From assembly GCF_037943105.1 (NCBI RefSeq), contig NZ_CP149803.1, positions 3,514,001-3,578,000 of the forward strand: DNA of 64,000 nt, in the 5' to 3' direction. The notes below the pieces were generated by a model. The model worked only from the letters and a program-made list of their open reading frames with translations, made no database searches and was not told the origin of the DNA. This document shows positions 1 through 64,000 of this stretch, in pieces. Origin of the DNA: Pseudomonas sp. TMP9 (GTDB lineage Bacteria; Pseudomonadota; Gammaproteobacteria; Pseudomonadales; Pseudomonadaceae). Numbering within the stretch: position 1 is the stretch's first letter; every line of letters begins with the position of its first letter. The position numbers and the translations under genes are program-made.

Positions 1-79
1 AGCCCACTTCGAACTGGTCGACGAGTTTGATCAAAGCCAGCGCGGCGCAGGTGGCTTTGGCCATTCCGGCAGCCACTGA
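1..79 (+). CDS. dut: dUTP diphosphatase, C-terminal end (partial)
   Basis: Only the last 25 codons are inside the window (reading frame starts at base 2). They end in the glycine-rich tail RGAGGFGHSG, the typical flexible C-terminal motif V of trimeric dUTPases, which closes over the active site. The enzyme converts dUTP to dUMP and keeps uracil out of DNA. It sits 43 bp upstream of algC, the same neighbour as in P. aeruginosa. Confidence 0.88.
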   Translation, partial: AHFELVDEFDQSQRGAGGFGHSGSH

Positions 80-122
80 TTGCCCCAACTACTTTCAGGA
101 TGAATGAACGAGGAGACGCTGC

Positions 123-2723
123 ATGAAACTCTTCAAACGCACGGCAACGGACGCTGACGCGCCAACCCAAAGCGCCCAATTAACCAGTGCGCCTGCCGAG
201 CCAAAAGCGGCTAAAAGCAGCCTTAATGGTCTACTGCCGGGTGTGCTGGCCGCTGTTTTCGGCACTCTTCTGGCCGGTGCACTGCTTTGGTTTGGTCCGC
301 TTAACAGCGCCTACCAACAGCATGTACAACAACTCAGTCAGGCCTGGGGCGGTGGTCAGGCGACCGTATTGCAAAAAGCCCTGCAGCAACTCAGCGCCGA
401 CACCCAAGCTGCTGCGCGCAACCCGCAGTTACTGCTAGCCCTGCAAAGCCAAGACATTAATCAGGTCCGCGCCGCCGAGCGCAACCTCAGCTACTGGCAT
501 GCCGTGGTTGACGCTCACCTCAATGCCCGTGGCCAAGCCGTGCAGGACATGGGCCGTAGTGCACCCATGAACTTTGCCGCACTGGACATGCTGCGCCGCG
601 CAGAGAACGGCCAAACGCCAGCACCTGAAGCCTACAAAGTAGGCCAGCGTTGGCTGGTCTATAGCGCTGCGCCGCTGCGTCTGAGTGAAGGTGAACCACT
701 GCACGGCACGCTGCTGCTGGTCGTGGACCTGGAGCGCTTGCTCGCCAGCCTGCCGGTAATGCCCGCCGAGATCGGCCAAATCCAGCTGATCCAACAGTTC
801 AACAACACCAACCCGCAAGTGCTCGCCCAGCGCGGCGAAGCCCACGGCACCGCGCAAGCATTCAGCACCGGCAACCCCAACTGGACCGTCAGTTTTACCC
901 CCGGACCATCGCTGACCAACCCAGTGTTTTCGCCACTGTTACTCGCCATTGCCGGGTTGCTCGCATTGACGGGCGCCATTGCCGGGCTTTATTTGCTGCA
1001 AAGTCGCCTGCAACAACAGTTGCGTGCTGATGTCCTCCAGCTGGGTCAAATGCTCAAAGAACTGTCGGCTGGCAAAGCCGTTAAAGCCTTTAGCTTGGGC
1101 CTACCAGCGCTGGACACCCTCGCGCAAAACTTGGCCCGCATACCACGTCGCGCCAGCGAGCAGGCAAACCCAGCAGCAGCCGGCTCAAATGCGACGAAGC
1201 CCGAACGCGCGACCGCGCCAACACCGGTCAACGCCATGGTCGACCCCCTATTTCAAGACACGGACATCCTCGACATCGACATTCTTGACGAAGACCAAGA
1301 CCTGCTCGGTCTAAATGAACCGCCGCCAATGCCCGCCCAAACGCAGGCACCAAAACTAGCGGCTGATATTTTCCGCGCCTACGACATTCGCGGCATAGTC
1401 GGTCGCTACCTGAATGGCGAAACCGCCTACTGGATAGGTCGCGCTATCGGCTCGCAAAGCATCGCGCAAGGCGAGCCGAATATCGCTGTCGGCCGCGACG
1501 GTCGCTTGTCTGGCCCGGAACTGGCGCAGCAACTGATCCAAGGTCTGCTCGATTGCGGCTGTCATGTCAGTGACGTCGGCATGGTGCCAACGCCTGTGGT
1601 CTATTACGCCGGGCACATTCTCACCGGCAAATCTGCGGTCATGCTCACCGGCAGCCACAACCCGCGCGACTATAACGGCTTCAAAGTTGTTATCGCCGGC
1701 GACACCTTGGCCAATGAACAGATTCAGGCGCTGAAAACACGCATCGACAACAATGATCTAGTGAGCGGTGTGGGTACGGTCGAGCAGGTTGACGTACTGG
1801 AGCGCTACTTCAAGCAAATACGCGATGACATTGCCATGGCTAAACCCATGCGCGTGGTGGTCGACTGCGGTAATGGCGTGGCTGGGGTGATCGCTCCGAG
1901 ACTGATCCAAGCCTTGGGCTGCACAGTGATTCCGCTGTATTGCGACGTCGACGGCAACTTCCCTAATCATCACCCTGACCCCGGCAAGCCGGAAAATTTG
2001 GTGGATTTGATCGCCAAAGTCAAAAGCGAGAAAGCCGATATTGGTTTGGCCTTCGACGGCGACGGTGACCGGGTTGGCGTGGTGACCAACACGGGCAGCA
2101 TTGTTTTCCCGGACCGCCTGCTGATGCTATTTGCTAAGGATGTGGTGTCGCGTAATCCAGGTGCCGATATCATTTTCGACGTCAAATGCACGCGGCGTTT
2201 GACCCCACTCATCAGCGGCTACGGCGGCCGACCGGTGATGTGGAAAACCGGTCACTCGCTGATCAAGAAGAAAATGAAGGAAACCGGCGCGCTGTTAGCG
2301 GGTGAAATGAGCGGGCATATCTTCTTCAAAGAGCGCTGGTTTGGCTTCGACGATGGCATTTACGCCGCCGCTCGCCTGCTGGAAATTCTCAGCCAGGACC
2401 GCCGTGACGCTGACCATGTGTTCAGTGCCTTCCCCAACGATATCGCCACCCCGGAAATCAATATCCAAGTCACCGAGCAAAGCAAGTTCAGCATCATCGA
2501 ACGCTTGCAGCGTGATGGTGTATGGGGTGAAGGCAATATCACCAACCTCGACGGCGTGCGCGTCGACTACCCCAAAGGCTGGGGCTTAGTGCGCGCCTCC
2601 AACACCACACCGGTGCTGGTACTGCGCTTCGAGGCGGAAACCGAACAGGAACTCGAACGAATCAAGGAAGTTTTCCGCGCCCAGCTTTACAGCGCCGTGC
2701 CGGACCTCGACCTGCCGTTCTGA
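123..2723 (+). CDS. algC: Phosphomannomutase/phosphoglucomutase AlgC with N-terminal membrane region
   Basis: Bifunctional enzyme that interconverts mannose-6-P/mannose-1-P and glucose-6-P/glucose-1-P, feeding alginate, LPS, Psl and rhamnolipid synthesis. The catalytic phosphohexomutase part starts near residue 412 (ADIFRAYDIRGIVGRYL). It has the phosphoserine loop TGSHNP around residue 511 and the metal-binding loop DGDGDR around residue 643. The first 410 residues form a separate module: a TM helix at about 38-60, an extracytoplasmic region, a second TM near 265-290 and an acidic, proline-rich linker. This long form matches current Pseudomonas gene models; the classical 463-residue AlgC corresponds to the C-terminal half only. 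GAGGAGA precedes the ATG at a good distance. In P. aeruginosa algC is a target of the ErsA sRNA; an ErsA-like gene lies at about 39.4 kb. Confidence 0.95.
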   Translation: MKLFKRTATDADAPTQSAQLTSAPAEPKAAKSSLNGLLPGVLAAVFGTLLAGALLWFGPLNSAYQQHVQQLSQAWGGGQATVLQKALQQLSADTQAAARNPQLLLALQSQDINQVRAAERNLSYWHAVVDAHLNARGQAVQDMGRSAPMNFAALDMLRRAENGQTPAPEAYKVGQRWLVYSAAPLRLSEGEPLHGTLLLVVDLERLLASLPVMPAEIGQIQLIQQFNNTNPQVLAQRGEAHGTAQAFSTGNPNWTVSFTPGPSLTNPVFSPLLLAIAGLLALTGAIAGLYLLQSRLQQQLRADVLQLGQMLKELSAGKAVKAFSLGLPALDTLAQNLARIPRRASEQANPAAAGSNATKPERATAPTPVNAMVDPLFQDTDILDIDILDEDQDLLGLNEPPPMPAQTQAPKLAADIFRAYDIRGIVGRYLNGETAYWIGRAIGSQSIAQGEPNIAVGRDGRLSGPELAQQLIQGLLDCGCHVSDVGMVPTPVVYYAGHILTGKSAVMLTGSHNPRDYNGFKVVIAGDTLANEQIQALKTRIDNNDLVSGVGTVEQVDVLERYFKQIRDDIAMAKPMRVVVDCGNGVAGVIAPRLIQALGCTVIPLYCDVDGNFPNHHPDPGKPENLVDLIAKVKSEKADIGLAFDGDGDRVGVVTNTGSIVFPDRLLMLFAKDVVSRNPGADIIFDVKCTRRLTPLISGYGGRPVMWKTGHSLIKKKMKETGALLAGEMSGHIFFKERWFGFDDGIYAAARLLEILSQDRRDADHVFSAFPNDIATPEINIQVTEQSKFSIIERLQRDGVWGEGNITNLDGVRVDYPKGWGLVRASNTTPVLVLRFEAETEQELERIKEVFRAQLYSAVPDLDLPF

Positions 2724-3659
<936 letters not shown>

Positions 3660-3712
3660 GTTCAGCGCCGCCAATCAGCCCGCTGATTTAGGCTGATTCG
3701 CCCACCTGATAG

Positions 3713-3735
3713 CCTGCTGCAGCCCTTGCAGCAGG
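3713..3735 (+). terminator. Possible terminator after argB
   Basis: A 9-bp perfect stem (CCTGCTGCA / TGCAGCAGG) with a 5-nt loop is followed by TTGTT. The U-tract is short, so termination may be partial. Confidence 0.4.
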
Positions 3736-3788
3736 TTGTTGCACCGCCCAAGCTCAGCAAATAAACACTGCCGCCTGAGGTGTACCGC

Positions 3789-4235
3789 ATGCCAACCGCA
3801 CCGCTCCGTGAAGCCTTTATTTTTTTCCACGCGCTGCGGGTGCGCTGGGCTGAGGTCGACCCGCAAAGCATCGTATTCAACGGCCACTATCTGACGTACG
3901 CCGATGTCGCCATCACCGAGTACTTCCGCGCGCTGGGCATTCGCTACCCGCAGGATCTCAGCCGCGAGGGTGGCGATTTTTTCGCCATCAAAACGGTACT
4001 GGAGTACCTCGCACCTGCGCGCTTCGACGATGAACTGCACATTGGCATTCGTGTCGCTCGCCTCGGCCGCTCCAGCTTGAGCTTTGCCATGGGCATCTGG
4101 TGCGGCGAGCAGGCGCTGACCAGCGGGGAAGTGATTTACGTACACGCGGACAGTGCGACGCGCAGCAGTAGCCCACTGCCGATATGGCTACGAGAGAAGA
4201 TTTTGGCCGTTGAGCATTGCGCGCCGCAGCAATGA
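3789..4235 (+). CDS. Acyl-CoA thioesterase (4-hydroxybenzoyl-CoA thioesterase / YbgC-like hotdog family)
   Basis: A 148-residue hotdog-fold protein. The N-terminal stretch RVRWAEVDPQSIVFNGHYL carries the family pattern D-x-x-x-IVFN-x-x-YL, where Asp (about residue 24) is the expected catalytic residue. Members hydrolyse acyl- or aryl-CoA thioesters; the substrate here is unknown. The GTG at 3780 is also in frame, but GAGG at 3777-3780 is correctly spaced for the ATG at 3789. The gene converges on the DUF4124 gene with only 9 bp between stop codons. Confidence 0.85.
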   Translation: MPTAPLREAFIFFHALRVRWAEVDPQSIVFNGHYLTYADVAITEYFRALGIRYPQDLSREGGDFFAIKTVLEYLAPARFDDELHIGIRVARLGRSSLSFAMGIWCGEQALTSGEVIYVHADSATRSSSPLPIWLREKILAVEHCAPQQ

Positions 4236-4244
4236 ATAATTGAG

Positions 4245-4838
4245 TTACTGGCTGCGCCCCAACAAATGCTTAAGTCGATCACGGTCAGCATTAAAGCTTT
4301 TATCGGCTTCTTGGCGCACGGCCTGATAGCGCAAAACGTCGCCCTTGAGCCGTTCCTGCTCGATCTTTTGATTGTCGATTTGCACCAATAGATTTTCCGG
4401 CACGGCGCGGCCAGCGCGCTCATGATTAGCCGCTTGGCTTTGCAGATTCGCCTGCTGGGTGCGTACTGACTGCAAATTGCTGCGGGCCACACCGATTAAA
4501 CCATCCAGCTCAGCCAGCTTGCGCTCACGCGCTCGCTGAATATCTTCAGGCGTGCTGTACAAGCGCAGTAGCTGAGCATCAGAGCTGGCGCGGGCTTTTT
4601 CGGCCAAGATATGTTTCATCTCTTCGGCGCTGGGGGCAGGAGGAATAACCTTGATCACCCGCCCCTGATCATTCAGCACGTCATAACCTTTGCCGATATG
4701 CTCTGGCGGCACGCCTTGGCGACTGAGTACGGTGGTACCTCGGTCATCAACGTAGCGATACAGCTCAGTGGCACCTGCCACAACCGGCAGCAGTAGGCCA
4801 AGCAACAGCGAACAGCGGGTCAGGGCAGATTTATGCAC
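4245..4838 (-). CDS. DUF4124-domain periplasmic protein
   Basis: A 197-residue protein with a signal peptide (about residues 1-24, hydrophobic core LLLGLLLPVVAGA) followed directly by a DUF4124 domain (ELYRYVDDRGTTVLS). The rest is rich in charged helices that look like a coiled coil. DUF4124 proteins are exported and common in Pseudomonas; their role is not known. The frame extends upstream to 4961, but the GTG at 4838 is preceded by AAGGTG and places the signal peptide at the N-terminus. It lies 22 bp downstream of pyrE on the same strand. Confidence 0.75.
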   Translation of the reverse strand: MHKSALTRCSLLLGLLLPVVAGATELYRYVDDRGTTVLSRQGVPPEHIGKGYDVLNDQGRVIKVIPPAPSAEEMKHILAEKARASSDAQLLRLYSTPEDIQRARERKLAELDGLIGVARSNLQSVRTQQANLQSQAANHERAGRAVPENLLVQIDNQKIEQERLKGDVLRYQAVRQEADKSFNADRDRLKHLLGRSQ

Positions 4839-4860
4839 AATGCAGCACCTTATCGACAGG

Positions 4861-5502
4861 TTAGATTCCGTATTCAGCCCGGTAGGCCTGTACCGCTGGC
4901 AGATACTGCTTGAGTTCAGCATCCTCTGCCAGATATTCCAGTACCTGCTCGAGTGACACAATACTCACCACCGGCATTGCATAGTCACGCTCGACTTCTT
5001 GAATCGCCGACAGCTCACCCTTGCCGCGCTCCTGCCGATTCAGCGCAATCAGCACACCCGCCGCCTGCGCGCCCTGTGCTTGGATGATCTGCATCACCTC
5101 ACGAATCGCCGTACCGGCGGTGATCACATCATCGATGATCAATACCCGACCAGCCAGTGGCGCGCCGACCAACGTGCCGCCTTCGCCGTGATCCTTGGCT
5201 TCTTTGCGGTTAAAACACCAAGGCATATCGCGCTGATGATGCTCCGCCAACGCCACTGCCGTGGTAGCCGCTAACGGAATACCTTTGTAGGCCGGGCCGA
5301 ACAGCACATCGAAATCGATACCGCTCTGCACCACTGCTGCCGCATAAAAGCGCCCAAGCTGCGCCAACGCTAAGCCACTGTCGAACAAGCCGGCATTAAA
5401 GAAATAAGGGCTAATACGCCCAGACTTGAGCGTGAACTGACCAAAGCGCAGAACCCCACGCTCGATGGCAAAACGGATGAAATTGCGCTGGTACGCTTGC
5501 AT
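4861..5502 (-). CDS. pyrE: Orotate phosphoribosyltransferase
   Basis: Converts orotate and PRPP to orotidine 5'-phosphate, the fifth step of pyrimidine synthesis. The 213-residue protein has the type I PRTase PRPP-binding motif [13 protein letters not shown] and the N-terminal [16 protein letters not shown] segment typical of OPRTases. It is divergent from crc, with about 90 bp of shared promoter region, the same arrangement as in P. aeruginosa. Confidence 0.97.
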
Positions 5503-5594
5503 GAAAAAGTCCCGAACGGCACGGCTTTGCTAGGAAATTACTTATTAGAGACGAGCTCGGGTATCATACACGCACGTGATTTTTGGGGCCATTT

Positions 5595-6374
5595 ATGCGG
5601 ATCATCAGTGTGAACGTCAATGGTATTCATGCGGCAGTCGAGCGCGGTTTGCTCAGTTGGCTGCAAGCACAGAATGCCGACGTCATCTGCCTGCAGGACA
5701 CCCGTGCCTCCGCCTTCGAACTGGACGAGCAAGCCCTCCAACTGGACGGCTATTTCCTTTATGCCTGCGATGCAGAAGTGCCTAACCAAGGTGGTGTGGC
5801 ACTTTATTCGCGGTTGCAACCGAAAGCGGTAATCAGCGGCCTTGGTTTTGAAACGGCCGACCGCTATGGGCGCTACCTGCAGGCTGACTTCGACAAAGTC
5901 AGTATTGCCACCCTGTTGATGCCCTCTGGGCAGCAAGGTGATGAAAGCTTGAATCAGAAATTCAAGTTTATGGATGATTTCACTCATTATTTGGATAAAC
6001 AACGCCGCAAACGCCGCGAATACATCTATTGCGGCTCGTTTTACGTGGCGCACCAAAAGATCGACGTGAAGAACTGGCGCGACTGCCAACAATCCCCTGG
6101 CTTCCTGGCGCCAGAGCGCGCGTGGCTGGACGAAGTGATCGGCACCATGGGCTATGTCGATGCGTTGCGCGAAGTCAGCCGCGAAGGCGAGCAGTTCAGC
6201 TGGTGGCCAGACAGCGAGCAGGCTGAGTTGCTTAACCTCGGCTACCGCTTTGACTATCAACTGCTGACTCCAGGCATGCGTCGCAGCATCCGCAGCGCCC
6301 GCTTGCCGCGCCAGCCGCGCTTCTCGCAGCACGCCCCGCTGATCGTCGATTACGATTGGATCCTTAGCGTATAA
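5595..6374 (+). CDS. crc: Catabolite repression control protein Crc
   Basis: The 259-residue protein begins MRIISVNVNG and matches Pseudomonas Crc along its full length. Crc has an exonuclease-endonuclease-phosphatase fold but is catalytically inactive as a nuclease. It acts with Hfq at A-rich (AANAANAA) sites in mRNA leaders to block translation of genes for less-preferred carbon sources. The frame is open from 5583, but the ATG at 5595 gives the known Crc start. A strong terminator follows. A candidate Hfq/Crc site lies upstream of the TRAP binding-protein gene in this window. Confidence 0.97.
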   Translation: MRIISVNVNGIHAAVERGLLSWLQAQNADVICLQDTRASAFELDEQALQLDGYFLYACDAEVPNQGGVALYSRLQPKAVISGLGFETADRYGRYLQADFDKVSIATLLMPSGQQGDESLNQKFKFMDDFTHYLDKQRRKRREYIYCGSFYVAHQKIDVKNWRDCQQSPGFLAPERAWLDEVIGTMGYVDALREVSREGEQFSWWPDSEQAELLNLGYRFDYQLLTPGMRRSIRSARLPRQPRFSQHAPLIVDYDWILSV

Positions 6375-6392
6375 GCCTACAGACAGGCAGAA

Positions 6393-6416
6393 AAAAGCCG
6401 GCGCAAGCCGGCTTTT
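6393..6416. terminator. Bidirectional rho-independent terminator between crc and the DUF4870 gene
   Basis: Perfect 10-bp palindrome AAAAGCCGGC / GCCGGCTTTT around a GCAA tetraloop. A-tract and T-tract on opposite sides allow it to serve both converging genes. Confidence 0.9.
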
Positions 6417-6437
6417 CTTATTTTCAAACCATCCCGC

Positions 6438-6812
6438 CTATTTCACCAAACGCCAAGAAAAGGGGTAGCGATAAGCGCGCCCTTCATTGGCCTTGATTCC
6501 GGCAATGATGGTCAATACCAATGCGGCAATACCGACCAGCAACAACAGCGGGAAGCCGATCACCACCACCATCAGCAGGAAGCACAGCAGTGCGGCCAGG
6601 GATACGCTGATCTGGAAGTTCAGGGCTTCCTTGCCCTGAGCATCGACGAACGGATCAAGATCTTTCTTGATTTGCCAAATGATCAGCGGCCCAAGCAGAT
6701 TACCGAAGGGGATCACCAGCCCGAGAAAGGCGGCGAAGTGGCAAAACATAGCCCACTGGCGGGCCTCAGGACCTGGAAGCGGCTGTGGCACTTGGGACTC
6801 GTCGATCATCAT
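6438..6812 (-). CDS. DUF4870 membrane protein
   Basis: A 124-residue protein with about three hydrophobic helices (around residues 26-48, 65-88 and 88-108) and the family features CHFAAFLGLVIPFGNLLGPLI and FVDAQGKEALNFQ. DUF4870 proteins are small inner-membrane proteins of unknown function. Two ATG codons are adjacent (6812 and 6809); GGAGAAG is better spaced for the second. It lies 37 bp downstream of rph on the same strand. Confidence 0.8.
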   Translation of the reverse strand: MMIDESQVPQPLPGPEARQWAMFCHFAAFLGLVIPFGNLLGPLIIWQIKKDLDPFVDAQGKEALNFQISVSLAALLCFLLMVVVIGFPLLLLVGIAALVLTIIAGIKANEGRAYRYPFSWRLVK

Positions 6813-6849
6813 GCTTCTCCCTGCGTTACGGACGTGGATTACTGCTCAA

Positions 6850-7572
6850 TCAGTCAGCCAAGGCGGCTTGCTGCAGCTCAAACAACTCGGTCATGCCTTT
6901 TTGAGCCAGCGCCAGCATAGCGTTCAACTCCGCCGGCTGGAATGGCGCACCTTCTGCGGTGCCTTGCACTTCGATAAAGCCACCCGTGCTGGTCATCACC
7001 ACGTTGAGATCTGTCTCAGCGGCGGAATCTTCTAGGTAGTCCAAATCCAATACCGGCTCACCCTGGTACATGCCCACCGATACAGCGGCGATCATCTGCT
7101 TGAGTGGGTCGCCGCCTTTAAGACCACCACGCTTTTTGATCACTTTGAGCGCATCGACCAAGGCGACCATGGCACCTGTGATGGACGCGGTCCGCGTACC
7201 GCCGTCAGCTTGAATAACGTCGCAATCGACGTACAGCGTGATTTCACCCAACTTCGACATGTCTAAAGCGGCGCGCAACGAACGGCCGATCAGGCGTTGA
7301 ATTTCCAAGGTACGACCACCCTGCTTACCGCGGCTGGCCTCGCGCTGGTTACGGTCACCGGTGGCGCGCGGCAACATGCCGTACTCAGCCGTCAACCAAC
7401 CCTGGCCTTGGCCTTTCAAGAAGCGCGGCACGCCCGACTCAACGCTGACGGTGCAAATCACCTTGGTATCACCAAACTCCACCAGCACCGAACCCTCGGC
7501 ATGCTTGGTGTAGTTACGGGTGATACGGATTGAGCGCAACTGATCGGCGGCGCGGCCACTGGGACGTTTCAT
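6850..7572 (-). CDS. rph: Ribonuclease PH
   Basis: A phosphorolytic 3'-5' exoribonuclease that trims tRNA 3' ends. The 240-residue length and the start [13 protein letters not shown] are typical. The conserved [14 protein letters not shown] and the phosphate-binding [14 protein letters not shown] segments are present. It is divergent from yicC, as in many gammaproteobacteria. Confidence 0.97.
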
Positions 7573-7713
7573 CTAGGAATACCTGCTCTGAATAAAAATC
7601 TGCCGGCCATTATAGGGCCCTAAGCCGGCTGCGGCATGCCGAATTGGGAGCGACCGACGCACTGCGCTACAATCCCGCGCCTTGATTTACGATTTGTTCG
7701 CGAGGTTCGCCCC

Positions 7714-8577
7714 ATGATCCATAGCATGACTGCCTTCGCCCGCGCCGAGCAGGCGGGCGTCATCGGCACCCTGAGCTGGGAGCTGCGTTCAGTTAACCAT
7801 CGCTACTTGGAGCCGCATCTGCGCCTGCCAGAAGCCTTCCGCGACCTCGAAGGGGCGGTACGCGAAGCGCTGCGCAATGGGTTGTCACGCGGCAAAGTCG
7901 AATGCACCCTGCGCTTTAGCGATGACAGCACCGGCAAAGCCCTGCAAGTTGATTTGACACGCGCCGCCCAACTGATCGCCGCCGCCGAAAGTGTCGCCAG
8001 CCTGATCAAACAGCCCGCCGCGCTCAACCCGCTGGAAGTGCTCGGCTGGCCCGGCGTGCTGGTGGCTGATGCTGCCGACCCACAAGCGCTGAATCAGTGT
8101 GCTTTGAGCCTGTTTACCCAGGCCTTAAATGATATGAAAAGCGGCCGTGCGCGCGAAGGCGCCGAACTGGCCAAGCTGCTCAACGAGCGCCTCGACAGCA
8201 TTCTTGTGCAAATAACCGAATTGCGCGAATTGGTGCCGCAGATGCTCGCCGGGCAACGCCAAAAGATTCTCGAGCGCTGCGCCGAGATGCAGGCCGAGCT
8301 TGACCCGCAGCGCTTGGAGCAAGAGATGGTACTGCTCGCGCAAAAAAGCGATGTGGCCGAAGAACTCGACCGCCTCAGCACCCACGTCAGCGAAGTACGC
8401 CGCGTGCTGAAAACCGGCGGCCAAGCAGGTCGGCGCCTAGACTTCCTGATGCAGGAACTCAATCGCGAAGCCAATACCCTCGGCTCCAAGGCCTTTGATA
8501 CCCGCAGCACCCAGGCGGCGGTCAACCTCAAAGTATTGATTGAGCAGATGCGCGAACAAGTGCAGAACATCGAATAA
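7714..8577 (+). CDS. yicC: YicC family endoribonuclease
   Basis: A 287-residue YicC/YloC protein. It has the N-terminal signature MIHSMTAFAR and the C-terminal LDFLMQELNREANTLGSKA, both diagnostic. The E. coli homologue has been described as an endoribonuclease acting with PNPase on sRNAs. The frame is open from 7636, but the ATG at 7714 begins the conserved protein. It precedes gmk by 49 bp. Confidence 0.93.
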   Translation: MIHSMTAFARAEQAGVIGTLSWELRSVNHRYLEPHLRLPEAFRDLEGAVREALRNGLSRGKVECTLRFSDDSTGKALQVDLTRAAQLIAAAESVASLIKQPAALNPLEVLGWPGVLVADAADPQALNQCALSLFTQALNDMKSGRAREGAELAKLLNERLDSILVQITELRELVPQMLAGQRQKILERCAEMQAELDPQRLEQEMVLLAQKSDVAEELDRLSTHVSEVRRVLKTGGQAGRRLDFLMQELNREANTLGSKAFDTRSTQAAVNLKVLIEQMREQVQNIE

Positions 8578-8623
8578 GCCAAACCGCTGCTGCTACTCTT
8601 CGAACAACGTGTTCCAGGACTGA

Positions 8624-9247
<624 letters not shown>

Positions 9248-9361
9248 CTTATCGCTCGCCAGCAAATCAAAGCTTCCCTTAACGCTGGTGATTTTTTAGA
9301 CTACTCAGTCCGCTCGCCCATTTGGGCCTAGCTCTATTACGCATTTGCTACGAGGAACACC

Positions 9362-9625
9362 ATGGCCCGCGTTACCGTCGAAGATTGCCTGGATCACGTT
9401 GAGAACCGCTTTGAGCTGGTCATGCTCGCCACCAAGCGTTCGCGCCAACTGGCTACCGGTGGCAAAGAGCCGAAGCTGGCGTGGGAAAATGACAAGCCCA
9501 CCGTCGTTGCCCTGCGCGAAATCGCGGCGGGCCTGATGAGCTATGAAGTCATCGCACAAGATGACATCGTTGAAGAAGAACCTCTGTTTGCTGCATTCGA
9601 GGATGAGGCTAACGAGCCTCTGTAA
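9362..9625 (+). CDS. rpoZ: RNA polymerase omega subunit
   Basis: An 87-residue protein with the RpoZ signature [19 protein letters not shown] and [10 protein letters not shown]. Omega helps assemble beta-prime into RNA polymerase and contributes to the (p)ppGpp binding site. It lies between gmk and spoT; a 114-bp gap after gmk could hold its own promoter. CGAGGA precedes the ATG. Confidence 0.97.
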
Positions 9626-9685
9626 GCCTATGCCGGGTCGACGTCGTCAGGCGCAGAGCCAACTAACTTGGCGCGAGGAGCACTC

Positions 9686-11794
9686 ATGCCAAATATAGAG
9701 ACGCTCGCCGACAGACTTTCGACCTACCTTGACGCCGACCAAGTCAACTTGGTCCGTCGAGCTTACTTCTACGCTGAACAAGCCCACGATGGCCAACGCC
9801 GACGCAGCGGCGAAGCCTATGTCACCCATCCTCTGGCGGTGGCAAACATCTTGGCTGACATGCACATGGACCATCAGAGCCTGATGGCCGCCATGCTGCA
9901 TGACGTAATCGAAGATACCGGCATTGCTAAGGAAGCTCTGGACGCGCAGTTCGGGGAGTCCGTGGCGGAGTTGGTCGATGGGGTCAGCAAACTGACCCAG
10001 ATGAACTTTGAGACCAAAGCTGAAGCTCAAGCAGAAAACTTCCAGAAAATGGCTATGGCCATGGCACGCGACATTCGCGTGATCTTGGTCAAACTGGCCG
10101 ACCGCCTGCACAACATGCGCACCTTGGAAGTGCTGTCTGGCGAAAAACGCCGGCGCATCGCCAAAGAAACTCTGGAAATCTACGCCCCCATTGCCAATCG
10201 CCTGGGCATGCACAGCATGCGCATCGAGTTTGAGGACTTGGGCTTTAAGGCCATGTACCCGATGCGCTCGGAGCGTATTCGCGCAGCAGTCAAGCGTGCT
10301 CGGGGCAACCGCAAAGAAATCGTTAATAAGATTGAAGAGTCGATCATCCACTGCCTGTCGCGCGAGGGCATGGAAGGTGAAGTGTCAGGTCGCGAGAAAC
10401 ATATTTACGGCATCTACCAAAAGATGCGCGGCAAGCGTCGGGCATTCAATGAAATCATGGACGTCTACGCCTTCCGCATCGTCGTTGACAAAGTAGACAC
10501 CTGTTACCGCGTGCTTGGCGCCGTGCATAACCTGTACAAACCGCTGCCGGGGCGCTTCAAGGATTACATCGCAATCCCCAAGGCCAACGGCTACCAATCG
10601 CTGCACACCACGCTGTTCGGTATGCACGGTGTGCCGATTGAAATTCAAATCCGCACCCGCGAGATGGAAGAGCTGGCTAATAACGGTATCGCCGCCCACT
10701 GGCTGTATAAATCCAATGAAGAAGACCAACCCAAGGGCAGCCACGCGCGCGCGCGTCAGTGGGTCAAAGGCGTGCTGGAAATGCAGCAACGCGCCGGCAA
10801 TTCGCTGGAGTTTATTGAAAGCGTAAAAATCGATCTGTTCCCGGACGAAGTTTATGTGTTCACGCCCAAGGGCCGCATCATGGAACTGCCCAAAGGCTCC
10901 ACGGCCGTTGACTTCGCTTATGCGGTGCACACCGACGTGGGCAATACCTGCATAGCGTGCCGCATCAACCGTCGCCTTGCACCGCTGTCGCAAGCATTGG
11001 AAAGTGGCTCGACGGTGGAAATTGTCAGCGCTCCCGGCGCGCGACCGAACCCGGCGTGGCTGAGCTTTGTGGTCACGGGTAAGGCGCGCACGCACATCCG
11101 CCATGCGCTAAAACTGCAGCGCCGCTCCGAATCCATCAGCCTTGGCGAGCGCCTGCTGAATAAAGTCCTCGACAGCTTCGACAGCCACGTCGACAAGCTG
11201 GCGCCCGAGCGCGTTCAGGCAGTGCTCGCCGAATACCATCAAGAGGTCCTCGAAGACCTGCTTGAGGATATTGGCCTGGGCAATCGCATGGCCTATGTAG
11301 TGGCGCGACGCTTACTCAGCGACAGTAACGAAGCCCTGCCAAGCAGCGAAGGCCCGCTGGCAATTCGTGGCACCGAAGGGTTGGTGCTGAGCTATGCCAA
11401 GTGCTGTACGCCGATTCCGGGCGACCCGATTGTTGGCCACCTGTCGGCCGGTAAAGGCATGGTGGTGCACTTGGACAGCTGCAAGAACATCGGCGAAATC
11501 CGCCACAACCCGGAAAAATGCATCCAGCTGTCGTGGTCAAAAGACATTACCGGCGAGTTCAATGTCGAGTTGCGTGTTGAACTGGAACATCAGCGCGGCC
11601 TGATCGCCCTGCTGGCTGGCAGCGTCAACGCGGCCGATGGCAATATCGAGAAGATAAGCATGGATGAACGTGACGGCCGCATCAGCGTGGTGCAGTTGGT
11701 GGTCAGCGTGCATGACCGCGTGCACCTGGCGCGCGTAATCAGAAAGCTGCGCAGCCTGATTGGGGTCATCCGCATCACCCGTGCCCGCGGCTAA
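9686..11794 (+). CDS. spoT: Bifunctional (p)ppGpp synthetase/hydrolase SpoT
   Basis: A 702-residue RelA/SpoT homologue. In order it has an HD hydrolase domain with intact metal ligands (YVTHPLAVAN, LHDVIEDT), a synthetase domain (YIAIPKANGYQSLHTT, EIQIRT), a TGS domain from about residue 385 (VYVFTPKGRIMELPKGST), a linker with CCTPIPGDP, and a C-terminal ACT domain. The intact HD motif separates it from hydrolase-dead RelA. The frame is open from 9668, but GAGGAG is correctly spaced before the ATG at 9686. It balances (p)ppGpp during starvation. Confidence 0.97.
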   Translation: MPNIETLADRLSTYLDADQVNLVRRAYFYAEQAHDGQRRRSGEAYVTHPLAVANILADMHMDHQSLMAAMLHDVIEDTGIAKEALDAQFGESVAELVDGVSKLTQMNFETKAEAQAENFQKMAMAMARDIRVILVKLADRLHNMRTLEVLSGEKRRRIAKETLEIYAPIANRLGMHSMRIEFEDLGFKAMYPMRSERIRAAVKRARGNRKEIVNKIEESIIHCLSREGMEGEVSGREKHIYGIYQKMRGKRRAFNEIMDVYAFRIVVDKVDTCYRVLGAVHNLYKPLPGRFKDYIAIPKANGYQSLHTTLFGMHGVPIEIQIRTREMEELANNGIAAHWLYKSNEEDQPKGSHARARQWVKGVLEMQQRAGNSLEFIESVKIDLFPDEVYVFTPKGRIMELPKGSTAVDFAYAVHTDVGNTCIACRINRRLAPLSQALESGSTVEIVSAPGARPNPAWLSFVVTGKARTHIRHALKLQRRSESISLGERLLNKVLDSFDSHVDKLAPERVQAVLAEYHQEVLEDLLEDIGLGNRMAYVVARRLLSDSNEALPSSEGPLAIRGTEGLVLSYAKCCTPIPGDPIVGHLSAGKGMVVHLDSCKNIGEIRHNPEKCIQLSWSKDITGEFNVELRVELEHQRGLIALLAGSVNAADGNIEKISMDERDGRISVVQLVVSVHDRVHLARVIRKLRSLIGVIRITRARG

Positions 11795-11936
11795 CCACCC
11801 CAACACAGCCCCGCCAATCACCCGCCAGCGGTACTTTGACAGCTGCCGTGGCTTTCACCCACCCTAGGCAATCTAACTGGCAGGGTGCTCGTACCCATCG
11901 CCGTACTTTTCCAATACAACTTCCAGGAGTTTCTCC

Positions 11937-12317
11937 ATGAGCAAGAGCGTTATCAGCAGCGACAAGGCCCCGGCCGCCATCGGTCCCTACTCACAAGCGA
12001 TCAAAGCGGGTAATACCGTATACATGTCTGGGCAGATCCCACTGGACCCCAAAACCATGGAACTGGTGGAAGGCTTTGAAGCTCAGACCGTGCAGGTGTT
12101 CGAAAACCTCAAGGCCGTAGCGGAAGCCGCCGGCGGTTCGTTCAAAGACATCGTCAAACTGAACATCTTCCTCACTGACCTGTCGCACTTCGCCACCGTC
12201 AATGACGTCATGGGCCGTTACTTTGTGCAGCCCTACCCAGCCCGTGCGGCCATTGGTGTAGCGGCACTGCCACGCGGTGCGGCAGTGGAAATGGACGCTA
12301 TTCTGGTTATCGAATAA
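11937..12317 (+). CDS. ridA: RidA family reactive imine/enamine deaminase
   Basis: A 126-residue YjgF/YER057c/UK114 protein. It contains the family signature [18 protein letters not shown] near the C-terminus, with the expected active-site Arg, and the N-terminal [11 protein letters not shown]. RidA hydrolyses 2-aminoacrylate and related enamines released by PLP enzymes. It lies downstream of spoT, as in other pseudomonads, with CAGGAG before the ATG. Confidence 0.96.
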
Positions 12318-12354
12318 GCCCGACCGCAGCGGGGTAACCGCCTGCCGTTCTCTT

Positions 12355-12386
12355 ACTGCTGACGAGCTGTTGTGCTCGTCAGCAGT
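12355..12386 (+). terminator. Perfect 13-bp hairpin downstream of ridA
   Basis: ACTGCTGACGAGC and GCTCGTCAGCAGT form a perfect 13-bp stem around a 6-nt loop. No T-tract follows, so it may be a rho-dependent or mRNA-stabilising end, or a protein-binding palindrome, and not a classical terminator. A shorter inverted repeat (GCACT / AGTGC) follows at once. Confidence 0.45.
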
Positions 12387-12494
12387 GAGCACTCAATCAG
12401 TGCTGAGTGGCGGTTGTGCGCGCAACAAGCACGTCTATACATCGTGATCTTTACCCACCGGTATCTCTAGCTCCAGCCTCAGCTTGCGCCGTGC

Positions 12495-13022
12495 TTAGAG
12501 AAAAAAACCGAACCGGCGCACACATACATCGACCTCAAAAGCGGCGCCGATGGCGACCACGGCGACACTCTTGATCGCTGCGGGCGTAAACTCAGCAGCC
12601 GTGCGGTGCGCATGCAACTGCGCGAATGGCACGACAAAACGGGTCCATTGCGCACTCACTTGCAGGGCGCAGCGAAAGGACTGCCAAGGCCTTTCCAGTT
12701 GGCTGGTTTTGACATGCAGGTTGTATTCATGGGCGGTGCCACACAGCTCGATAAATAGGCCACGGAATCGCGCGCAATCAGCCTCGATATCCAGCTTCAT
12801 CTGCACAAAACCACCGTTATTATCGAGGCGGGTGCGCCCCGTCAAACAGGTGCAACGCGCGCCATTGCGCTCACATTGGTGCGCAGTGGCCGTGGAAACA
12901 CCGCCCATGACCTGATCACTGATCACAGCCCAAGGCGACACCAGCGCCTCATCAGCACGGTAAATATCCACCCGCTGCTCCGCACGTAAGGCAGGACCAT
13001 GGGTTTGCATGGGCTCACTCAT
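12495..13022 (-). CDS. CIA30-family (complex I intermediate-associated 30-like) protein
   Basis: A 175-residue protein with the CIA30 beta-sandwich signature: WAVISDQVMGGVST followed by NNGGFVQMKLDIE. Bacterial members have no settled function; the eukaryotic relative assists complex I assembly. The ATG at 13022 overlaps the end of the upstream DUF2237 gene by 8 bp, which indicates translational coupling. In-frame sequence upstream of this ATG is shadow of that gene. Confidence 0.75.
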   Translation of the reverse strand: MSEPMQTHGPALRAEQRVDIYRADEALVSPWAVISDQVMGGVSTATAHQCERNGARCTCLTGRTRLDNNGGFVQMKLDIEADCARFRGLFIELCGTAHEYNLHVKTSQLERPWQSFRCALQVSAQWTRFVVPFAQLHAHRTAAEFTPAAIKSVAVVAIGAAFEVDVCVRRFGFFL

Positions 13023-13377
13023 ACGCTTGCAGCACGTCCAAACTGACGATTTCAGTGGCTTTTTCATGGCAGGCATCGAGCAGCACCGGCGGGGCTACGC
13101 CTGCTTCATGGGCCTCCTTCCAACGGCTGGCGCACAGGCACCATCTGTCACCCGTTTTGAGGCCCGGAAAATCCCACTCAGGTCTTGGCGTAATCAGGTC
13201 ATTGCCCTGCACCAAGCTGTATTCCAGGAAAGCATCGGTGACCACCGCGCACACTACATGCCGACCTCTGTCTGCGTCGCCGGTATGGCAAAAGCCATCA
13301 CGGTAGAAGCCGGTGCGCGCCTGGCTACAGCATGGCTCTAGCGCAGTGCCCAATACATTTTTGGCAGTTGTGGCCAT
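13015..13377 (-). CDS. DUF2237 family protein
   Basis: A 120-residue cytoplasmic protein with the DUF2237 pattern: an N-terminal KNVLGTALEPCC, TGFYRDGFCHTG, and a C-terminal GDRWCLCASRWKEA. Several conserved Cys and His residues suggest metal binding (inference). Function is unknown. It is the first gene of a two-gene unit with the CIA30 protein and has AGGAGCATGAG upstream of the start. Confidence 0.85.
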   Translation of the reverse strand: MATTAKNVLGTALEPCCSQARTGFYRDGFCHTGDADRGRHVVCAVVTDAFLEYSLVQGNDLITPRPEWDFPGLKTGDRWCLCASRWKEAHEAGVAPPVLLDACHEKATEIVSLDVLQAYE

Positions 13378-13405
13378 CTCATGCTCCTTTTTCTGGGTCG
13401 TTATT

Positions 13406-14500
13406 TCAATAACCGGTCATTTCAAGGTAGCCGACAGCTGTGTGGCTTCCTGTGACATTGACCGGCCCTTCCCAATAAGGGATGCCCGTACCCATCCACG
13501 CGTTTGGGTTAAGTGCACGGGCGGTGACATCGAATTTTTTATGGGCAATCTGTAGCCGCCACTCAGTCGGCAGGCTTCGACCCGCCACCTTGCTCTGCAC
13601 TAACGGCGTCATGTTGATCGCTGCCGCGTCCAGCGGTTCGGCAACCCCATCGGGGGTGATCCAGGTGCCCGAATAGAAGTGGCTGTCGTCATTGCTGCGC
13701 AGGCGGAACAGCATCAGCTTGCTGCCGTCCTGCAGGTGCAGCGAAAACCAGTCCCAACCTTGCTGGTCCGCCGCCAGCGGCTGGCTGCTCCATTCTCTAT
13801 CCAACCACCCCATGCCGCTGACTCGACGCGTCTCACCCTGCCATTGGATCTCGCCGTCGACCTGAAAAAATGGTTGGCTGTAATACCAAGATGCCTGACC
13901 TCGGGTGGATTTTTGACTGAAGCCGCGATCGCCGTGCAGCACCAGCGGAGCATCCGAGCGCAGCCTCAAGTCATAGCGAAAACCCTTACCTGTAGCGCTG
14001 ACCTGCAAGGGGCTGAGTTGCAATGGACGGCGTTGTTGGGCGGCGTCGCTTGCGAGCGACCAATCATCGATCCACGCCCGAAAAGGCTGCGCGTGCACGC
14101 CGGCCTGACCAATACCACCCCGAGCCAAGCGGTCAGCATGCTGATGACCGTCTGCGCGCGTCAGCGCAGCGTGACCTAACCACACCTGAGCGCTCTGCCA
14201 GCCAGCCTGTGCCTCATCGCTGCTTTGTGGCGCCATGGCCTGGCGGAATAGGGTCCATTGCGCGCCCCACTGCTCTCCGCTCTCGTCGGTCAAGTTAGCG
14301 GTCACGTACCACCACTCAATACGGTAATCGGGGTGTGCGCCAAAATCGTCAGGGAAGACCAGAGGCTGACCCCGAGTCACTGTGCTGAAACCCTGCGCCT
14401 CGCTGCCCAGGCCAGCAAAACCAGCCGGCACAGGCGCCTCTGTGCTGTCGCAACCCAGCAATGCGGTAAAGACCAAGACAACCAGCCACCTAAGCATCAT
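13406..14500 (-). CDS. AttH-like lipocalin-fold lipoprotein (CrtC/hydroxyneurosporene synthase-like)
   Basis: A 364-residue predicted lipoprotein: N-terminal signal with lipobox LLGC (Cys near residue 17), then a two-domain lipocalin-like region with the characteristic YRIEWWYVTANL and GMGWLDREWSSQP segments. It is the last gene of an apparent operon with an ABC ATPase and a LolE/FtsX-type permease, the AttEFGH arrangement. I infer that it accepts or presents a hydrophobic substrate moved by the ABC transporter. AGGAG is 8 bp before the ATG at 14500, and the start lies inside the permease gene (11-bp overlap). Confidence 0.8.
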   Translation of the reverse strand: MMLRWLVVLVFTALLGCDSTEAPVPAGFAGLGSEAQGFSTVTRGQPLVFPDDFGAHPDYRIEWWYVTANLTDESGEQWGAQWTLFRQAMAPQSSDEAQAGWQSAQVWLGHAALTRADGHQHADRLARGGIGQAGVHAQPFRAWIDDWSLASDAAQQRRPLQLSPLQVSATGKGFRYDLRLRSDAPLVLHGDRGFSQKSTRGQASWYYSQPFFQVDGEIQWQGETRRVSGMGWLDREWSSQPLAADQQGWDWFSLHLQDGSKLMLFRLRSNDDSHFYSGTWITPDGVAEPLDAAAINMTPLVQSKVAGRSLPTEWRLQIAHKKFDVTARALNPNAWMGTGIPYWEGPVNVTGSHTAVGYLEMTGY

Positions 14501-16964
14501 GGGCAAAGCTCCTGAGTAAACGGGTTGGCCCGGTACGCAGGATGCGCCAAGCAGGGCCGATGCTCGCCAATAACACCGCCAGCAACGCCAGCAGCACCAG
14601 GGTCAGCCACTGCCGCGGAAACCAGTGCCAAGGCAGGCGCCAGCCAAAGGCTTGGACGTTAACCACCTCGACCAAACACCAGGCCAGTACCAGGCCCAAA
14701 GGGATCGCCAGTAAGCAGGTGAACGCCGCCAGCATTAGCATTTGCGCCAGACTCAACGCGGCCAACTGAGCGGGCCGCAGCCCCATGGCCCAGAGCGGCG
14801 CAAGCTGGCTCAGCCGGCTGTCTGCCAGCCCCAGCAGGCTGGTAAAAAGCGCCACAGCCGCCACAGCCAGCGTGAGGGTGTTGAGCGCGGCGGTGGCGGC
14901 AAAGGTCTGCTCGAATACAGTTTGCGAATAGGCCTTGAGGGCTGCCTGATCGATGACGCGACTGTCGCCCAGACCGAATGCGTTACGCAGCGCCGCCGCC
15001 AGTTGCGGAGCATTGTGTTGACTGGCCAAAATGCCGATACCGCTCACCGGCTGATCGGGCCAGCGTTGCTGCAGGCCTGCAGCAGAAACCAGTAGTTGCC
15101 CCTTGGGGTTACCGTAGTCGGCATAACGCCCGAGTATTTTCAGCGGCCAAGGCCCAGCGGGTGTATCCAGCGTCAACGTATCTCCCAGTGACAGCTTCAG
15201 GCGAAAGGCCAGTTGCTCGCTGACCAGCGCACCCTCGCCTGCCGCCAGCGGCGGCCAAGGATCGCTGATTGCTTCAAGCAACGGCCAGGTCTGCGCATAC
15301 AGGGGGTGGTCGATGACGCCACTCAGCTGCGTAGGCCCACCCTCAACGCGGATCTCTAACTCCCATGTGGGCAACTGCGCGCTGACCTCCGGGCGCTGAG
15401 CCAACCAGTGATTAATCGCTTCAGCCTGGGCAGCGTCTTGCGGGCGCACGTAAATATCGGCCGACAGACGCTGATCCAGCCAGCCGATAAAGGTCTGGCG
15501 GAAGCCCTCAGTCATGCTGCCGACGCCGATATTGGCCGACAGCGCCAGCAGCAGCGCCATCAGCGCGATACCAAGGCCCGAAACTTGCTGCTGACTGTCA
15601 GCCCAGAACCATTGCCGTATTGGGCCTGCGGGGCGCCTCTGGGCAAGGCGCAAGACTGTTTGCAGACACAACGGCAGCAGCAAGGCCGCCCCCAGCAGCA
15701 GGCTGGCGAGCAATGCAAAGCCGCTGAGCAGCGAGTCACCCCATACCACCAGCGCACCGGCCAATGCCAGTAGTGTCACACCGAGCAGCGACTGCAGCCT
15801 GATGGCACGGCCCTGCGCTTCACGCCACGCCTGTGGCCGAGCCCAAGCCAATACCGGCAGGCGCATGGCCGCCAGCACACTGCTACCGCCCGCAATCAGG
15901 GTGCCGAGCAAACTCATGCCCAGCCCGGTTAACCACCAGCTGGCGTCCAGCGCCAACTGACCCGCCACCTGCGCGCCATAGAGCCCACGCAGGCTGGCGG
16001 CGATATCACCCATCAGCAACGCGGCCAAGGCAAAGCCACTGAGCACACCGAGGCTGCCGCCGAGCAATGCCAGCACCAGCAGCTCCAGCAGCAGAACCGC
16101 GAGCAAGGTTTTTAGGCTGACGCCGCAGGCACGCAATGTCTGCAACAACCCACGCCGTTGCTCCATAGCCAACCCGGCAGCAGCGTGAACGATAAACAGG
16201 CCGACCACGAAGGCCAGCAAGCCGAGCGCCGTGAGGTTGAGATGAAAGCTGTCCGTCAGGCGCGCCAAATCGGCTTCACCACCCTCTTGCCAGACCAGCG
16301 GCACGTTATCCGGCAGCGACGGCAGGTCGGCGGCAAAAGCCGGCTCAACCAGGAGTTGGCTGAGCATGCCTGGCTGGTCGAGGAGGCGCTGGGCCTGGCT
16401 GATATCCACCAGCAACATGCCCGGCGGCAAGCCCGGCACCACCTGCAATGGCGGCAGGTGTTTGCCGTCAAACAGGGTCGGGATTGCCCCGGGCTCAAAG
16501 CCGAATTCGGCCAAGGTGTCGGCCGCAATCCACGTCATCCCAGGCGACAGCATAAAGGCGCGCAGGTTGTCTTGATCCGCTATCTGGGCCTCGACGGTGC
16601 CGCCGGCAGGCAGGGTCAACGGCTCTATACCGGTGAGCTGCAAACGCCGCGCATCCGTGGCACCCGCCAGCGCCACCGTGCCTCGCAGCATGGGCGATAC
16701 TGGCCAGCCCACACGTCGCAGGGTGACGAAGTGGTCTTGTGTAAATACCTGCCCTGCGGGGGCGAGCAACACGGTCTGCGCACCACCGGCAAACAGCTCG
16801 GCAGCACGGTCATAGCTGTCCCGCGCCTGACTGTTGAGCGCCTGCACGCCCGTCCACAGCGCGGTGGCCAGCCACAAGCCGACCAGCAGGCAGGCGGCCT
16901 GTAAGGGGTGCCGACGCCAATGGCTGAGCAGCGTATGCAACACCCACCCACAATGGCGAATCAC
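14490..16964 (-). CDS. ABC transporter permease, fused AttF/AttG-like with two FtsX-type units
   Basis: An 824-residue inner-membrane protein. An N-terminal TM (about 20-40) is followed by a large periplasmic domain, a set of TM helices near 235-430, a second periplasmic domain and a final three-helix FtsX/MacB-type unit near 690-820. This is the duplicated layout of LolC/E-like permeases of the MacB superfamily. The start is GTG and overlaps the ATPase stop as GTGA, so the two are translationally coupled. Such systems use ATP hydrolysis to extract or move lipids, lipoproteins or peptides mechanically; the substrate here is unknown. Confidence 0.85.
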   Translation of the reverse strand: MIRHCGWVLHTLLSHWRRHPLQAACLLVGLWLATALWTGVQALNSQARDSYDRAAELFAGGAQTVLLAPAGQVFTQDHFVTLRRVGWPVSPMLRGTVALAGATDARRLQLTGIEPLTLPAGGTVEAQIADQDNLRAFMLSPGMTWIAADTLAEFGFEPGAIPTLFDGKHLPPLQVVPGLPPGMLLVDISQAQRLLDQPGMLSQLLVEPAFAADLPSLPDNVPLVWQEGGEADLARLTDSFHLNLTALGLLAFVVGLFIVHAAAGLAMEQRRGLLQTLRACGVSLKTLLAVLLLELLVLALLGGSLGVLSGFALAALLMGDIAASLRGLYGAQVAGQLALDASWWLTGLGMSLLGTLIAGGSSVLAAMRLPVLAWARPQAWREAQGRAIRLQSLLGVTLLALAGALVVWGDSLLSGFALLASLLLGAALLLPLCLQTVLRLAQRRPAGPIRQWFWADSQQQVSGLGIALMALLLALSANIGVGSMTEGFRQTFIGWLDQRLSADIYVRPQDAAQAEAINHWLAQRPEVSAQLPTWELEIRVEGGPTQLSGVIDHPLYAQTWPLLEAISDPWPPLAAGEGALVSEQLAFRLKLSLGDTLTLDTPAGPWPLKILGRYADYGNPKGQLLVSAAGLQQRWPDQPVSGIGILASQHNAPQLAAALRNAFGLGDSRVIDQAALKAYSQTVFEQTFAATAALNTLTLAVAAVALFTSLLGLADSRLSQLAPLWAMGLRPAQLAALSLAQMLMLAAFTCLLAIPLGLVLAWCLVEVVNVQAFGWRLPWHWFPRQWLTLVLLALLAVLLASIGPAWRILRTGPTRLLRSFAHDA

Positions 16965-17626
16965 CGCTCACGTCCGTGCACGCGGCCTGCTTTGAGCACC
17001 ATCTGCCGATCCAGCCGGGCGGCCAGGCGGGCGCTGTGGGTGACCATTAGCAAACTCGCGCCGGCCTGCTGCACCAGATCGAGCAACAGGGCCATCACCT
17101 CGTCAGCCGTGTTTTCATCAAGGTTACCGGTCGGCTCGTCAGCCAAGATCAGCGGCGCACGCACAGCCAGTGCACGGCCGACGGCAACCCGCTGCTGTTG
17201 TCCGCCGGAGAGTTGCTCCGGGTAGCGCTGCAACAGCTCACTCAGACCCAATTGCTGGGCCAGCTGGCTTAGCCAGGCTTCATCTAACCGCCCGGCGAGG
17301 CGTGCCTGAAACGCCAAGTTGTCGACCACGCGCAAGGAAGGAATCAGATTGAATTGCTGAAAAATCACCGCGACTTGGCTGCGCCGGAAGGTTGCACGGG
17401 CTGCTTCATCCAGCCCGGCTAGCGATTGGCCGCCAACATGGATATCACCACTGTCGGCCTGATCGAGGCCGGCCACCACGTGCAGCAGCGTGCTTTTGCC
17501 GCTGCCAGACTCACCCATCAACGCCAGACTCTGCCCGGCTTCCAAGCGCAAACTAACGCCATCCAGCACCGCAAGCTGGCCTTGCGGCCCGCTATAGGCT
17601 TTTTTCACATTCTGTACATCTAGCAC
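16961..17626 (-). CDS. ABC transporter ATP-binding protein, LolD/MacB-type (AttE-like)
   Basis: A 221-residue ATPase with Walker A GESGSGKST, signature LSGGQQQRVAVGRAL, Walker B LILADEPTGNLD and the H-loop MVTHS. The EPTGNLD form is typical of the LolD/MacB/FtsE family. The frame is open to 17662 (ATG), but AGGAGG lies 8 bp before the GTG at 17626, which gives a normal family N-terminus, so I prefer that start. It powers the adjacent permease. Confidence 0.9.
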   Translation of the reverse strand: MLDVQNVKKAYSGPQGQLAVLDGVSLRLEAGQSLALMGESGSGKSTLLHVVAGLDQADSGDIHVGGQSLAGLDEAARATFRRSQVAVIFQQFNLIPSLRVVDNLAFQARLAGRLDEAWLSQLAQQLGLSELLQRYPEQLSGGQQQRVAVGRALAVRAPLILADEPTGNLDENTADEVMALLLDLVQQAGASLLMVTHSARLAARLDRQMVLKAGRVHGRER

Positions 17627-17776
17627 ATCAAGTGCCTCCTGAGCCGGCGTGAACCCGCGCATTAATCAATGGGTGCAACGGTTCGGCCACAAACTAATAC
17701 CGCCAGCGCTAAGGTGACATGCCCCGCGCTTAACGCACAGGGCAGCGCCACACTGTGCGCAGCCCGTTGAGATCAC

Positions 17777-20332
<2,556 letters not shown>

Positions 20333-20367
20333 GGGCCGAACCTGCATTTGAGATGACGAAAACAGCA

Positions 20368-20396
20368 AAACCCGCAGCTTGAATAGCTACGGGTTT
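20368..20396 (-). terminator. Intra-operon hairpin / partial terminator before the TRAP permease gene
   Basis: AAACCCGTAGCT / AGCTGCGGGTTT (minus strand, one wobble pair) form a 12-bp stem around 5 nt, followed by a T-rich stretch. It sits between the binding-protein stop and the permease start on the same strand. It probably lowers permease relative to binding protein, a common need in transporter operons (inference). Confidence 0.55.
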
Positions 20397-20407
20397 GCTT
20401 ATCTGGA

Positions 20408-20620
20408 GACACGAGCCCGTTGCATGAGCCGCCTCATCGCCCGGATAAGCCTAAGCCTAATCCGGGTAACGCGGCCCCGGATTGCGCTGGCGCTTATCCG
20501 GGCTACGTCACGTATTTAAAGACACGAGCCCGGTGTATGGGCCGCCACGTAGCCCGGATAAGCCTAGGCGCAATCCGGGTAACGCGACCGCAGACTGTGC
20601 TTATCCGGGCTGCATCACAG
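20408..20620. repeat. Two tandem ~110-bp units with REP-like inverted elements
   Basis: Both units begin GACACGAGCCCG (20408 and 20521, 113 bp apart). Each carries CCCGGATAAGCCTA, then AATCCGGGTAACGCG, then an inverted GCTTATCCGGGCT. Each unit is therefore a pair of REP-like elements facing each other (a REPIN/BIME-like arrangement). Copy 2 is about 6 bp shorter in the spacer. They lie inside the TAXI-TRAP transcription unit, just after the binding-protein stop. Confidence 0.85.
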
Positions 20621-20622
20621 GC

Positions 20623-21594
20623 TTACAGCCAGCCACGCTCTTTGTAATAACGCACGGCACCTTCGTGCAGCGGCGCACTCAGGCCGACTTTGATCATGTC
20701 TTCTTCTTTAAGGTCAGCAAATGCAGGGTGCAGACGCTTGAAGCGATCAATGTTGTCGAACACCGACTTAACCAGCTGATAGACAACTTCCGGGCTGGCC
20801 TTAGCCGAGGTGGACAGCACGGCCTTGCCACCGATGGACGGGGTGGGCTTGTCGTTACCTTTGTACATGCCGCCTGGAATTTCAGCGGTGGTGTAGTAGC
20901 TCTTCTCCGCTAGCAGCTTGTCGATTTCGGCGCCGGTCACCGGCACCAGCACCGCATCCGTGGTGGTGGTGGCTTCTTGAATCGCGCCATTTGGATGGCC
21001 CACGAAATAGGTCATCGCATCAATGTTGTTATCACCCAGTGCCGATGCCTGCTCAGCCGGCTTCAACTCAGCGGCCAGGGAGAACACAGAGCGGTCCCAG
21101 CCTTTGACCTGCATGATCTCATCTAAGGTGTCGCGCTGACCGGAACCGGGGTTGCCGATGTTAACGCGCTTACCTTTGAGGTCATCGAAACTGCTGATGT
21201 TGGCGTCACGGCGGGCAAGAATGGTGAACACTTCGCTCTGCAGCGAGAACACCGCACGGATATCCTCCATCGCACCTTCATTCGCAAACGGCGCCGCGCC
21301 TTTCAAGGCTTTGTACTGGTGGTCCGACTGCATGATGCCGAAGTTGAATTCGCCACTGCGGATGCCATTGACGTTGGCTACGCCGCCGCCGCTGGCGGGC
21401 GCGTTGCACTTGATGCCGTGTTCATCTGCGCCACGATTAAGGAAGCGACAAATCGATTGACCGGCCACGTAATAAACGCCGGTCTGGCCACCGGTGCCGA
21501 TGGTGACAAATTTTTCTTCGGCCTGTACGGCGCTGCTCAGGGTGATACCTGCAAGTGCAGCGGACAGGGCCCACGCAAGGGATGTGCCTTTCAT
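20623..21594 (-). CDS. TAXI family TRAP transporter solute-binding protein
   Basis: A 323-residue periplasmic protein with a signal peptide ending ...SSAVQAEEKF. The mature part has the TAXI signature VTIGTGGQTGVYYVAG and the following CNAPASGGGVANVNGI. TAXI proteins bind organic acids (glutamate, C4-dicarboxylates and others) and deliver them to the fused permease. The frame is open to 21912, but the ATG at 21594 has GGAGAA at good distance and starts the signal peptide. A sequence matching an Hfq/Crc motif lies just upstream of the ribosome site. Confidence 0.93.
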   Translation of the reverse strand: MKGTSLAWALSAALAGITLSSAVQAEEKFVTIGTGGQTGVYYVAGQSICRFLNRGADEHGIKCNAPASGGGVANVNGIRSGEFNFGIMQSDHQYKALKGAAPFANEGAMEDIRAVFSLQSEVFTILARRDANISSFDDLKGKRVNIGNPGSGQRDTLDEIMQVKGWDRSVFSLAAELKPAEQASALGDNNIDAMTYFVGHPNGAIQEATTTTDAVLVPVTGAEIDKLLAEKSYYTTAEIPGGMYKGNDKPTPSIGGKAVLSTSAKASPEVVYQLVKSVFDNIDRFKRLHPAFADLKEEDMIKVGLSAPLHEGAVRYYKERGWL

Positions 21595-21613
21595 GGGAGT
21601 TCTCCTTTTCTGT

Positions 21614-21621
21614 TTATTGTT
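21614..21621 (-). promoter_or_regulatory. Candidate Hfq/Crc CA motif in the TAXI binding-protein leader
   Basis: The minus strand reads AACAATAA, an exact match to the AANAANAA motif bound by Hfq-Crc, 6 bp upstream of AAGGAG. The position next to the ribosome site is where such motifs act in Pseudomonas. The match is short and needs testing. Confidence 0.45.
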
Positions 21622-21891
21622 GAGCCAAACGCTCTTTTTGAGTGCGCCCGGAGGCCAAGAGTCTAACCGCTCAGCCGCAGGTTGCACGACGTAATACCGA
21701 CAACACGTGTAAGCCTCTGCTGCAAAGCAGCACGAAGCCGGGCGCTGCAGCGAGCAAATACCTAAGCCAAAGGCGACCAGCCGTGCGTCCTTGGCCGCTA
21801 GGCACGATATGCTCTGCGCCCGGTCAAAACCTGTGTGCGCGCGCAAAGCCAGCGCGCATCGCTCACGCCACGCCGCCATCGAGTTCATGCT

Positions 21892-22905
21892 ATGCCCGTG
21901 TTGAAACAACAAGTCTTTAGGCTAATCGCGCTGGTGCAGCGCCATCCTGGCGTGGTCGCAATTTTTGGCTTCGTTTCGGGGCTAGCGAGCTTTCTGCTGG
22001 TCGAGCGTCAGGCCGAGTTGGCTCAGGTGCTGGCGTTGGTGATGCTGGTCAGTTGGTTATGGCTGATTCTCGAAAACGTGTTGCGTGAACGTATTGCTCA
22101 TTGGTTCGGCTTTGAATTACCGCCGCCGCTGCTGCGCTATGCCACGCAGATGATCCACCAAGAGAGCCTGTTCTTCGTCCTGCCGTTCTTTTTTATCACC
22201 ACCACCTGGAACAGCGGCCAACTGCTGTTCAGCGGCCTGCTGGCGAGCGCGGCGCTTATTTCGATCATCGACCCGCTGTATTACAAATGGCTGGCGCCCA
22301 GGCGCTGGCTGTTTCTCGCTTTTCACACGCTGGCATTGTTCGCGTTGCTGCTCACGGCGTTGCCGATCATCTTTAAGCTGACCACCGCGCAGAGTTATCC
22401 GCTGGCACTGGCGGCTGCGGTGGTGCTGTCGTTTCCGTCGCTGTACACGGTGATTAGCGCAAAGCGTTGGTGGCGCTGGCTGGTGCTGGTCGGGCTGATG
22501 ACCTTGCTCGGCGGCGGTGGCTGGCTGGCGCGTATTTGGGTGCCGCCAGCCACGCTGTGGCTGAACGAGGTGGCCGTCAGCACTGAAATGAACGATGCGC
22601 AACGCGCACCGGTGAACCCGCTCAAAACCATCAGCGACACGCAACTGCACCAACAAGGGCTGTACGCCTACGCCGCGATCAATGCGCCGCGCGGATTGAA
22701 TGAGCGGATCTATCACGTCTGGCGGCATAACGGCCGTGAGATCGAACGCATCGCCCTGGATATTCACGGCGGGCGCAAAAAGGGCTATCGCGCCTGGACC
22801 CACAAGCAAAACTTCCCGGCCGACGCGGTAGGCCGCTGGCAGGTGCAGGTGCTGACCGAAGCGGGGCAAATGATTGGCGTGCTGCGCTTTCAGGTCGTGC
22901 AATAG
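21892..22905 (+). CDS. DUF5924/DUF2914 membrane protein
   Basis: A 337-residue protein. The N-terminal 230 residues contain about six to seven TM helices. A C-terminal soluble domain (about 235-335) reads like DUF2914, with the YHVWRHNGREIERI and YRAWTHKQNFP segments and a final immunoglobulin-like strand VGRWQVQVLTEAGQ. Function is unknown. The frame is open from 21835; the ATG at 21892 begins directly at the hydrophobic region, but its ribosome site is weak. It is divergent from the TAXI binding-protein gene. Confidence 0.7.
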   Translation: MPVLKQQVFRLIALVQRHPGVVAIFGFVSGLASFLLVERQAELAQVLALVMLVSWLWLILENVLRERIAHWFGFELPPPLLRYATQMIHQESLFFVLPFFFITTTWNSGQLLFSGLLASAALISIIDPLYYKWLAPRRWLFLAFHTLALFALLLTALPIIFKLTTAQSYPLALAAAVVLSFPSLYTVISAKRWWRWLVLVGLMTLLGGGGWLARIWVPPATLWLNEVAVSTEMNDAQRAPVNPLKTISDTQLHQQGLYAYAAINAPRGLNERIYHVWRHNGREIERIALDIHGGRKKGYRAWTHKQNFPADAVGRWQVQVLTEAGQMIGVLRFQVVQ

Positions 22906-22918
22906 CGTTGCAGCCTAA

Positions 22919-22943
22919 CCCTCTTCCACGCATGGGAGAGGGG
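22919..22943. terminator. Inverted repeat between the DUF5924 and SpmAB-like genes
   Basis: CCCTCTTCC / GGGAGAGGG form a 9-bp stem with one mismatch between converging genes. There is no clear T-tract. Confidence 0.3.
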
Positions 22944-23000
22944 GGCTAAACGCGTCACGAAAGATGCAGGGCCGACGCGCAGCAGATCGTTGCCGAACGC

Positions 23001-24230
23001 TTAGCCGAAGAACCAGTAGCACACGTAAATGGCTGCCACCACGCCAGCAAATTCCGCCAGCAGCGCACAGCCCACGGCATGGCGCACGCGGTAAATACCC
23101 ACCGCGCCGAAGTACACTGCCAGCACGTAAAAGGTGGTTTCCGTGCTGCCTTGGATGGTGGCCGCCACCAGCGCTGCAAAGCTGTCGACGCCATGGGTCT
23201 GCATGGTTTCGATCATCATGGCGCGCGCTGCGCTGCCAGAAAACGGCTTGACCATGGCCGTGGGCAAGGCTTCGACAAAGCGCGTGTCCCACCCGACCCA
23301 CTCAACCAGCCAGCGAATCCCGTCGAGGCCAAAGGCTAATGCGCCGGAGGCACGCAGCACGCCAATCGCGCAGAGCATGGCGACCAGATAGGGCAGCAGG
23401 CTTTTGGCTACATCAAAGCCTTCCTTCGCGCCTTCAATAAATTCCTCATACACCGCGACTTTTTTCAGCGCGCCGACTAGCAAAAACATCAGCACAATAC
23501 CGAACAGTGTGAGGTTACCGGCCAGCGAGGAAAGTGCCGCCAATGCCGTGGCTGACATAGTCGCCAGCAGCGCCATAAACGCCCCTAACGCCAACGCACC
23601 AGGGATCAGGTACGCCAATACCACCGGGTCCCACAAGCGCAGGCGCTGCATAATCGCGACCGAAAGCAAGCCGACCAAGGTCGATGCACTGGTGGCCAGC
23701 AGAATGGGCAGAAACACCAAGGTTGGGTCCGCCGCACCTTGCTGCGCGCGGTACATAAAAATGGTCACGGGCAACAGGGTCAGCGACGAGGCGTTCAGCA
23801 CTAAAAAGAGGATTTGTGCATTACTCGCCACAGTGCTGCTGGGGTTGAGCTCCTGCAGCGCCCGCATGGCTTTTAGGCCGATTGGCGTAGCCGCGTTGTC
23901 AAGGCCAAGGCCATTGGCCGCGAAGTTCATGGTGATAAAACCGAGTGCTGGATGGCCGCGTGGCACCTCGGGCATCAAGCGCGCAAACAGCGGGCCGAGG
24001 ACCCGCGCTAAGGCGTCGACCAATCCAGCTTTCTCAGCGATGCGCAGCAAGCCCAGCCAAAGCGTCAGGGTGCCGAACAGCAATACCATCACCTCAACCG
24101 ACAGCTTGGCCATGGCGAACAGACTTTCGACCATCGCGGCAAACACGGTGGGGTCATCGCCCAGCAACCAGCGCGACAGGCCGGCAATCGCCGCCACCAC
24201 AAAAAAACCCAGCCACAAGCCGTTGAGCAT
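23001..24230 (-). CDS. SpmA-SpmB fused nucleoside-recognition (gate) domain membrane protein
   Basis: A 409-residue inner-membrane protein with about ten TM helices and two nucleoside-recognition/gate domains. The N-terminal half resembles SpmA (FITMNFAANGLGLDNAATPIGLKAM, QILFLVLNASSLTLLP) and the C-terminal half SpmB (MVKPFSGSAARAMMIE, QGSTETTFYVLAVYFG). In Bacillus these two are sporulation genes; fused forms are widespread in non-sporulating proteobacteria and their substrate is unknown. The ATG at 24230 follows GGGGATCGGT. Confidence 0.85.
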   Translation of the reverse strand: MLNGLWLGFFVVAAIAGLSRWLLGDDPTVFAAMVESLFAMAKLSVEVMVLLFGTLTLWLGLLRIAEKAGLVDALARVLGPLFARLMPEVPRGHPALGFITMNFAANGLGLDNAATPIGLKAMRALQELNPSSTVASNAQILFLVLNASSLTLLPVTIFMYRAQQGAADPTLVFLPILLATSASTLVGLLSVAIMQRLRLWDPVVLAYLIPGALALGAFMALLATMSATALAALSSLAGNLTLFGIVLMFLLVGALKKVAVYEEFIEGAKEGFDVAKSLLPYLVAMLCAIGVLRASGALAFGLDGIRWLVEWVGWDTRFVEALPTAMVKPFSGSAARAMMIETMQTHGVDSFAALVAATIQGSTETTFYVLAVYFGAVGIYRVRHAVGCALLAEFAGVVAAIYVCYWFFG

Positions 24231-24328
24231 ACCGATCCCCCTGTTAATGGGCTGGATGATAGCGCGGCTGGTGAAGCTGGGGTGTAAAGGGGCAGCTCAA
24301 GGCCGCCCAAGGAGCGTTGCAGCAGTCA

Positions 24329-24790
24329 TCAATACCAGTTCGGGTCTTTCTGCAGTTGCTCAAGCAGCAACTGTTGGACCGCTTCATCCGGCTCGCCTAA
24401 CCAACGCAGCGTGGCGTGCTGGCTGGGCGCGCGATCGGCTGGCAAACCGGCCGGCAGTTGCACATACAGTGCGTAAGCGTTGTCTTTGTCCCACGTGAAT
24501 GCGACGTACAGGCGCTGATCAAAGCAGTTTTGCGCTGGGCATAGCTCGCCCACCAAGTAGTTATCGCCATCATCTTCTAAACCCTGCATCGGGCTGGCGA
24601 CGCCGCTCAGGTTCATCACCCAATCCGGCAGGCGGCTCTCGCCTTCCAGCAGTTCTTGCCACGTTTCTTGGTATGCCACGTCGCTGGAGAGCAATTCATT
24701 GAGGTGGAATTGCGCATCGGTATCGGCCGCTAGAGCTGCCGCGCTGCCGCTTAGCACCCAGGCTGCCAGCAGAGTCTTGAGAGCACGCAT
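24329..24790 (-). CDS. Ivy-family periplasmic protein (lysozyme inhibitor-like), copy 1
   Basis: A 153-residue protein with signal peptide (cleavage near AAALAAD). The mature part aligns with inhibitor of vertebrate lysozyme: LPDWVMNLSG, then YLVGELCPAQNCFDQRLYVAF. Ivy proteins carry a Cys-flanked loop CKPHDC that plugs the lysozyme active site; here the loop is CPAQNC, with both Cys kept but the Lys and His lost. It probably corresponds to the second P. aeruginosa Ivy protein, which I recall lies beside algB and does not inhibit lysozyme well. It is cotranscribed with DUF1328 copy 1 (9-bp gap). Confidence 0.75.
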   Translation of the reverse strand: MRALKTLLAAWVLSGSAAALAADTDAQFHLNELLSSDVAYQETWQELLEGESRLPDWVMNLSGVASPMQGLEDDGDNYLVGELCPAQNCFDQRLYVAFTWDKDNAYALYVQLPAGLPADRAPSQHATLRWLGEPDEAVQQLLLEQLQKDPNWY

Positions 24791-24799
24791 GACAGCTCC

Positions 24800-24964
24800 T
24801 TAGCCTTTGGGGCGACGGCCCATGATGAACGAGACGATGAACAGCACCAGAAACACCAGGAACAGAATTTTCGCGATCCCGGTGGCGGTGCCAGCGATAC
24901 CACCGAAGCCCAATACGGCGGCGATGATGGCAATAATCAGAAAGGTAATAGCCCAACTCAACAT
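24800..24964 (-). CDS. DUF1328 small membrane protein, copy 1
   Basis: A 54-residue protein, almost entirely two TM helices ([20 protein letters not shown] and [15 protein letters not shown]), ending in GRRPKG. It is the YtjA/DUF1328 family, linked with envelope and osmotic stress in enterobacteria, mechanism unknown. AAGGAGA precedes the ATG. It is the first gene after a candidate sigma-54 promoter about 115 bp upstream and is nearly identical to copy 2 at 25.9 kb (53 of 54 residues). Confidence 0.88.
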
Positions 24965-25078
24965 GGTGATTCTCCTTATATAAATCGAACTGCAACGGCT
25001 GTGCTGCTGTAGAACGAAGGCGCTTAAATACGCCCTCAACCGTTTTAGCGGGCTGCCGGAGCAACCTTATTAGGGTTA

Positions 25079-25095
25079 TTGCAGGGCTCGTGCCA
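25079..25095 (-). promoter_or_regulatory. Candidate sigma-54 (-24/-12) promoter for DUF1328 copy 1 and Ivy-like copy 1
   Basis: The minus strand reads TGGCACGAGCCCTGCAA, matching TGGCACG-N4-TTGCA with one mismatch. The invariant GG (25094-25093) and GC (25082-25081) are exactly 10 nt apart. The predicted start near 25069 leaves a leader of about 105 nt before DUF1328. Paired palindromes lie 72 and 103 bp upstream of the GG. Confidence 0.7.
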
Positions 25096-25160
25096 GCTTT
25101 TAATAACTTTAAAATTGTTATATTTCAGTTACTTACTGCGAATCTGCAAATGTTAATACG

Positions 25161-25202
25161 TGCATGCTGCATGATCGCCAGCTTTTCACCGTGCAACTTG
25201 CA
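25161..25202. promoter_or_regulatory. Paired TGCA-N3-TGCA palindromes, candidate activator (UAS) sites
   Basis: Site 1 is TGCATGCTGCA (25161-25171). Site 2 is the longer perfect palindrome CCGTGCAACTTGCACGG, core 25192-25202. Centres are 31 bp apart, about three helical turns. They lie upstream of the minus-strand sigma-54-like promoter, in the normal range for enhancer sites. The same layout occurs at 27640-27681. Confidence 0.65.
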
Positions 25203-25315
25203 CGGCGGTGTTACGCAGGTGCATCTGGCTGAGTCTTTGGCACGAATGCGCGTGTGGATAAATTAAGAAGCGACAGGTCGCGCTGCCCAAGCCAGGCATT
25301 CGCTGAGAAGAGAAG

Positions 25316-25334
25316 ATGAGATGAGATGAGATGA
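25316..25334 (+). repeat. Short tandem repeat (ATGAG, 3.8 copies)
   Basis: Three perfect ATGAG units plus ATGA, within a purine-rich run starting near 25307. It is non-coding in this reading. Confidence 0.8.
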
Positions 25335-25476
25335 ATAGAGAAAGTCGGGCGCCGTAAAAACCACGCAGTGCGGGGCCGGGCGAGGAATGTTCAGTGCATG
25401 AGAAACGCTTGCAGCAGAGCGACGCGGTGTTTCGGCAGCCTGCACGCTCTACCGTGCTCAGGCAATGCAGCTAAAG

Positions 25477-25875
25477 CTAAAAACTAAACCGCTGCGCTGT
25501 GGCGGCGTCAGGCTGAGCAGACCGCGGCAACGAAGTGTGGCGGACCTGCGCTAAGCCATTAGGCTGTTGCGCAGCGTGTTCATAGTCGTCAGCAAAAGAC
25601 GGCGAGTAGGAGTTAAGCCCCGGCACCCGGGCGCATTGCAGTTGTGCGCACATCCCTGCCCAAGGTCGCTCTTGCTCAAGCACCAGCACCGTACCCGTCA
25701 GGTTGCGCATCCACTGCGGCCACGCATGTTCAACGTGACGGATGGCGGGCCATCCTTGGGTCAAAACGGGTGCGTAAGCAGGTTCAACAGCCAAAGGCTG
25801 TGGGTTGTCGGCGGCCAAAGCCGCCGCACTGCCGCCCAGCATCAGGGCGACAAGCAGCGTCTTAACACAATGCAT
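25477..25875 (-). CDS. Divergent Ivy-like periplasmic protein, copy 2
   Basis: A 132-residue protein with a signal peptide almost the same as copy 1 (VKTLLVALMLGGSAAALAAD). The mature part keeps WPQWMRNLTG and a two-cysteine loop CAQLQC, but the rest has diverged strongly. It still aligns colinearly to the end (HTSLPRSAQPDAATAQ against HATLRWLGEPDEAVQQ of copy 1), so it is not an obvious frameshift. The ATG at 25875 has TAGGAG 8 bp upstream, 11 bp after DUF1328 copy 2. It may be a diverging paralogue or a gene in early decay. The inhibitory Lys/His loop is absent here too. Confidence 0.6.
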   Translation of the reverse strand: MHCVKTLLVALMLGGSAAALAADNPQPLAVEPAYAPVLTQGWPAIRHVEHAWPQWMRNLTGTVLVLEQERPWAGMCAQLQCARVPGLNSYSPSFADDYEHAAQQPNGLAQVRHTSLPRSAQPDAATAQRFSF

Positions 25876-25886
25876 GCTGTGCGCTC

Positions 25887-26051
25887 CTACACCTTTGGGC
25901 GACGGCCCATGATGAACGAGACAATAAACAGCACCAAAAACACCAAGAATAGGATTTTCGCGATCCCGGTGGCGGTGCCAGCGATGCCGCCAAAGCCCAG
26001 TACCGCGGCGATGATGGCAATAATCAAAAAGGTAATAGCCCAACTCAACAT
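25887..26051 (-). CDS. DUF1328 small membrane protein, copy 2
   Basis: A 54-residue two-helix protein identical to copy 1 except for the last residue (GRRPKV). The DNA is also very similar (I estimate about 90%), including the ribosome site and 15 bp around the start. This indicates recent duplication or gene conversion. It lies 94 bp downstream of the DUF2383 gene and directly before Ivy-like copy 2, so it probably belongs to the BON-DUF2383 operon. Confidence 0.88.
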
Positions 26052-26145
26052 GGTGATTCTCCTTGGGTAAAAAACCCTTTGCGATGAAACGGCGGCACGA
26101 CGTGCAGCAGGTGAGGAGCACAGCACACGCCGCGCCCCTGATGCC

Positions 26146-26580
26146 TTATTGCATAGACTGCTTGAGGTCACGCATGCGGTCATGGTTGGCGCGCACAGTC
26201 GGCATTTGCAGGGCAAGCAGCGCCTGCACATCCGGATCAGCGTCTTTCAGTACATCTTCAAACGCGTGCAGGATGCGATCTTCGGCCTCCTCCAACTGCG
26301 CCACGTACGTGGCCGCTTCATCGCTGACCAAGGCGGCCTTAGTGTCGGCGTATACCTGACGCAGCTTGCCCACCATGGTGCCGCCATCCGCTGGCTTTTC
26401 ATTGTTAGCGCTGACCTTTACGGCCAAGGCACTGATCAGCTCTTTCTTGCTCTGCGACATGTCGCGGAACAGCACTTTTAGGCGCACATCTTTCACTTCA
26501 TCGTGGGCGTGCTGATAAAAGCGCTGACCATCACGAGTGATTTCGATTAGCTCGTTCAGTTGCTGGATTTTGTCAGTCAT
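26146..26580 (-). CDS. DUF2383 / PA2169-family four-helix-bundle protein
   Basis: A 144-residue soluble, highly helical protein. The PA2169-type features are [22 protein letters not shown] at the start and a ferritin-like pattern of Glu/His residues ([23 protein letters not shown]). Members are stress-induced and of unknown function; a ferritin-like metal site is only an inference. AGGAGAG precedes the ATG. It follows the BON-domain gene by 80 bp on the same strand. Confidence 0.85.
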
Positions 26581-26660
26581 GGTGACTCTCCTCTGGCTGT
26601 AACAGCGGCGATAACCGCCTTAAAAGTAGGCTGCACTGGGTAACAGGCAGCCCGAATGGC

Positions 26661-27497
26661 TTAGCTTTTGATGCGCAGCGCGTCAGCATCTACACCGCGA
26701 ACGCCACGGATATTGCGGGCCGTTTCTACGGCCAGCTGCTTTTCAGCGTCGCTCAATACATTGCCGCTCAGGCTGACCATGCCCTTCACGGTTTCCACCG
26801 TGATGTCCAAGCCATCAAGGTTGCGGCTGTAGATCAGGCTGGATTTCACCTTGCTGCTGATCCAGGCATCACTGATCGCCACACCGGTGTCATCCGCTGC
26901 GTTCTGCGCTTTGGCGGCAGCGGTGTTGCCAGCGCTGACGCTGAGCAGGTTATTCACCTCACGCACACCGTCCGTGTTGGCCGCCAGTCGACCGGCCAGC
27001 TCCTTGGCCTCGGCGGTTTGCGCGCTGCCGTTGAGGCTGACCATGCCGTTGACCGCACTGACATCAATATCCAGGCCTTCGGTATTGCTGTTCCACAGCA
27101 GTTTGGATTTCACCGTGGCCACCAGCGTCGCGTCATCAAAACGCTGCGACATGGATGGCTCGCTGCCGGCTTTGGCTTCAAAGTCAGGGTCGAGGGTCAG
27201 CTGGTTATCCACCTTGGTGACCCCCTCGATGCCCAGCGCAATTTGTTCAGCCAGGTCGCGCTCCACATCGGTTTCAACCTTACCGGTCAGCTTGGCGCTA
27301 CCGCTTTCCACGTCCACATCAATGGTGAAGGGGTTGAGGTGGCGGTTGAGCGCAAATGCAGTCCAGATTGAGCCTTCTTGGCGCGCTTCGGTGAGGTCGC
27401 TGCGGGTAGAGCTTTCAGCGGCAAACGCACTGATGGGCGTCAGACCGATCAAGCCGGCTGTCGCCATGGCCAAGGTCAGCTTTTTAAATGTGTGCAT
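26661..27497 (-). CDS. Periplasmic protein with three BON domains (OsmY-like)
   Basis: A 278-residue protein with a signal peptide (ending ISAFAAE) and three BON domains at about 38-103, 121-188 and 208-276, each with the VxGMVSLxG-type core. BON domains bind phospholipid surfaces; OsmY-like proteins respond to osmotic and envelope stress and can act as periplasmic chaperones. GGAGGAA precedes the ATG. A sigma-54-like promoter lies about 60 bp upstream, and the gene is divergent from algB. It heads a probable operon with DUF2383, DUF1328 copy 2 and Ivy-like copy 2. Confidence 0.88.
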   Translation of the reverse strand: MHTFKKLTLAMATAGLIGLTPISAFAAESSTRSDLTEARQEGSIWTAFALNRHLNPFTIDVDVESGSAKLTGKVETDVERDLAEQIALGIEGVTKVDNQLTLDPDFEAKAGSEPSMSQRFDDATLVATVKSKLLWNSNTEGLDIDVSAVNGMVSLNGSAQTAEAKELAGRLAANTDGVREVNNLLSVSAGNTAAAKAQNAADDTGVAISDAWISSKVKSSLIYSRNLDGLDITVETVKGMVSLSGNVLSDAEKQLAVETARNIRGVRGVDADALRIKS

Positions 27498-27555
27498 GGC
27501 AGTTCCTCCAATGGATAGTGCTCAAGCGGCTGTTTTCGCCGCACCTACCCTTACA

Positions 27556-27572
27556 TCGCAAGCACCATGCCA
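27556..27572 (-). promoter_or_regulatory. Candidate sigma-54 (-24/-12) promoter for the BON operon
   Basis: The minus strand reads TGGCATGGTGCTTGCGA, matching TGGCAYR-N4-TTGC, with GG (27571-27570) and GC (27559-27558) exactly 10 nt apart. The predicted start near 27546 leaves a leader of about 50 nt. Confidence 0.75.
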
Positions 27573-27639
27573 GCCTTTAAAATTAAAATTAACCTATACA
27601 TATCAATTAGTTAACCAATAATCAGAACCACTCTGGACG

Positions 27640-27681
27640 TGCAGCTTGCATGGTCTGTACAAAGCAGCCGTGCAACTTGCA
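27640..27681. promoter_or_regulatory. Paired TGCA-N3-TGCA palindromes between algB and the BON operon
   Basis: Sites are TGCAGCTTGCA (27640-27650) and TGCAACTTGCA (27671-27681, extended CGTGCAACTTGCACG). Centres are 31 bp apart, identical to the pair at 25161-25202, and lie 75 and 106 bp upstream of the GG of the BON promoter. They are also 60-100 bp upstream of the algB start and could affect it. Confidence 0.7.
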
Positions 27682-27741
27682 CGACACAACGTGGACTAAC
27701 CTTGAGCACGACGTACTGCCGAATGGCTCAAGGAGATGCAC

Positions 27742-29094
27742 ATGCACACACGCACAGAGGAACACAGCCTCGGACGTATCCTGCTGGTCGATGACGAACC
27801 CGCAATCCTGCGTACCTTCCGTTATTGCCTAGAAGACGCGGGCTACCATGTCAGCACCGCTAATAGCGCAACCCAAGCCGATAGCCTATTGCTGCGCCAC
27901 GTGTTCGACCTGTGCTTTCTCGACCTGCGTTTGGGCGCGGATGATGGCTTGGAGGTGCTGGCGCAGATGCGCTTACAAGCGCCATGGATGCGTGTGGTCA
28001 TCGTCACCGCGCACTCAGCGGTCGACAGTGCGGTTGATGCCATCCAAGCGGGCGCTGCAGATTATTTGGTTAAACCTTGCAGCCCCGAACTGCTGCGCTT
28101 GGCCGCTGCCAAACAGCTGGAAGCCCGTCAGTTAAGCGAGCGCTTGGAGCGTTTAGAAGGGTACGTGCGCAAACCCGGCGACGGCCTCGACTCACAGAGC
28201 CCAGCATTGATGGCAGTGCTGCAAACGGCCAAACAGGTGGCTGACACCGATGCCAATATTCTGATTCTCGGCGAGTCCGGCACCGGCAAGGGCGAGTTGG
28301 CGCAAGCTATTCATCGTTGGAGCAAGCGCGCAAAAAAATCCTGCATCACCATCAACTGCCCGTCGTTGACTGCCGAGCTGATGGAAAGTGAGTTGTTCGG
28401 GCATAACCGCGGCGCATTTACTGGCGCCAGTGAAAGCACCTTGGGCCGGGTTAACCAGGCCGATGGCGGCACATTGTTCCTCGATGAAATTGGCGACTTC
28501 CCGCTGATCTTGCAGCCCAAGCTGCTGCGCTTTATCCAAGACAAAGAATACGAACGTATTGGCGACCCGGTGACGCGTCAGGCCGATGTGCGCATCCTTG
28601 CGGCCACTAACCTGAATCTGGGTGAGATGGTCCAAGACGGGCGCTTTCGCGAAGACCTGCTCTATCGCCTGAACGTCATCACCCTGACCCTGCCGCCCCT
28701 GCGCGAGCGCCGCGAGGATATTGTTGATTTAGCCGAGCGCTTCCTCGCGCGCTTTGTAGTGGATTACACACGCCCAGCGCGCCAGTTCAGTGATGAAGCG
28801 CGCGACGCGCTGCTCAGCTACGCCTGGCCGGGCAATATCCGTGAGCTGCGCAATGTGATCGAGCGCGCCAGCATCATCTGCACTGAGGAGCACGTCCAGC
28901 CCAGCCATTTAGGCTTGTGCCCGCAGGCCGGCCTGAATGCGCCGCAAGTCGGTGATCTGCTGAGCTTGGAAGCACTGGAAAGAGCCCACATCAGCGCGGT
29001 GATGGCCAGCAGCGAGAGCCTCGACCAAGCGGCAAAAACCCTTGGTATTGATGCCTCAACCCTGTACCGCAAACGCAAGCAGCTCAGCTTATGA
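27742..29094 (+). CDS. algB: Sigma-54-type response regulator AlgB
   Basis: A 450-residue NtrC-family regulator. It has a receiver domain with VDDE and phospho-acceptor Asp near residue 61 (FLDLRLG), a AAA+ domain with Walker A GESGTGKG, the sigma-54-contacting loop GAFTGA and Walker B GGTLFLDEIGD, and a Fis-type helix-turn-helix at the C-terminus (LDQAAKTLGIDASTLYRKRKQ). The sequence follows P. aeruginosa AlgB, which controls alginate and other genes, is dephosphorylated by KinB and can receive phosphate from the photoreceptor BphP. ATG at 27736 abuts the ribosome site; the ATG at 27742 is 6 bp from AAGGAG and is preferred. The stop overlaps kinB as ATGA. Confidence 0.94.
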   Translation: MHTRTEEHSLGRILLVDDEPAILRTFRYCLEDAGYHVSTANSATQADSLLLRHVFDLCFLDLRLGADDGLEVLAQMRLQAPWMRVVIVTAHSAVDSAVDAIQAGAADYLVKPCSPELLRLAAAKQLEARQLSERLERLEGYVRKPGDGLDSQSPALMAVLQTAKQVADTDANILILGESGTGKGELAQAIHRWSKRAKKSCITINCPSLTAELMESELFGHNRGAFTGASESTLGRVNQADGGTLFLDEIGDFPLILQPKLLRFIQDKEYERIGDPVTRQADVRILAATNLNLGEMVQDGRFREDLLYRLNVITLTLPPLRERREDIVDLAERFLARFVVDYTRPARQFSDEARDALLSYAWPGNIRELRNVIERASIICTEEHVQPSHLGLCPQAGLNAPQVGDLLSLEALERAHISAVMASSESLDQAAKTLGIDASTLYRKRKQLSL

Positions 29095-30866
29095 ACTTGC
29101 GCAGCCGACTGTTTATCAGCAGCAGTGCGCTGGTGACCGTCGCCTTGGTCGGGTTGCTCTTGGGCATGTTCAGCGTGCTGCAGCTGACTCAAGTGCAGAG
29201 CCAAGCGATGACGCGCAACCTGCAGATTATTGATGCAAGCCTAGGCTTGCGTCAGGAGCTGGGTAAGCAGGTGAGTTTGCTGCTCGCTGAAAACCTCGAC
29301 CGCGAGGCGCTGAAAATCTCCGATCAGCAATTCAACTATTGGCTGCAACGCGCCGCCGAAAGCGCCACCGATGAAAGCGACCACCAAACGATTGCTGAGG
29401 TCGAGCGCAGCTACGCCACCTTCGATGACCTGCTGGCCAACCCAACGAATGTACGCAGCGAGTTGCTCAATAATGACCGCTTCGGCAGCGCCATCGATGA
29501 CCTGCGCAATCGCCTCAACGCCCTGCAAAGTCGCTATATCGATGCCGTGGAGTTGGAGGAGGTGCGCACCCGCGAACGCGCGTGGTTGATCGCCGGGCTG
29601 ATCGGGCTGATCGGCCTGGCCGTGCTGGTGATTGGCTTTGTCACCGCCAACAGCATCGCCCAACGTTTTGGCCGGCCAATTGAGGCGCTGGCACAGGCCG
29701 CCGACCAGATCGGCCAGGGTGATTTTCAAGTCACTCTGCCCCTGACCCCGGTAGCGGAAATATCGGCCCTGAGCCAGCGGTTCGGCCTGATGGCCGAATC
29801 CTTACGTGAATTTAAAAACAGTGATATGGCGGCGTTGCAGGCTGAGCAGCGGCGCCTACAGGCGGTACTCGATAGCATTGATGATGGCTTGCTGATCTTC
29901 GATTGCGCCGGCCGCGTTGAGCACGTTAACCCGGTGGCGCAACGCCAGCTGGACTGGGGCCAGGAACAGCTCGGGCAAACCTTGGATGTGGCTCTGCAGC
30001 GCGCTGACTTAGCTGATCAGGTGCGGCATATTTTGCAGGGTGCAAATATCGACGAAACCCTGCCTGATCTGCAGGTGCAGATCGACGGCGAAAACCGTTT
30101 GTTGGCGTACAGCCTGTCCGGGGTGAGCCACAGCGAGGGGCGCTTAATGTGCGCCGTAATGGTGCTGCGCGATGTGACTGAGCAACGCGCCTTTGAGCGC
30201 GTGCGCAGCGAGTTTGTGCTGCGCGCCTCGCATGAGCTGCGCACCCCGGTCACTGGCATGCTAATGGCGTTTTCACTGCTGCAGGAGCGTGTGCAGTTCG
30301 CCGCCGAATCGCGCGAAACGGATCTGCTGAATACCGTGGATGAAGAAATGCACCGCCTGCTAAAGCTGATCAACGACCTGCTAAATTTCTCCCGCTACCA
30401 GAACGGCCTGCAAACTTTGGAGTTGTCCGCCTGCGCGCTAGAGCCCCTGCTGCTGCAAACTCAGCAGCGCTTTAGCGGGCAAGCAGCAGAGTTAATGGTG
30501 GGCTTGGAGTGCGAGGTGCACAACGAACTGCCGGACATACAGATTGACCGGCTGCAGATTGAGCGAGTGCTGGATAACCTGATCGCCAACGCCCTGCGCC
30601 ACTGCCCGCTCGGTGGGCAAATCCGCCTGCAGGCGCGGCATCAAGACCAGCGGGTGGTGCTTAGCGTGGCCGACAATGGCGATGGCATTCCTTACAGCCA
30701 GCAAACACGGATCTTTGAACCCTTTGTGCAAATCAGCCGCAAGAAAGGTGGCGCCGGGCTTGGCCTGGCCCTGTGCAAAGAAATCGTCCAGCTGCATGGC
30801 GGGCAAATCGGCGTGCACTCACGCGTCGGCCAAGGCGCACAGTTCTATGTCGCATTGCCGGTGTGA
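29091..30866 (+). CDS. kinB: Sensor histidine kinase/phosphatase KinB
   Basis: A 591-residue inner-membrane kinase. Order of parts: TM1 (about 9-32), periplasmic helical sensor domain, TM2 (about 165-188), HAMP, a PAS domain (LDSIDDGLLIFDCAGRVEHVNP), HisKA with phospho-acceptor His near residue 381 (SHELRTPVTGM), and a HATPase domain (NALRH, ADNGDGIP, GAGLGLALCKEIV). The cognate regulator AlgB is encoded directly upstream with a 4-bp overlap. In P. aeruginosa KinB acts mainly as the AlgB phosphatase. It converges on ampDh2 with 11 bp between stops. Confidence 0.95.
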   Translation: MNLRSRLFISSSALVTVALVGLLLGMFSVLQLTQVQSQAMTRNLQIIDASLGLRQELGKQVSLLLAENLDREALKISDQQFNYWLQRAAESATDESDHQTIAEVERSYATFDDLLANPTNVRSELLNNDRFGSAIDDLRNRLNALQSRYIDAVELEEVRTRERAWLIAGLIGLIGLAVLVIGFVTANSIAQRFGRPIEALAQAADQIGQGDFQVTLPLTPVAEISALSQRFGLMAESLREFKNSDMAALQAEQRRLQAVLDSIDDGLLIFDCAGRVEHVNPVAQRQLDWGQEQLGQTLDVALQRADLADQVRHILQGANIDETLPDLQVQIDGENRLLAYSLSGVSHSEGRLMCAVMVLRDVTEQRAFERVRSEFVLRASHELRTPVTGMLMAFSLLQERVQFAAESRETDLLNTVDEEMHRLLKLINDLLNFSRYQNGLQTLELSACALEPLLLQTQQRFSGQAAELMVGLECEVHNELPDIQIDRLQIERVLDNLIANALRHCPLGGQIRLQARHQDQRVVLSVADNGDGIPYSQQTRIFEPFVQISRKKGGAGLGLALCKEIVQLHGGQIGVHSRVGQGAQFYVALPV

Positions 30867-30877
30867 GTGGGTTACGC

Positions 30878-31648
30878 CTAGCGGTTAAGCACCATGAGCA
30901 AGGCCGCCGTCTCGGCGTCCGGTTCACCGTCATAGCGGGCCGGGCGGTACTTCATCTGCAGAGCGGCGATCACGTTACGCGTGGCCAGGTCCAACTCACC
31001 ATGCACGGGCACTGCATAGCCGTGGCGCAGCAGCTGTTCTTGAAACCAGTGCACCGTCGGCAGGCTGGCACTGAACAGCGCCTGTTGACGCGCCACCTCG
31101 GTCGGGTCCGGCCACGGCACCAGGCCAGCATCGGCCAGACGCTGCCAAGGGAATAATGGGCCTGGGTCAACCTTGCGCTGCGGGGCAATGTCGCTGTGGG
31201 CAAGGATGCTGCCAGGCGCCAGCTGATGACGTTGCATGATGTCTTTAAGCAAGACGATCAGCGCATCGATCTGCGCAGGGGCGAACGGCTGCCACTGGCG
31301 GCCCGTGGGTGTGTCAGAAAAGCCCTGATTAACCAGCTCAATGCCAATGGTGGTGCCATTCAGCCAGGTGCGGCCCTGCCATTGGCTGTCACCGGCATGC
31401 CAAGCGCGGCGATTCTCATCAACCAAGCGATAAATAGTCGCCGGCGTCTCGCCAATCAAATAATGGCTGCTGACTTCCTCTTCAGTAAGCAGGTGCAGCG
31501 AACGCGCTAAATCGGTGGAGGTGTAGTGCAACACGATGTACTGCACGCGGCTATTCTGGCCGATGGCGGTGTAGCTGTCATCGAACCGTGGGCCACTGCT
31601 GCAACCGACCAGCAGCAGGGCGAACATGCTTAGGTAAAAAAATTTCAT
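30878..31648 (-). CDS. ampDh2: N-acetylmuramyl-L-alanine amidase, lipoprotein AmpDh2
   Basis: A 256-residue predicted outer-membrane lipoprotein (lipobox LLVGC, Cys about residue 16). It has an Amidase_2 zinc domain with the ligands in VLHYTST, the second His in LAHSDIAPQRKVDPGP, and a C-terminal peptidoglycan-binding-like domain (LDLATRNVIAALQMKYRP). It cleaves the stem peptide from muramic acid in periplasmic peptidoglycan. The position beside kinB matches P. aeruginosa ampDh2. Its start overlaps the marC stop (ATGA), so it is coupled to marC. Confidence 0.92.
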   Translation of the reverse strand: MKFFYLSMFALLLVGCSSGPRFDDSYTAIGQNSRVQYIVLHYTSTDLARSLHLLTEEEVSSHYLIGETPATIYRLVDENRRAWHAGDSQWQGRTWLNGTTIGIELVNQGFSDTPTGRQWQPFAPAQIDALIVLLKDIMQRHQLAPGSILAHSDIAPQRKVDPGPLFPWQRLADAGLVPWPDPTEVARQQALFSASLPTVHWFQEQLLRHGYAVPVHGELDLATRNVIAALQMKYRPARYDGEPDAETAALLMVLNR

Positions 31649-32238
31649 GGGCTGATATGCAACACGCTTTGCAGGTTATCCAACAGCATGTCGACGCTGA
31701 GCATGATCAACAGCATGCCCATCAGTCGCTCCACTGCGGTTAAGCCGCGGGGGCCAAGAAAACGCTGCAGAAACGAGGCCTGCAACAGAATAAATGCAGT
31801 GGCCGCCCAGGCCAGCAGCACCGCGACGTAGAGCTCCCAAAGCGGCCCTTCGTGGGTGTTACGTAAGGTCATCAACACCGCCAGCGCCGAAGGCCCGGCC
31901 ACTGCCGGGGTGGCCAGCGGCACCAACATCGGCTCGCCATCCGGCACATCGCCCAGCACGCCTTGCGGACCAGGGAAGATCAGGCGCATGGCGATCACAA
32001 ACAGGATGATGCCGCCGGCAATGGCCGTGGCCTCCCGTGACAAGCCGAGGGCGCTGAGCACTTTGTCGCCGAAGGTCAGGAACAAGAGCAACAAGGCCAG
32101 AGCAAACAACAGCTCACGTCCGGCTATCCATAAACGGCGTTTGGTCGGTACGTTTTTCAGCGCGGCAATAAAGATGGCGATGTTGCCGAATGGGTCGGTG
32201 ACCAGAAAGATCAACGCGGCAATGCCGAAAATTTCCAT
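31645..32238 (-). CDS. MarC/YhgN family membrane protein
   Basis: A 197-residue protein with six predicted TM helices and the MarC signatures FLVTDPFGNIAIF near the N-terminus and PLATPAVAGPSALAVLM in the middle. Despite the name, members are not proven multiple-antibiotic-resistance transporters; function is open. It is the first gene of a two-gene unit with ampDh2 and divergent from the cryptochrome gene. Confidence 0.88.
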   Translation of the reverse strand: MEIFGIAALIFLVTDPFGNIAIFIAALKNVPTKRRLWIAGRELLFALALLLLFLTFGDKVLSALGLSREATAIAGGIILFVIAMRLIFPGPQGVLGDVPDGEPMLVPLATPAVAGPSALAVLMTLRNTHEGPLWELYVAVLLAWAATAFILLQASFLQRFLGPRGLTAVERLMGMLLIMLSVDMLLDNLQSVLHISP

Positions 32239-32362
32239 AGTGACTCCTTAGCAGACCGGCAGAGTTTAGTGCCTCCCGCAGGAGAAAACGCCTTTGATCG
32301 GCCAAAAGCATCAGGCGAGCCGGCGGCATGGGCAGGCTGCATGTGATACTGCTAGACTTATG

Positions 32363-32398
32363 TTGTACACCAACACCTACTTGTATAACTCTTGTATT
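32363..32398 (+). promoter_or_regulatory. TTGTA direct repeats upstream of the DASH cryptochrome gene
   Basis: TTGTACA at 32363, TTGTATA at 32381 and TTGTATT at 32392 lie 18-53 bp upstream of the start codon. The last two are 11 bp apart, the period of CarH/LitR operators, which control photolyase-type genes in other bacteria. The first could double as a -35 element with TATAAC at 32384. The evidence is short-motif only. Confidence 0.3.
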
Positions 32399-32415
32399 GA
32401 TCCGGAGCCTCCATC

Positions 32416-33834
32416 ATGCGCGCACTGCTGTGGTTCAAACAGGATCTTCGCCTTGATGATCACCTTGCGCTGCAGGCAGGCCTAGCAGCTGAATGCTTGT
32501 TGCCGGTGTATGTGCTGGACCCCGTCCAGCTGCAACTTAACCCATTCGGCATGCGCCGCATGGGCGTGCAGCGCATGCGCTTTTTGCTGGAAAGCCTGAT
32601 GGCGCTGGACAGCCAACTGCGCCAGCGCGGCTCGCGGCTGCTGGTCCACATCGGCACACCGGAGCAGGTCATTCCACAGCTGGTGGCGCAACTTAAGCTC
32701 GATCGCGTGCTGACGTTAGAAGAAATCGCGCCTGACGAGCAGGCTCAGATAGCCCGCGTCGCCACCAGCCTCGGTCACGTTGTGCTGCAACAAGCACCTG
32801 CCAATCACTTGCTGCGCAGCGAAGACCTGCCCTTTAGCCTCGATCAAATACCCCATGTATTCAGCCGCTTCCGCACCCTGATTGAGAAGCGCGTGCAGGT
32901 GTTCCAGCCGCGCCAAGCCCCCGATCATTTACCCTGCCTGCCCGAGGGCGCACTGGCTTTACTGCAACCGTTGCCGACGCTGTCGCAACTGGGCCTGGGT
33001 GAGCCGCTCAGCGTGCCCGCCAGCGCTTTCCCGTTTTCCGGTGGTGAGCCTGCCGCCCTCGCCCGCCTGCGTGATTATTTGTGGCAAAGCCAAGGCGTGC
33101 GCCAATACAAAGACACTCGCAATGGCATGATCGGCAGTGAGTATTCGTCAAAATTCTCACCGTGGTTGGCCAACGGTAGCCTCTCTGCACGCCGCGTAAT
33201 CGCCGAACTACGTCGCCATGAGGCACAATTCAAACGCAATGATTCGACCGAATGGCTGTGGGTTGAAATGCTCTGGCGAGACTTCTTTCGCTGGACCTTA
33301 TTGCGTCATGGCAGCGCGCTGTTCAAAGCCGGTGGCCTGCAGGCTCACGAATATGCACCGCTGCAGGTGGACCAACGCTTTCAGGAATGGTCACGCGGCC
33401 TCACCGGCATGCCGCTGGTGGATGCCAATATGCGTGAATTAGCTGCCACCGGCTTTATGTCTAACCGTGGCCGGCAGGTGGTGGCCAGCTACTTAATCAA
33501 TGATCTGCAACAGGATTGGCGCCATGGCGCGGCCTGGTTTGAGGAACACTTGATCGACTACGACCCGGCCAGCAATTGGGGCAACTGGGCTTATCTAGCC
33601 GGTGTAGGCAATGATCCCAGGCAAAACCGGGTGTTTAATGCCCTGCGCCAAGCCCGCGCGTATGACCCAGACGCCCACTACGTGAGCCTATGGCTACCAG
33701 AGCTGCGCGATGTTCCACAGGGACTCCGGCATACACCGTTCTTGCTTGCGGGCGGGCATTTACGCAGCATCGGTTACCCACAGCTGAATAAAATCCCGGA
33801 CAGTTGGAAGCCTTACCTGCACGCGGTAGCCTGA
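32416..33834 (+). CDS. DASH family cryptochrome / photolyase
   Basis: A 472-residue flavoprotein. The N-terminal Rossmann-like antenna domain begins MRALLWFKQDLRLDDH. The FAD domain has DASH-specific features: TRNGMIGSEYSSKFSPWLANGSLSAR as one block, GMPLVDANMRELAATGFMSNRGRQVVASYL, and YDPASNWGNWAYLAGVGNDPR (each named by its key residues). DASH proteins repair UV dimers in single-stranded DNA and some act in light signalling. GGAG precedes the ATG. It converges on dgcP with 11 bp between stops. Confidence 0.93.
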   Translation: MRALLWFKQDLRLDDHLALQAGLAAECLLPVYVLDPVQLQLNPFGMRRMGVQRMRFLLESLMALDSQLRQRGSRLLVHIGTPEQVIPQLVAQLKLDRVLTLEEIAPDEQAQIARVATSLGHVVLQQAPANHLLRSEDLPFSLDQIPHVFSRFRTLIEKRVQVFQPRQAPDHLPCLPEGALALLQPLPTLSQLGLGEPLSVPASAFPFSGGEPAALARLRDYLWQSQGVRQYKDTRNGMIGSEYSSKFSPWLANGSLSARRVIAELRRHEAQFKRNDSTEWLWVEMLWRDFFRWTLLRHGSALFKAGGLQAHEYAPLQVDQRFQEWSRGLTGMPLVDANMRELAATGFMSNRGRQVVASYLINDLQQDWRHGAAWFEEHLIDYDPASNWGNWAYLAGVGNDPRQNRVFNALRQARAYDPDAHYVSLWLPELRDVPQGLRHTPFLLAGGHLRSIGYPQLNKIPDSWKPYLHAVA

Positions 33835-33845
33835 ACAGGGCGGGG

Positions 33846-35789
33846 TCAACTGACGACGACTTGGTTACGCCCACCGCCCTTGGCTCGGTATAACGCCTGG
33901 TCGGCTCGTTCGAAGACCTGCTCACTGCTTTCATCTTGAGCAAAGGCCGTCAGTCCGGCCGAGATGGTGATGGTCACGCGCTCACCACGAAAGTGAAACG
34001 GGCACTGCTCAACCCCTTGCAAGATGGTCTGCAGCAGCTGATGACCACCTTCCAAAGGCGTGGAAGGAATGAGCAGAACGAACTCTTCGCCGCCAAAACG
34101 GGCGATAAAATCAGTTTTGCGCAGGCGCTTGGCCAATTCACCCGCGATGATCTTCAGCACTTTGTCGCCGGCTAAGTGGCCGTACCCATCATTGATGCGC
34201 TTGAAGTGGTCGATGTCCAGCACCGCCAGCAGCAACTCGCCGCCATAGCGCTTCCAGCGCGCCACCTCCAACTCCAACCGCTCGCTCCAACCCGCTCGAT
34301 TGGGCAGCCCAGTGAGCGGGTCGAGCAGCGCCTTCTGCCGCTGCTCTTCTAGGTGATCGCGGAACACTTGTGCTTCCTGCTCCATGTCGGCAACTTTTTG
34401 AGTCAGGCTTTGCAGGCGCTGCCCCACTTGCTCTTCATGGCCATCACGCAGTTTTTGATTGGCGCTGACGGTGCTGAGCAGACCATCCAAACGTGCTTCC
34501 AGTGATTGTTTTAGGGTCGGCAGGTCCACTGCTTCTTGCACGCTGGCCTGCAAGCCACTGACCTGCTCACGCAGCTCTTGATTAAAGCTACGGGCGCTCT
34601 CAACAGATTCGTTATAGCCTTCATGCGCCTCGCTCAGGGTGCCGAGAAATCCTTCCAACCGCTCATTGAGCTGCTTGAGGTAACTGGCAAACTCGCGCTG
34701 GCCGTTATCGGTCACCGCCAGCACCAGCACCGCCAAGTCATCCAGCACCGAGACTAGTTCATACCAGTTCAAGCCGCCCTGCACGCGCTGACGCAGCGCT
34801 TCGCCTTGGGGTTGGTGCCGCTCCGGCAGCGTCAGCTCATCAAGCAAACCCATCAAGCTGTCGCTAATATGCGTTGCCACAGCGCTATAACCCGGCTCGG
34901 GCACTTCTGGCAATGCGTAAGCGGGATCACCGTCAGCGGGTGTGAGCGCGGGTGTCACCGAAGGCAGAGGCAAAGAGGACTCAAGCGGTGCTGAAGTGGT
35001 TGTGGGTAATGCTTCTTGCAGCTCGACCTGCACAGTGGGGGTGGGTTGCGGGCTGATTGGTTGCGTCACTGGCTGCTGTTCTGCTCCAGCATTCAACGCG
35101 GCTATTACTGGTGGCGCAGCGATAGGCGCTTCATGAATAGGGTTCGGTAACGTTGCAATAACAGCTAACGGGCTGCTCGCTTGTGTTGCTGCAAGGGCAC
35201 CGGATGCTGGCGCTGCGGCCTTTTCGGCCGACGCGAGCTCACTTTCAGGTTGGCTGGTGCCAGCTTCTTTGCTACCAAATAAACGCTGCAGCAAACCAGG
35301 GCGTATCGCAGCCGCCTCGCAATCCAACGCCGCTAACGCCTGCTGCTGCAAACGGCTTAACTCAGAGAGCAGTAACGGCAACTCTCGCGGTTGGCTAGCA
35401 CGCTCTTCGATGTGCTTGGCAAACTGCTTGAGGGCTTTGCGCACCTCGCGCGGCGGTTCAAGGGCAAGTAGTTGATCCGTCAGGCTGGTAACGCCGGAAA
35501 CGTTCAGGTCAAGCCGATCCTGACGACTCTTCTCCGAATCCAGCACCGCTCGCTCTAACCGCGGAATCAATGCCGACAGGCCGACGTCGATATCGTCACG
35601 GCGCAGAATATCGCGCAGTTCCTGCATGCACTGGTCGACCGATTTGTCGCTGCCCTCCGCCGCCAGCGAACTGCGTACCAGCCCGCGCCTGAGCAGGTCG
35701 AGCCGGGCATCCCAGCGGCGCTCGAGCTTTTCTTGCTGTTCCAGGCTTTCTAGGTATTTGTTTTTCCAGCGCTGGGCGTCATCGGTCAT
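33846..35789 (-). CDS. dgcP: Diguanylate cyclase DgcP-like (GGDEF)
   Basis: A 647-residue soluble protein. The N-terminal 500 residues are helical with coiled-coil character and a Pro/Ala-rich linker (about 175-300). A GGDEF domain follows at about 490-645 with an intact GGEEF active site near residue 565. The RKTD tetrapeptide just upstream fits the RxxD inhibitory site. It should make cyclic di-GMP and be product-inhibited. The position between the cryptochrome and EEP genes corresponds to PA5487 (DgcP), which I recall as a polar protein that works with FimV. The start has no strong alternative. Confidence 0.88.
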
Positions 35790-35804
35790 AGTCGCGATCC
35801 ACGT

Positions 35805-36668
35805 TTAAGGCTCGATCAGCATAGGCGTTGCGGGGGTAAACAGTGAAGTGGGTAAGCGAATTTGTACCGCTACCGGCAGGTGATCAGAAATCGGCTGCGA
35901 CAACACCTCACAGCGCTCCAAGGCTAAGCCCGAACTGAGCAATATATGGTCGAGGCAGCGCTGCGGCCGCCAACTGGGAAACGTCGCCTCAATTTGCGGT
36001 GCATACAAATCAAGATCCCGTAGCGGTGAATGCAGCAACAGATCATTGGCATGGGTGTTCATGTCGCCCATCAGCACGTGATGCCGATAGTCGCTTAACA
36101 GCTCACGGATATAGGCCAGCTGCCGGGTGCGGGTGCGCGCGCCCAATGACAGGTGCATCATCACCACCGCCAGTGCATCTGGGCCTTCACCAATACGCAG
36201 CAACATCGCACCGCGACCGGGCGGACCAGGCAGCGGATGGTTTTCCAGCAGGCTGGGGCGCAACCGGCTGAGCACACCATTACTGTGCTGCGCTAAGCGG
36301 CCGAGGTTGCGATTGAGTTGCTGGTACCAGTAGGGGAAGGCACCTAGATGAGCCAGGTGCTCAACCTGATTGATGTAGCCTGAACGCAGGCTGCCGCCGT
36401 CGACTTCCTGCAGCGCAACCAGGTCAAAATCACCGAGCAGATCGCCAATCCGTTGCAGATTACCGCTGCGCCCCGCATGCGGCAGCAAATGCTGCCAGCT
36501 ACGCGTCAAATAATGGTGGTAGCGCTGGGTGCTGATACCCACCTGGATATTAAAACTGAGCAGGCGCAGGCTGCCGTTTTGCGGCCAGTCATTGGCTGGA
36601 ACGCATCCCGAATTGACCCGCGCATCGCACAGGTCCATCGTGCGCTTTGCCGGCCAGCGCCTGAGCAT
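35805..36668 (-). CDS. Endonuclease/exonuclease/phosphatase (EEP) family protein
   Basis: A 287-residue cytoplasmic protein with EEP fold motifs: LRLLSFNIQVG, ALQEVDGG (metal Glu), MGDMNTH (catalytic Asp/Asn) and the terminal SDHLPV (catalytic Asp-His). All key residues are present, unlike in Crc. The substrate (DNA, sphingomyelin, inositol phosphate or other) cannot be told. The first 30 residues are poorly conserved in character, so the true start may be the in-frame ATG near 36638. It lies 15 bp upstream of dgcP on the same strand. Confidence 0.8.
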   Translation of the reverse strand: MLRRWPAKRTMDLCDARVNSGCVPANDWPQNGSLRLLSFNIQVGISTQRYHHYLTRSWQHLLPHAGRSGNLQRIGDLLGDFDLVALQEVDGGSLRSGYINQVEHLAHLGAFPYWYQQLNRNLGRLAQHSNGVLSRLRPSLLENHPLPGPPGRGAMLLRIGEGPDALAVVMMHLSLGARTRTRQLAYIRELLSDYRHHVLMGDMNTHANDLLLHSPLRDLDLYAPQIEATFPSWRPQRCLDHILLSSGLALERCEVLSQPISDHLPVAVQIRLPTSLFTPATPMLIEP

Positions 36669-36692
36669 TTACGCGTTATCCGCGCGGGCCGA

Positions 36693-37322
36693 TTACTGCG
36701 CGGCGCGTTCTTTGGCGATCAGATGATCAGCCACTTGCAGCGCTTGCTGAGGGCCACCGGAGCTACCGATATCGAACCGGTATTTGCCGCCCACGATAAT
36801 GACCGGCACGCCGGTGATCTGGTAAGCCATGCCCAACTTCTTAGCTTTTTCCAGCTGGCTCTTCACGCCAAAAGAGTTATAGGTCTTGAGAAAGGCTTCT
36901 TTGTCGATGCCTTCTATAACTAAGAAGTCAGCCATTTCCTCTGGCGTGGCGAGCTTCTTACCCTGCACATGGATGGCGTCGAATACCGCCGTGTGTACCT
37001 TATGCTCGACCTTCATGGCCTCAAGGGTAATAAACAGCTGGCCATGGACGTTCCACATGCCGCCAAACATGGCCGGGATGCGCACGAAATTGACATCGTC
37101 AGGCAAGGTTTCAACCCATGGGTTGATGGTTTCTTCAAACTTGTAGCAATGGCCGCAGCCATACCAGAACAGCTCGACCACTTCGATCTTGCCAGGCTTG
37201 GACACCGCGACTGGGTTGTTCAGTTCAACATATTGCTTGCCTGCTTCAATCGGCTCGGCATGGGCGCTCAGGCCAAACAGGCTGGCGGTGACGAGAGTGG
37301 CACTGAGAATCAGGTTACGCAT
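36693..37322 (-). CDS. dsbA: Thiol:disulfide interchange protein DsbA
   Basis: A 209-residue periplasmic oxidase with a signal peptide (cleavage near AHAEP). The thioredoxin fold with helical insert has the active site WYGCGHCY (Cys56, Cys59) and the cis-Pro loop TGVPVI. It introduces disulfides into exported proteins. P. aeruginosa DsbA has CPHC as I recall; here it is CGHC, which resembles PDI. It lies downstream of the cytochrome c4 gene, as in P. aeruginosa, beyond a terminator. Confidence 0.95.
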   Translation of the reverse strand: MRNLILSATLVTASLFGLSAHAEPIEAGKQYVELNNPVAVSKPGKIEVVELFWYGCGHCYKFEETINPWVETLPDDVNFVRIPAMFGGMWNVHGQLFITLEAMKVEHKVHTAVFDAIHVQGKKLATPEEMADFLVIEGIDKEAFLKTYNSFGVKSQLEKAKKLGMAYQITGVPVIIVGGKYRFDIGSSGGPQQALQVADHLIAKERAAQ

Positions 37323-37418
37323 GCGTTACTCCTTGGCTAAAACCGGGACGTGTTGGCGAACTGAGTTCGACCCGCGAGGCAAATAGGGGTTCCGTGCATT
37401 GTAACGATCCCCACAACG

Positions 37419-37442
37419 AAAAAGGGCGGCCTGGGCCACCCT
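37419..37442 (-). terminator. Terminator downstream of cytochrome c4
   Basis: The minus strand forms an 8-bp stem (AGGGTGGC / GCCGCCCT, one G-U pair) with a CCAG loop, followed by TTTTCG. It separates the cytochrome genes from dsbA. Confidence 0.75.
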
Positions 37443-37474
37443 ATTTCATTACGCAATGTCGCTGTATTAACGGA

Positions 37475-38080
37475 TCAATGCAGACCTTGGATATAGCTGG
37501 CTACTGCTTCCATATCCTTGTTGCTGAGCTTGGCAGCGATCGAGCGCATGATCATGCTGTCGCCGTCATTGGTGCGGTTGCCTTCGCGGAAGTCAGTCAA
37601 CTGCTTAGCGATGTACGCCGCGTGCTGGCCACCCAGTTTTGGGTAACCCGCAGCCGCTAGGCCGGCACCATTAGGTGCATGGCAACCGATACAAGCCGGC
37701 ATGCCTTCTTCCAGCTTGCCGCCACGGAACAGCTCAGCCCCACGGGCGGCGAGTTTCGGATCGGCAGCACCAACAGTCATTTTCTGGCTGGCGTAGTAAG
37801 CGGAGATATCTTTTAGGTCTTGGTCGCTCATGTTGTCCAGCAAGCCGGTCATTTCCACAATAGGACGTGCGCCGGTCTTGATGTCATACAACTGCTTGAG
37901 CAAGTAACGTTCGCCCTGCCCAGCCAGTTTCGGGAAGGTTGGGACTGCACTGTTACCGTCAGGACTGTGACAGGCACCACATACAATGACCTTACCCTGA
38001 CCGGCTTCGGCATTGCCTGCAGCCTGTGCCAGGCTGGTCATGCTCAGGGTCAACAGCAGACTCACGAGTACTTTGTTCAT
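37475..38080 (-). CDS. cc4: Cytochrome c4 (diheme)
   Basis: A 201-residue periplasmic protein with a signal peptide (ending SLAQAAG) and two class I cytochrome c domains, heme sites CGACH and CIGCH, each with a distal Met region. Cytochrome c4 shuttles electrons from the bc1 complex to terminal oxidases such as cbb3 and possibly the caa3 oxidase encoded later in the window. It lies 46 bp downstream of the cytochrome c5 gene on the same strand. Confidence 0.95.
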   Translation of the reverse strand: MNKVLVSLLLTLSMTSLAQAAGNAEAGQGKVIVCGACHSPDGNSAVPTFPKLAGQGERYLLKQLYDIKTGARPIVEMTGLLDNMSDQDLKDISAYYASQKMTVGAADPKLAARGAELFRGGKLEEGMPACIGCHAPNGAGLAAAGYPKLGGQHAAYIAKQLTDFREGNRTNDGDSMIMRSIAAKLSNKDMEAVASYIQGLH

Positions 38081-38126
38081 CAGCTAATCCAATTTGCGAC
38101 TAAGAGAAAGAGTTTATAAGCCGAAC

Positions 38127-38417
38127 TTACTCGGTCATCAACGTGATGACCGCTTGGTAGTCCTCGGCCGTGCAATCCATACACAAACCGCGAGGCGGCA
38201 TGGCATTCAGACCGTTGTTAACGCTGAGTACCAGCGCGTCCATACCCTTGGCTAAACGTGGCTCCCAAGCAGCTTTATCGCCACGCTTAGGCGCCATCGG
38301 CAACTGTCCGTTGTGGCATACGCCACAGGAGCGCGCGTACACGGCTTCCGGGTCTTGCGCTGCATGAGCACTCAACGACAACAGAAGTGCAGCGCTTGCA
38401 ATTAGTAGTTTTTCCAT
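38127..38417 (-). CDS. Cytochrome c5-family monoheme cytochrome
   Basis: A 96-residue periplasmic protein with a signal peptide (ending SAHAAQ), one heme site CGVCH, and the c5-type C-terminal pattern NAMPPRGLCMDC with an extra Cys pair (LCMDC). An electron carrier. The TTG at 38420 is in frame, but the ATG at 38417 is correctly spaced from GAGAGG. It is cotranscribed with cc4. Confidence 0.9.
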   Translation of the reverse strand: MEKLLIASAALLLSLSAHAAQDPEAVYARSCGVCHNGQLPMAPKRGDKAAWEPRLAKGMDALVLSVNNGLNAMPPRGLCMDCTAEDYQAVITLMTE

Positions 38418-38662
38418 CAAACAGACCTCTCAGGGGGGGAACGTACTGCTTCTTTAGGCAGATTATCTGAATCGTTCCCGTGGACACTTATCCGGCTGCG
38501 GGTAGAAAGCGCACACAAATTCTACGCCATTATATACTGACGCCATTGAAACGGAAACGACGCAGCTTGCCGCACTTCGCACCGATAGGCAGGCTGTGCG
38601 CAATTGTCGCAAGGGCATCGCGCCTGCAACGCCACTCTACGCTCGCCCTCACGGATACCCAG

Positions 38663-39316
38663 ATGCAAGCTAAAAACCCAATTATCGGCCTGTGCCAGCA
38701 AGCCACTTTTTTTATAAGCGCCGCTAAGGTCGACCAATGCCCGGAAGATTTCGGCCATGAAGTAGCCTTTGCCGGGCGCTCCAACGCCGGCAAATCCAGC
38801 GCCCTCAACACTTTGACCCACGCCAGCCTGGCACGCACCTCGAAGACCCCAGGGCGTACTCAGCTGCTCAACTTCTTCAAATTGGACGAAGAGCGGCGCT
38901 TGGTCGACCTGCCAGGTTACGGTTACGCCAAGGTGCCAATACCGCTGAAACTGCATTGGCAAAAGCACCTAGAAGCCTACTTAGGTAGCCGTGAATGCCT
39001 GCGCGGGCTGATGTTGATGATGGACATCCGCAAGCCGCTGACCGAGTTCGACGTGCTGATGCTGGACTGGACGGCTGCCAGCGAAATGCCCATGCACATC
39101 CTCCTAACCAAAGCCGACAAACTGGCCTTTGGCGCTGCCAAAACCGTCTTGTTGGAAGTCCGCAAGACGATTGAGGCACGCTGGGGCGACCGCGTCAGCA
39201 TTCAACTGTTCTCCGCCCCCAAGCGCATGGGCATTGAAGACGCCCAAGCCGTGCTGGCCGAGTGGATGCAACTGGGTGAGTTTGCCCTGCCGGATGATCA
39301 AGAAACTCAAGCCTAA
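38663..39316 (+). CDS. engB: Ribosome biogenesis GTPase EngB/YihA (YsxC)
   Basis: A 217-residue GTPase for 50S subunit assembly. Motifs: P-loop [10 protein letters not shown]3 [10 protein letters not shown]4 TKAD. The frame is open from 38480, but the family N-terminus begins at the ATG at 38663 ([16 protein letters not shown]). It is divergent from the cytochrome c5 gene and converges on polA, with the ErsA-like sRNA in between, the same layout as yihA-spf-polA in E. coli. Confidence 0.95.
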
Positions 39317-39321
39317 AGCAT

Positions 39322-39350
39322 GCCGCGCTCTCGAAGGCGCGGCTACTTTT
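39322..39350 (+). terminator. Terminator after engB
   Basis: Stem GCCGCGC / GCGCGGC (7 bp) with an 8-nt loop, followed by TACTTTT. Confidence 0.7.
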
Positions 39351-39396
39351 AACGGCTCGCAGTGAAGACCTCACAAATACAGGCTAAAAATGGCGC

Positions 39397-39523
39397 AAAA
39401 AAAACCCCAAACTTCTATGGGGAGGGAAGTTCGGGGTTCAACATCTGAACCGCTAGGGCGGGGCTCAGAATTTGCCAACACTTAACACACAAGGAGCAAC
39501 GAATGGTTGTCTAGGCCATTCAT
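39397..39523 (-). ncRNA. ersA: ErsA-like small regulatory RNA (Spot 42 position)
   Basis: About 127 nt between polA and engB, transcribed in the polA direction. The 3' end is a 13-bp hairpin (39403-39438; AACCCCGAACTTC / GAAGTTTGGGGTT, one wobble) with the C-rich loop CCTCCCCATA, then eight T. The 5' end lies just after an AlgU-type promoter. P. aeruginosa ErsA is a sigma-22-dependent sRNA of about 132 nt at this locus that represses algC and oprD. Position, promoter class, size and direction all agree; the sequence itself could not be compared here. Confidence 0.8.
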
Positions 39524-39527
39524 AAAC

Positions 39528-39555
39528 TCTGAGTGGTCGACGCGAAACAAAGTTC
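39528..39555 (-). promoter_or_regulatory. AlgU (sigma-22) type promoter of the ErsA-like sRNA
   Basis: Minus strand: -35 GAACTT (39555-39550), 17-bp spacer, -10 TCAGA (39532-39528). The AlgU consensus is GAACTT-N16/17-TCtgA, so only one weakly conserved base differs. Transcription should start near 39521-39523. Confidence 0.8.
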
Positions 39556-39656
39556 AGGCCCGCGAGAAAATTAATCCGCTCGCCGGAGCCTTTGCCGGTG
39601 AGCTTCAGGCCCAAGCGCTAACCGCACAGGGTCTCGTGCGACCGCGAATCCCTGCA

Positions 39657-42497
39657 TCAGTGGGCTTCATCCCAATTGTTGCCCACGCCCACTTCCACCA
39701 ACAGCGGTACATCGAGACTGGCGGCACTGCTCATCAGCGATTTGATCTGCTCGCGGACCTGCTCAACCAGATCCTCGCGCACCTCCAGCACCAGTTCATC
39801 GTGCACCTGCAAGATGACCTTGGCATCCAGAGCGGATTCACTCAGCCAGTTATCCACCGCCACCATCGCGCGCTTGATGATGTCCGCCGCCGTGCCTTGC
39901 ATCGGTGCGTTGATCGCGGTTCGCTCGGCGCCTTTACGCAGCGCCTGATTCTTCGCGTGAATATCTGGCAAGTACAACCGGCGGCCGAATAACGTTTCGA
40001 CATAACCTTGCTCGGAGGCTTGCTCACGGGTGCGCTCCATATAGGCCAGCACGCCGGGGTAGCGAGCGAAATACACGTCGATATACGCCTGTGCCTGCTT
40101 GCGGTCGCAGCCAATTTGCTTGGCCAAACCGAAGGCGCTCATGCCATAAATCAGGCCAAAGTTGATCGCCTTGGCGCTGCGACGCTGATCACCACTCACC
40201 GCCTCCAGCGCTACACCAAATACCTCAGCAGCAGTGGCTTTATGCACATCACGACCATGGCGGAAAGCATCCAGCAGGCTTTCGTCCTTGGCCAAGTGGG
40301 CCATGATGCGCAGCTCGATCTGCGAATAATCCGCCGCCAGCAGCTTGTAGCCTTGGGGCGCGACAAATGCCTGACGAATGCGCCGACCTTCAGCGGTGCG
40401 GATTGGAATGTTCTGCAGGTTCGGGTCGGTCGATGACAACCGCCCGGTCGCCGCCACCGCTTGGTGATAGCTGGTGTGAATGCGCCCGGTACGCGGGTTG
40501 ATCTGCTCTGGCAGGCGGTCGGTGTAGGTGCTTTTCAGTTTGCTCAGGGAGCGATACTGCATCAACACCTTGGGCAGCTCATAATCCTGTTCGGCCAGCT
40601 CCGCCAACACCGCCTCGGCGGTGGACGCCTGACCTTTGGCGGTCTTGCTGATCACCGGCAACCCGAGTTTCTCATAAAGAATCACCCCAAGCTGCTTGGG
40701 TGAAGCCAAGTTGAATTCCTCACCGGCCATCTCAAACGCTTGGCGCTCCAGCGCCACCAGCTTTTCGCCAAGCTCGTTGCTTTGCAGGCCGAGCAGGTTG
40801 GCATCCACCAGCGCGCCTTGCCGTTCGATGCGTGCCAGCACCGGCACCAGCGGCATTTCAATTTCGCACAGCACTTCAGCCAGGCTGGGTTCGGCTTGCA
40901 GCTTGGCCCATAAATGCTGGTGCAGGCGCAGGGTGATATCAGCGTCTTCGGCGGCATAGGGGGCGGCTTGGGCCAAATCAATCTGGTCGAAGGTCAGCTG
41001 CTTGGCGCCTTTGCCCGCAATGTCCTCAAAGCGGATGGTGCTGTGATCCAAGTACTTCAGCGCCAAGCTGTCCATGTTGTGCCGAGTGGCGATGGAATCG
41101 AGCACATAGGATTCGAGCATGGTGTCGAACTTCACCCCCTGCACGTGGATCGGCGTGCTGGCATTGGCGAGAATATTGATGTCGTACTTGGCGTGCTGGC
41201 CGACCTTAGCCTTATTTGGGTCTTGCAAAATCGGCTTCAACGCCCGCAACACCGCATCGCGGTCGAGTTGCGTGGGCACACCCATATAAGAATGGGCGAC
41301 GGGGATATAAACCGCCTCCCCCGCCTTGATCGCAAACGATAAACCAACCAACTGCGCCTGCTGGGCGTCCAAACCGGTGGTCTCGGTGTCAAAGGCGATC
41401 AATTCGGCGTTGTTCAGCTTCTCCAGCCAAGCATCGAATTGCCCCTGCTCAAGGATGCACTGGTAGTCACCCGCAGTGGCGGCAACAGCAGGCTCAGCAA
41501 CTGCTGATTCAGCAGGCCGCGCAACTGCAGCGGGCTTTGCCGCAGCGCTTTCGCTGGGGGCCAGCGCAAACAGGTCATCAGCCGCCGGCTTTGCAGCAGG
41601 CTTGGCCACTGCAGGCGAATGGCTGCGCAGCAAATCATCACGCCAACTTTTAAACTCCAGCTCAGCGTACAGCTCAAGCAACGCCGGCACGTCCATCTCA
41701 CCTGGGTGCAGCGACTCGATGGCAATATTCAGCGGCACATCCAACTTAATAGTCGCCAGGGCATAAGACAGGTAAGCCATGTCGCGGTGCTCAGCCAGCT
41801 TGGCCGCCAGGGTTTTGGCCCCACGGATTGGCAACTCCGGCACCTTATCAAGGTTGGCATAAACCACATCCAGCCCGCCGCCGATACCGACCAGCAAGCC
41901 CAGCGCGGTCTTTTCGCCAACACCCGGAACACCCGGAATGTTGTCGACCTTGTCACCCATCAGCGCTAAATAATCGATGATCAGCTCAGGCCCGACCCCA
42001 AATTTCGTTTTCACGCCCTCGATGTCATAAACACTGCCGGTCATGGTATTGACCAAGGTAACGTGCGGGCAAACCAGCTGAGCCATGTCCTTATCGCCGG
42101 TGGAAATCACCACATCGCGGTCCTCGCTGGCGCATTGCCGGGCGAGCGTGCCAATCACGTCATCGGCTTCGACGCCGTCAACGCACAGCAGCGGATAACC
42201 CATGGCCTTAACGCTGGCGTGCAACGGCTCTACCTGTACGCGCAGATCGTCTGGCATCGACGGCCGATTAGCTTTGTACTCGGCATACATCTCATCGCGA
42301 AACGTCCCGCCCTTGGCATCAAACACCACGGCAAACGGGCTGCCCGGATACTGCTTGCGCAGGCTCTTGAGCATATTCAGCACACCTTTTACCGCACCGG
42401 TGGGCAAGCCCTTGGAGGTGGTCAACGGCGGCAGGGCATGAAAGGCGCGGTAAAGGTAAGACGAACCGTCAACCAGGACTAAGGGAGTTTGGCTCAT
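39657..42497 (-). CDS. polA: DNA polymerase I
   Basis: A 946-residue enzyme with three domains: N-terminal 5'-3' exonuclease ([26 protein letters not shown]), 3'-5' proofreading exonuclease with intact acidic residues ([11 protein letters not shown]), and family A polymerase ([26 protein letters not shown]). It fills gaps after Okazaki primer removal and in repair. An Ala-rich linker around residues 300-345 makes it somewhat longer than the P. aeruginosa protein. The frame is open to 42509; the ATG at 42497 ([11 protein letters not shown]) is the family start. It is divergent from the DUF2782 gene. Confidence 0.97.
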
Positions 42498-42571
42498 GAG
42501 CAGGATCAACCTTTTCGGCGGGGGCGGCGGTAGAATGGCCGCACCATTAAAATCAAAAGGACAAGGTTACC

Positions 42572-42856
42572 ATGCGCACACTCAACCGCCTGTTGCTGGC
42601 CAGCCTGCTGGCATTCACTGCCCTGGCTGTTCATGCTGAAGATCCCGTCTCGGCTGACCCAGATGTAACCATTCGCCAGGACGGTGACCGTACAATCCAA
42701 GAATACCGAGTTAATGGTTTTCTCTACGCCGTTAAGGTCACCCCCAAAGGCGGCGTGCCGTACTTTCTGGTGCGCGCCGATGGCAGCGATGGCAACTTCG
42801 TCCGTTCGGACAGCCCGGATATGTTGATTCCGGCCTGGGAAATTTTCAGCTGGTAA
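42572..42856 (+). CDS. DUF2782 periplasmic protein
   Basis: A 94-residue protein with a signal peptide (ending LAVHAED) followed by a small DUF2782 domain (DVTIRQDGDRTIQEYRVNG; VKVTPKGGVPYFL). It is conserved upstream of thrB in Pseudomonas; function unknown. AAAAGGACAAGG provides the ribosome site. The stop is 16 bp from the thrB start. Confidence 0.88.
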   Translation: MRTLNRLLLASLLAFTALAVHAEDPVSADPDVTIRQDGDRTIQEYRVNGFLYAVKVTPKGGVPYFLVRADGSDGNFVRSDSPDMLIPAWEIFSW

Positions 42857-42872
42857 ATAAGGCAGTTCTGCG

Positions 42873-43823
42873 ATGTCCGTGTTCACTCCGCTTGAACGTC
42901 ATGAGCTCGAAGAATTCCTCGCGCCATACGGCTTGGGTCGCTTACTCGACTTTCAGGGCATTGCCGCTGGCAGCGAGAACAGCAATTTCTTTGTCAGCCT
43001 AGAACAGGGCGAGTTCGTACTCACCCTGATTGAGCGCGGCCCGAGTGCCGATCTGCCGTTCTTTATTGAACTGCTCGACGTGCTGCATAACGCCGGCTTG
43101 CCGGTGCCTTACGCCCTGCGTACTGCACGCGGTGAAGCATTGCGCAGCCTGGCGGAGAAACCCGCGCTGTTGCAGCCGCGCCTGTGCGGCAAGCACATAG
43201 CCGAGGCTAATTCGCATCACTGCCAAGAAGTGGGCGCTCTGTTGGCGCGTATCCACCTGGCGACGCGGGCGCAGCCGCTGCCGCGCAAAAGTGATCGCGG
43301 CTTGGACTGGATGCTGACCGAAGGGCCAAGCCTGGCCTTGCAACTGCCCGATGAACAACTGCCCTTGTTAAGCGATGCGCTGGCGGAGATCCACGCGCTA
43401 AAGCCGCGCATCTTCGCCCTGCCGCAAGCCAACCTGCATGGTGATTTGTTCCGCGACAACGTGCTGTTTGACGGCAACCATCTGGCCGGCGTGATCGACT
43501 TTTATAACGCCTGCTCGGGCCCGATGCTTTACGACCTGGCGATTACCCTGAATGACTGGTGCTCGCAGGAGGACGGCAGCCTCGACAGCAAACGCGCGCA
43601 AGCACTGCTGGGCGCGTACGCCAACTTGCGGCCCTTCACGGCGACAGAGGCCGAGCTGTGGCCCGCCATGCTGCGTATCGCCTGCGTGCGTTTCTGGCTG
43701 TCGCGGCTGATCGCGGCCGAGTCATTCGCCGGGCAAGAAGTGCTGATCCACGATCCAGACGAGTTTCAGCGCCGCCTAGCCCAGCGCCAGCACGTTGGGC
43801 TGGCGCTGCCATTCGCGTTCTGA
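42873..43823 (+). CDS. thrB: Homoserine kinase (aminoglycoside phosphotransferase-fold ThrB)
   Basis: Phosphorylates homoserine on the path to threonine. The 316-residue protein belongs to the Pseudomonas-type ThrB with APH/kinase fold: MSVFTPLERHELEEFLAPYGLG at the start, GSENSNFFV as nucleotide loop, and the catalytic LHGDLFRDNVLFDG followed by VIDFYNA. It is unrelated in fold to the enterobacterial GHMP ThrB. It converges on znuA with 10 bp between stops. Confidence 0.94.
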   Translation: MSVFTPLERHELEEFLAPYGLGRLLDFQGIAAGSENSNFFVSLEQGEFVLTLIERGPSADLPFFIELLDVLHNAGLPVPYALRTARGEALRSLAEKPALLQPRLCGKHIAEANSHHCQEVGALLARIHLATRAQPLPRKSDRGLDWMLTEGPSLALQLPDEQLPLLSDALAEIHALKPRIFALPQANLHGDLFRDNVLFDGNHLAGVIDFYNACSGPMLYDLAITLNDWCSQEDGSLDSKRAQALLGAYANLRPFTATEAELWPAMLRIACVRFWLSRLIAAESFAGQEVLIHDPDEFQRRLAQRQHVGLALPFAF

Positions 43824-43833
43824 TCAGCGCGGG

Positions 43834-44790
43834 CTATTTCAGCGCTTGCAAACAGCCCGCCAGTTCATCAGCAAGGTTAGTCAGCAGAGTTTCATACCCT
43901 TGCGCATCGACTGTTAGGTCTGCGCCCATGGCGTCCAGTTCGGCCAGGGTGACCGGTAGCCCGGCGCTGAGGGTTTGCGCCAGGCGCGGGCGAAACGGGG
44001 GTTCGCTGAACAGGCAGGTCGGCCCGGCTTGCTGCAGGCGTTCACGCATGGCCGCCACATGCTGCGCACCTGGCTGCACCTCACCGAGCACACTGAGTAC
44101 ACCGGCGTGACTCAGACCGTAAGCGGATTCAAAGTAGTCATAAGCTTCGTGGAAAACAAAATAGGGTTTTCCACTCAGGCCGCTTAACTGGGCTGTCAGT
44201 CGCTGGTCGAGTGCGTTGAGGCGGCCGGCAAAAGCCTTGGCATTGGCCTGATAACGCGCAGCATTAGTCGGGTCAGCCAGGGCTAAATCAGCAGCCATTT
44301 TATCGGCGATTACGTTGGCATTGGCCGGCAATAACCACAGGTGCGCGTCCAAACTGCCGGAGCGATGCGCGTGATCATGCTCATCGGTGTGATCATCCTT
44401 ATGCTCGGCGGCTGGCGCGCGGCTGTCGCCGAAATGACGCAAGCTCAAGCCCGGCAAACCCTGCACCGCCACGCTGGTTTTGTCGCGGCCGGCCAAGACG
44501 CGCGGCAAGAAACTCTCGAGGTCAGGGCCAATCCAGTAAAGCAGGTCGGCATCGCGCACGCGGCGTACATCGGAGGGCCGCAGCGCGTAATGATGCGGCG
44601 ACGCCCCCGGTGGCAGCAGCACGCCTGGCTGTCCAACGCCGTCTTGCACGGCAGCCGCAATCAGTTGCAGCGGCTTGATGCTGGTCAGCACGCGCACGGG
44701 GTCTTGAGGCTGCGCACGGGCGGCGAAGCTCACTAAAAAAATACTGATCAACAGCGATAAAGTCGGAAAAAGACGCGGCACAAGGAGCAC
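43834..44790 (-). CDS. znuA: Zinc ABC transporter periplasmic binding protein ZnuA
   Basis: A 318-residue cluster A-I metal-binding protein. It has a signal peptide (ending FAARAQP), the metal ligands in GASPHHYALRPSD, a His/Asp-rich loop HKDDHTDEHDHAH, and HEAYDYFE near the centre. It captures periplasmic zinc for ZnuBC. The start is GTG (44790), without a strong ribosome site. It is divergent from zur, with a Zur-box-like palindrome between them. Confidence 0.93.
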   Translation of the reverse strand: MLLVPRLFPTLSLLISIFLVSFAARAQPQDPVRVLTSIKPLQLIAAAVQDGVGQPGVLLPPGASPHHYALRPSDVRRVRDADLLYWIGPDLESFLPRVLAGRDKTSVAVQGLPGLSLRHFGDSRAPAAEHKDDHTDEHDHAHRSGSLDAHLWLLPANANVIADKMAADLALADPTNAARYQANAKAFAGRLNALDQRLTAQLSGLSGKPYFVFHEAYDYFESAYGLSHAGVLSVLGEVQPGAQHVAAMRERLQQAGPTCLFSEPPFRPRLAQTLSAGLPVTLAELDAMGADLTVDAQGYETLLTNLADELAGCLQALK

Positions 44791-44808
44791 TCAACCGTAA
44801 AGGAACAG

Positions 44809-44821
44809 GTAATATAATAAC
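44809..44821. promoter_or_regulatory. Candidate Zur box between znuA and zur
   Basis: GTAATATAATAAC (complement GTTATTATATTAC) resembles the AT-rich Zur palindrome GTTATANTATAAC. It sits between the divergent starts of znuA and zur, where Zur would repress both units. Confidence 0.55.
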
Positions 44822-44847
44822 GTCTCTCGCATAATTCGTCGTCGCCC

Positions 44848-45333
44848 ATGACCCAAGCACCTCTGGCCTCCCGCCCGCATGACCATTCTCACTGCGTCAG
44901 CCATGCCCTGGCTGAAGCTGAAAGTATCTGCACGCGCCAAGGCTTGCGCCTGACAGTCCTGCGCAAACGCGTGCTGGAACTGGTTTGGCAGAGCCACAAG
45001 CCATTGGGCGCGTATGACATTCTTGGCGTATTGAGCGAGGCCGACGGTCGTCGCGCAGCGCCTCCCACGGTGTATCGCGCGCTGGATTTCCTCTTGGAAA
45101 ACGGTTTGGTGCACCGCATCGCCTCGCTTAACGCCTTTGTTGGCTGTAGCCACCCAGAGCACGCTCACCAAGGCCAGTTTCTGATCTGCCAAGGCTGCAA
45201 CGCGGCCATTGAATTGGAGCAGACGACAATCAGCAATGCCATCGTCAATGCGGCAGCTGAGGTCGGTTTTGCCGTGGAAAGCCAAATGGTGGAAGTGGTC
45301 GGCCTGTGTGCTGGCTGCCGGGAGCCGGCATGA
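44848..45333 (+). CDS. zur: Zinc uptake regulator Zur (Fur family)
   Basis: A 161-residue Fur-family repressor with an N-terminal winged helix ([44 protein letters not shown]) and a C-terminal metal domain with CxxC pairs (LICQGC and GLCAGC) for structural zinc. It represses zinc uptake when zinc is sufficient. Its stop overlaps the znuC start (ATGA), so regulator and transporter are translated together and likely autoregulated. Confidence 0.94.
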
Positions 45334-46136
45334 GTGATGCGCTGATCCGTCTCGATGGGGTGAGCGTGACCTTCGCCGGCCAGCAGGTGCTGCAGGATGT
45401 GCAGCTGAGCGTAAACCCGGGCGAGATTGTTACCCTGATCGGCCCTAACGGCGCTGGCAAAACCACCTTGGTGCGGGTTGTGCTGGGCCTGCTCAAGCCA
45501 AACAGCGGCAGCGTTTGGCGCAAAGCCAAGTTGCGCATCGGCTATATGCCGCAAAAACTCCACGTCGATGCCACCTTGCCGCTCTCGGTGCTGCGCTTTC
45601 TGCGCTTGGTGCCGGGGGTTGATCGCCGGCGTGCGCTGGCTGCATTGACTGAAGTGGGTGCCACTCAGGTGATCGACAGCCCGCTGCAAAGCATCTCCGG
45701 CGGTGAGTTGCAGCGGGTGCTGTTGGCCCGTGCCTTGCTGCGCGAACCCGAATTGCTGGTGCTGGATGAGCCGGTGCAGGGTGTCGACGTCGCCGGCCAA
45801 GCCGAGCTGTACCGGCTGATTACCCAATTGCGCGACCGCTATGGCTGCGGTGTGCTGATGGTCTCGCACGACCTGCACTTGGTCATGAGCACCACCGATC
45901 AGGTGGTTTGCCTGAATCGCCATGTGTGCTGCTCTGGGCATCCTGAGCAGGTCAGTTTTGATCCCGCCTTCGTCGAACTGTTCGGCCAGGACGCCCAGAG
46001 CCTGGCCATCTACACCCATCGCCACGACCATGAGCACGATTTGCACGGCGCGGTGATCAGCGAAAACGCAGCCGGCCTGAGCATCAAAGGCCGCGTCAAA
46101 CCACACATCCACGGGGACGACTGCACCCATGGCTGA
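45330..46136 (+). CDS. znuC: Zinc ABC transporter ATP-binding protein ZnuC
   Basis: A 268-residue ATPase with Walker [10 protein letters not shown], signature [14 protein letters not shown], Walker [13 protein letters not shown] and the switch His in MVSHDLH. The C-terminal tail is His-rich ([21 protein letters not shown]), as usual in ZnuC. The frame is open from 45306, but the ATG at 45330 within the zur stop is the family start. It overlaps znuB by 8 bp. Confidence 0.95.
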
Positions 46137-46917
46137 TTTCCTCCTCAACGCCCTGCTCGCCGGCTTGGCCCTTGCGATAGTGGCTGGCCCGCTCGGTTCG
46201 TTCGTGGTGTGGCGGCGTATGGCTTACTTTGGGGACACCCTGTCGCATGCGGCGCTGCTCGGCGTGGCGCTGGGCTTGATGCTGGACGTCAACCCGATGC
46301 TGGCGGTGACGGTTGGCTGCGTACTGCTTGCAGTATTGCTGGTGACCCTGCAAAGCCGCCAACCACTGGCCGCCGACACGCTGCTGGGCATCTTGGCGCA
46401 CAGCACCTTGTCCCTAGGCTTGGTGGTACTGAGTTTTATGCAGGATGTGCGCATCGATTTGATGGGTTATCTGTTCGGCGATTTGCTGGCCGTTGGCCCA
46501 ACTGATTTAGCCTGGATCGTCGGCGGCAGCGCGCTGGTACTGGTACTGCTGGCGCTGCTGTGGCGGCCCTTGTTGGCGATTACCGTGCACGAGGAACTGG
46601 CCAAGGTCGAAGGCCTGCCGGTGGCGGCGATTCGTTTGAGCCTGATGCTGCTGATCGCGGTGGTGATTGCCGTGGCGATGAAAATTGTCGGCGTGCTGCT
46701 GATTACCTCCTTGCTGATCATCCCTGCGGCAGCGGCCCAACGCCATGCGCGCACTCCCGAGCAGATGGCGCTGGGTGCCAGCCTGCTGGGCATTGTCGCG
46801 GTGTGTGGCGGGCTGAGTTTGTCGTGGTTCCAAGACACACCGGCCGGCCCCTCGATTGTGGTGACGGCCGCCGGTCTATTTTTGCTGAGCTTCGCCCTGC
46901 CCCGCCGCACCGCTTGA
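46129..46917 (+). CDS. znuB: Zinc ABC transporter permease ZnuB
   Basis: A 262-residue inner-membrane permease of the ABC-3 family with seven to nine TM helices and the typical [22 protein letters not shown] near the N-terminus and [18 protein letters not shown] later. It forms the zinc channel with ZnuC. It is the last gene of zur-znuC-znuB. Confidence 0.95.
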
Positions 46918-46985
46918 ACTGTTGGTGATGCCGCCGGGCGCAGTGTAAGCTTGCGCGTTTTTTGCACAATCCGAGACGCGCAGCA

Positions 46986-47843
46986 ATGAAATCGTTCGCT
47001 TTCCGTGGTTTTACCCTGACGCTGGTTCTGTTGTTAGCCGGCTGCCAGAGCGCGCCACAGCCGGCCAACCTGCCGGTGGATGACTTGGTCAGCGCCTTTC
47101 GCCAACTCGATCAAAGCCTCATCAGCGGTGACTTAATTGGCGCCGAAAACCAGCTGAACACCCTGCAACAACGCGCTGTAGGCGATACGCGCCTAGAGCA
47201 ATTCCAGCGTCAACTCGCCGAAGCGCACCTGCAGCAAGGGCAAAAAGCCCTGCAAAACGGTGATTTGAACAGCGCCACCAAAGCCCTCAGCCGTGCGCGC
47301 AACCTAATGCCGCAGGCGCCTGCGCTGACCACCGGCCTAGATGGTGCTATCGCCCAGGCGCGAGAAACCGAACTGGCCGCCGCAGAACAGCAGCGCCAAG
47401 CCGAGCAATTGGCCGCCGCTCGCAGCGAGGCCACGCGCTTAGAGCAAGTTCGGCAAGTGCGCCTGGCGGCTGAACGCCGAGCGACTGCAACTGAGGCCGC
47501 TCAACTGGCCAATACTCCACAGGCTGAAACACCGACGCCGGCTCCAACTGAGCCAAAGGCCAAGCTAATTGACCCGTCAGCGGCGAGCAGCGTCATCAGC
47601 CTGCCGATGCTGGACAACCAGGACAATCAACGCCTGCGCAGCTTGCTCGATGCGGTCGCGGCCGATGTAGTGGCGTTCCGCTGCGCCGTGCGCATCGACG
47701 TGCGTCAAGCCAAAGACTTTCCGTGGGTTGCCTCGCTGCTTAATGCGCGCATCAAACGCTTAGACCCAGGTTTCAGCCCGCGCATCAGCCATGTGGTTAA
47801 ACCCGCGCAAGTACCGCAGCTGGTACTCAGTCCGGCTCGTTAA
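46986..47843 (+). CDS. Predicted lipoprotein with helical repeats (PA5502-like)
   Basis: A 285-residue protein with a lipoprotein signal (lipobox LLAGC, Cys near residue 20). A helical, Gln/Ala-rich region at about 30-190 looks TPR-like or coiled coil (QLNTLQQRAVGDTRLEQFQRQL and ALQNGDLNSATKALSRARNL). A small C-terminal domain follows. The frame is open from 46962, but the ATG at 46986 starts the signal peptide. Its place between znuB and metN matches PA5502; I know no function. Confidence 0.7.
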   Translation: MKSFAFRGFTLTLVLLLAGCQSAPQPANLPVDDLVSAFRQLDQSLISGDLIGAENQLNTLQQRAVGDTRLEQFQRQLAEAHLQQGQKALQNGDLNSATKALSRARNLMPQAPALTTGLDGAIAQARETELAAAEQQRQAEQLAAARSEATRLEQVRQVRLAAERRATATEAAQLANTPQAETPTPAPTEPKAKLIDPSAASSVISLPMLDNQDNQRLRSLLDAVAADVVAFRCAVRIDVRQAKDFPWVASLLNARIKRLDPGFSPRISHVVKPAQVPQLVLSPAR

Positions 47844-48017
47844 GCCCAGTAGCCGCTTGCACGAGCGCGCGTGTGCCCCGGCTCAACAGCCCAGCACTTA
47901 ATACAATTTAGCTATAAGTATAGGTCTATAAAGATTTTTGCGACCTAAGCAGTGCCGAGTAGACTAGTCGGCCGTTAATGCCTACCCGGCAACCCTGAAA
48001 CCCAAAAGGTTTAGCGC

Positions 48018-49025
48018 GTGATCAATTTTCATCAGGTCCACAAGGCGTATCGCGTCAGTGGTCAGGACATTCCCGCTTTACAGCCAAGCGATCTGCACAT
48101 CGACCGCGGTGAAGTGTTCGGCATCATCGGCCACTCCGGTGCCGGCAAGAGCACCCTGCTGCGCTTGATCAATCGCTTAGAAGAGCCCACCGGCGGACGT
48201 ATAGACGTTGACGGCGAAGACGTTACCGCACTCGACGCGGCCGGTTTGCGGCGCTTCCGTCAACGGGTCGGGATGATCTTTCAGCATTTCAACCTGCTCT
48301 CCTCCAAGACGGTGGCCGACAACGTCGCCTTGCCGCTGAAGCTTGCGGGTGAGCTATCACGCAGCGCCATCGAGGCGCGCGTCGCTGAGTTGTTGGCGCG
48401 CGTTGGCCTGCAAGAGCATGCCAACAAATACCCGGCGCAGCTCTCCGGCGGGCAGAAACAGCGGGTGGGCATTGCCCGCGCCCTGGCCACCGAGCCGAAG
48501 ATTTTGCTTTGTGACGAAGCCACCAGCGCCCTTGACCCACAGACCACCGCCTCGGTGCTGCAACTGCTGGCTGAGATCAACCGCGAACTGAACCTGACCA
48601 TCGTGCTGATCACCCATGAAATGGATGTAATTCGCCGCGTGTGCGACCGCGTAGCGGTGATGGATGCTGGCTTCATCGTTGAGTGCGGCTCGGTGGCCGA
48701 GGTGTTTTTGCACCCGCAACACGCCACTACCAAACGCTTTGTGCAAGAAGATGAGCAGGTTGCAGAAAACGAGCAGCGCGATGATTTTGCCCATGTTGCT
48801 GGACGCATCCTGCGCCTGACGTTTCAGGGCGACGCCACCTACGCGCCGCTGCTGGGCACTGTTGCTAGGGAAACGGGCGTGGATTACAGCATCCTCGCCG
48901 GGCGCATCGACCGTATCAAAGACACCCCTTATGGCCAGTTAACCTTGGCTCTGACCGGCGGCGACATGGACGCCGCACTGGCGCGCTTTGCAGCCGCCGA
49001 CGTGCACTTGGAGGTGCTGCGCTGA
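48018..49025 (+). CDS. metN: Methionine ABC transporter ATP-binding protein MetN
   Basis: A 335-residue ATPase with Walker [10 protein letters not shown], signature [15 protein letters not shown], Walker [14 protein letters not shown] and the switch His in [11 protein letters not shown]-terminal NIL/ACT-like domain (about 250-335) binds methionine and inhibits transport. The start is GTG, 8 bp after AAAAGG. The stop overlaps the metI start (TGATG). Confidence 0.95.
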
Positions 49026-49702
49026 TGGACGCCTTACTGACTCGCCTGCTACCGAATGTCGATTGGGCGGAAATCGGCTATGCCAGCCTAGACACCCTGA
49101 GCATGCTCGGTGGATCCATTGTGTTTACCGTGCTGCTGGGGTTACCGCTGGGCGTGCTGCTGTTTCTCACCAGCCCACGGCAGATGTTTGAGCAAACGGC
49201 GCTGTATGGCGTGTTGTCGCTGCTGGTGAACATCCTGCGCTCAGTGCCGTTTGTGATCCTGTTGATTGTGATGATTCCCTTCACCGTGATCGTCACCGGC
49301 ACCTCGCTCGGTGTTGCTGGCGCCATTCCGCCGCTGGTGGTCGGCGCCACGCCATTCTTCGCGCGCCTGGTGGAAACGGCGCTGCGTGAAGTGGACCGCG
49401 GCATTATCGAAGCCACCCAAGCCATGGGCGCCACCACCCGGCAGATCGTCGTCAACGCGCTGCTGCCCGAAGCGTTGCCCGGCATCATTGCAGCTATCAC
49501 CGTCACGGCCATTACGCTGGTGTCTTACACGGCCATGAGCGGCCTGATTGGCGGTGGCGGGCTCGGCGATTTGGCAGTGCGTTATGGCTACCAGCGCTAC
49601 CAGCCAGACGTGATGGCGGTGACGGTCATTCTGCTGTTGGTGCTGGTACAGGTTCTACAAACCGCCGGCGACAAGCTGGTGGTGCACTTTTCTAGGAAAT
49701 AG
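49025..49702 (+). CDS. metI: Methionine ABC transporter permease MetI
   Basis: A 225-residue permease with five TM helices. It contains the ABC-permease EAA loop (EATQAMGATTRQIVVNALLPEALPGII) that contacts MetN. It imports D/L-methionine with MetN and MetQ. It overlaps metN by 1 bp, and metQ follows after about 50 bp. Confidence 0.95.
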   Translation: MDALLTRLLPNVDWAEIGYASLDTLSMLGGSIVFTVLLGLPLGVLLFLTSPRQMFEQTALYGVLSLLVNILRSVPFVILLIVMIPFTVIVTGTSLGVAGAIPPLVVGATPFFARLVETALREVDRGIIEATQAMGATTRQIVVNALLPEALPGIIAAITVTAITLVSYTAMSGLIGGGGLGDLAVRYGYQRYQPDVMAVTVILLLVLVQVLQTAGDKLVVHFSRK

Positions 49703-49753
49703 TTTTACGCAGCGCGGCTACCCGCCGCCAAAACCAATCCCACAAGGCGCTTT

Positions 49754-50527
49754 ATGATGAAAAAACTGATTGTTGCAATCGCGGCCCTGGCCGCTTTTTC
49801 CGCTCAAGCCGAAAGCCTGAGCATCGCGGCAACTGCGGTACCGCATGCGGAAATTCTCGAATTTATTAAACCGGCTCTGGCCAAAGAAGGCGTTGAGCTG
49901 GACATCAAAGTCTTTACCGACTATGTGCAGCCGAACGTACAGGTGGCTGAAAAGCGCCTGGACGCCAACTTCTTTCAGCACCAGCCGTACCTAGATGAGT
50001 TCAACAAGAGCCGTGGCACGAAACTGGTCAGCGTTGTCGGTGTGCACGTCGAGCCCTTCGGCGCTTACTCCAGCCAACACAAGAGCTTGGCCGACCTGCC
50101 GCAAGGCGCCAACGTGGTGATCCCCAACGACGCCACCAACGGTGGCCGTGCCCTGCTGCTGCTGCAGAAGGCCGGGGTGATCACCCTCAAGCCGGAAGCG
50201 GGCATCCTCGCAACGCCAAAAGACATCCTTGAGAACCCGAAAGCCATCAAGGTGCGTGAACTGGAAGCGGCCACCCTGCCGCGCGTGTTGACCCAGGTTG
50301 ACCTGGCGTTGATCAATACCAATTACGCCCTAGAAGCCAAGCTCAACCCCATCAAGGATGCGCTGGTGATCGAAGGCAATGACTCGCCGTACGTCAACCA
50401 GCTGGTCGCCCGCGCTGACAACAAAGACAGCGCCGCCATGCAGAAGCTGGCCAAAGCGCTCAACAGTGCTGAAGTGAAGGCGTTTATTCAAGAGAAGTAC
50501 CAAGGTGCCGTCGTGCCGGCGTTCTAA
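49754..50527 (+). CDS. metQ: Methionine-binding protein MetQ
   Basis: A 257-residue NlpA-family binding protein. It has a signal peptide (ending FSAQAES) without a lipobox Cys, so it is predicted to be soluble in the periplasm, unlike E. coli MetQ. Family features include VKVFTDYVQPN and ANFFQHQPYLDEF. Two adjacent ATG codons are possible (49754, 49757). A terminator follows. Confidence 0.94.
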   Translation: MMKKLIVAIAALAAFSAQAESLSIAATAVPHAEILEFIKPALAKEGVELDIKVFTDYVQPNVQVAEKRLDANFFQHQPYLDEFNKSRGTKLVSVVGVHVEPFGAYSSQHKSLADLPQGANVVIPNDATNGGRALLLLQKAGVITLKPEAGILATPKDILENPKAIKVRELEAATLPRVLTQVDLALINTNYALEAKLNPIKDALVIEGNDSPYVNQLVARADNKDSAAMQKLAKALNSAEVKAFIQEKYQGAVVPAF

Positions 50528-50553
50528 CCAACAGCGCCGCTGCACCCACTGCC

Positions 50554-50576
50554 AAACCCCGCCCTGTGCGGGGTTT
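50554..50576 (+). terminator. Terminator after metQ
   Basis: Perfect 9-bp stem AAACCCCGC / GCGGGGTTT with a 5-nt loop, followed by GTCGTTT. Confidence 0.85.
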
Positions 50577-50637
50577 GTCGTTTATGGCGAGAAGATGTTG
50601 GATGCCTAGCTAAAGCGATAGCCGCCGGCTTGGGCAA

Positions 50638-51273
50638 TCAATTTGCCCTGTCGAACAACCCAGGCAGCTGTGCCGCGAGCTTGTCGTTATTAATGGGCGC
50701 GCGGATAAAGCCATGTTGCTTGCCGTCAGGGCCGATCAACACCAAGTTGCCGCTGTGGTCGACGGTGTAATTTTCCTTGCTGGTGTCCGCCGGGATAAAC
50801 GGAATGCTAACGCTGTTCGCCAGCTTCTGAATGGTCGCTTGCTCACCCGTCCAGCCGATAAAGCCGGCGTCGAAATAGTCTAGGTACTTCTTCAATTGTT
50901 CCGGTGTGTCGCGGCCTGGATCAACCGTGACCAAGACGATACGCAGCTTGGCCAAGGTTTGCGCTGGAAGCTGACCCTGCAACTGACGCAGTTGAGCGAG
51001 GGTCGCGGGGCAAATGTCCGGGCAGAAGGTGTAGCCGAAGAACAACAAGCTCCACTGCCCCGTGAGTTGATCAACCGCCACGGCCTGGCCATCCTGATCG
51101 AGCAAACTCAATGCTGGCAGACTGCGGCTTTGCGGCAGCAAGACGATGCCAGCATCCAGCAACACGGTAGGGTCACCTTGGCTTTTGTTATTCAGCACTT
51201 TGTTAACGGTCAGACCCAATACCAACGCAACGATGGCAATGAGAACAAAAACGGTGGTGTGGGTTCGGGTCAT
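50638..51273 (-). CDS. senC: SCO1/SenC copper chaperone for cytochrome oxidase
   Basis: A 211-residue protein anchored by an N-terminal TM (about 8-26) with a periplasmic thioredoxin-like domain. Copper ligands are CPDIC and a distal His (NYTVDHSGNLVL). It delivers copper to the CuA centre of cytochrome oxidase subunit II. It lies 6 bp downstream of ctaB in the assembly gene row. Confidence 0.94.
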   Translation of the reverse strand: MTRTHTTVFVLIAIVALVLGLTVNKVLNNKSQGDPTVLLDAGIVLLPQSRSLPALSLLDQDGQAVAVDQLTGQWSLLFFGYTFCPDICPATLAQLRQLQGQLPAQTLAKLRIVLVTVDPGRDTPEQLKKYLDYFDAGFIGWTGEQATIQKLANSVSIPFIPADTSKENYTVDHSGNLVLIGPDGKQHGFIRAPINNDKLAAQLPGLFDRAN

Positions 51274-51279
51274 GGGGCC

Positions 51280-52179
51280 TCAGATATTGAGCAGCAAGTA
51301 GTGGTCCACCAGCAGCGCGATGAACAGCGCGAAAAGATACCAGATGCTGTATTTGAACGTGTTGATCGCTGCATGAGGTTTGCTGTCACGGTACAGCACC
51401 ACTGCCCAATGCAGGAAGCGCCCGCCCAAGACCACCGCGCAGACCAAATAAAGCAGCCCGCTCATATGAATGGCATAGGGCAGCAACGTCACGGCGAACA
51501 TCATCAAGGTGTAAAGCAGGATATGGACTTTGGTGTAATGCTCGCCATGGGTGACCGGCAGCATCGGAATATTGGCTTTGGCGTACTCCTCCTTGCGGTG
51601 AATGGCCAGCGCCCAGAAATGGGGCGGCGTCCACGCAAAGATGATCAACACCAGCAGCAACGGCTCTGCACTCACATGGCCCGTTACCGCGACCCATCCC
51701 AGCAGCGGCGGCGCCGCGCCAGCAAGGCCGCCAATGACGATGTTCTGCGGGGTAGCGCGCTTTAGAAAGCCGGTGTAGAGCACCGCATAACCGAGCAAAG
51801 AGGCCAAGGTCAGCCACGCCGCCAGCTCGTTGGTAAAGGTCAGCAGCAGCGCCATCCCTGCGACTGCCAGCAACAGGGCAAAGCCCAACGCGGCAGTGGG
51901 TGAAATCCGCCCCGAGGTCACCGGGCGTTTAAGGGTGCGGGCCATGATCGAGTCGATGCGCCGGTCCACCACATGGTTAACCGCCGCCGCCGCACCGGCG
52001 CACAAGCCGATACCCAGGTTGCCGAAAATCAGGACCTGCCACGCCACCCCAGCGCGGGTGGCGAGAAACATGCCGACCAGCGAGGTGATCAGCATCAGCA
52101 CCACCACCCGTGGCTTGGTCAGCTCCAAATAATCGCGCCAGCTGGCGTGGGCATGTTGTTCGCGCGCTAGAGTAGCCAT
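51280..52179 (-). CDS. ctaB: Protoheme IX farnesyltransferase (heme O synthase)
   Basis: A 299-residue UbiA-superfamily membrane enzyme with about nine TM helices. It has the prenyl-diphosphate binding motif NHVVDRRIDSIMART and the second Asp-rich loop region before HFWALAIHRKEEY. It converts heme B to heme O, the first step to heme A for the aa3-type oxidase. It lies between ctaA and senC on the same strand. Confidence 0.95.
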   Translation of the reverse strand: MATLAREQHAHASWRDYLELTKPRVVVLMLITSLVGMFLATRAGVAWQVLIFGNLGIGLCAGAAAAVNHVVDRRIDSIMARTLKRPVTSGRISPTAALGFALLLAVAGMALLLTFTNELAAWLTLASLLGYAVLYTGFLKRATPQNIVIGGLAGAAPPLLGWVAVTGHVSAEPLLLVLIIFAWTPPHFWALAIHRKEEYAKANIPMLPVTHGEHYTKVHILLYTLMMFAVTLLPYAIHMSGLLYLVCAVVLGGRFLHWAVVLYRDSKPHAAINTFKYSIWYLFALFIALLVDHYLLLNI

Positions 52180-52203
52180 ACGGTCTCTCCTCGATTGTTT
52201 TTG

Positions 52204-53247
52204 TTATTTGCTCGGCAACACAGCAAAGCCAGCGTGCACGTGTGCTGCCGGTGATACCAGGGATGCCGCGCTACGTAGCTGATAATTGATCAGAACCAGG
52301 CTTAACAACAGGGCTGCACCGCCCAGGTTATGCGCCACAGCCACCAGTAGCGGCAGATGAAACACTACATTGCTGATGCCTAGGCTGATCTGTACACCCA
52401 GTGCCAGCACCAGCAAACCGGCGAGCCGCGACAAGCCGTGGCGTTTAAGTTGCCAGGCTAGCAGCAACAGCACGAGGGTCACGATTACTGCGCCTAAGCG
52501 ATGGGTCATATGAATGGCGGTGCGTGCATCGCTGTCGAGTTGGCCGCCTAGGTAATTAGGGCCGATGTGTTGGGTCAGGTGAAAACCGTTGGCAAAGTCC
52601 ATCGCCGGCCACCATTCGCCATGGCAGGTCGGCAAGTCGACGCAGGCCACCGCTGCATAGTTGCTACTGACCCACCCACCAAGGGCGATCTGCCCGATTA
52701 CCGCCAACAGTGCCACCACCGCCAAACTGCGTACTCGTCCGGGCAGCTTCGGTAACGCCGGCACCGCACCGGACAAACGCAAGGTCAGCAGAAATAGCAG
52801 GCTGAGGGTGGCGAACCCGCCGAGCAGGTGCGCCGTCACCACTTGCGGCCACAGCTTGAGGGTTACCGTCCACATACCAAAGGCGGCCTGCAGGGTCACC
52901 AAACCCAGCAAAAGCAGCGGCAGTTTTAGTGGCTGCACGTGCTCATGACGACGGCGCACCGCCTGCACGGCCAAGCCGAGAATCACCAGACCGAGCGCAC
53001 CGGCAAAATAGCGATGGATCATTTCATACCAGCCTTTAGCGACCTCCACTGGCGCTTCAGGAAAGCGAACTTCGGCCAGTGTTTGCTTATGCTCGCTCAT
53101 CGGTACGCCGATAAAGCCGTAGCACCCAGGCCAATCCGGGCAGCCTAAACCGGCATGGGTCAAACGGGTATAGGCGCCCAGTAGCACCACAACCACAGCG
53201 AGTAGGGTGGCGAACAGCGCGAGGCGGTAACCGGGTTTGCTCATCAT
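52204..53247 (-). CDS. ctaA: Heme A synthase (CtaA/COX15)
   Basis: A 347-residue membrane protein with eight TM helices. Heme-binding His residues lie in TM segments such as EMIHRYFAGALGL, VTAHLLGGFATL, IHMTHRLGAVIV and VAHNLGGAALLL; a Cys pair is present in the loop VACVDLPTC. It oxidises heme O to heme A. Two adjacent ATG codons give nearly the same start. It lies 22 bp downstream of the SCO-like hypothetical gene. Confidence 0.94.
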   Translation of the reverse strand: MMSKPGYRLALFATLLAVVVVLLGAYTRLTHAGLGCPDWPGCYGFIGVPMSEHKQTLAEVRFPEAPVEVAKGWYEMIHRYFAGALGLVILGLAVQAVRRRHEHVQPLKLPLLLLGLVTLQAAFGMWTVTLKLWPQVVTAHLLGGFATLSLLFLLTLRLSGAVPALPKLPGRVRSLAVVALLAVIGQIALGGWVSSNYAAVACVDLPTCHGEWWPAMDFANGFHLTQHIGPNYLGGQLDSDARTAIHMTHRLGAVIVTLVLLLLAWQLKRHGLSRLAGLLVLALGVQISLGISNVVFHLPLLVAVAHNLGGAALLLSLVLINYQLRSAASLVSPAAHVHAGFAVLPSK

Positions 53248-53269
53248 CAGTCCTTAACAACTGGCCGCA

Positions 53270-53854
53270 TTAATCAATTTGCGAGATTTTCAGCAGGTGC
53301 CGCAGGTCATTAAGAATCGACTTACCCTTGCTGGTCGCGTCATAACGCAGCACCAAGTTGCCTCGTGGGTCGACGATCCACAGTTGCGCGCCTTCTACCT
53401 GGCTTGCAGTTTTAGCATAGGCCTCCAGCTGCAACTGATAGCGCGCTAACTGCGGGTATTCACGGCGCAGCTGGGCGTCGTAGTCATCACTCAAGGGTTG
53501 GGCAATGGCCAGCCCATGCGCCGCACGGCTAACGTCACGATTCAGACCGATGTGCACCTGACGGGCGAGAAACACCAACTCTTTGCAGCCGGCGTCACAA
53601 ACCTGCGGCACGGTGACCAGTAATTGCCAGCGTTGTTCGTCGGCACCGATTACGCCGAGATCAGCCCGGCTCTGCCCGGTGCCGATCAGTTCGCCGTGAT
53701 AACTGCGTGTTTCCGGCACCCAAAAACGCCACTGGTACATGGCCGTGGCGAGAATCATCGGGCCGATGACCACAGCTAAAATCAGGATCAGCTGCAAACG
53801 CCCCCTGCTTCGCTGGCTGGACGACACGTCAGGCAATGTGATGGCTGGGTTCAT
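53270..53854 (-). CDS. Membrane-anchored thioredoxin-like protein of the oxidase cluster
   Basis: A 194-residue protein with one N-terminal TM (about 22-42) and a periplasmic domain. The pattern VCDAGCKELVFL recalls the CxxxC of SCO proteins, and the C-terminal WIVDPRGNLVLRYD matches the SCO/thioredoxin edge strand, but the SCO copper His is not evident. I infer a redox or assembly role for cytochrome oxidase. It overlaps the SURF1 gene by 26 bp. Confidence 0.75.
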   Translation of the reverse strand: MNPAITLPDVSSSQRSRGRLQLILILAVVIGPMILATAMYQWRFWVPETRSYHGELIGTGQSRADLGVIGADEQRWQLLVTVPQVCDAGCKELVFLARQVHIGLNRDVSRAAHGLAIAQPLSDDYDAQLRREYPQLARYQLQLEAYAKTASQVEGAQLWIVDPRGNLVLRYDATSKGKSILNDLRHLLKISQID

Positions 53855-54560
53855 GGCGAGTCTCCCGCGCGTTGAATAAACCTAAATAGATAAACAAACC
53901 GAGTAAGGCTGCCGCCAAAGCGAACCACTGCACGGCATAGCCAAGGTGCTTATCAGGGCTCATGGCGATAATCGGCCAGTCGCTCTGAAATGATGCCGGG
54001 CCTGGTTCAAGGCGTACCTCATAGCTCAGGCCGCCGCGCCCCAGTTGCTGCCAAAGGGCATCTGGCTTGACCTCGCTGATCAGCCGTGGCCAGCCACTTG
54101 CAGGTTCTGCAGCCTGGAGCTGAAACCCCTCACCGAGCGGCACATACACCGTGGCCTGCAAGCGCAGTGGCGTATCTGGGGTGGCAAACGAAGGTGGAAT
54201 ACGCCGATCCGGCCATGGCAACCAACCACGGTTGAGCAACAGCCACAGACCGCTGGCTTGGTCATAAAAGGGTTGCAGCACCTCGACGCCTACTTTGCCG
54301 TCACGGGTGCGGTTATCCAGCAGCAGGGTGTGGCCCACATCGAAGAAACCTTGCACGTGCACGCGCTTATAAGCGGGGTTGGAATGCTGCTCCAGCTCAT
54401 CAATGCTGATTGGCGTGGATAACTGCTGGGCGTGGTGAGTGATCACTAGCAAGCGCTTTTCTTCCGCCCGCGCCAATTGCCAAAAGCCCAAAGTGATTAA
54501 ACAGGGGAACAGCAGCAGGACCAGCACGCTGGGCAGCAGGCCAGGCCGGAAGGTTTTCAT
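53829..54560 (-). CDS. SURF1 family cytochrome oxidase assembly protein
   Basis: A 243-residue protein with two TM helices, one near residues 10-28 and one near 205-225. SURF1 motifs are present: FWQLARAEEKR, GFFDVGHTLLLDNR and LLNRGWLPWP. It helps insert heme A into subunit I. It sits upstream of the thioredoxin-like gene, ctaA, ctaB and senC, which form one probable assembly operon, and is divergent from the DUF2909 gene. Confidence 0.93.
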   Translation of the reverse strand: MKTFRPGLLPSVLVLLLFPCLITLGFWQLARAEEKRLLVITHHAQQLSTPISIDELEQHSNPAYKRVHVQGFFDVGHTLLLDNRTRDGKVGVEVLQPFYDQASGLWLLLNRGWLPWPDRRIPPSFATPDTPLRLQATVYVPLGEGFQLQAAEPASGWPRLISEVKPDALWQQLGRGGLSYEVRLEPGPASFQSDWPIIAMSPDKHLGYAVQWFALAAALLGLFIYLGLFNARETRHEPSHHIA

Positions 54561-54648
54561 ATCACCCGCCTTGGTGCTCTGAACAAGCTGGCTATACTGC
54601 AGCTGAAGCGCATTTGCCTTTCCCCATCACTACTTATGGAAGTTACGC

Positions 54649-54852
54649 ATGCTCAAGGCCGCGATCGTCCTGCTGCTACTGGCCACTGTGGCCAGCCTAT
54701 TCAGTGGTCTGTTCTTTTTAGTTAAGGATGAAGGCCAAACCTCTCGGGTAGTCAATGCACTGACGGTCCGCGTGACCTTGACCGGCCTGACTGTAGCCCT
54801 GATTACCTGGGGCTTTTTCAGCGGCCAACTGGTTTCACACGTAACCTGGTAG
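54649..54852 (+). CDS. Twin-transmembrane DUF2909 protein
   Basis: A 67-residue protein made of two TM helices (about 3-24 and 43-64) joined by a short polar loop VKDEGQTSRVVNALTVR. DUF2909 proteins are found beside cytochrome oxidase genes in Pseudomonas, and a role in oxidase assembly or stability is an inference. It is the only plus-strand gene in this cluster and ends 5 bp from the coxC stop. Confidence 0.85.
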   Translation: MLKAAIVLLLLATVASLFSGLFFLVKDEGQTSRVVNALTVRVTLTGLTVALITWGFFSGQLVSHVTW

Positions 54853-54857
54853 CGCCG

Positions 54858-55754
54858 TTAAATCACATAGACGAACACGAACAAGCCGATCCACACCACA
54901 TCCACAAAGTGCCAATACCAGGCCGCCGCCTCGAAACCGAAATGCTGCTCGGGGCTAAAGTGGCCGCGGATTACCCGAACCAGTATGACCCCCAGCATCA
55001 ACGTACCCAGCGTGACGTGGGCACCGTGAAAGCCGGTAAGCATAAAGAAGGTAGCGCCGTAGATGCCCGAGCCAAGGGTCAGGCCCAGCTCGGTATAGGC
55101 ATGGATGTATTCCTCAACCTGTAACACCAGAAAAGCGATACCCAGAATCACTGTCAGCGCCAGCCATAGCGTCAGCGGCTTACGGTGGTTTTTGCGCAGC
55201 GCGTGGTGGGCGAAGGTCAGCGTGACGCTAGAGGTCACCAGCAAAATAGTGTTGATCAGCGGCAAGCCCCACGCGCTGATGGTGCCACTCGGCGCCGGGA
55301 AAAGTTTAGGGTCCGGGGTATTGAGCAGCGGCCAGCTGTATTCGAAGCCCGGCCAAAGCATGTTGGCAATACCCTTATCGCCTTCGCCACCCAGCCATGG
55401 CCCAGCCCACGTGCGCACGTAAAACAGCACCCCGAAGAAAGCCGCAAAAAACATCACTTCGGAGAAAATAAACCAGCTCATACCCCAGCGGAATGAGCGA
55501 TCCATTTGCGGGCTATACAGGCCGGAGCGACTCTCTTTAATCACATTACCGAACCAACCAAACAGCATATAAGCGAGAAATAAACCGCCGATAAAAAAGA
55601 TCAGCGGGCCATTAGAGTCGGCTCGATCAGCCTTCATGTCGTTGAACCAGGTGCCTACGCCGTAAACCGAAATAAGCATGCCCAAGGTCGCGATAATGGG
55701 CCACTTGCTCTGGCTCGGAACGTAGTAGTTCTCGTGAACGTCGGGACTCGACAT
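54858..55754 (-). CDS. coxC: Cytochrome c oxidase subunit III
   Basis: A 298-residue membrane protein with seven TM helices and the subunit III core features RWGMSWFIFSEVMFFAAFF and FHGAHVTLGTLML, ending with FEAAAWYWHFVDVVWIGLF. It is part of the aa3/caa3 oxidase and follows ctaG on the same strand. Confidence 0.96.
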   Translation of the reverse strand: MSSPDVHENYYVPSQSKWPIIATLGMLISVYGVGTWFNDMKADRADSNGPLIFFIGGLFLAYMLFGWFGNVIKESRSGLYSPQMDRSFRWGMSWFIFSEVMFFAAFFGVLFYVRTWAGPWLGGEGDKGIANMLWPGFEYSWPLLNTPDPKLFPAPSGTISAWGLPLINTILLVTSSVTLTFAHHALRKNHRKPLTLWLALTVILGIAFLVLQVEEYIHAYTELGLTLGSGIYGATFFMLTGFHGAHVTLGTLMLGVILVRVIRGHFSPEQHFGFEAAAWYWHFVDVVWIGLFVFVYVI

Positions 55755-55766
55755 TTATTGTTCTCC

Positions 55767-56333
55767 TTATTGAGACGCCCGAGTAAGGGTCACTTGCGCC
55801 ACCGGCGGTTTGCTCGCGGTGACATCAAACAAGGTGTAAGCCAAGGTCAGGTGACGAACATCCGCCGGTAGATCTCTATCGACGATAAAGCGCACTGGCA
55901 TTTCGACACGCTCGCCAGGTTGCAGTACCTGCTGGGTAAAGCAAAAGCATTCGGTTTTGTGGAAGTAAGCCGCCGCTTTCGACGGGGCCACGCTGGGGAT
56001 TGCCTGAGCGGTCATCGGCTTGTCTGTAGGGTTGTAAGCTACAAACAGCATTTGCGTGCTGTCGCCTGGATGCACCACCACTTCGTCCGCTTGGGGGCCG
56101 AACTCCCAGACCATCTCGGCGGAGTTCGTAGCGAGAAACTGCACCCGCACTTGGCGCGACTCATCGGTAGTTTGTAGGCCTGCTTCATAGGCGCCGGCTG
56201 TCTTGCCGTTAATACCAAAGGCTTGGCACATCACGTCATAGATCGGCACCAAGGCGAAGCCGAAGGCAAACATACCCACCACCACGAATGACAGGCGGAT
56301 AACCAAGCGGCGAGTCAGGCGCTCCTCAGTCAT
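55767..56333 (-). CDS. ctaG: Cytochrome c oxidase assembly protein CtaG/COX11
   Basis: A 188-residue protein with one N-terminal TM and a periplasmic beta domain with the copper motif CFCF (ECFCFTQQVL). It inserts CuB into subunit I. The frame is open to 56366, but the ATG at 56333 has AAGGA at the right distance and overlaps the coxA stop by 8 bp. It lies between coxA and coxC, the usual order. Confidence 0.94.
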   Translation of the reverse strand: MTEERLTRRLVIRLSFVVVGMFAFGFALVPIYDVMCQAFGINGKTAGAYEAGLQTTDESRQVRVQFLATNSAEMVWEFGPQADEVVVHPGDSTQMLFVAYNPTDKPMTAQAIPSVAPSKAAAYFHKTECFCFTQQVLQPGERVEMPVRFIVDRDLPADVRHLTLAYTLFDVTASKPPVAQVTLTRASQ

Positions 56334-57966
56334 GAGCCAGTCCTTTACGGTGCTCGTGCTCATCACTCATATCGGGTGGTGTTGTGAAGGTGTGATAGGG
56401 CGCTGGCGACGGCACACTCCACTCCAGCCCTTCTGCACCATCCCAAGGTTTGGCGGCAGCAGGTTTACCGCCACGGATGCATTTGATGACGATAAACAGG
56501 AACAGCAACTGGGTAGCGCCGAACATAAAGGCGCCAATGCTCGAGATCATGTTGAAGTTGGCGAACATCATGTTGTAGTCGGGAATACGCCGTGGCATGC
56601 CAGCCAACCCAACAAAGTGCATCGGGAAAAACGCTAGGTTCATGCCGACAAAACTCATCCAAAAATGCAGTTTGCCGAGGGTTTCGTCGTACATATGGCC
56701 GGTCCACTTCGGCAACCAGAAATAGGCCGACGCAAAGATGCCGAAAATCGCCCCTGGCACCAGCACGTAGTGGAAGTGCGCCACCACAAAGTAGGTGTCG
56801 TGGTACTGGAAGTCTGCCGGAGCGATGGCCAGCATCAAACCGGAAAACCCGCCAATGGTGAACAGAATGACGAACGCTACTGCAAACAACATGGGCGTTT
56901 CGAAGGTCATTGAGCCGCGCCACATGGTGGTCGCCCAGTTGAATACCTTGACTCCAGTAGGCACGGCGATTAGCAACGTGGCATACATAAAGAACAGCTC
57001 GCCGGTCAGCGGTATGCCGACGGTAAACATATGGTGCGCCCAGACGATAAACGACAAGAAGGCGATGGACGCCGTTGCATATACCATCGAGGTGTAGCCG
57101 AACAGGGGCTTACGCGCAAAGGCTGGGATGATTGCACTGACCGCGCCGAATGCCGGCAAGATCATGATGTACACCTCGGGGTGGCCGAAGAACCAGAACA
57201 CATGCTGGAACAACACCGGGTCACCACCGCCAGCAGCACTGAAGAAGCTGGTGCCAAAGTGAATATCCATCAGCATCATGGTCACGCAACCTGCCAGCAC
57301 TGGCATCACCGCAATCAACAAAAAGGCAGTGATCAGCCATGTCCAGACGAACAACGGCATCTTCATCAAGGTCATGCCGGGCGCGCGCAGATTAAGGATG
57401 GTGGCGACTACGTTGATCGCACCCATGATCGAACTGATGCCCATCAGGTGCACAGCGAAGATAAAGAAGGTGGTGCTTTCGGGTCCGTAGGTGGTCGATA
57501 ACGGTGCGTAAAAAGTCCAACCGAAGTTCGGCCCGCCGCCTTCCATAAATAAGGTGCTGATCAACAGACCAAATGCGGCAGGCAAGAGCCAAAAGCTGAA
57601 GTTGTTCATGCGCGGCAGGGCCATATCCGGCGCGCCAATCATCAGCGGGATCATCCAGTTGGCCAGGCCAACAAAAGCCGGCATCACCGCACCAAACACC
57701 ATGATCAGGCCGTGCATGGTGGTCATTTGGTTAAAGAATTCCGGCTGCACAATCTGCAGGCCCGGCTGGAACAACTCAGCACGGATCACCATGGCCATAC
57801 TGCCGCCGAGCAAAAACATGGCGAAGCTGAACCACAGATACATGGTGCCGATGTCTTTATGGTTGGTGGTCAACACCCAACGCATCAGGCCTTTGGCTGG
57901 GCCGTGGTGATGGTCATGTCCGGCATGACCGTGGCCAGCATGGCCCGGATCGATCACTGCACTCAT
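56326..57966 (-). CDS. coxA: Cytochrome c oxidase subunit I
   Basis: A 546-residue protein with twelve TM helices. It holds the heme a and heme a3-CuB centre: TMHGLIMVFG (heme a His), WFFGHPEVYI (CuB His and cross-linked Tyr) and VVAHFHYVL (heme a3 and a ligands). Proton channel residues of the A-type family are present (GHPEVYI). The N-terminus is His/Gly-rich (GHGHAGHDHHHG), a possible metal-binding tail. It lies 4 bp downstream of coxB. Confidence 0.97.
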   Translation of the reverse strand: MSAVIDPGHAGHGHAGHDHHHGPAKGLMRWVLTTNHKDIGTMYLWFSFAMFLLGGSMAMVIRAELFQPGLQIVQPEFFNQMTTMHGLIMVFGAVMPAFVGLANWMIPLMIGAPDMALPRMNNFSFWLLPAAFGLLISTLFMEGGGPNFGWTFYAPLSTTYGPESTTFFIFAVHLMGISSIMGAINVVATILNLRAPGMTLMKMPLFVWTWLITAFLLIAVMPVLAGCVTMMLMDIHFGTSFFSAAGGGDPVLFQHVFWFFGHPEVYIMILPAFGAVSAIIPAFARKPLFGYTSMVYATASIAFLSFIVWAHHMFTVGIPLTGELFFMYATLLIAVPTGVKVFNWATTMWRGSMTFETPMLFAVAFVILFTIGGFSGLMLAIAPADFQYHDTYFVVAHFHYVLVPGAIFGIFASAYFWLPKWTGHMYDETLGKLHFWMSFVGMNLAFFPMHFVGLAGMPRRIPDYNMMFANFNMISSIGAFMFGATQLLFLFIVIKCIRGGKPAAAKPWDGAEGLEWSVPSPAPYHTFTTPPDMSDEHEHRKGLAHD

Positions 57967-57970
57967 GTCC

Positions 57971-59095
57971 TTACTCCTGAGCCTGTTTGAACGCGAGGAT
58001 GTCTTTCGGCGTAACCATGTCCCCTACCGCATTGCCCCAGGCATTACGTTCGTAGGTGATGATCGCGGCGATGTCGACTTCCGAGAGTTGCTTACCGAAG
58101 GCGGCCATCGAGGTGCCTGGCTTGCCATTGATCACGACATCGATATGACCTTTAGCAGGCCCCTTGGCGATGGCAGAGCCTTTCAGCGCCGGGAACATCG
58201 GCGGCAGGCCTTCACCGCTTGGCTGATGGCAGGCTGCGCAGGCGGTGTTGTAGGCTTTCTCGCCCCGCACCATCAGCTCATCCATGGTCCATTCTTTACT
58301 GGTGAGTTCCTTTTCGGCAGCGGCCAGTTGCTTGCGCTCAGCCAGCCAGGTGGCGTAGTCCTCTTTCGACTTGGCCTCGACCACCACAGGCATAAAACCA
58401 TGATCCTTGCCGCACAGCTCGGTGCACTGACCCCGGTAGATGCCGGGCTCGTCGATACGCGTCCATGATTCGTTGATAAACCCAGGAATGGCGTCCTTCT
58501 TCACCGCCAGAGCCGGGACCCACCAGGAGTGAATCACATCGGCAGCAGTGATCAGAAAGCGCACCTTAGTGCCAACCGGCACCACTAAGGGCTCATCGAC
58601 CTCAAGCAAGTAGTGCTCGCCTTTGGTCGCCTTGTTATTAATTTGCTCTTTGGGGGTGGTCAGGTTGCTGAAGAACTCGACATCTTCACCCAGGTATTTG
58701 TAGTGCCACTTCCACTGGTAGCCCGTTATCTGAATATCCAACTCAGATTCGGAGCTGTCATATATGTCGATCAGCACCTTGGTGGCAGGTACTGCCATGA
58801 CGATCAGGATGGCCAACGGCACCACCGTCCAGAGGATCTCGACTGTGGTGCTTTCATGGAAGTGTGCCGGTTTATGACCGGTGGAGCGGCGGTGGACGAG
58901 CATCGACCAGAACATGGCACCAAACACGATCACGCCAATGACGACGCAGATCCAGAAAATGGTCATGTGCAAATCAAATACTGAACGGCTGACCTCGGTG
59001 GCACCGGGTGTCATGTTGAAGCCCCAGCTGGCGTGCGCCGTGCTGAATACCAACCACAACAGGAGGCCCATCCAGACTCGTGGATGTCGCATCAT
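57971..59095 (-). CDS. coxB: Cytochrome c oxidase subunit II with fused cytochrome c domain (caa3 type)
   Basis: A 374-residue protein with a signal sequence, two TM helices (about 45-65 and 88-108) and a CuA cupredoxin domain with ligands in VIHSWW and GQCTELCGKDHGFM. An additional C-terminal cytochrome c domain has CAACH and a Met region, so the enzyme is caa3-type and carries its own electron entry point. It is the first gene of coxB-coxA-ctaG-coxC. Two adjacent ATG codons occur; AGGGG suits the first. Confidence 0.96.
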   Translation of the reverse strand: MMRHPRVWMGLLLWLVFSTAHASWGFNMTPGATEVSRSVFDLHMTIFWICVVIGVIVFGAMFWSMLVHRRSTGHKPAHFHESTTVEILWTVVPLAILIVMAVPATKVLIDIYDSSESELDIQITGYQWKWHYKYLGEDVEFFSNLTTPKEQINNKATKGEHYLLEVDEPLVVPVGTKVRFLITAADVIHSWWVPALAVKKDAIPGFINESWTRIDEPGIYRGQCTELCGKDHGFMPVVVEAKSKEDYATWLAERKQLAAAEKELTSKEWTMDELMVRGEKAYNTACAACHQPSGEGLPPMFPALKGSAIAKGPAKGHIDVVINGKPGTSMAAFGKQLSEVDIAAIITYERNAWGNAVGDMVTPKDILAFKQAQE

Positions 59096-59717
59096 TGCGG
59101 GTTCCCCTTAATTATTCTTGTTATCCCGCCGAATCGGTCAGCGGCTTGCCCTCACACAGGTGAACATCGTTGTGTGAACGGTCAGCGCCGCAGCTGCTTC
59201 GGAGTTATCAGGTACTGCCTTGCGAGTTCGAGTATAGACACGGACTTGCACCTGGCAACGCGAAAACCAAAATGAGCAACGCCCTGCGCTAACCACCTGA
59301 GCGCACGGATGGCGCGAGGCAGAACAAGAGGATCACGCATGCATATAACCATCACGCATAACTACCTGATAATTATGACAATTAGGTCTTAGCTGATGAC
59401 TGGCTATGGGGGGTTGGAGGGATGAGGCCTATTGGGCCCATCGTTTAGTTGAAGAGATGAATGACCGGTCTATCATCCACCTCGGCGCACTGTTGATTGC
59501 GCTGGATACCACGATGGTCAATCTGATCAGCTCGATGAAACGGCATACCACGCCGTCCACGGCATGCGACCTGCCCGTTTTACCCGGAATTGAGTGCAGG
59601 CCTGCCGCGAGCGCCTGGACAGCCCGCAGACCGAAGCTGCACGGCAACGTTGGTCGTGTCTGCCGTGTCAGCTTGGGGTCGAGTTGCAGCTGGATAAAAC
59701 GCCCGTCAACGCTTAAG
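59096..59717. other. 622-bp stretch without a clear gene, cox promoter region and possible gene remnant
   Basis: The part next to coxB should hold the cox promoter; an AT-rich segment lies at about 59335-59395. From about 59400 the plus strand is open in one frame to 59732 but has no recognisable domain, and another frame reads a short hydrophilic tail ending QLGVELQLDKTPVNA before a stop at about 59716. This may be a decayed gene. Confidence 0.35.
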
Positions 59718-60626
59718 TCAGGCCGCGACTAGCAGTAACAGCAGTGGCAAGCTAGCTGCCGCCAGCAAGGTTTGCAGCGTGATAATCCCCGCCATCAAAT
59801 GACTGTCACCACCCAGTTGGCGGGTCAGCACATAAGCCGTTGGGGCCGTCGGCAAAGCAAAGAACAACACCAGCACAGTCCGTTCCATGGCTGGCAACTG
59901 CAGGCCGTAGGCAACTGCCCACGCCAGCAGCGGCATGGCCAGCAAGCGCAGCAAGCTGTTGCTGACTAACGCTGGCACCTCTCCACCGAGCTGTTCAGGT
60001 TTTAAGGCAGCGCCAACACACAGCAAACCCAGCGGCAGGCTGGCGGCGGCCAACAAACTGAGTAAACGATCAGTGCCGCCCGGCAAGCCAAAACCACTGA
60101 AATTAACCAGCGCGCCGCCTAGGCAGGCAAGGATCAACGGGTTCTTGGCGATGGGTAACAACAGGCTGCGTGCGCTGACGCTACGCTCGGCTGTCAGCGA
60201 CCAGACCGACAGCACATTCACCGTCGGCACCATCAAAGCCAGCAGCAACGCCGCCAATGTCAGCCCGGGCTGACCAAACAGGCTGCCTACAGCGGCTAAA
60301 CCAAGGTAGGTGTTGAAACGCAAAACACCCTGCGTGAAGGCCCCGAAACGCCCCGCCGGCCAACCACGTAAACGCCGTATCAGCAGTAACGCCAGCCAGG
60401 CAATACCCAGCGCCAGCAAGACCGCCAACGCCAAGCGCGGCAACGCAGGGTTGTCCAACGGCGCTTTGGCCAAGCTGCTAAACAGCAGCGCCGGGAACAA
60501 AATAAAGTAATTGAGCCGCTCAGCGCCGGGCCAAAACGCTTCACTGGGGAATGCCCAGCGGCGCAGGTAATAGCCCGCCACAATCAGGGCAAACAGTGGC
60601 CACAAGGCCAATAACAACTCAAGCAC
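59718..60626 (-). CDS. AEC (auxin efflux carrier) family transporter
   Basis: A 302-residue inner-membrane protein with about ten TM helices in two five-helix halves. The family shows LWPLFALIVAGYYLRR at the start and FFALPTAPTAYVLTRQLGGD near the C-terminus. Substrate unknown; bacterial members move organic acids. The frame is open to 60683, but GGAGG lies 5 bp upstream of the GTG at 60626, which begins the first TM, so I prefer that start. Confidence 0.87.
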   Translation of the reverse strand: MLELLLALWPLFALIVAGYYLRRWAFPSEAFWPGAERLNYFILFPALLFSSLAKAPLDNPALPRLALAVLLALGIAWLALLLIRRLRGWPAGRFGAFTQGVLRFNTYLGLAAVGSLFGQPGLTLAALLLALMVPTVNVLSVWSLTAERSVSARSLLLPIAKNPLILACLGGALVNFSGFGLPGGTDRLLSLLAAASLPLGLLCVGAALKPEQLGGEVPALVSNSLLRLLAMPLLAWAVAYGLQLPAMERTVLVLFFALPTAPTAYVLTRQLGGDSHLMAGIITLQTLLAAASLPLLLLLVAA

Positions 60627-60710
60627 AGCAACCTCCGGCCACAAGCAAGCCGCCATCTTGGTCAGCCGTAATGTGCGGCGCAAGCTCGCCAGTGATATTA
60701 AGAGGCCCAG

Positions 60711-62663
60711 CTAGGGCAGTTGCAGACCGCCTGCGGCTTTGTGCAAAGCACGCAGATGCTGGCCCAGCTGCGCCAAATTAGCTTCTGCAACCTGCAATTC
60801 GGCCAAGCGCGCGGGCTCCAACAGGGTACGCACTTCGTGGTCGAGGTTGTCGCTGAACTGCCGCAGTTGCTGCTGACGCGTTTGGCTTTCGCTTTCCAGA
60901 CGCTGCCATTCGGCACGCTGCGGCAGACCATAACCGCCCTCAAGCAACTCGGCTGGACGACTGAGAAAACCACTGTTAGCGAGTATCTGCTGCAGCGCGC
61001 CACCCGCCTTGCCCAGCGTTGGGTCACCGTCATCACGGCCGCTCAAATAGCGACGCTTGAGTTCATCCTGCGCCAGTAATAATTGCCGGCGAAGCGCTGC
61101 CTGCTCGAGCAGCAGCAGAGCAGCGCTGGTGCGCAGATCAGCGCGAGCGAACCACGGCTGGCGCTGTTCAGCCGGCAGATTTAGCCAGTCCTCAACCTGT
61201 ACCTGCTCAATCGGCAAATGCGCCTGCAACACGCTGAACATGGCCTGGTAGCGATCACGAAACGAGTCAAAGCGATAACCCAGGCGCAGCGCCTCAGCGG
61301 CATCGTCCAGCACACTGTGGTCGGCCAGGTCGCGGGCCACCAAGGTGTCCAGTAAACCATTAGGCATGATGCTGTCGAGCGCATGCAGGCTAGGATGTTG
61401 GCTGCCACTGCGCAGCAGCTTGAGGGTTTCCACCGCGCAGTTATTGGAGATAAACCAATAATCGCCGTCATAACTCCAGTGCTGCTCGACGGCGCGGGTA
61501 ACCAGTTGTTCAAGCTGCGTGCGATCCAGTTTGAGCGGCACCGAGGCCAGGCTGCGTAATTCAACCTTGGTGTATTCCTCGATCACCTGAGCCAACGGCA
61601 AAACAAACAGCCGCGAGGGATAAACACCCGTCAACCCATCCCAACTGGACAGCTGCACGTCGCCAACAAAGGCACGGTAAGACAGCACCAGATGCTCTTG
61701 TAGATCCAGCCGGCAGGCAGGCCCCAACGGTCGACCCGGCGCGCAGATCACCAAACGCAGCATGCTATGGCCCCAGCGACTGGCCAGCGCGTCGTTGGCC
61801 TCGGCCAGCAGGTAATCCACTTGGTAGACCCGCCGCGGATCAATGCGGCCCAGCGGCTGGCGAGCGAAGTCGCGCCCGGCATTGAGGTAGGCCAAACCTT
61901 CGGCGCAAGGCTGCTGGTTCGGCGGTGCCCAGGCAAAATGCGCGCTCAGGTAGCGCGCCAACGAGGGCCGGCGACAAGCGTAGCTGGGGTCGAGAAGGAA
62001 GTACTCCATATTCACCGCGAGAAACTCGCGCGGGTTGCTCAGCTCATAACGGTCTGGGCTGCGCTCGACCTGGTGGTTCTCCCGCTCACGCGCACCCCGT
62101 CGACCGACCTGTTGTGGCCAGCCGGCAAGGTCAAGCCACTGTGGGTCATCGCTTAAGCTGAAACGCCGCGCCGTCTGGCCGCGGCAATGGTCCGGAAGGC
62201 CCACAGCACCTAGGCTCTGCTCGCGTTGGCGACACTGGTGTTGCTGTTGTTTATCTGCTTGTGACCAAAGCTGGGCACGGTCATACAGATGGGTAAGCTC
62301 GTGCAGAACGGTTGCCAGCAACTCGCGGCGCACAGTGCCATGAGGACGTTGCGTAGGGGTTGTGGCGCTGCTGCCATCGCTCAGCGCCGGTAGCAGCGAG
62401 GCATTCAGCTCAATCCCACTGAAGCGTCCCGCACGGCCATAGACCTGCGCCGGCAAATCGCGCCAACGCACGCTTACGCGGCGATCAAGCTGGTGTTTGA
62501 AACGCGGCGGCAAGGCGGCAAGGGCATCTTCCAACAGGAGCTGGCTGGCTTGGCGCTCGCTAACGCTGAGCGCAGCGTGGTGCAAGTGCAGGCGCAATTC
62601 GGCCTGGCTGCTGGTGCTGGCCAGCAGCGCCAGCGCCAATAGCCAGACACGTGACCAGCTCAC
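60711..62663 (-). CDS. Large periplasmic DUF4105 (Lnb-N-like) protein with a HELTH zincin-like motif
   Basis: A 650-residue exported protein (signal peptide ending SSQAEL). The N-terminal region has HELTH at 121-125, a zinc-peptidase-like motif, and NPREFLAVNMEYFLLDP near 210-226. The central DUF4105/Lnb-N domain contains WGHSMLRL (His299) and SNNCAVETLKLL (Cys409), which resemble a His-Cys pair of papain-like hydrolases. The C-terminal 200 residues are helical and Gln-rich. Two hydrolase-like centres in one polypeptide suggest an envelope enzyme, but the substrate is unknown. The start overlaps the upstream DUF2388 stop (ATGA). Confidence 0.75.
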   Translation of the reverse strand: MSWSRVWLLALALLASTSSQAELRLHLHHAALSVSERQASQLLLEDALAALPPRFKHQLDRRVSVRWRDLPAQVYGRAGRFSGIELNASLLPALSDGSSATTPTQRPHGTVRRELLATVLHELTHLYDRAQLWSQADKQQQHQCRQREQSLGAVGLPDHCRGQTARRFSLSDDPQWLDLAGWPQQVGRRGARERENHQVERSPDRYELSNPREFLAVNMEYFLLDPSYACRRPSLARYLSAHFAWAPPNQQPCAEGLAYLNAGRDFARQPLGRIDPRRVYQVDYLLAEANDALASRWGHSMLRLVICAPGRPLGPACRLDLQEHLVLSYRAFVGDVQLSSWDGLTGVYPSRLFVLPLAQVIEEYTKVELRSLASVPLKLDRTQLEQLVTRAVEQHWSYDGDYWFISNNCAVETLKLLRSGSQHPSLHALDSIMPNGLLDTLVARDLADHSVLDDAAEALRLGYRFDSFRDRYQAMFSVLQAHLPIEQVQVEDWLNLPAEQRQPWFARADLRTSAALLLLEQAALRRQLLLAQDELKRRYLSGRDDGDPTLGKAGGALQQILANSGFLSRPAELLEGGYGLPQRAEWQRLESESQTRQQQLRQFSDNLDHEVRTLLEPARLAELQVAEANLAQLGQHLRALHKAAGGLQLP

Positions 62664-62980
62664 AGCGCCAAGATAGCTTCGGCCAATACTAGGTCGGAGA
62701 CGCCTTGCGCTTCAGCAACATGGCTGCGGATGACAGTAATGGCTGCTTCCAGTTGCGCACCACGGATTTGTCCCTCGGTCGCGACGAAACTTGCCGCGTC
62801 ATCGCGTGCTGCCAAGACGATTTTCGAATCACGAATCGAGGTGGTGGTGTCCGAAGAGAAATCGAAGGTGCGATCCAGCGCGCGCACAATGATATTACTG
62901 GTCGCAACAAGGGTCTGCGCGTGAACAGTGGCACTAAAAAGAACCGCCGCGACTACAGCGCTGAGTAAAACAGGACGCAT
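62660..62980 (-). CDS. DUF2388 family exported protein, copy 1
   Basis: A 106-residue protein with a signal peptide (ending ATVHAQ) and the DUF2388 pattern: a Ser/Thr-rich stretch, SKIVLAARDDAASFVATEG, then IRGAQLEAAI. The mature part is only about 85 residues. Function is unknown. TTGGAGA is well spaced for the ATG at 62980; the upstream in-frame codon is TTG. It is translationally coupled to the DUF4105 gene. Confidence 0.85.
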   Translation of the reverse strand: MRPVLLSAVVAAVLFSATVHAQTLVATSNIIVRALDRTFDFSSDTTTSIRDSKIVLAARDDAASFVATEGQIRGAQLEAAITVIRSHVAEAQGVSDLVLAEAILAL

Positions 62981-63091
62981 ACGTATCTCCAAAAACAGCG
63001 ATCAACCCGATGAGGTTGCCTAGGCCACATTCTAGCGCGAGGGGGTGCCGAGGTGCTCAGGCAAAACCTGCCTGCGTCAGAAGTACAGACA

Positions 63092-63409
63092 TTAGAGGCT
63101 GAGAATAGCCGCCGCTAGCTGCATATCATCGTTACGCAGCGATGGAATCTGCTGACGAATATGCTGTAGCGCAGCCTCTAAGCGCGCCCCGCGAATGCTG
63201 CCTTGGCTGGCAACAAAGGCGGCCGCGTCATCGCGTGCGGCCATTACGACCTTGTCATCAGTAAAAGACGAAGACGCATCGGAACTCGCGTCTGAGGTCG
63301 CAGCCACTGCACCGACGACCGAATCGGTGGTCACCACAAAACTAGTGGCACCCGCCGTACTGGCAAACGCCAAGGTTGCTGCAAAGGCAACAGTCTTCAT
63401 TGCATTCAT
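63092..63409 (-). CDS. DUF2388 family exported protein, copy 2
   Basis: A 105-residue paralogue of the neighbouring gene, with a signal peptide (ending TAGATS), a Ser/Asp-rich stretch (ATSDASSDASSSFTDD) and the shared core KVVMAARDDAAAFVASQG-SIRGARLEAAL. GGAG lies 7 bp before the ATG at 63409; a second ATG is at 63400. The frame is open to 63517 without support. It lies 111 bp upstream of copy 1 on the same strand. Confidence 0.85.
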   Translation of the reverse strand: MNAMKTVAFAATLAFASTAGATSFVVTTDSVVGAVAATSDASSDASSSFTDDKVVMAARDDAAAFVASQGSIRGARLEAALQHIRQQIPSLRNDDMQLAAAILSL

Positions 63410-63801
63410 GTTCTTACTCCAGAAAAGATCGACATCAGGCAAGGCCAGTGTAGACCCTGGCCTTGCAGGATGGTTGCCGAGTGGCTCAACACCCAAGCAG
63501 TATTTCCAGCCCGGCATGTCGCTGCACCGCAGTGACTACTCCCACGCTCTGTGGCGCAATCACCCATGAAAGACCGAAAAGAGCACTTTTAGGGTGCGCT
63601 GATGCCAGAAACAGCAGCTCAAAATTGTTATGGCACATTAACTTTTTATGCCCACTGTACCGCTTAGAGCCCAGCAGGCTGTTTGGCTAAACCCTGGACG
63701 GATACCTTTCTGCCGCCCACAAAAAGAAAGCCCCAACGCAGGGCGCTGGAGCTTCAAAAAATCCCATAAAGGGAGGAGCAGAAATCGGTGTCTGGTGGTA
63801 A
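63410..63801. other. 392-bp non-coding stretch upstream of DUF2388 copy 2
   Basis: Should contain the promoter of the DUF2388-DUF4105 unit and, at 63721-63754, the terminator of the DUF1127 gene. I see no convincing gene in it. Confidence 0.5.
63721..63754 (-). terminator. Terminator downstream of the DUF1127 gene
   Basis: The minus strand forms a 12-bp stem (AAGCTCCAGCGC / GCGTTGGGGCTT, two G-U pairs) with a CCT loop, followed by TCTTTTT. Confidence 0.75.
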
Positions 63802-64000
63802 TTAACGCCAGAAAGGCTTGCTCAATTCGGTCTGACGCTGGGCTTCGCTGATACCGGCGTCCGCGAGCAGGCGGGAGTCTAAGCGGGCAAGCTGGCGACG
63901 ACTCACAATGCGACGCTGCCATTGCAGAACAGAGGTAAACATACGCAGCGGCAGAGTGCTGGAGCCGGTGGCTTGGCTGTGATCAAAAAACAGATCGGAA
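63802..64000 (-). CDS. DUF1127 small protein (partial, start outside the window)
   Basis: The reading frame runs from the window edge to a TAA at 63802-63804 and gives 65 residues. It ends in the DUF1127 domain: LQWQRRIVSRRQLARLDSRLLADAGIS then a terminal KPFWR. Small Arg-rich DUF1127 proteins bind RNA in some alphaproteobacteria and influence phosphate and carbon metabolism; the role in Pseudomonas is open. The upstream residues (SDLFFDHSQATGSSTLPLR) look like the usual N-terminal arm, so only a few residues should be missing. Confidence 0.85.
   Translation of the reverse strand, partial: SDLFFDHSQATGSSTLPLRMFTSVLQWQRRIVSRRQLARLDSRLLADAGISEAQRQTELSKPFWR

Follow-up and report, generated by a model that had tools for sequence, protein, structure and literature searches.

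AlgB is a regulator of alginate and virulence that keeps a sigma-54 contact loop, and its classical target, algD, is transcribed from an AlgU promoter. In the stretch of Pseudomonas sp. TMP9 DNA analysed here (64,000 nucleotides, the whole of which is called the window), two sigma-54-type promoters with paired palindromes lie beside algB, which raises the question of which activator acts at these sites and how far the arrangement extends. The genes concerned are as follows.

27736..29094, plus strand: algB, NtrC-type response regulator (PF00072, PF00158 and PF02954: receiver, AAA+ and Fis-type HTH)
29091..30866, plus strand: kinB, sensor kinase with KinB sensor domain (PF16767, E 1.1e-28)
26661..27497, minus strand: three-BON-domain protein, OsmY-like (PF04972 in 3 stretches; OsmY model below its cut-off)
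26146..26580, minus strand: DUF2383 / PA2169-family four-helix bundle (PF09537; TIGR02284 above cut-off)
25887..26051, minus strand: DUF1328 membrane microprotein of the first unit (PF07043)
25477..25875, minus strand: diverged Ivy copy, target gene 4 of the first unit (similarity to Ivy)
24800..24961, minus strand: DUF1328 membrane microprotein of the second unit (PF07043)
24329..24790, minus strand: Ivy-family lysozyme inhibitor of the second unit (PF08816, E 8.8e-42)

The regulator was named AlgB for its linkage to a kinase with a KinB domain; a kinB match follows algB in 29/29 AlgB loci, and none among the 25 listed of 111 NCBIfam models reached its cut-off on the regulator. The GAFTGA loop, described as intact when this DNA was first read from sequence only, is present and, like the HTH and the receiver aspartate, identical in 8/8 aligned proteins, the phospho-acceptor presumably being the aspartate assigned by position. 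That earlier reading had also called two genes Ivy-like: the gene at 24329-24790 does belong to the Ivy family, whereas the one at 25477-25875 is only a diverged copy (38% identity to Ivy over 68 residues, E 2e-4), for which searches of Pfam and NCBIfam gave no match. For alginate export, PF13372 (the sole family searched) had no match in this genome at E <= 1e-20 and is missing from 37/109 AlgB-carrying genomes, this one among them; judged by PF13372 alone, the genome shows no sign of the alginate biosynthesis genes to be expected if AlgB controlled the alginate operon here. Upstream of the two target units lie the following elements.

27556..27572, minus strand: sigma-54 promoter -24/-12 TGGCATGGTGCTTGCGA, read directly, heading the BON-DUF2383-DUF1328-diverged Ivy unit
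25079..25095, minus strand: sigma-54 promoter -24/-12 TGGCACGAGCCCTGCAA, read directly, heading the DUF1328-Ivy unit
27640..27650, no strand: palindrome TGCAGCTTGCA, predicted AlgB-type, promoter-proximal (motif scan)
27671..27681, no strand: palindrome TGCAACTTGCA, predicted AlgB-type, promoter-distal, on the algB side (motif scan)
25161..25171, no strand: palindrome TGCATGCTGCA, predicted AlgB-type, promoter-proximal (motif scan)
25192..25202, no strand: palindrome TGCAACTTGCA, predicted AlgB-type, promoter-distal (motif scan)
27601..27613, minus strand: IHF-like site TAACTAATTGATA, 9/9 positions of YAAN4TTGATW
25123..25135, minus strand: IHF-like site TAAGTAACTGAAA, 7/9 positions of YAAN4TTGATW

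Direct reading located both minus-strand promoters with their GG-N10-GC where they had been proposed, and the TGGCAY / TTGC-like context of each marks them as sigma-54 promoters. The motif scan bore out the positions of the two TGCA-N3-TGCA pairs and their spacing of 31 bp from centre to centre; the centres lie 72/103 bp upstream of the first G of promoter 25095, exactly as first given, and 74/105 bp upstream of that of promoter 27572, where the original figures of 75/106 were one too many. A module profile built from 49/69 promoters, some of its rows derived from algB loci, matched promoter 27572 at 27553-27684 (71.5 bits) and promoter 25095 at 25072-25204 (69.4 bits), each being itself a row of the profile, and an HMM made from 46/49 aligned promoters, leaving out the two of this genome and one from a close relative, recovered promoter 25095 at E = 9e-23 and promoter 27572 at E = 6e-22. 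The exact pair pattern has 3 occurrences in the 3.75-Mb genome, 2 of them in the window; the third, at C1:367134 upstream of a chemoreceptor-like gene, is not one of the three places where the profile matches this genome at E <= 1e-7 and was not counted as a member.

Between enhancer and promoter, the IHF-like site holds a fixed place. The IHF consensus is WATCAAN4TTR, of which YAAN4TTGATW is the reverse, and scoring against this consensus gave 8-9 of 9 in 62/69 promoters compared with 5.7% of shuffled linkers. The best-site offset was 24-26 in 67/69 promoters, a set that consists of 80 regex matches minus 11 on the opposite strand and in which the GG of a few promoters was called several bases out of register.

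A genome scan of Pseudomonas relatives, suggested in the sequence-only reading, demonstrated that the module is conserved and found only where AlgB occurs: at E <= 1e-7 the profile matched 108/109 Pseudomonadaceae genomes with AlgB, the single one without a match at this cut-off being G484, and 0/39 genomes without AlgB. Six genera include genomes of either kind; there the module is present in 54/55 genomes that have AlgB and missing from 9/9 that do not. The exact pattern, which was found independently of AlgB, gave the same picture, occurring in 76/109 AlgB-carrying genomes (missing from 33/109) and in 0/39 of the others. Genes adjoining algB may have been lost jointly with it, which counts against the argument from co-occurrence. 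A profile search of named loci covered 34/80 fetched loci, namely 29 AlgB loci and 5 remote activator loci; it matched 0/5 of the remote loci, and in 29/29 AlgB loci (one of them from Nevskia, at 61%) the module lies on the strand opposite algB with a DUF1328-type gene beside it, often accompanied by BON, DUF2383 or Ivy genes. Because the layout recurs near algB and other stress genes and was not found in relatives devoid of algB, the sites are very probably AlgB's own.

It could be argued that a different sigma-54 activator, such as an AcoR-like or TyrR-like protein or CbrB, binds the palindromes and that AlgB is a mere neighbour. This view, which we consider unlikely, would fit the 66/117 exact matches located away from algB, the recognition helix of the AcoR-like protein, whose end NTLYRKLRK resembles the STLYRKRK of AlgB, and the presence of that protein at >=57% in 12/13 module-bearing genomes. 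On the other hand, 51/117 exact matches lie <=1.5 kb upstream of algB, all 51/51 divergent from it, and the exact module is found <=150 bp from algB in 49 genomes. Furthermore, this genome encodes 11 sigma-54-activator-type proteins, and for 8/11 a reciprocal orthologue (71-93%) exists in G520, a genome that lacks both AlgB and the module. The TyrR-like protein was rejected, as a close counterpart is missing (best 44-45%) from 4/13 of the module-bearing genomes searched (G366, G291, G535 and G449); the AcoR-like protein, whose reciprocal partner in G520 reaches 39% only, is otherwise excluded by a single module-bearing genome, G449, which has no close counterpart of it (best 40%). CbrB of P. 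putida, a sigma-54 activator from Pseudomonas as well and one for which IHF also acts in the interval separating activator sites from promoter, was rejected by the activator comparison and by its sites, which in the part of the publication consulted differ from those seen here in having TGTTAC/GTAACA subsites that are non-palindromic and variably spaced (PMC6296734). Among the 11 proteins, AlgB alone fits both presence and absence of the module, and the misfit of the other 10, together with the distribution across genomes, supports the original proposal that AlgB drives both units.

Little probability is likewise left to the idea that a repressor, a nucleoid protein or some other non-activator uses the palindromes as its operators and that the sigma-54 promoters nearby are ordinary ones. 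TGCA-N3-TGCA is indeed a generic dyad, and the window holds roughly twice as many single sites as chance would give (8 against 4.07 expected from shuffles, with >=8 in 6/100 shuffles). Against the idea stand the near-complete co-occurrence with AlgB and a fixed geometry typical of looping activators: in 28/30 fetched pair loci the spacing is 31 bp and the GG lies 62 or 71-74 bp away from the palindromes, the two distances differing by about one helical turn. The other 2/30 loci, L017 and L028, have no promoter at the expected distance, resemble repeat elements and were set aside.

That the promoters are alike because a DUF1328-Ivy segment was duplicated along with its promoter is very improbable, even though the two units agree at 84% of positions across 258 bp spanning DUF1328 and the beginning of Ivy, since the duplicated segment ends one unit but begins the other. 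As first stated, the two promoter regions differ outside the elements: pairwise comparison revealed little in common, namely 26 bp aligning with 81% identity (E 0.011) and a 16-bp identical match located at the palindrome. In other genomes, moreover, the same architecture precedes unrelated genes, which upholds the early view that simple copying is not the explanation. Chance, to which the commonness of single sites might point, was rejected as a practically negligible explanation, given that the 2 pairs of the window contrast with 0 in 400 Markov-1 shuffles, that the reversed pattern has 0 matches in the 3.75-Mb genome and 0 across 148 genomes, and that the module is conserved family-wide.

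Taken together, the comparative sequence evidence makes it highly probable that the window sites belong to a regulon of AlgB and sigma-54 which is conserved wherever Pseudomonadaceae have kept AlgB. The initial description of this regulon as local does not hold: a third profile match in this genome precedes BON-CsbD genes away from the window, and at E <= 1e-7 the number of matches per matching genome ranges from 1 to 8. The elements, their geometry and their conservation are direct observations, and so is the finding that they accompany AlgB but none of the other activator-type proteins encoded in this genome. In the proposed mechanism, AlgB dimers would bind the pair of CGTGCA-N3-TGCACG-type palindromes, set three helical turns (31 bp) apart, IHF would bend the DNA at its own site, roughly 25 bp beyond them, and the AAA+ ring of AlgB would, via the GAFTGA loop, open sigma-54 RNA polymerase at the -24/-12 promoter, which the proximal palindrome precedes by about 62 or 71-74 bp. 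The outputs would be small envelope/stress proteins, namely BON, DUF2383, DUF1328 and Ivy, and in other places CsbD, DUF3509, DUF1652 and hemerythrin.

The operator next to algB appears to have a second side. The AlgU (sigma-22) promoter consensus is GAACTT-N16/17-TCTGA, and a similar element precedes algB.

27673..27699, plus strand: AlgU-like promoter element of algB (CAACTT at 27673-27678, N16, ACTAA at 27695-27699)

This element agrees with the consensus at 5/6 positions of the -35 and in spacing, the -10 being weak, and CAACTT-N16-(A/C)CTAA is found in 46/56 named algB loci. The -35-like CAACTT sits within the algB-side palindrome, which suggests a feedback of AlgB on its own gene; bound AlgB covering it should therefore limit transcription of algB from the AlgU-type promoter, and envelope stress would enter the regulon through AlgU. 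We lean slightly towards the broader view that the conserved, ancestral job of AlgB is this sigma-54 regulon of small envelope/stress proteins, not alginate, with the 31-bp palindrome pair, the IHF site and the -24/-12 element serving as a fixed enhancer code, and that an operator doubling as the AlgU -35 of algB brings two alternative sigma factors together on one palindrome and makes AlgB switch transcription from its own gene to its targets.

A familiar counterpart is NtrC at enteric glnA, where an NtrC-type response regulator acts by looping on a -24/-12 promoter from a pair of palindromes, each for one dimer, with some three helical turns between them; in contrast to that system, the half-site here is GTGCA-N3-TGCAC, the linker has an IHF-like site and the targets are envelope/stress genes instead of nitrogen genes. 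The KinB-AlgB/algD system of P. aeruginosa, as far as the portions consulted describe it, shares the regulator and kinase, and IHF has been named for the alginate operon as well, but its output is alginate and not, as here, sigma-54 promoters of small envelope proteins (PMC10418997, PMC9431422). According to the consulted part of a review, algD is activated by unphosphorylated AlgB (PMC10418997), and in the portion seen of another study the alginate operon, which has a different promoter, changed very little when IHF was deleted (PMC9431422). When lipoprotein transport is blocked in P. aeruginosa, an excerpted table gives values of 5.2/5.2 for algB and 4.2/4.4 for kinB (PMC7685553). The 2021 HT-SELEX atlas, in the part consulted, includes AlgB among predicted regulators, and an AlgB motif may exist beyond its text (PMC8041468); a literature survey mostly short of full texts found no published description of an AlgB enhancer code.

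If true, a conserved sigma-54 regulon would account for the sigma-54 contact loop that AlgB has retained, and its sequence code would make AlgB targets readable from any Pseudomonas genome. DUF1328, DUF2383, DUF3509, DUF1652 and BON proteins would thereby gain a common regulator and probably a common purpose, and AlgU and sigma-54 are predicted to be directly coupled at one operator.

Each of two minus-strand sigma-54 promoters in the window is preceded by a pair of TGCA-N3-TGCA palindromes lying 31 bp apart, centre to centre, as the sequence-only reading had described. Of the distances it gave from these centres to the first G of the GG, 72/103 bp stands for the promoter at 25095, while that for the promoter at 27572 is 74/105 bp and not 75/106. 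These elements, and one belonging to algB, are as follows:

25095-25079, minus strand, sigma-54 -24/-12 element (sequence reading)
27572-27556, minus strand, sigma-54 -24/-12 element (sequence reading)
27673-27699, plus strand, AlgU-like promoter element CAACTT-N16-ACTAA of algB, its -35 part within an AlgB-type palindrome

algB, which starts at 27736, and kinB are encoded on the strand opposite both units, and the kinase encoded with algB carries the KinB sensor domain. The first unit comprises BON (three domains), DUF2383, DUF1328 and a diverged Ivy copy, and the second DUF1328 and Ivy, in agreement with the make-up first proposed except that the diverged copy (25477-25875, minus strand) matches no Pfam or NCBIfam family; it still begins with a signal-peptide-like stretch, has kept a C-x4-C segment, and is possibly decaying after duplication. 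A short run of GAGAT-type repeats, read directly, lies at 25313-25336, upstream of the second promoter.

A lone palindrome is hardly informative, since the window holds 8 against 4.07 expected. Pairs at the module spacing did not occur in 400 Markov-1 shuffles, and those with a gap of 18-22 number three in the whole 3.75-Mb genome. Both window promoters were recovered by a profile HMM of 46 promoters from which TMP9's two and one from a close relative had been excluded (E = 9e-23 and 6e-22). In a genus-wide search 169 of 199 genomes contained at least one pair, and the pair predicts a sigma-54 promoter: in 28 of 30 pair loci fetched from this search, a strong element (at least 18 of 20.8 by simple weights of our own) stands at a distance of 62 or 71-74 bp, measured from the centre of the proximal palindrome, the two distances being about one helical turn apart. 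The other two loci (L017 and L028) have one at neither distance. An IHF-like YAAN4TTGATW site scoring 8 or 9 of 9 was present in 62/69 promoters versus 5.7% of shuffled linkers, and in 67/69 the best such site fell 24-26 bp beyond the proximal palindrome. No variation is seen in the alignment of 49 promoters at the TGCA half-sites, at GGCA or at TGC, positions that were for the most part search requirements, unlike the IHF-like site. The third TMP9 pair (C1:367134-367176 on the genome contig, L001:1501-1543 in the fetched locus; 32 bp apart) precedes a chemoreceptor-like gene and is accompanied, at 79 bp, by a weak sigma-54-like site; it is absent from the TMP9 profile matches at E <= 1e-7.

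The distribution of the module follows that of AlgB. Across the order, 9 of 244 genomes have the exact pattern of pair plus promoter, and every one of them belongs to the Pseudomonadaceae, which contributed 10 genomes to that draw. Among 148 Pseudomonadaceae genomes it occurs in 76 (117 matches in total), and a reversed-pattern control gave none. AlgB (E <= 1e-120) is encoded in 109 of the 148; none has the exact pattern without AlgB, and 33 have AlgB without the pattern. The more sensitive profile, at E <= 1e-7, matches in 108 of the 109 (G484 being the sole exception) versus 0 of 39 AlgB-lacking genomes. The sites are conserved across related genomes, and the co-occurrence carries two caveats: the profile rows were partly drawn from algB loci, and algB neighbours may disappear together with algB. 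In six genera with both states, a partial guard only against shared ancestry, the module is present in 54/55 genomes with AlgB and missing from 9/9 without it. A loose scan of 20 genomes gave near-full-model matches, among those listed, in all 11 with AlgB; for the 9 without, all matches listed begin at model position 21 or later, past the distal palindrome (at about 4-14), and the best E among them is 7e-7.

Of the 117 exact matches, 51 are found no more than 1.5 kb upstream of algB and are without exception divergent from it; 49 of these 51 fall within 150 bp of the gene, spread over 49 genomes. The remaining 66 of the 117 lie away from algB. An opposite-strand module within 1.5 kb accompanies algB in 29/29 loci, including Stutzerimonas, Halopseudomonas and Nevskia, with a DUF1328 match beyond it in all 29 (three weak, 33-37%) and usually BON, DUF2383 or Ivy as well; five remote activator loci gave no profile match. 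Two modules stand in tandem in 11 of the 29, with BON or DUF2383 between them in 9 of 11, and the layout of the window is therefore an old theme; in its closest relatives (L173, L174) a single module serves all four genes. In one Pseudomonas locus, L217, a second nearly full module was seen at 9747-9878, past the kinB end. In Nevskia (L227), outside the family, AlgB is 61% identical, the module match is weaker (5731-5844, 31.7 bits) and DUF1328-BON genes adjoin, which indicates that the circuit predates the Pseudomonadaceae or was transferred. Contrary to the first proposal, the regulon is not local: TMP9 has three profile matches at E <= 1e-7, of which two are the window promoters and the third, C1:879829-879964, stands before a BON and a CsbD gene. 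The genes that follow the module in other genomes encode BON, CsbD, DUF2383, DUF3509, DUF1652 and hemerythrin proteins, a protein of ~306 residues that is apparently membrane-bound, and small proteins with no family assignment.

A strong sigma-54 activator domain is present in 11 TMP9 proteins, of which one does not match our pattern for a GAFTGA-type loop. Comparison with G520, a same-genus genome without AlgB or a profile match, left AlgB, an AcoR-like protein (whose reciprocal partner, only 39% identical, was not taken as an orthologue) and a TyrR-like protein. Among 13 AlgB-bearing genomes searched, the AcoR-like protein has no close counterpart in G449 (best 40%), and the TyrR-like protein none in G366, G291, G535 and G449 (best 44-45%); all four contain full modules, which argues against either as the binder. 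The remaining eight are rejected because their reciprocal best partners (71-93% identity) persist in G520, which has no module. By this sequence comparison AlgB is the only one of the 11 that fits both presence and absence of the module, and it would activate both units, as first proposed. Partial profile matches covering the IHF and sigma-54 part adjoin other activator genes (C1:893159-893226, beside an activator gene at 893840; C1:3586959-3587018; C1:236861-236952) and are probably promoters served by those activators.

Upstream of algB, CAACTT-N16-(A/C)CTAA occurs in 46 of 56 named loci, where the algB-side site, either TGCAACTTGCA or a decayed version, TGCAACTTGCC, encloses the CAACTT; in the other 10 the element is variant or absent. 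In P. fluorescens-type loci the algB-side site and the enhancer pair serving the divergent promoter stand apart from each other. This AlgB-upstream element is similar to AlgU promoters, although its -10 part is weak. Under envelope stress AlgU would raise AlgB, which may then fire the divergent sigma-54 promoter, and AlgB binding over the algB -35 would limit AlgB itself. In P. aeruginosa with lipoprotein transport blocked, a table in PMC7685553 lists paired values of 5.2/5.2 for algB and 4.2/4.4 for kinB.

The alginate-export family PF13372 has no match in TMP9 and is missing from 37 of the 109 AlgB-bearing genomes (TMP9 and 36 others), 25 of which have the exact module; presence counts are upper bounds because the family probably takes in AlgE relatives. 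Judged by this family, the role of the module in TMP9 is probably not about alginate. The portions of the open-licence literature consulted contained no description of the module code or of these AlgB targets; overlap is likeliest with the DAP-seq and KinB/RpoN studies. The module is best read as sigma-54 control of the NtrC type, and its regulon code is unusually clear.
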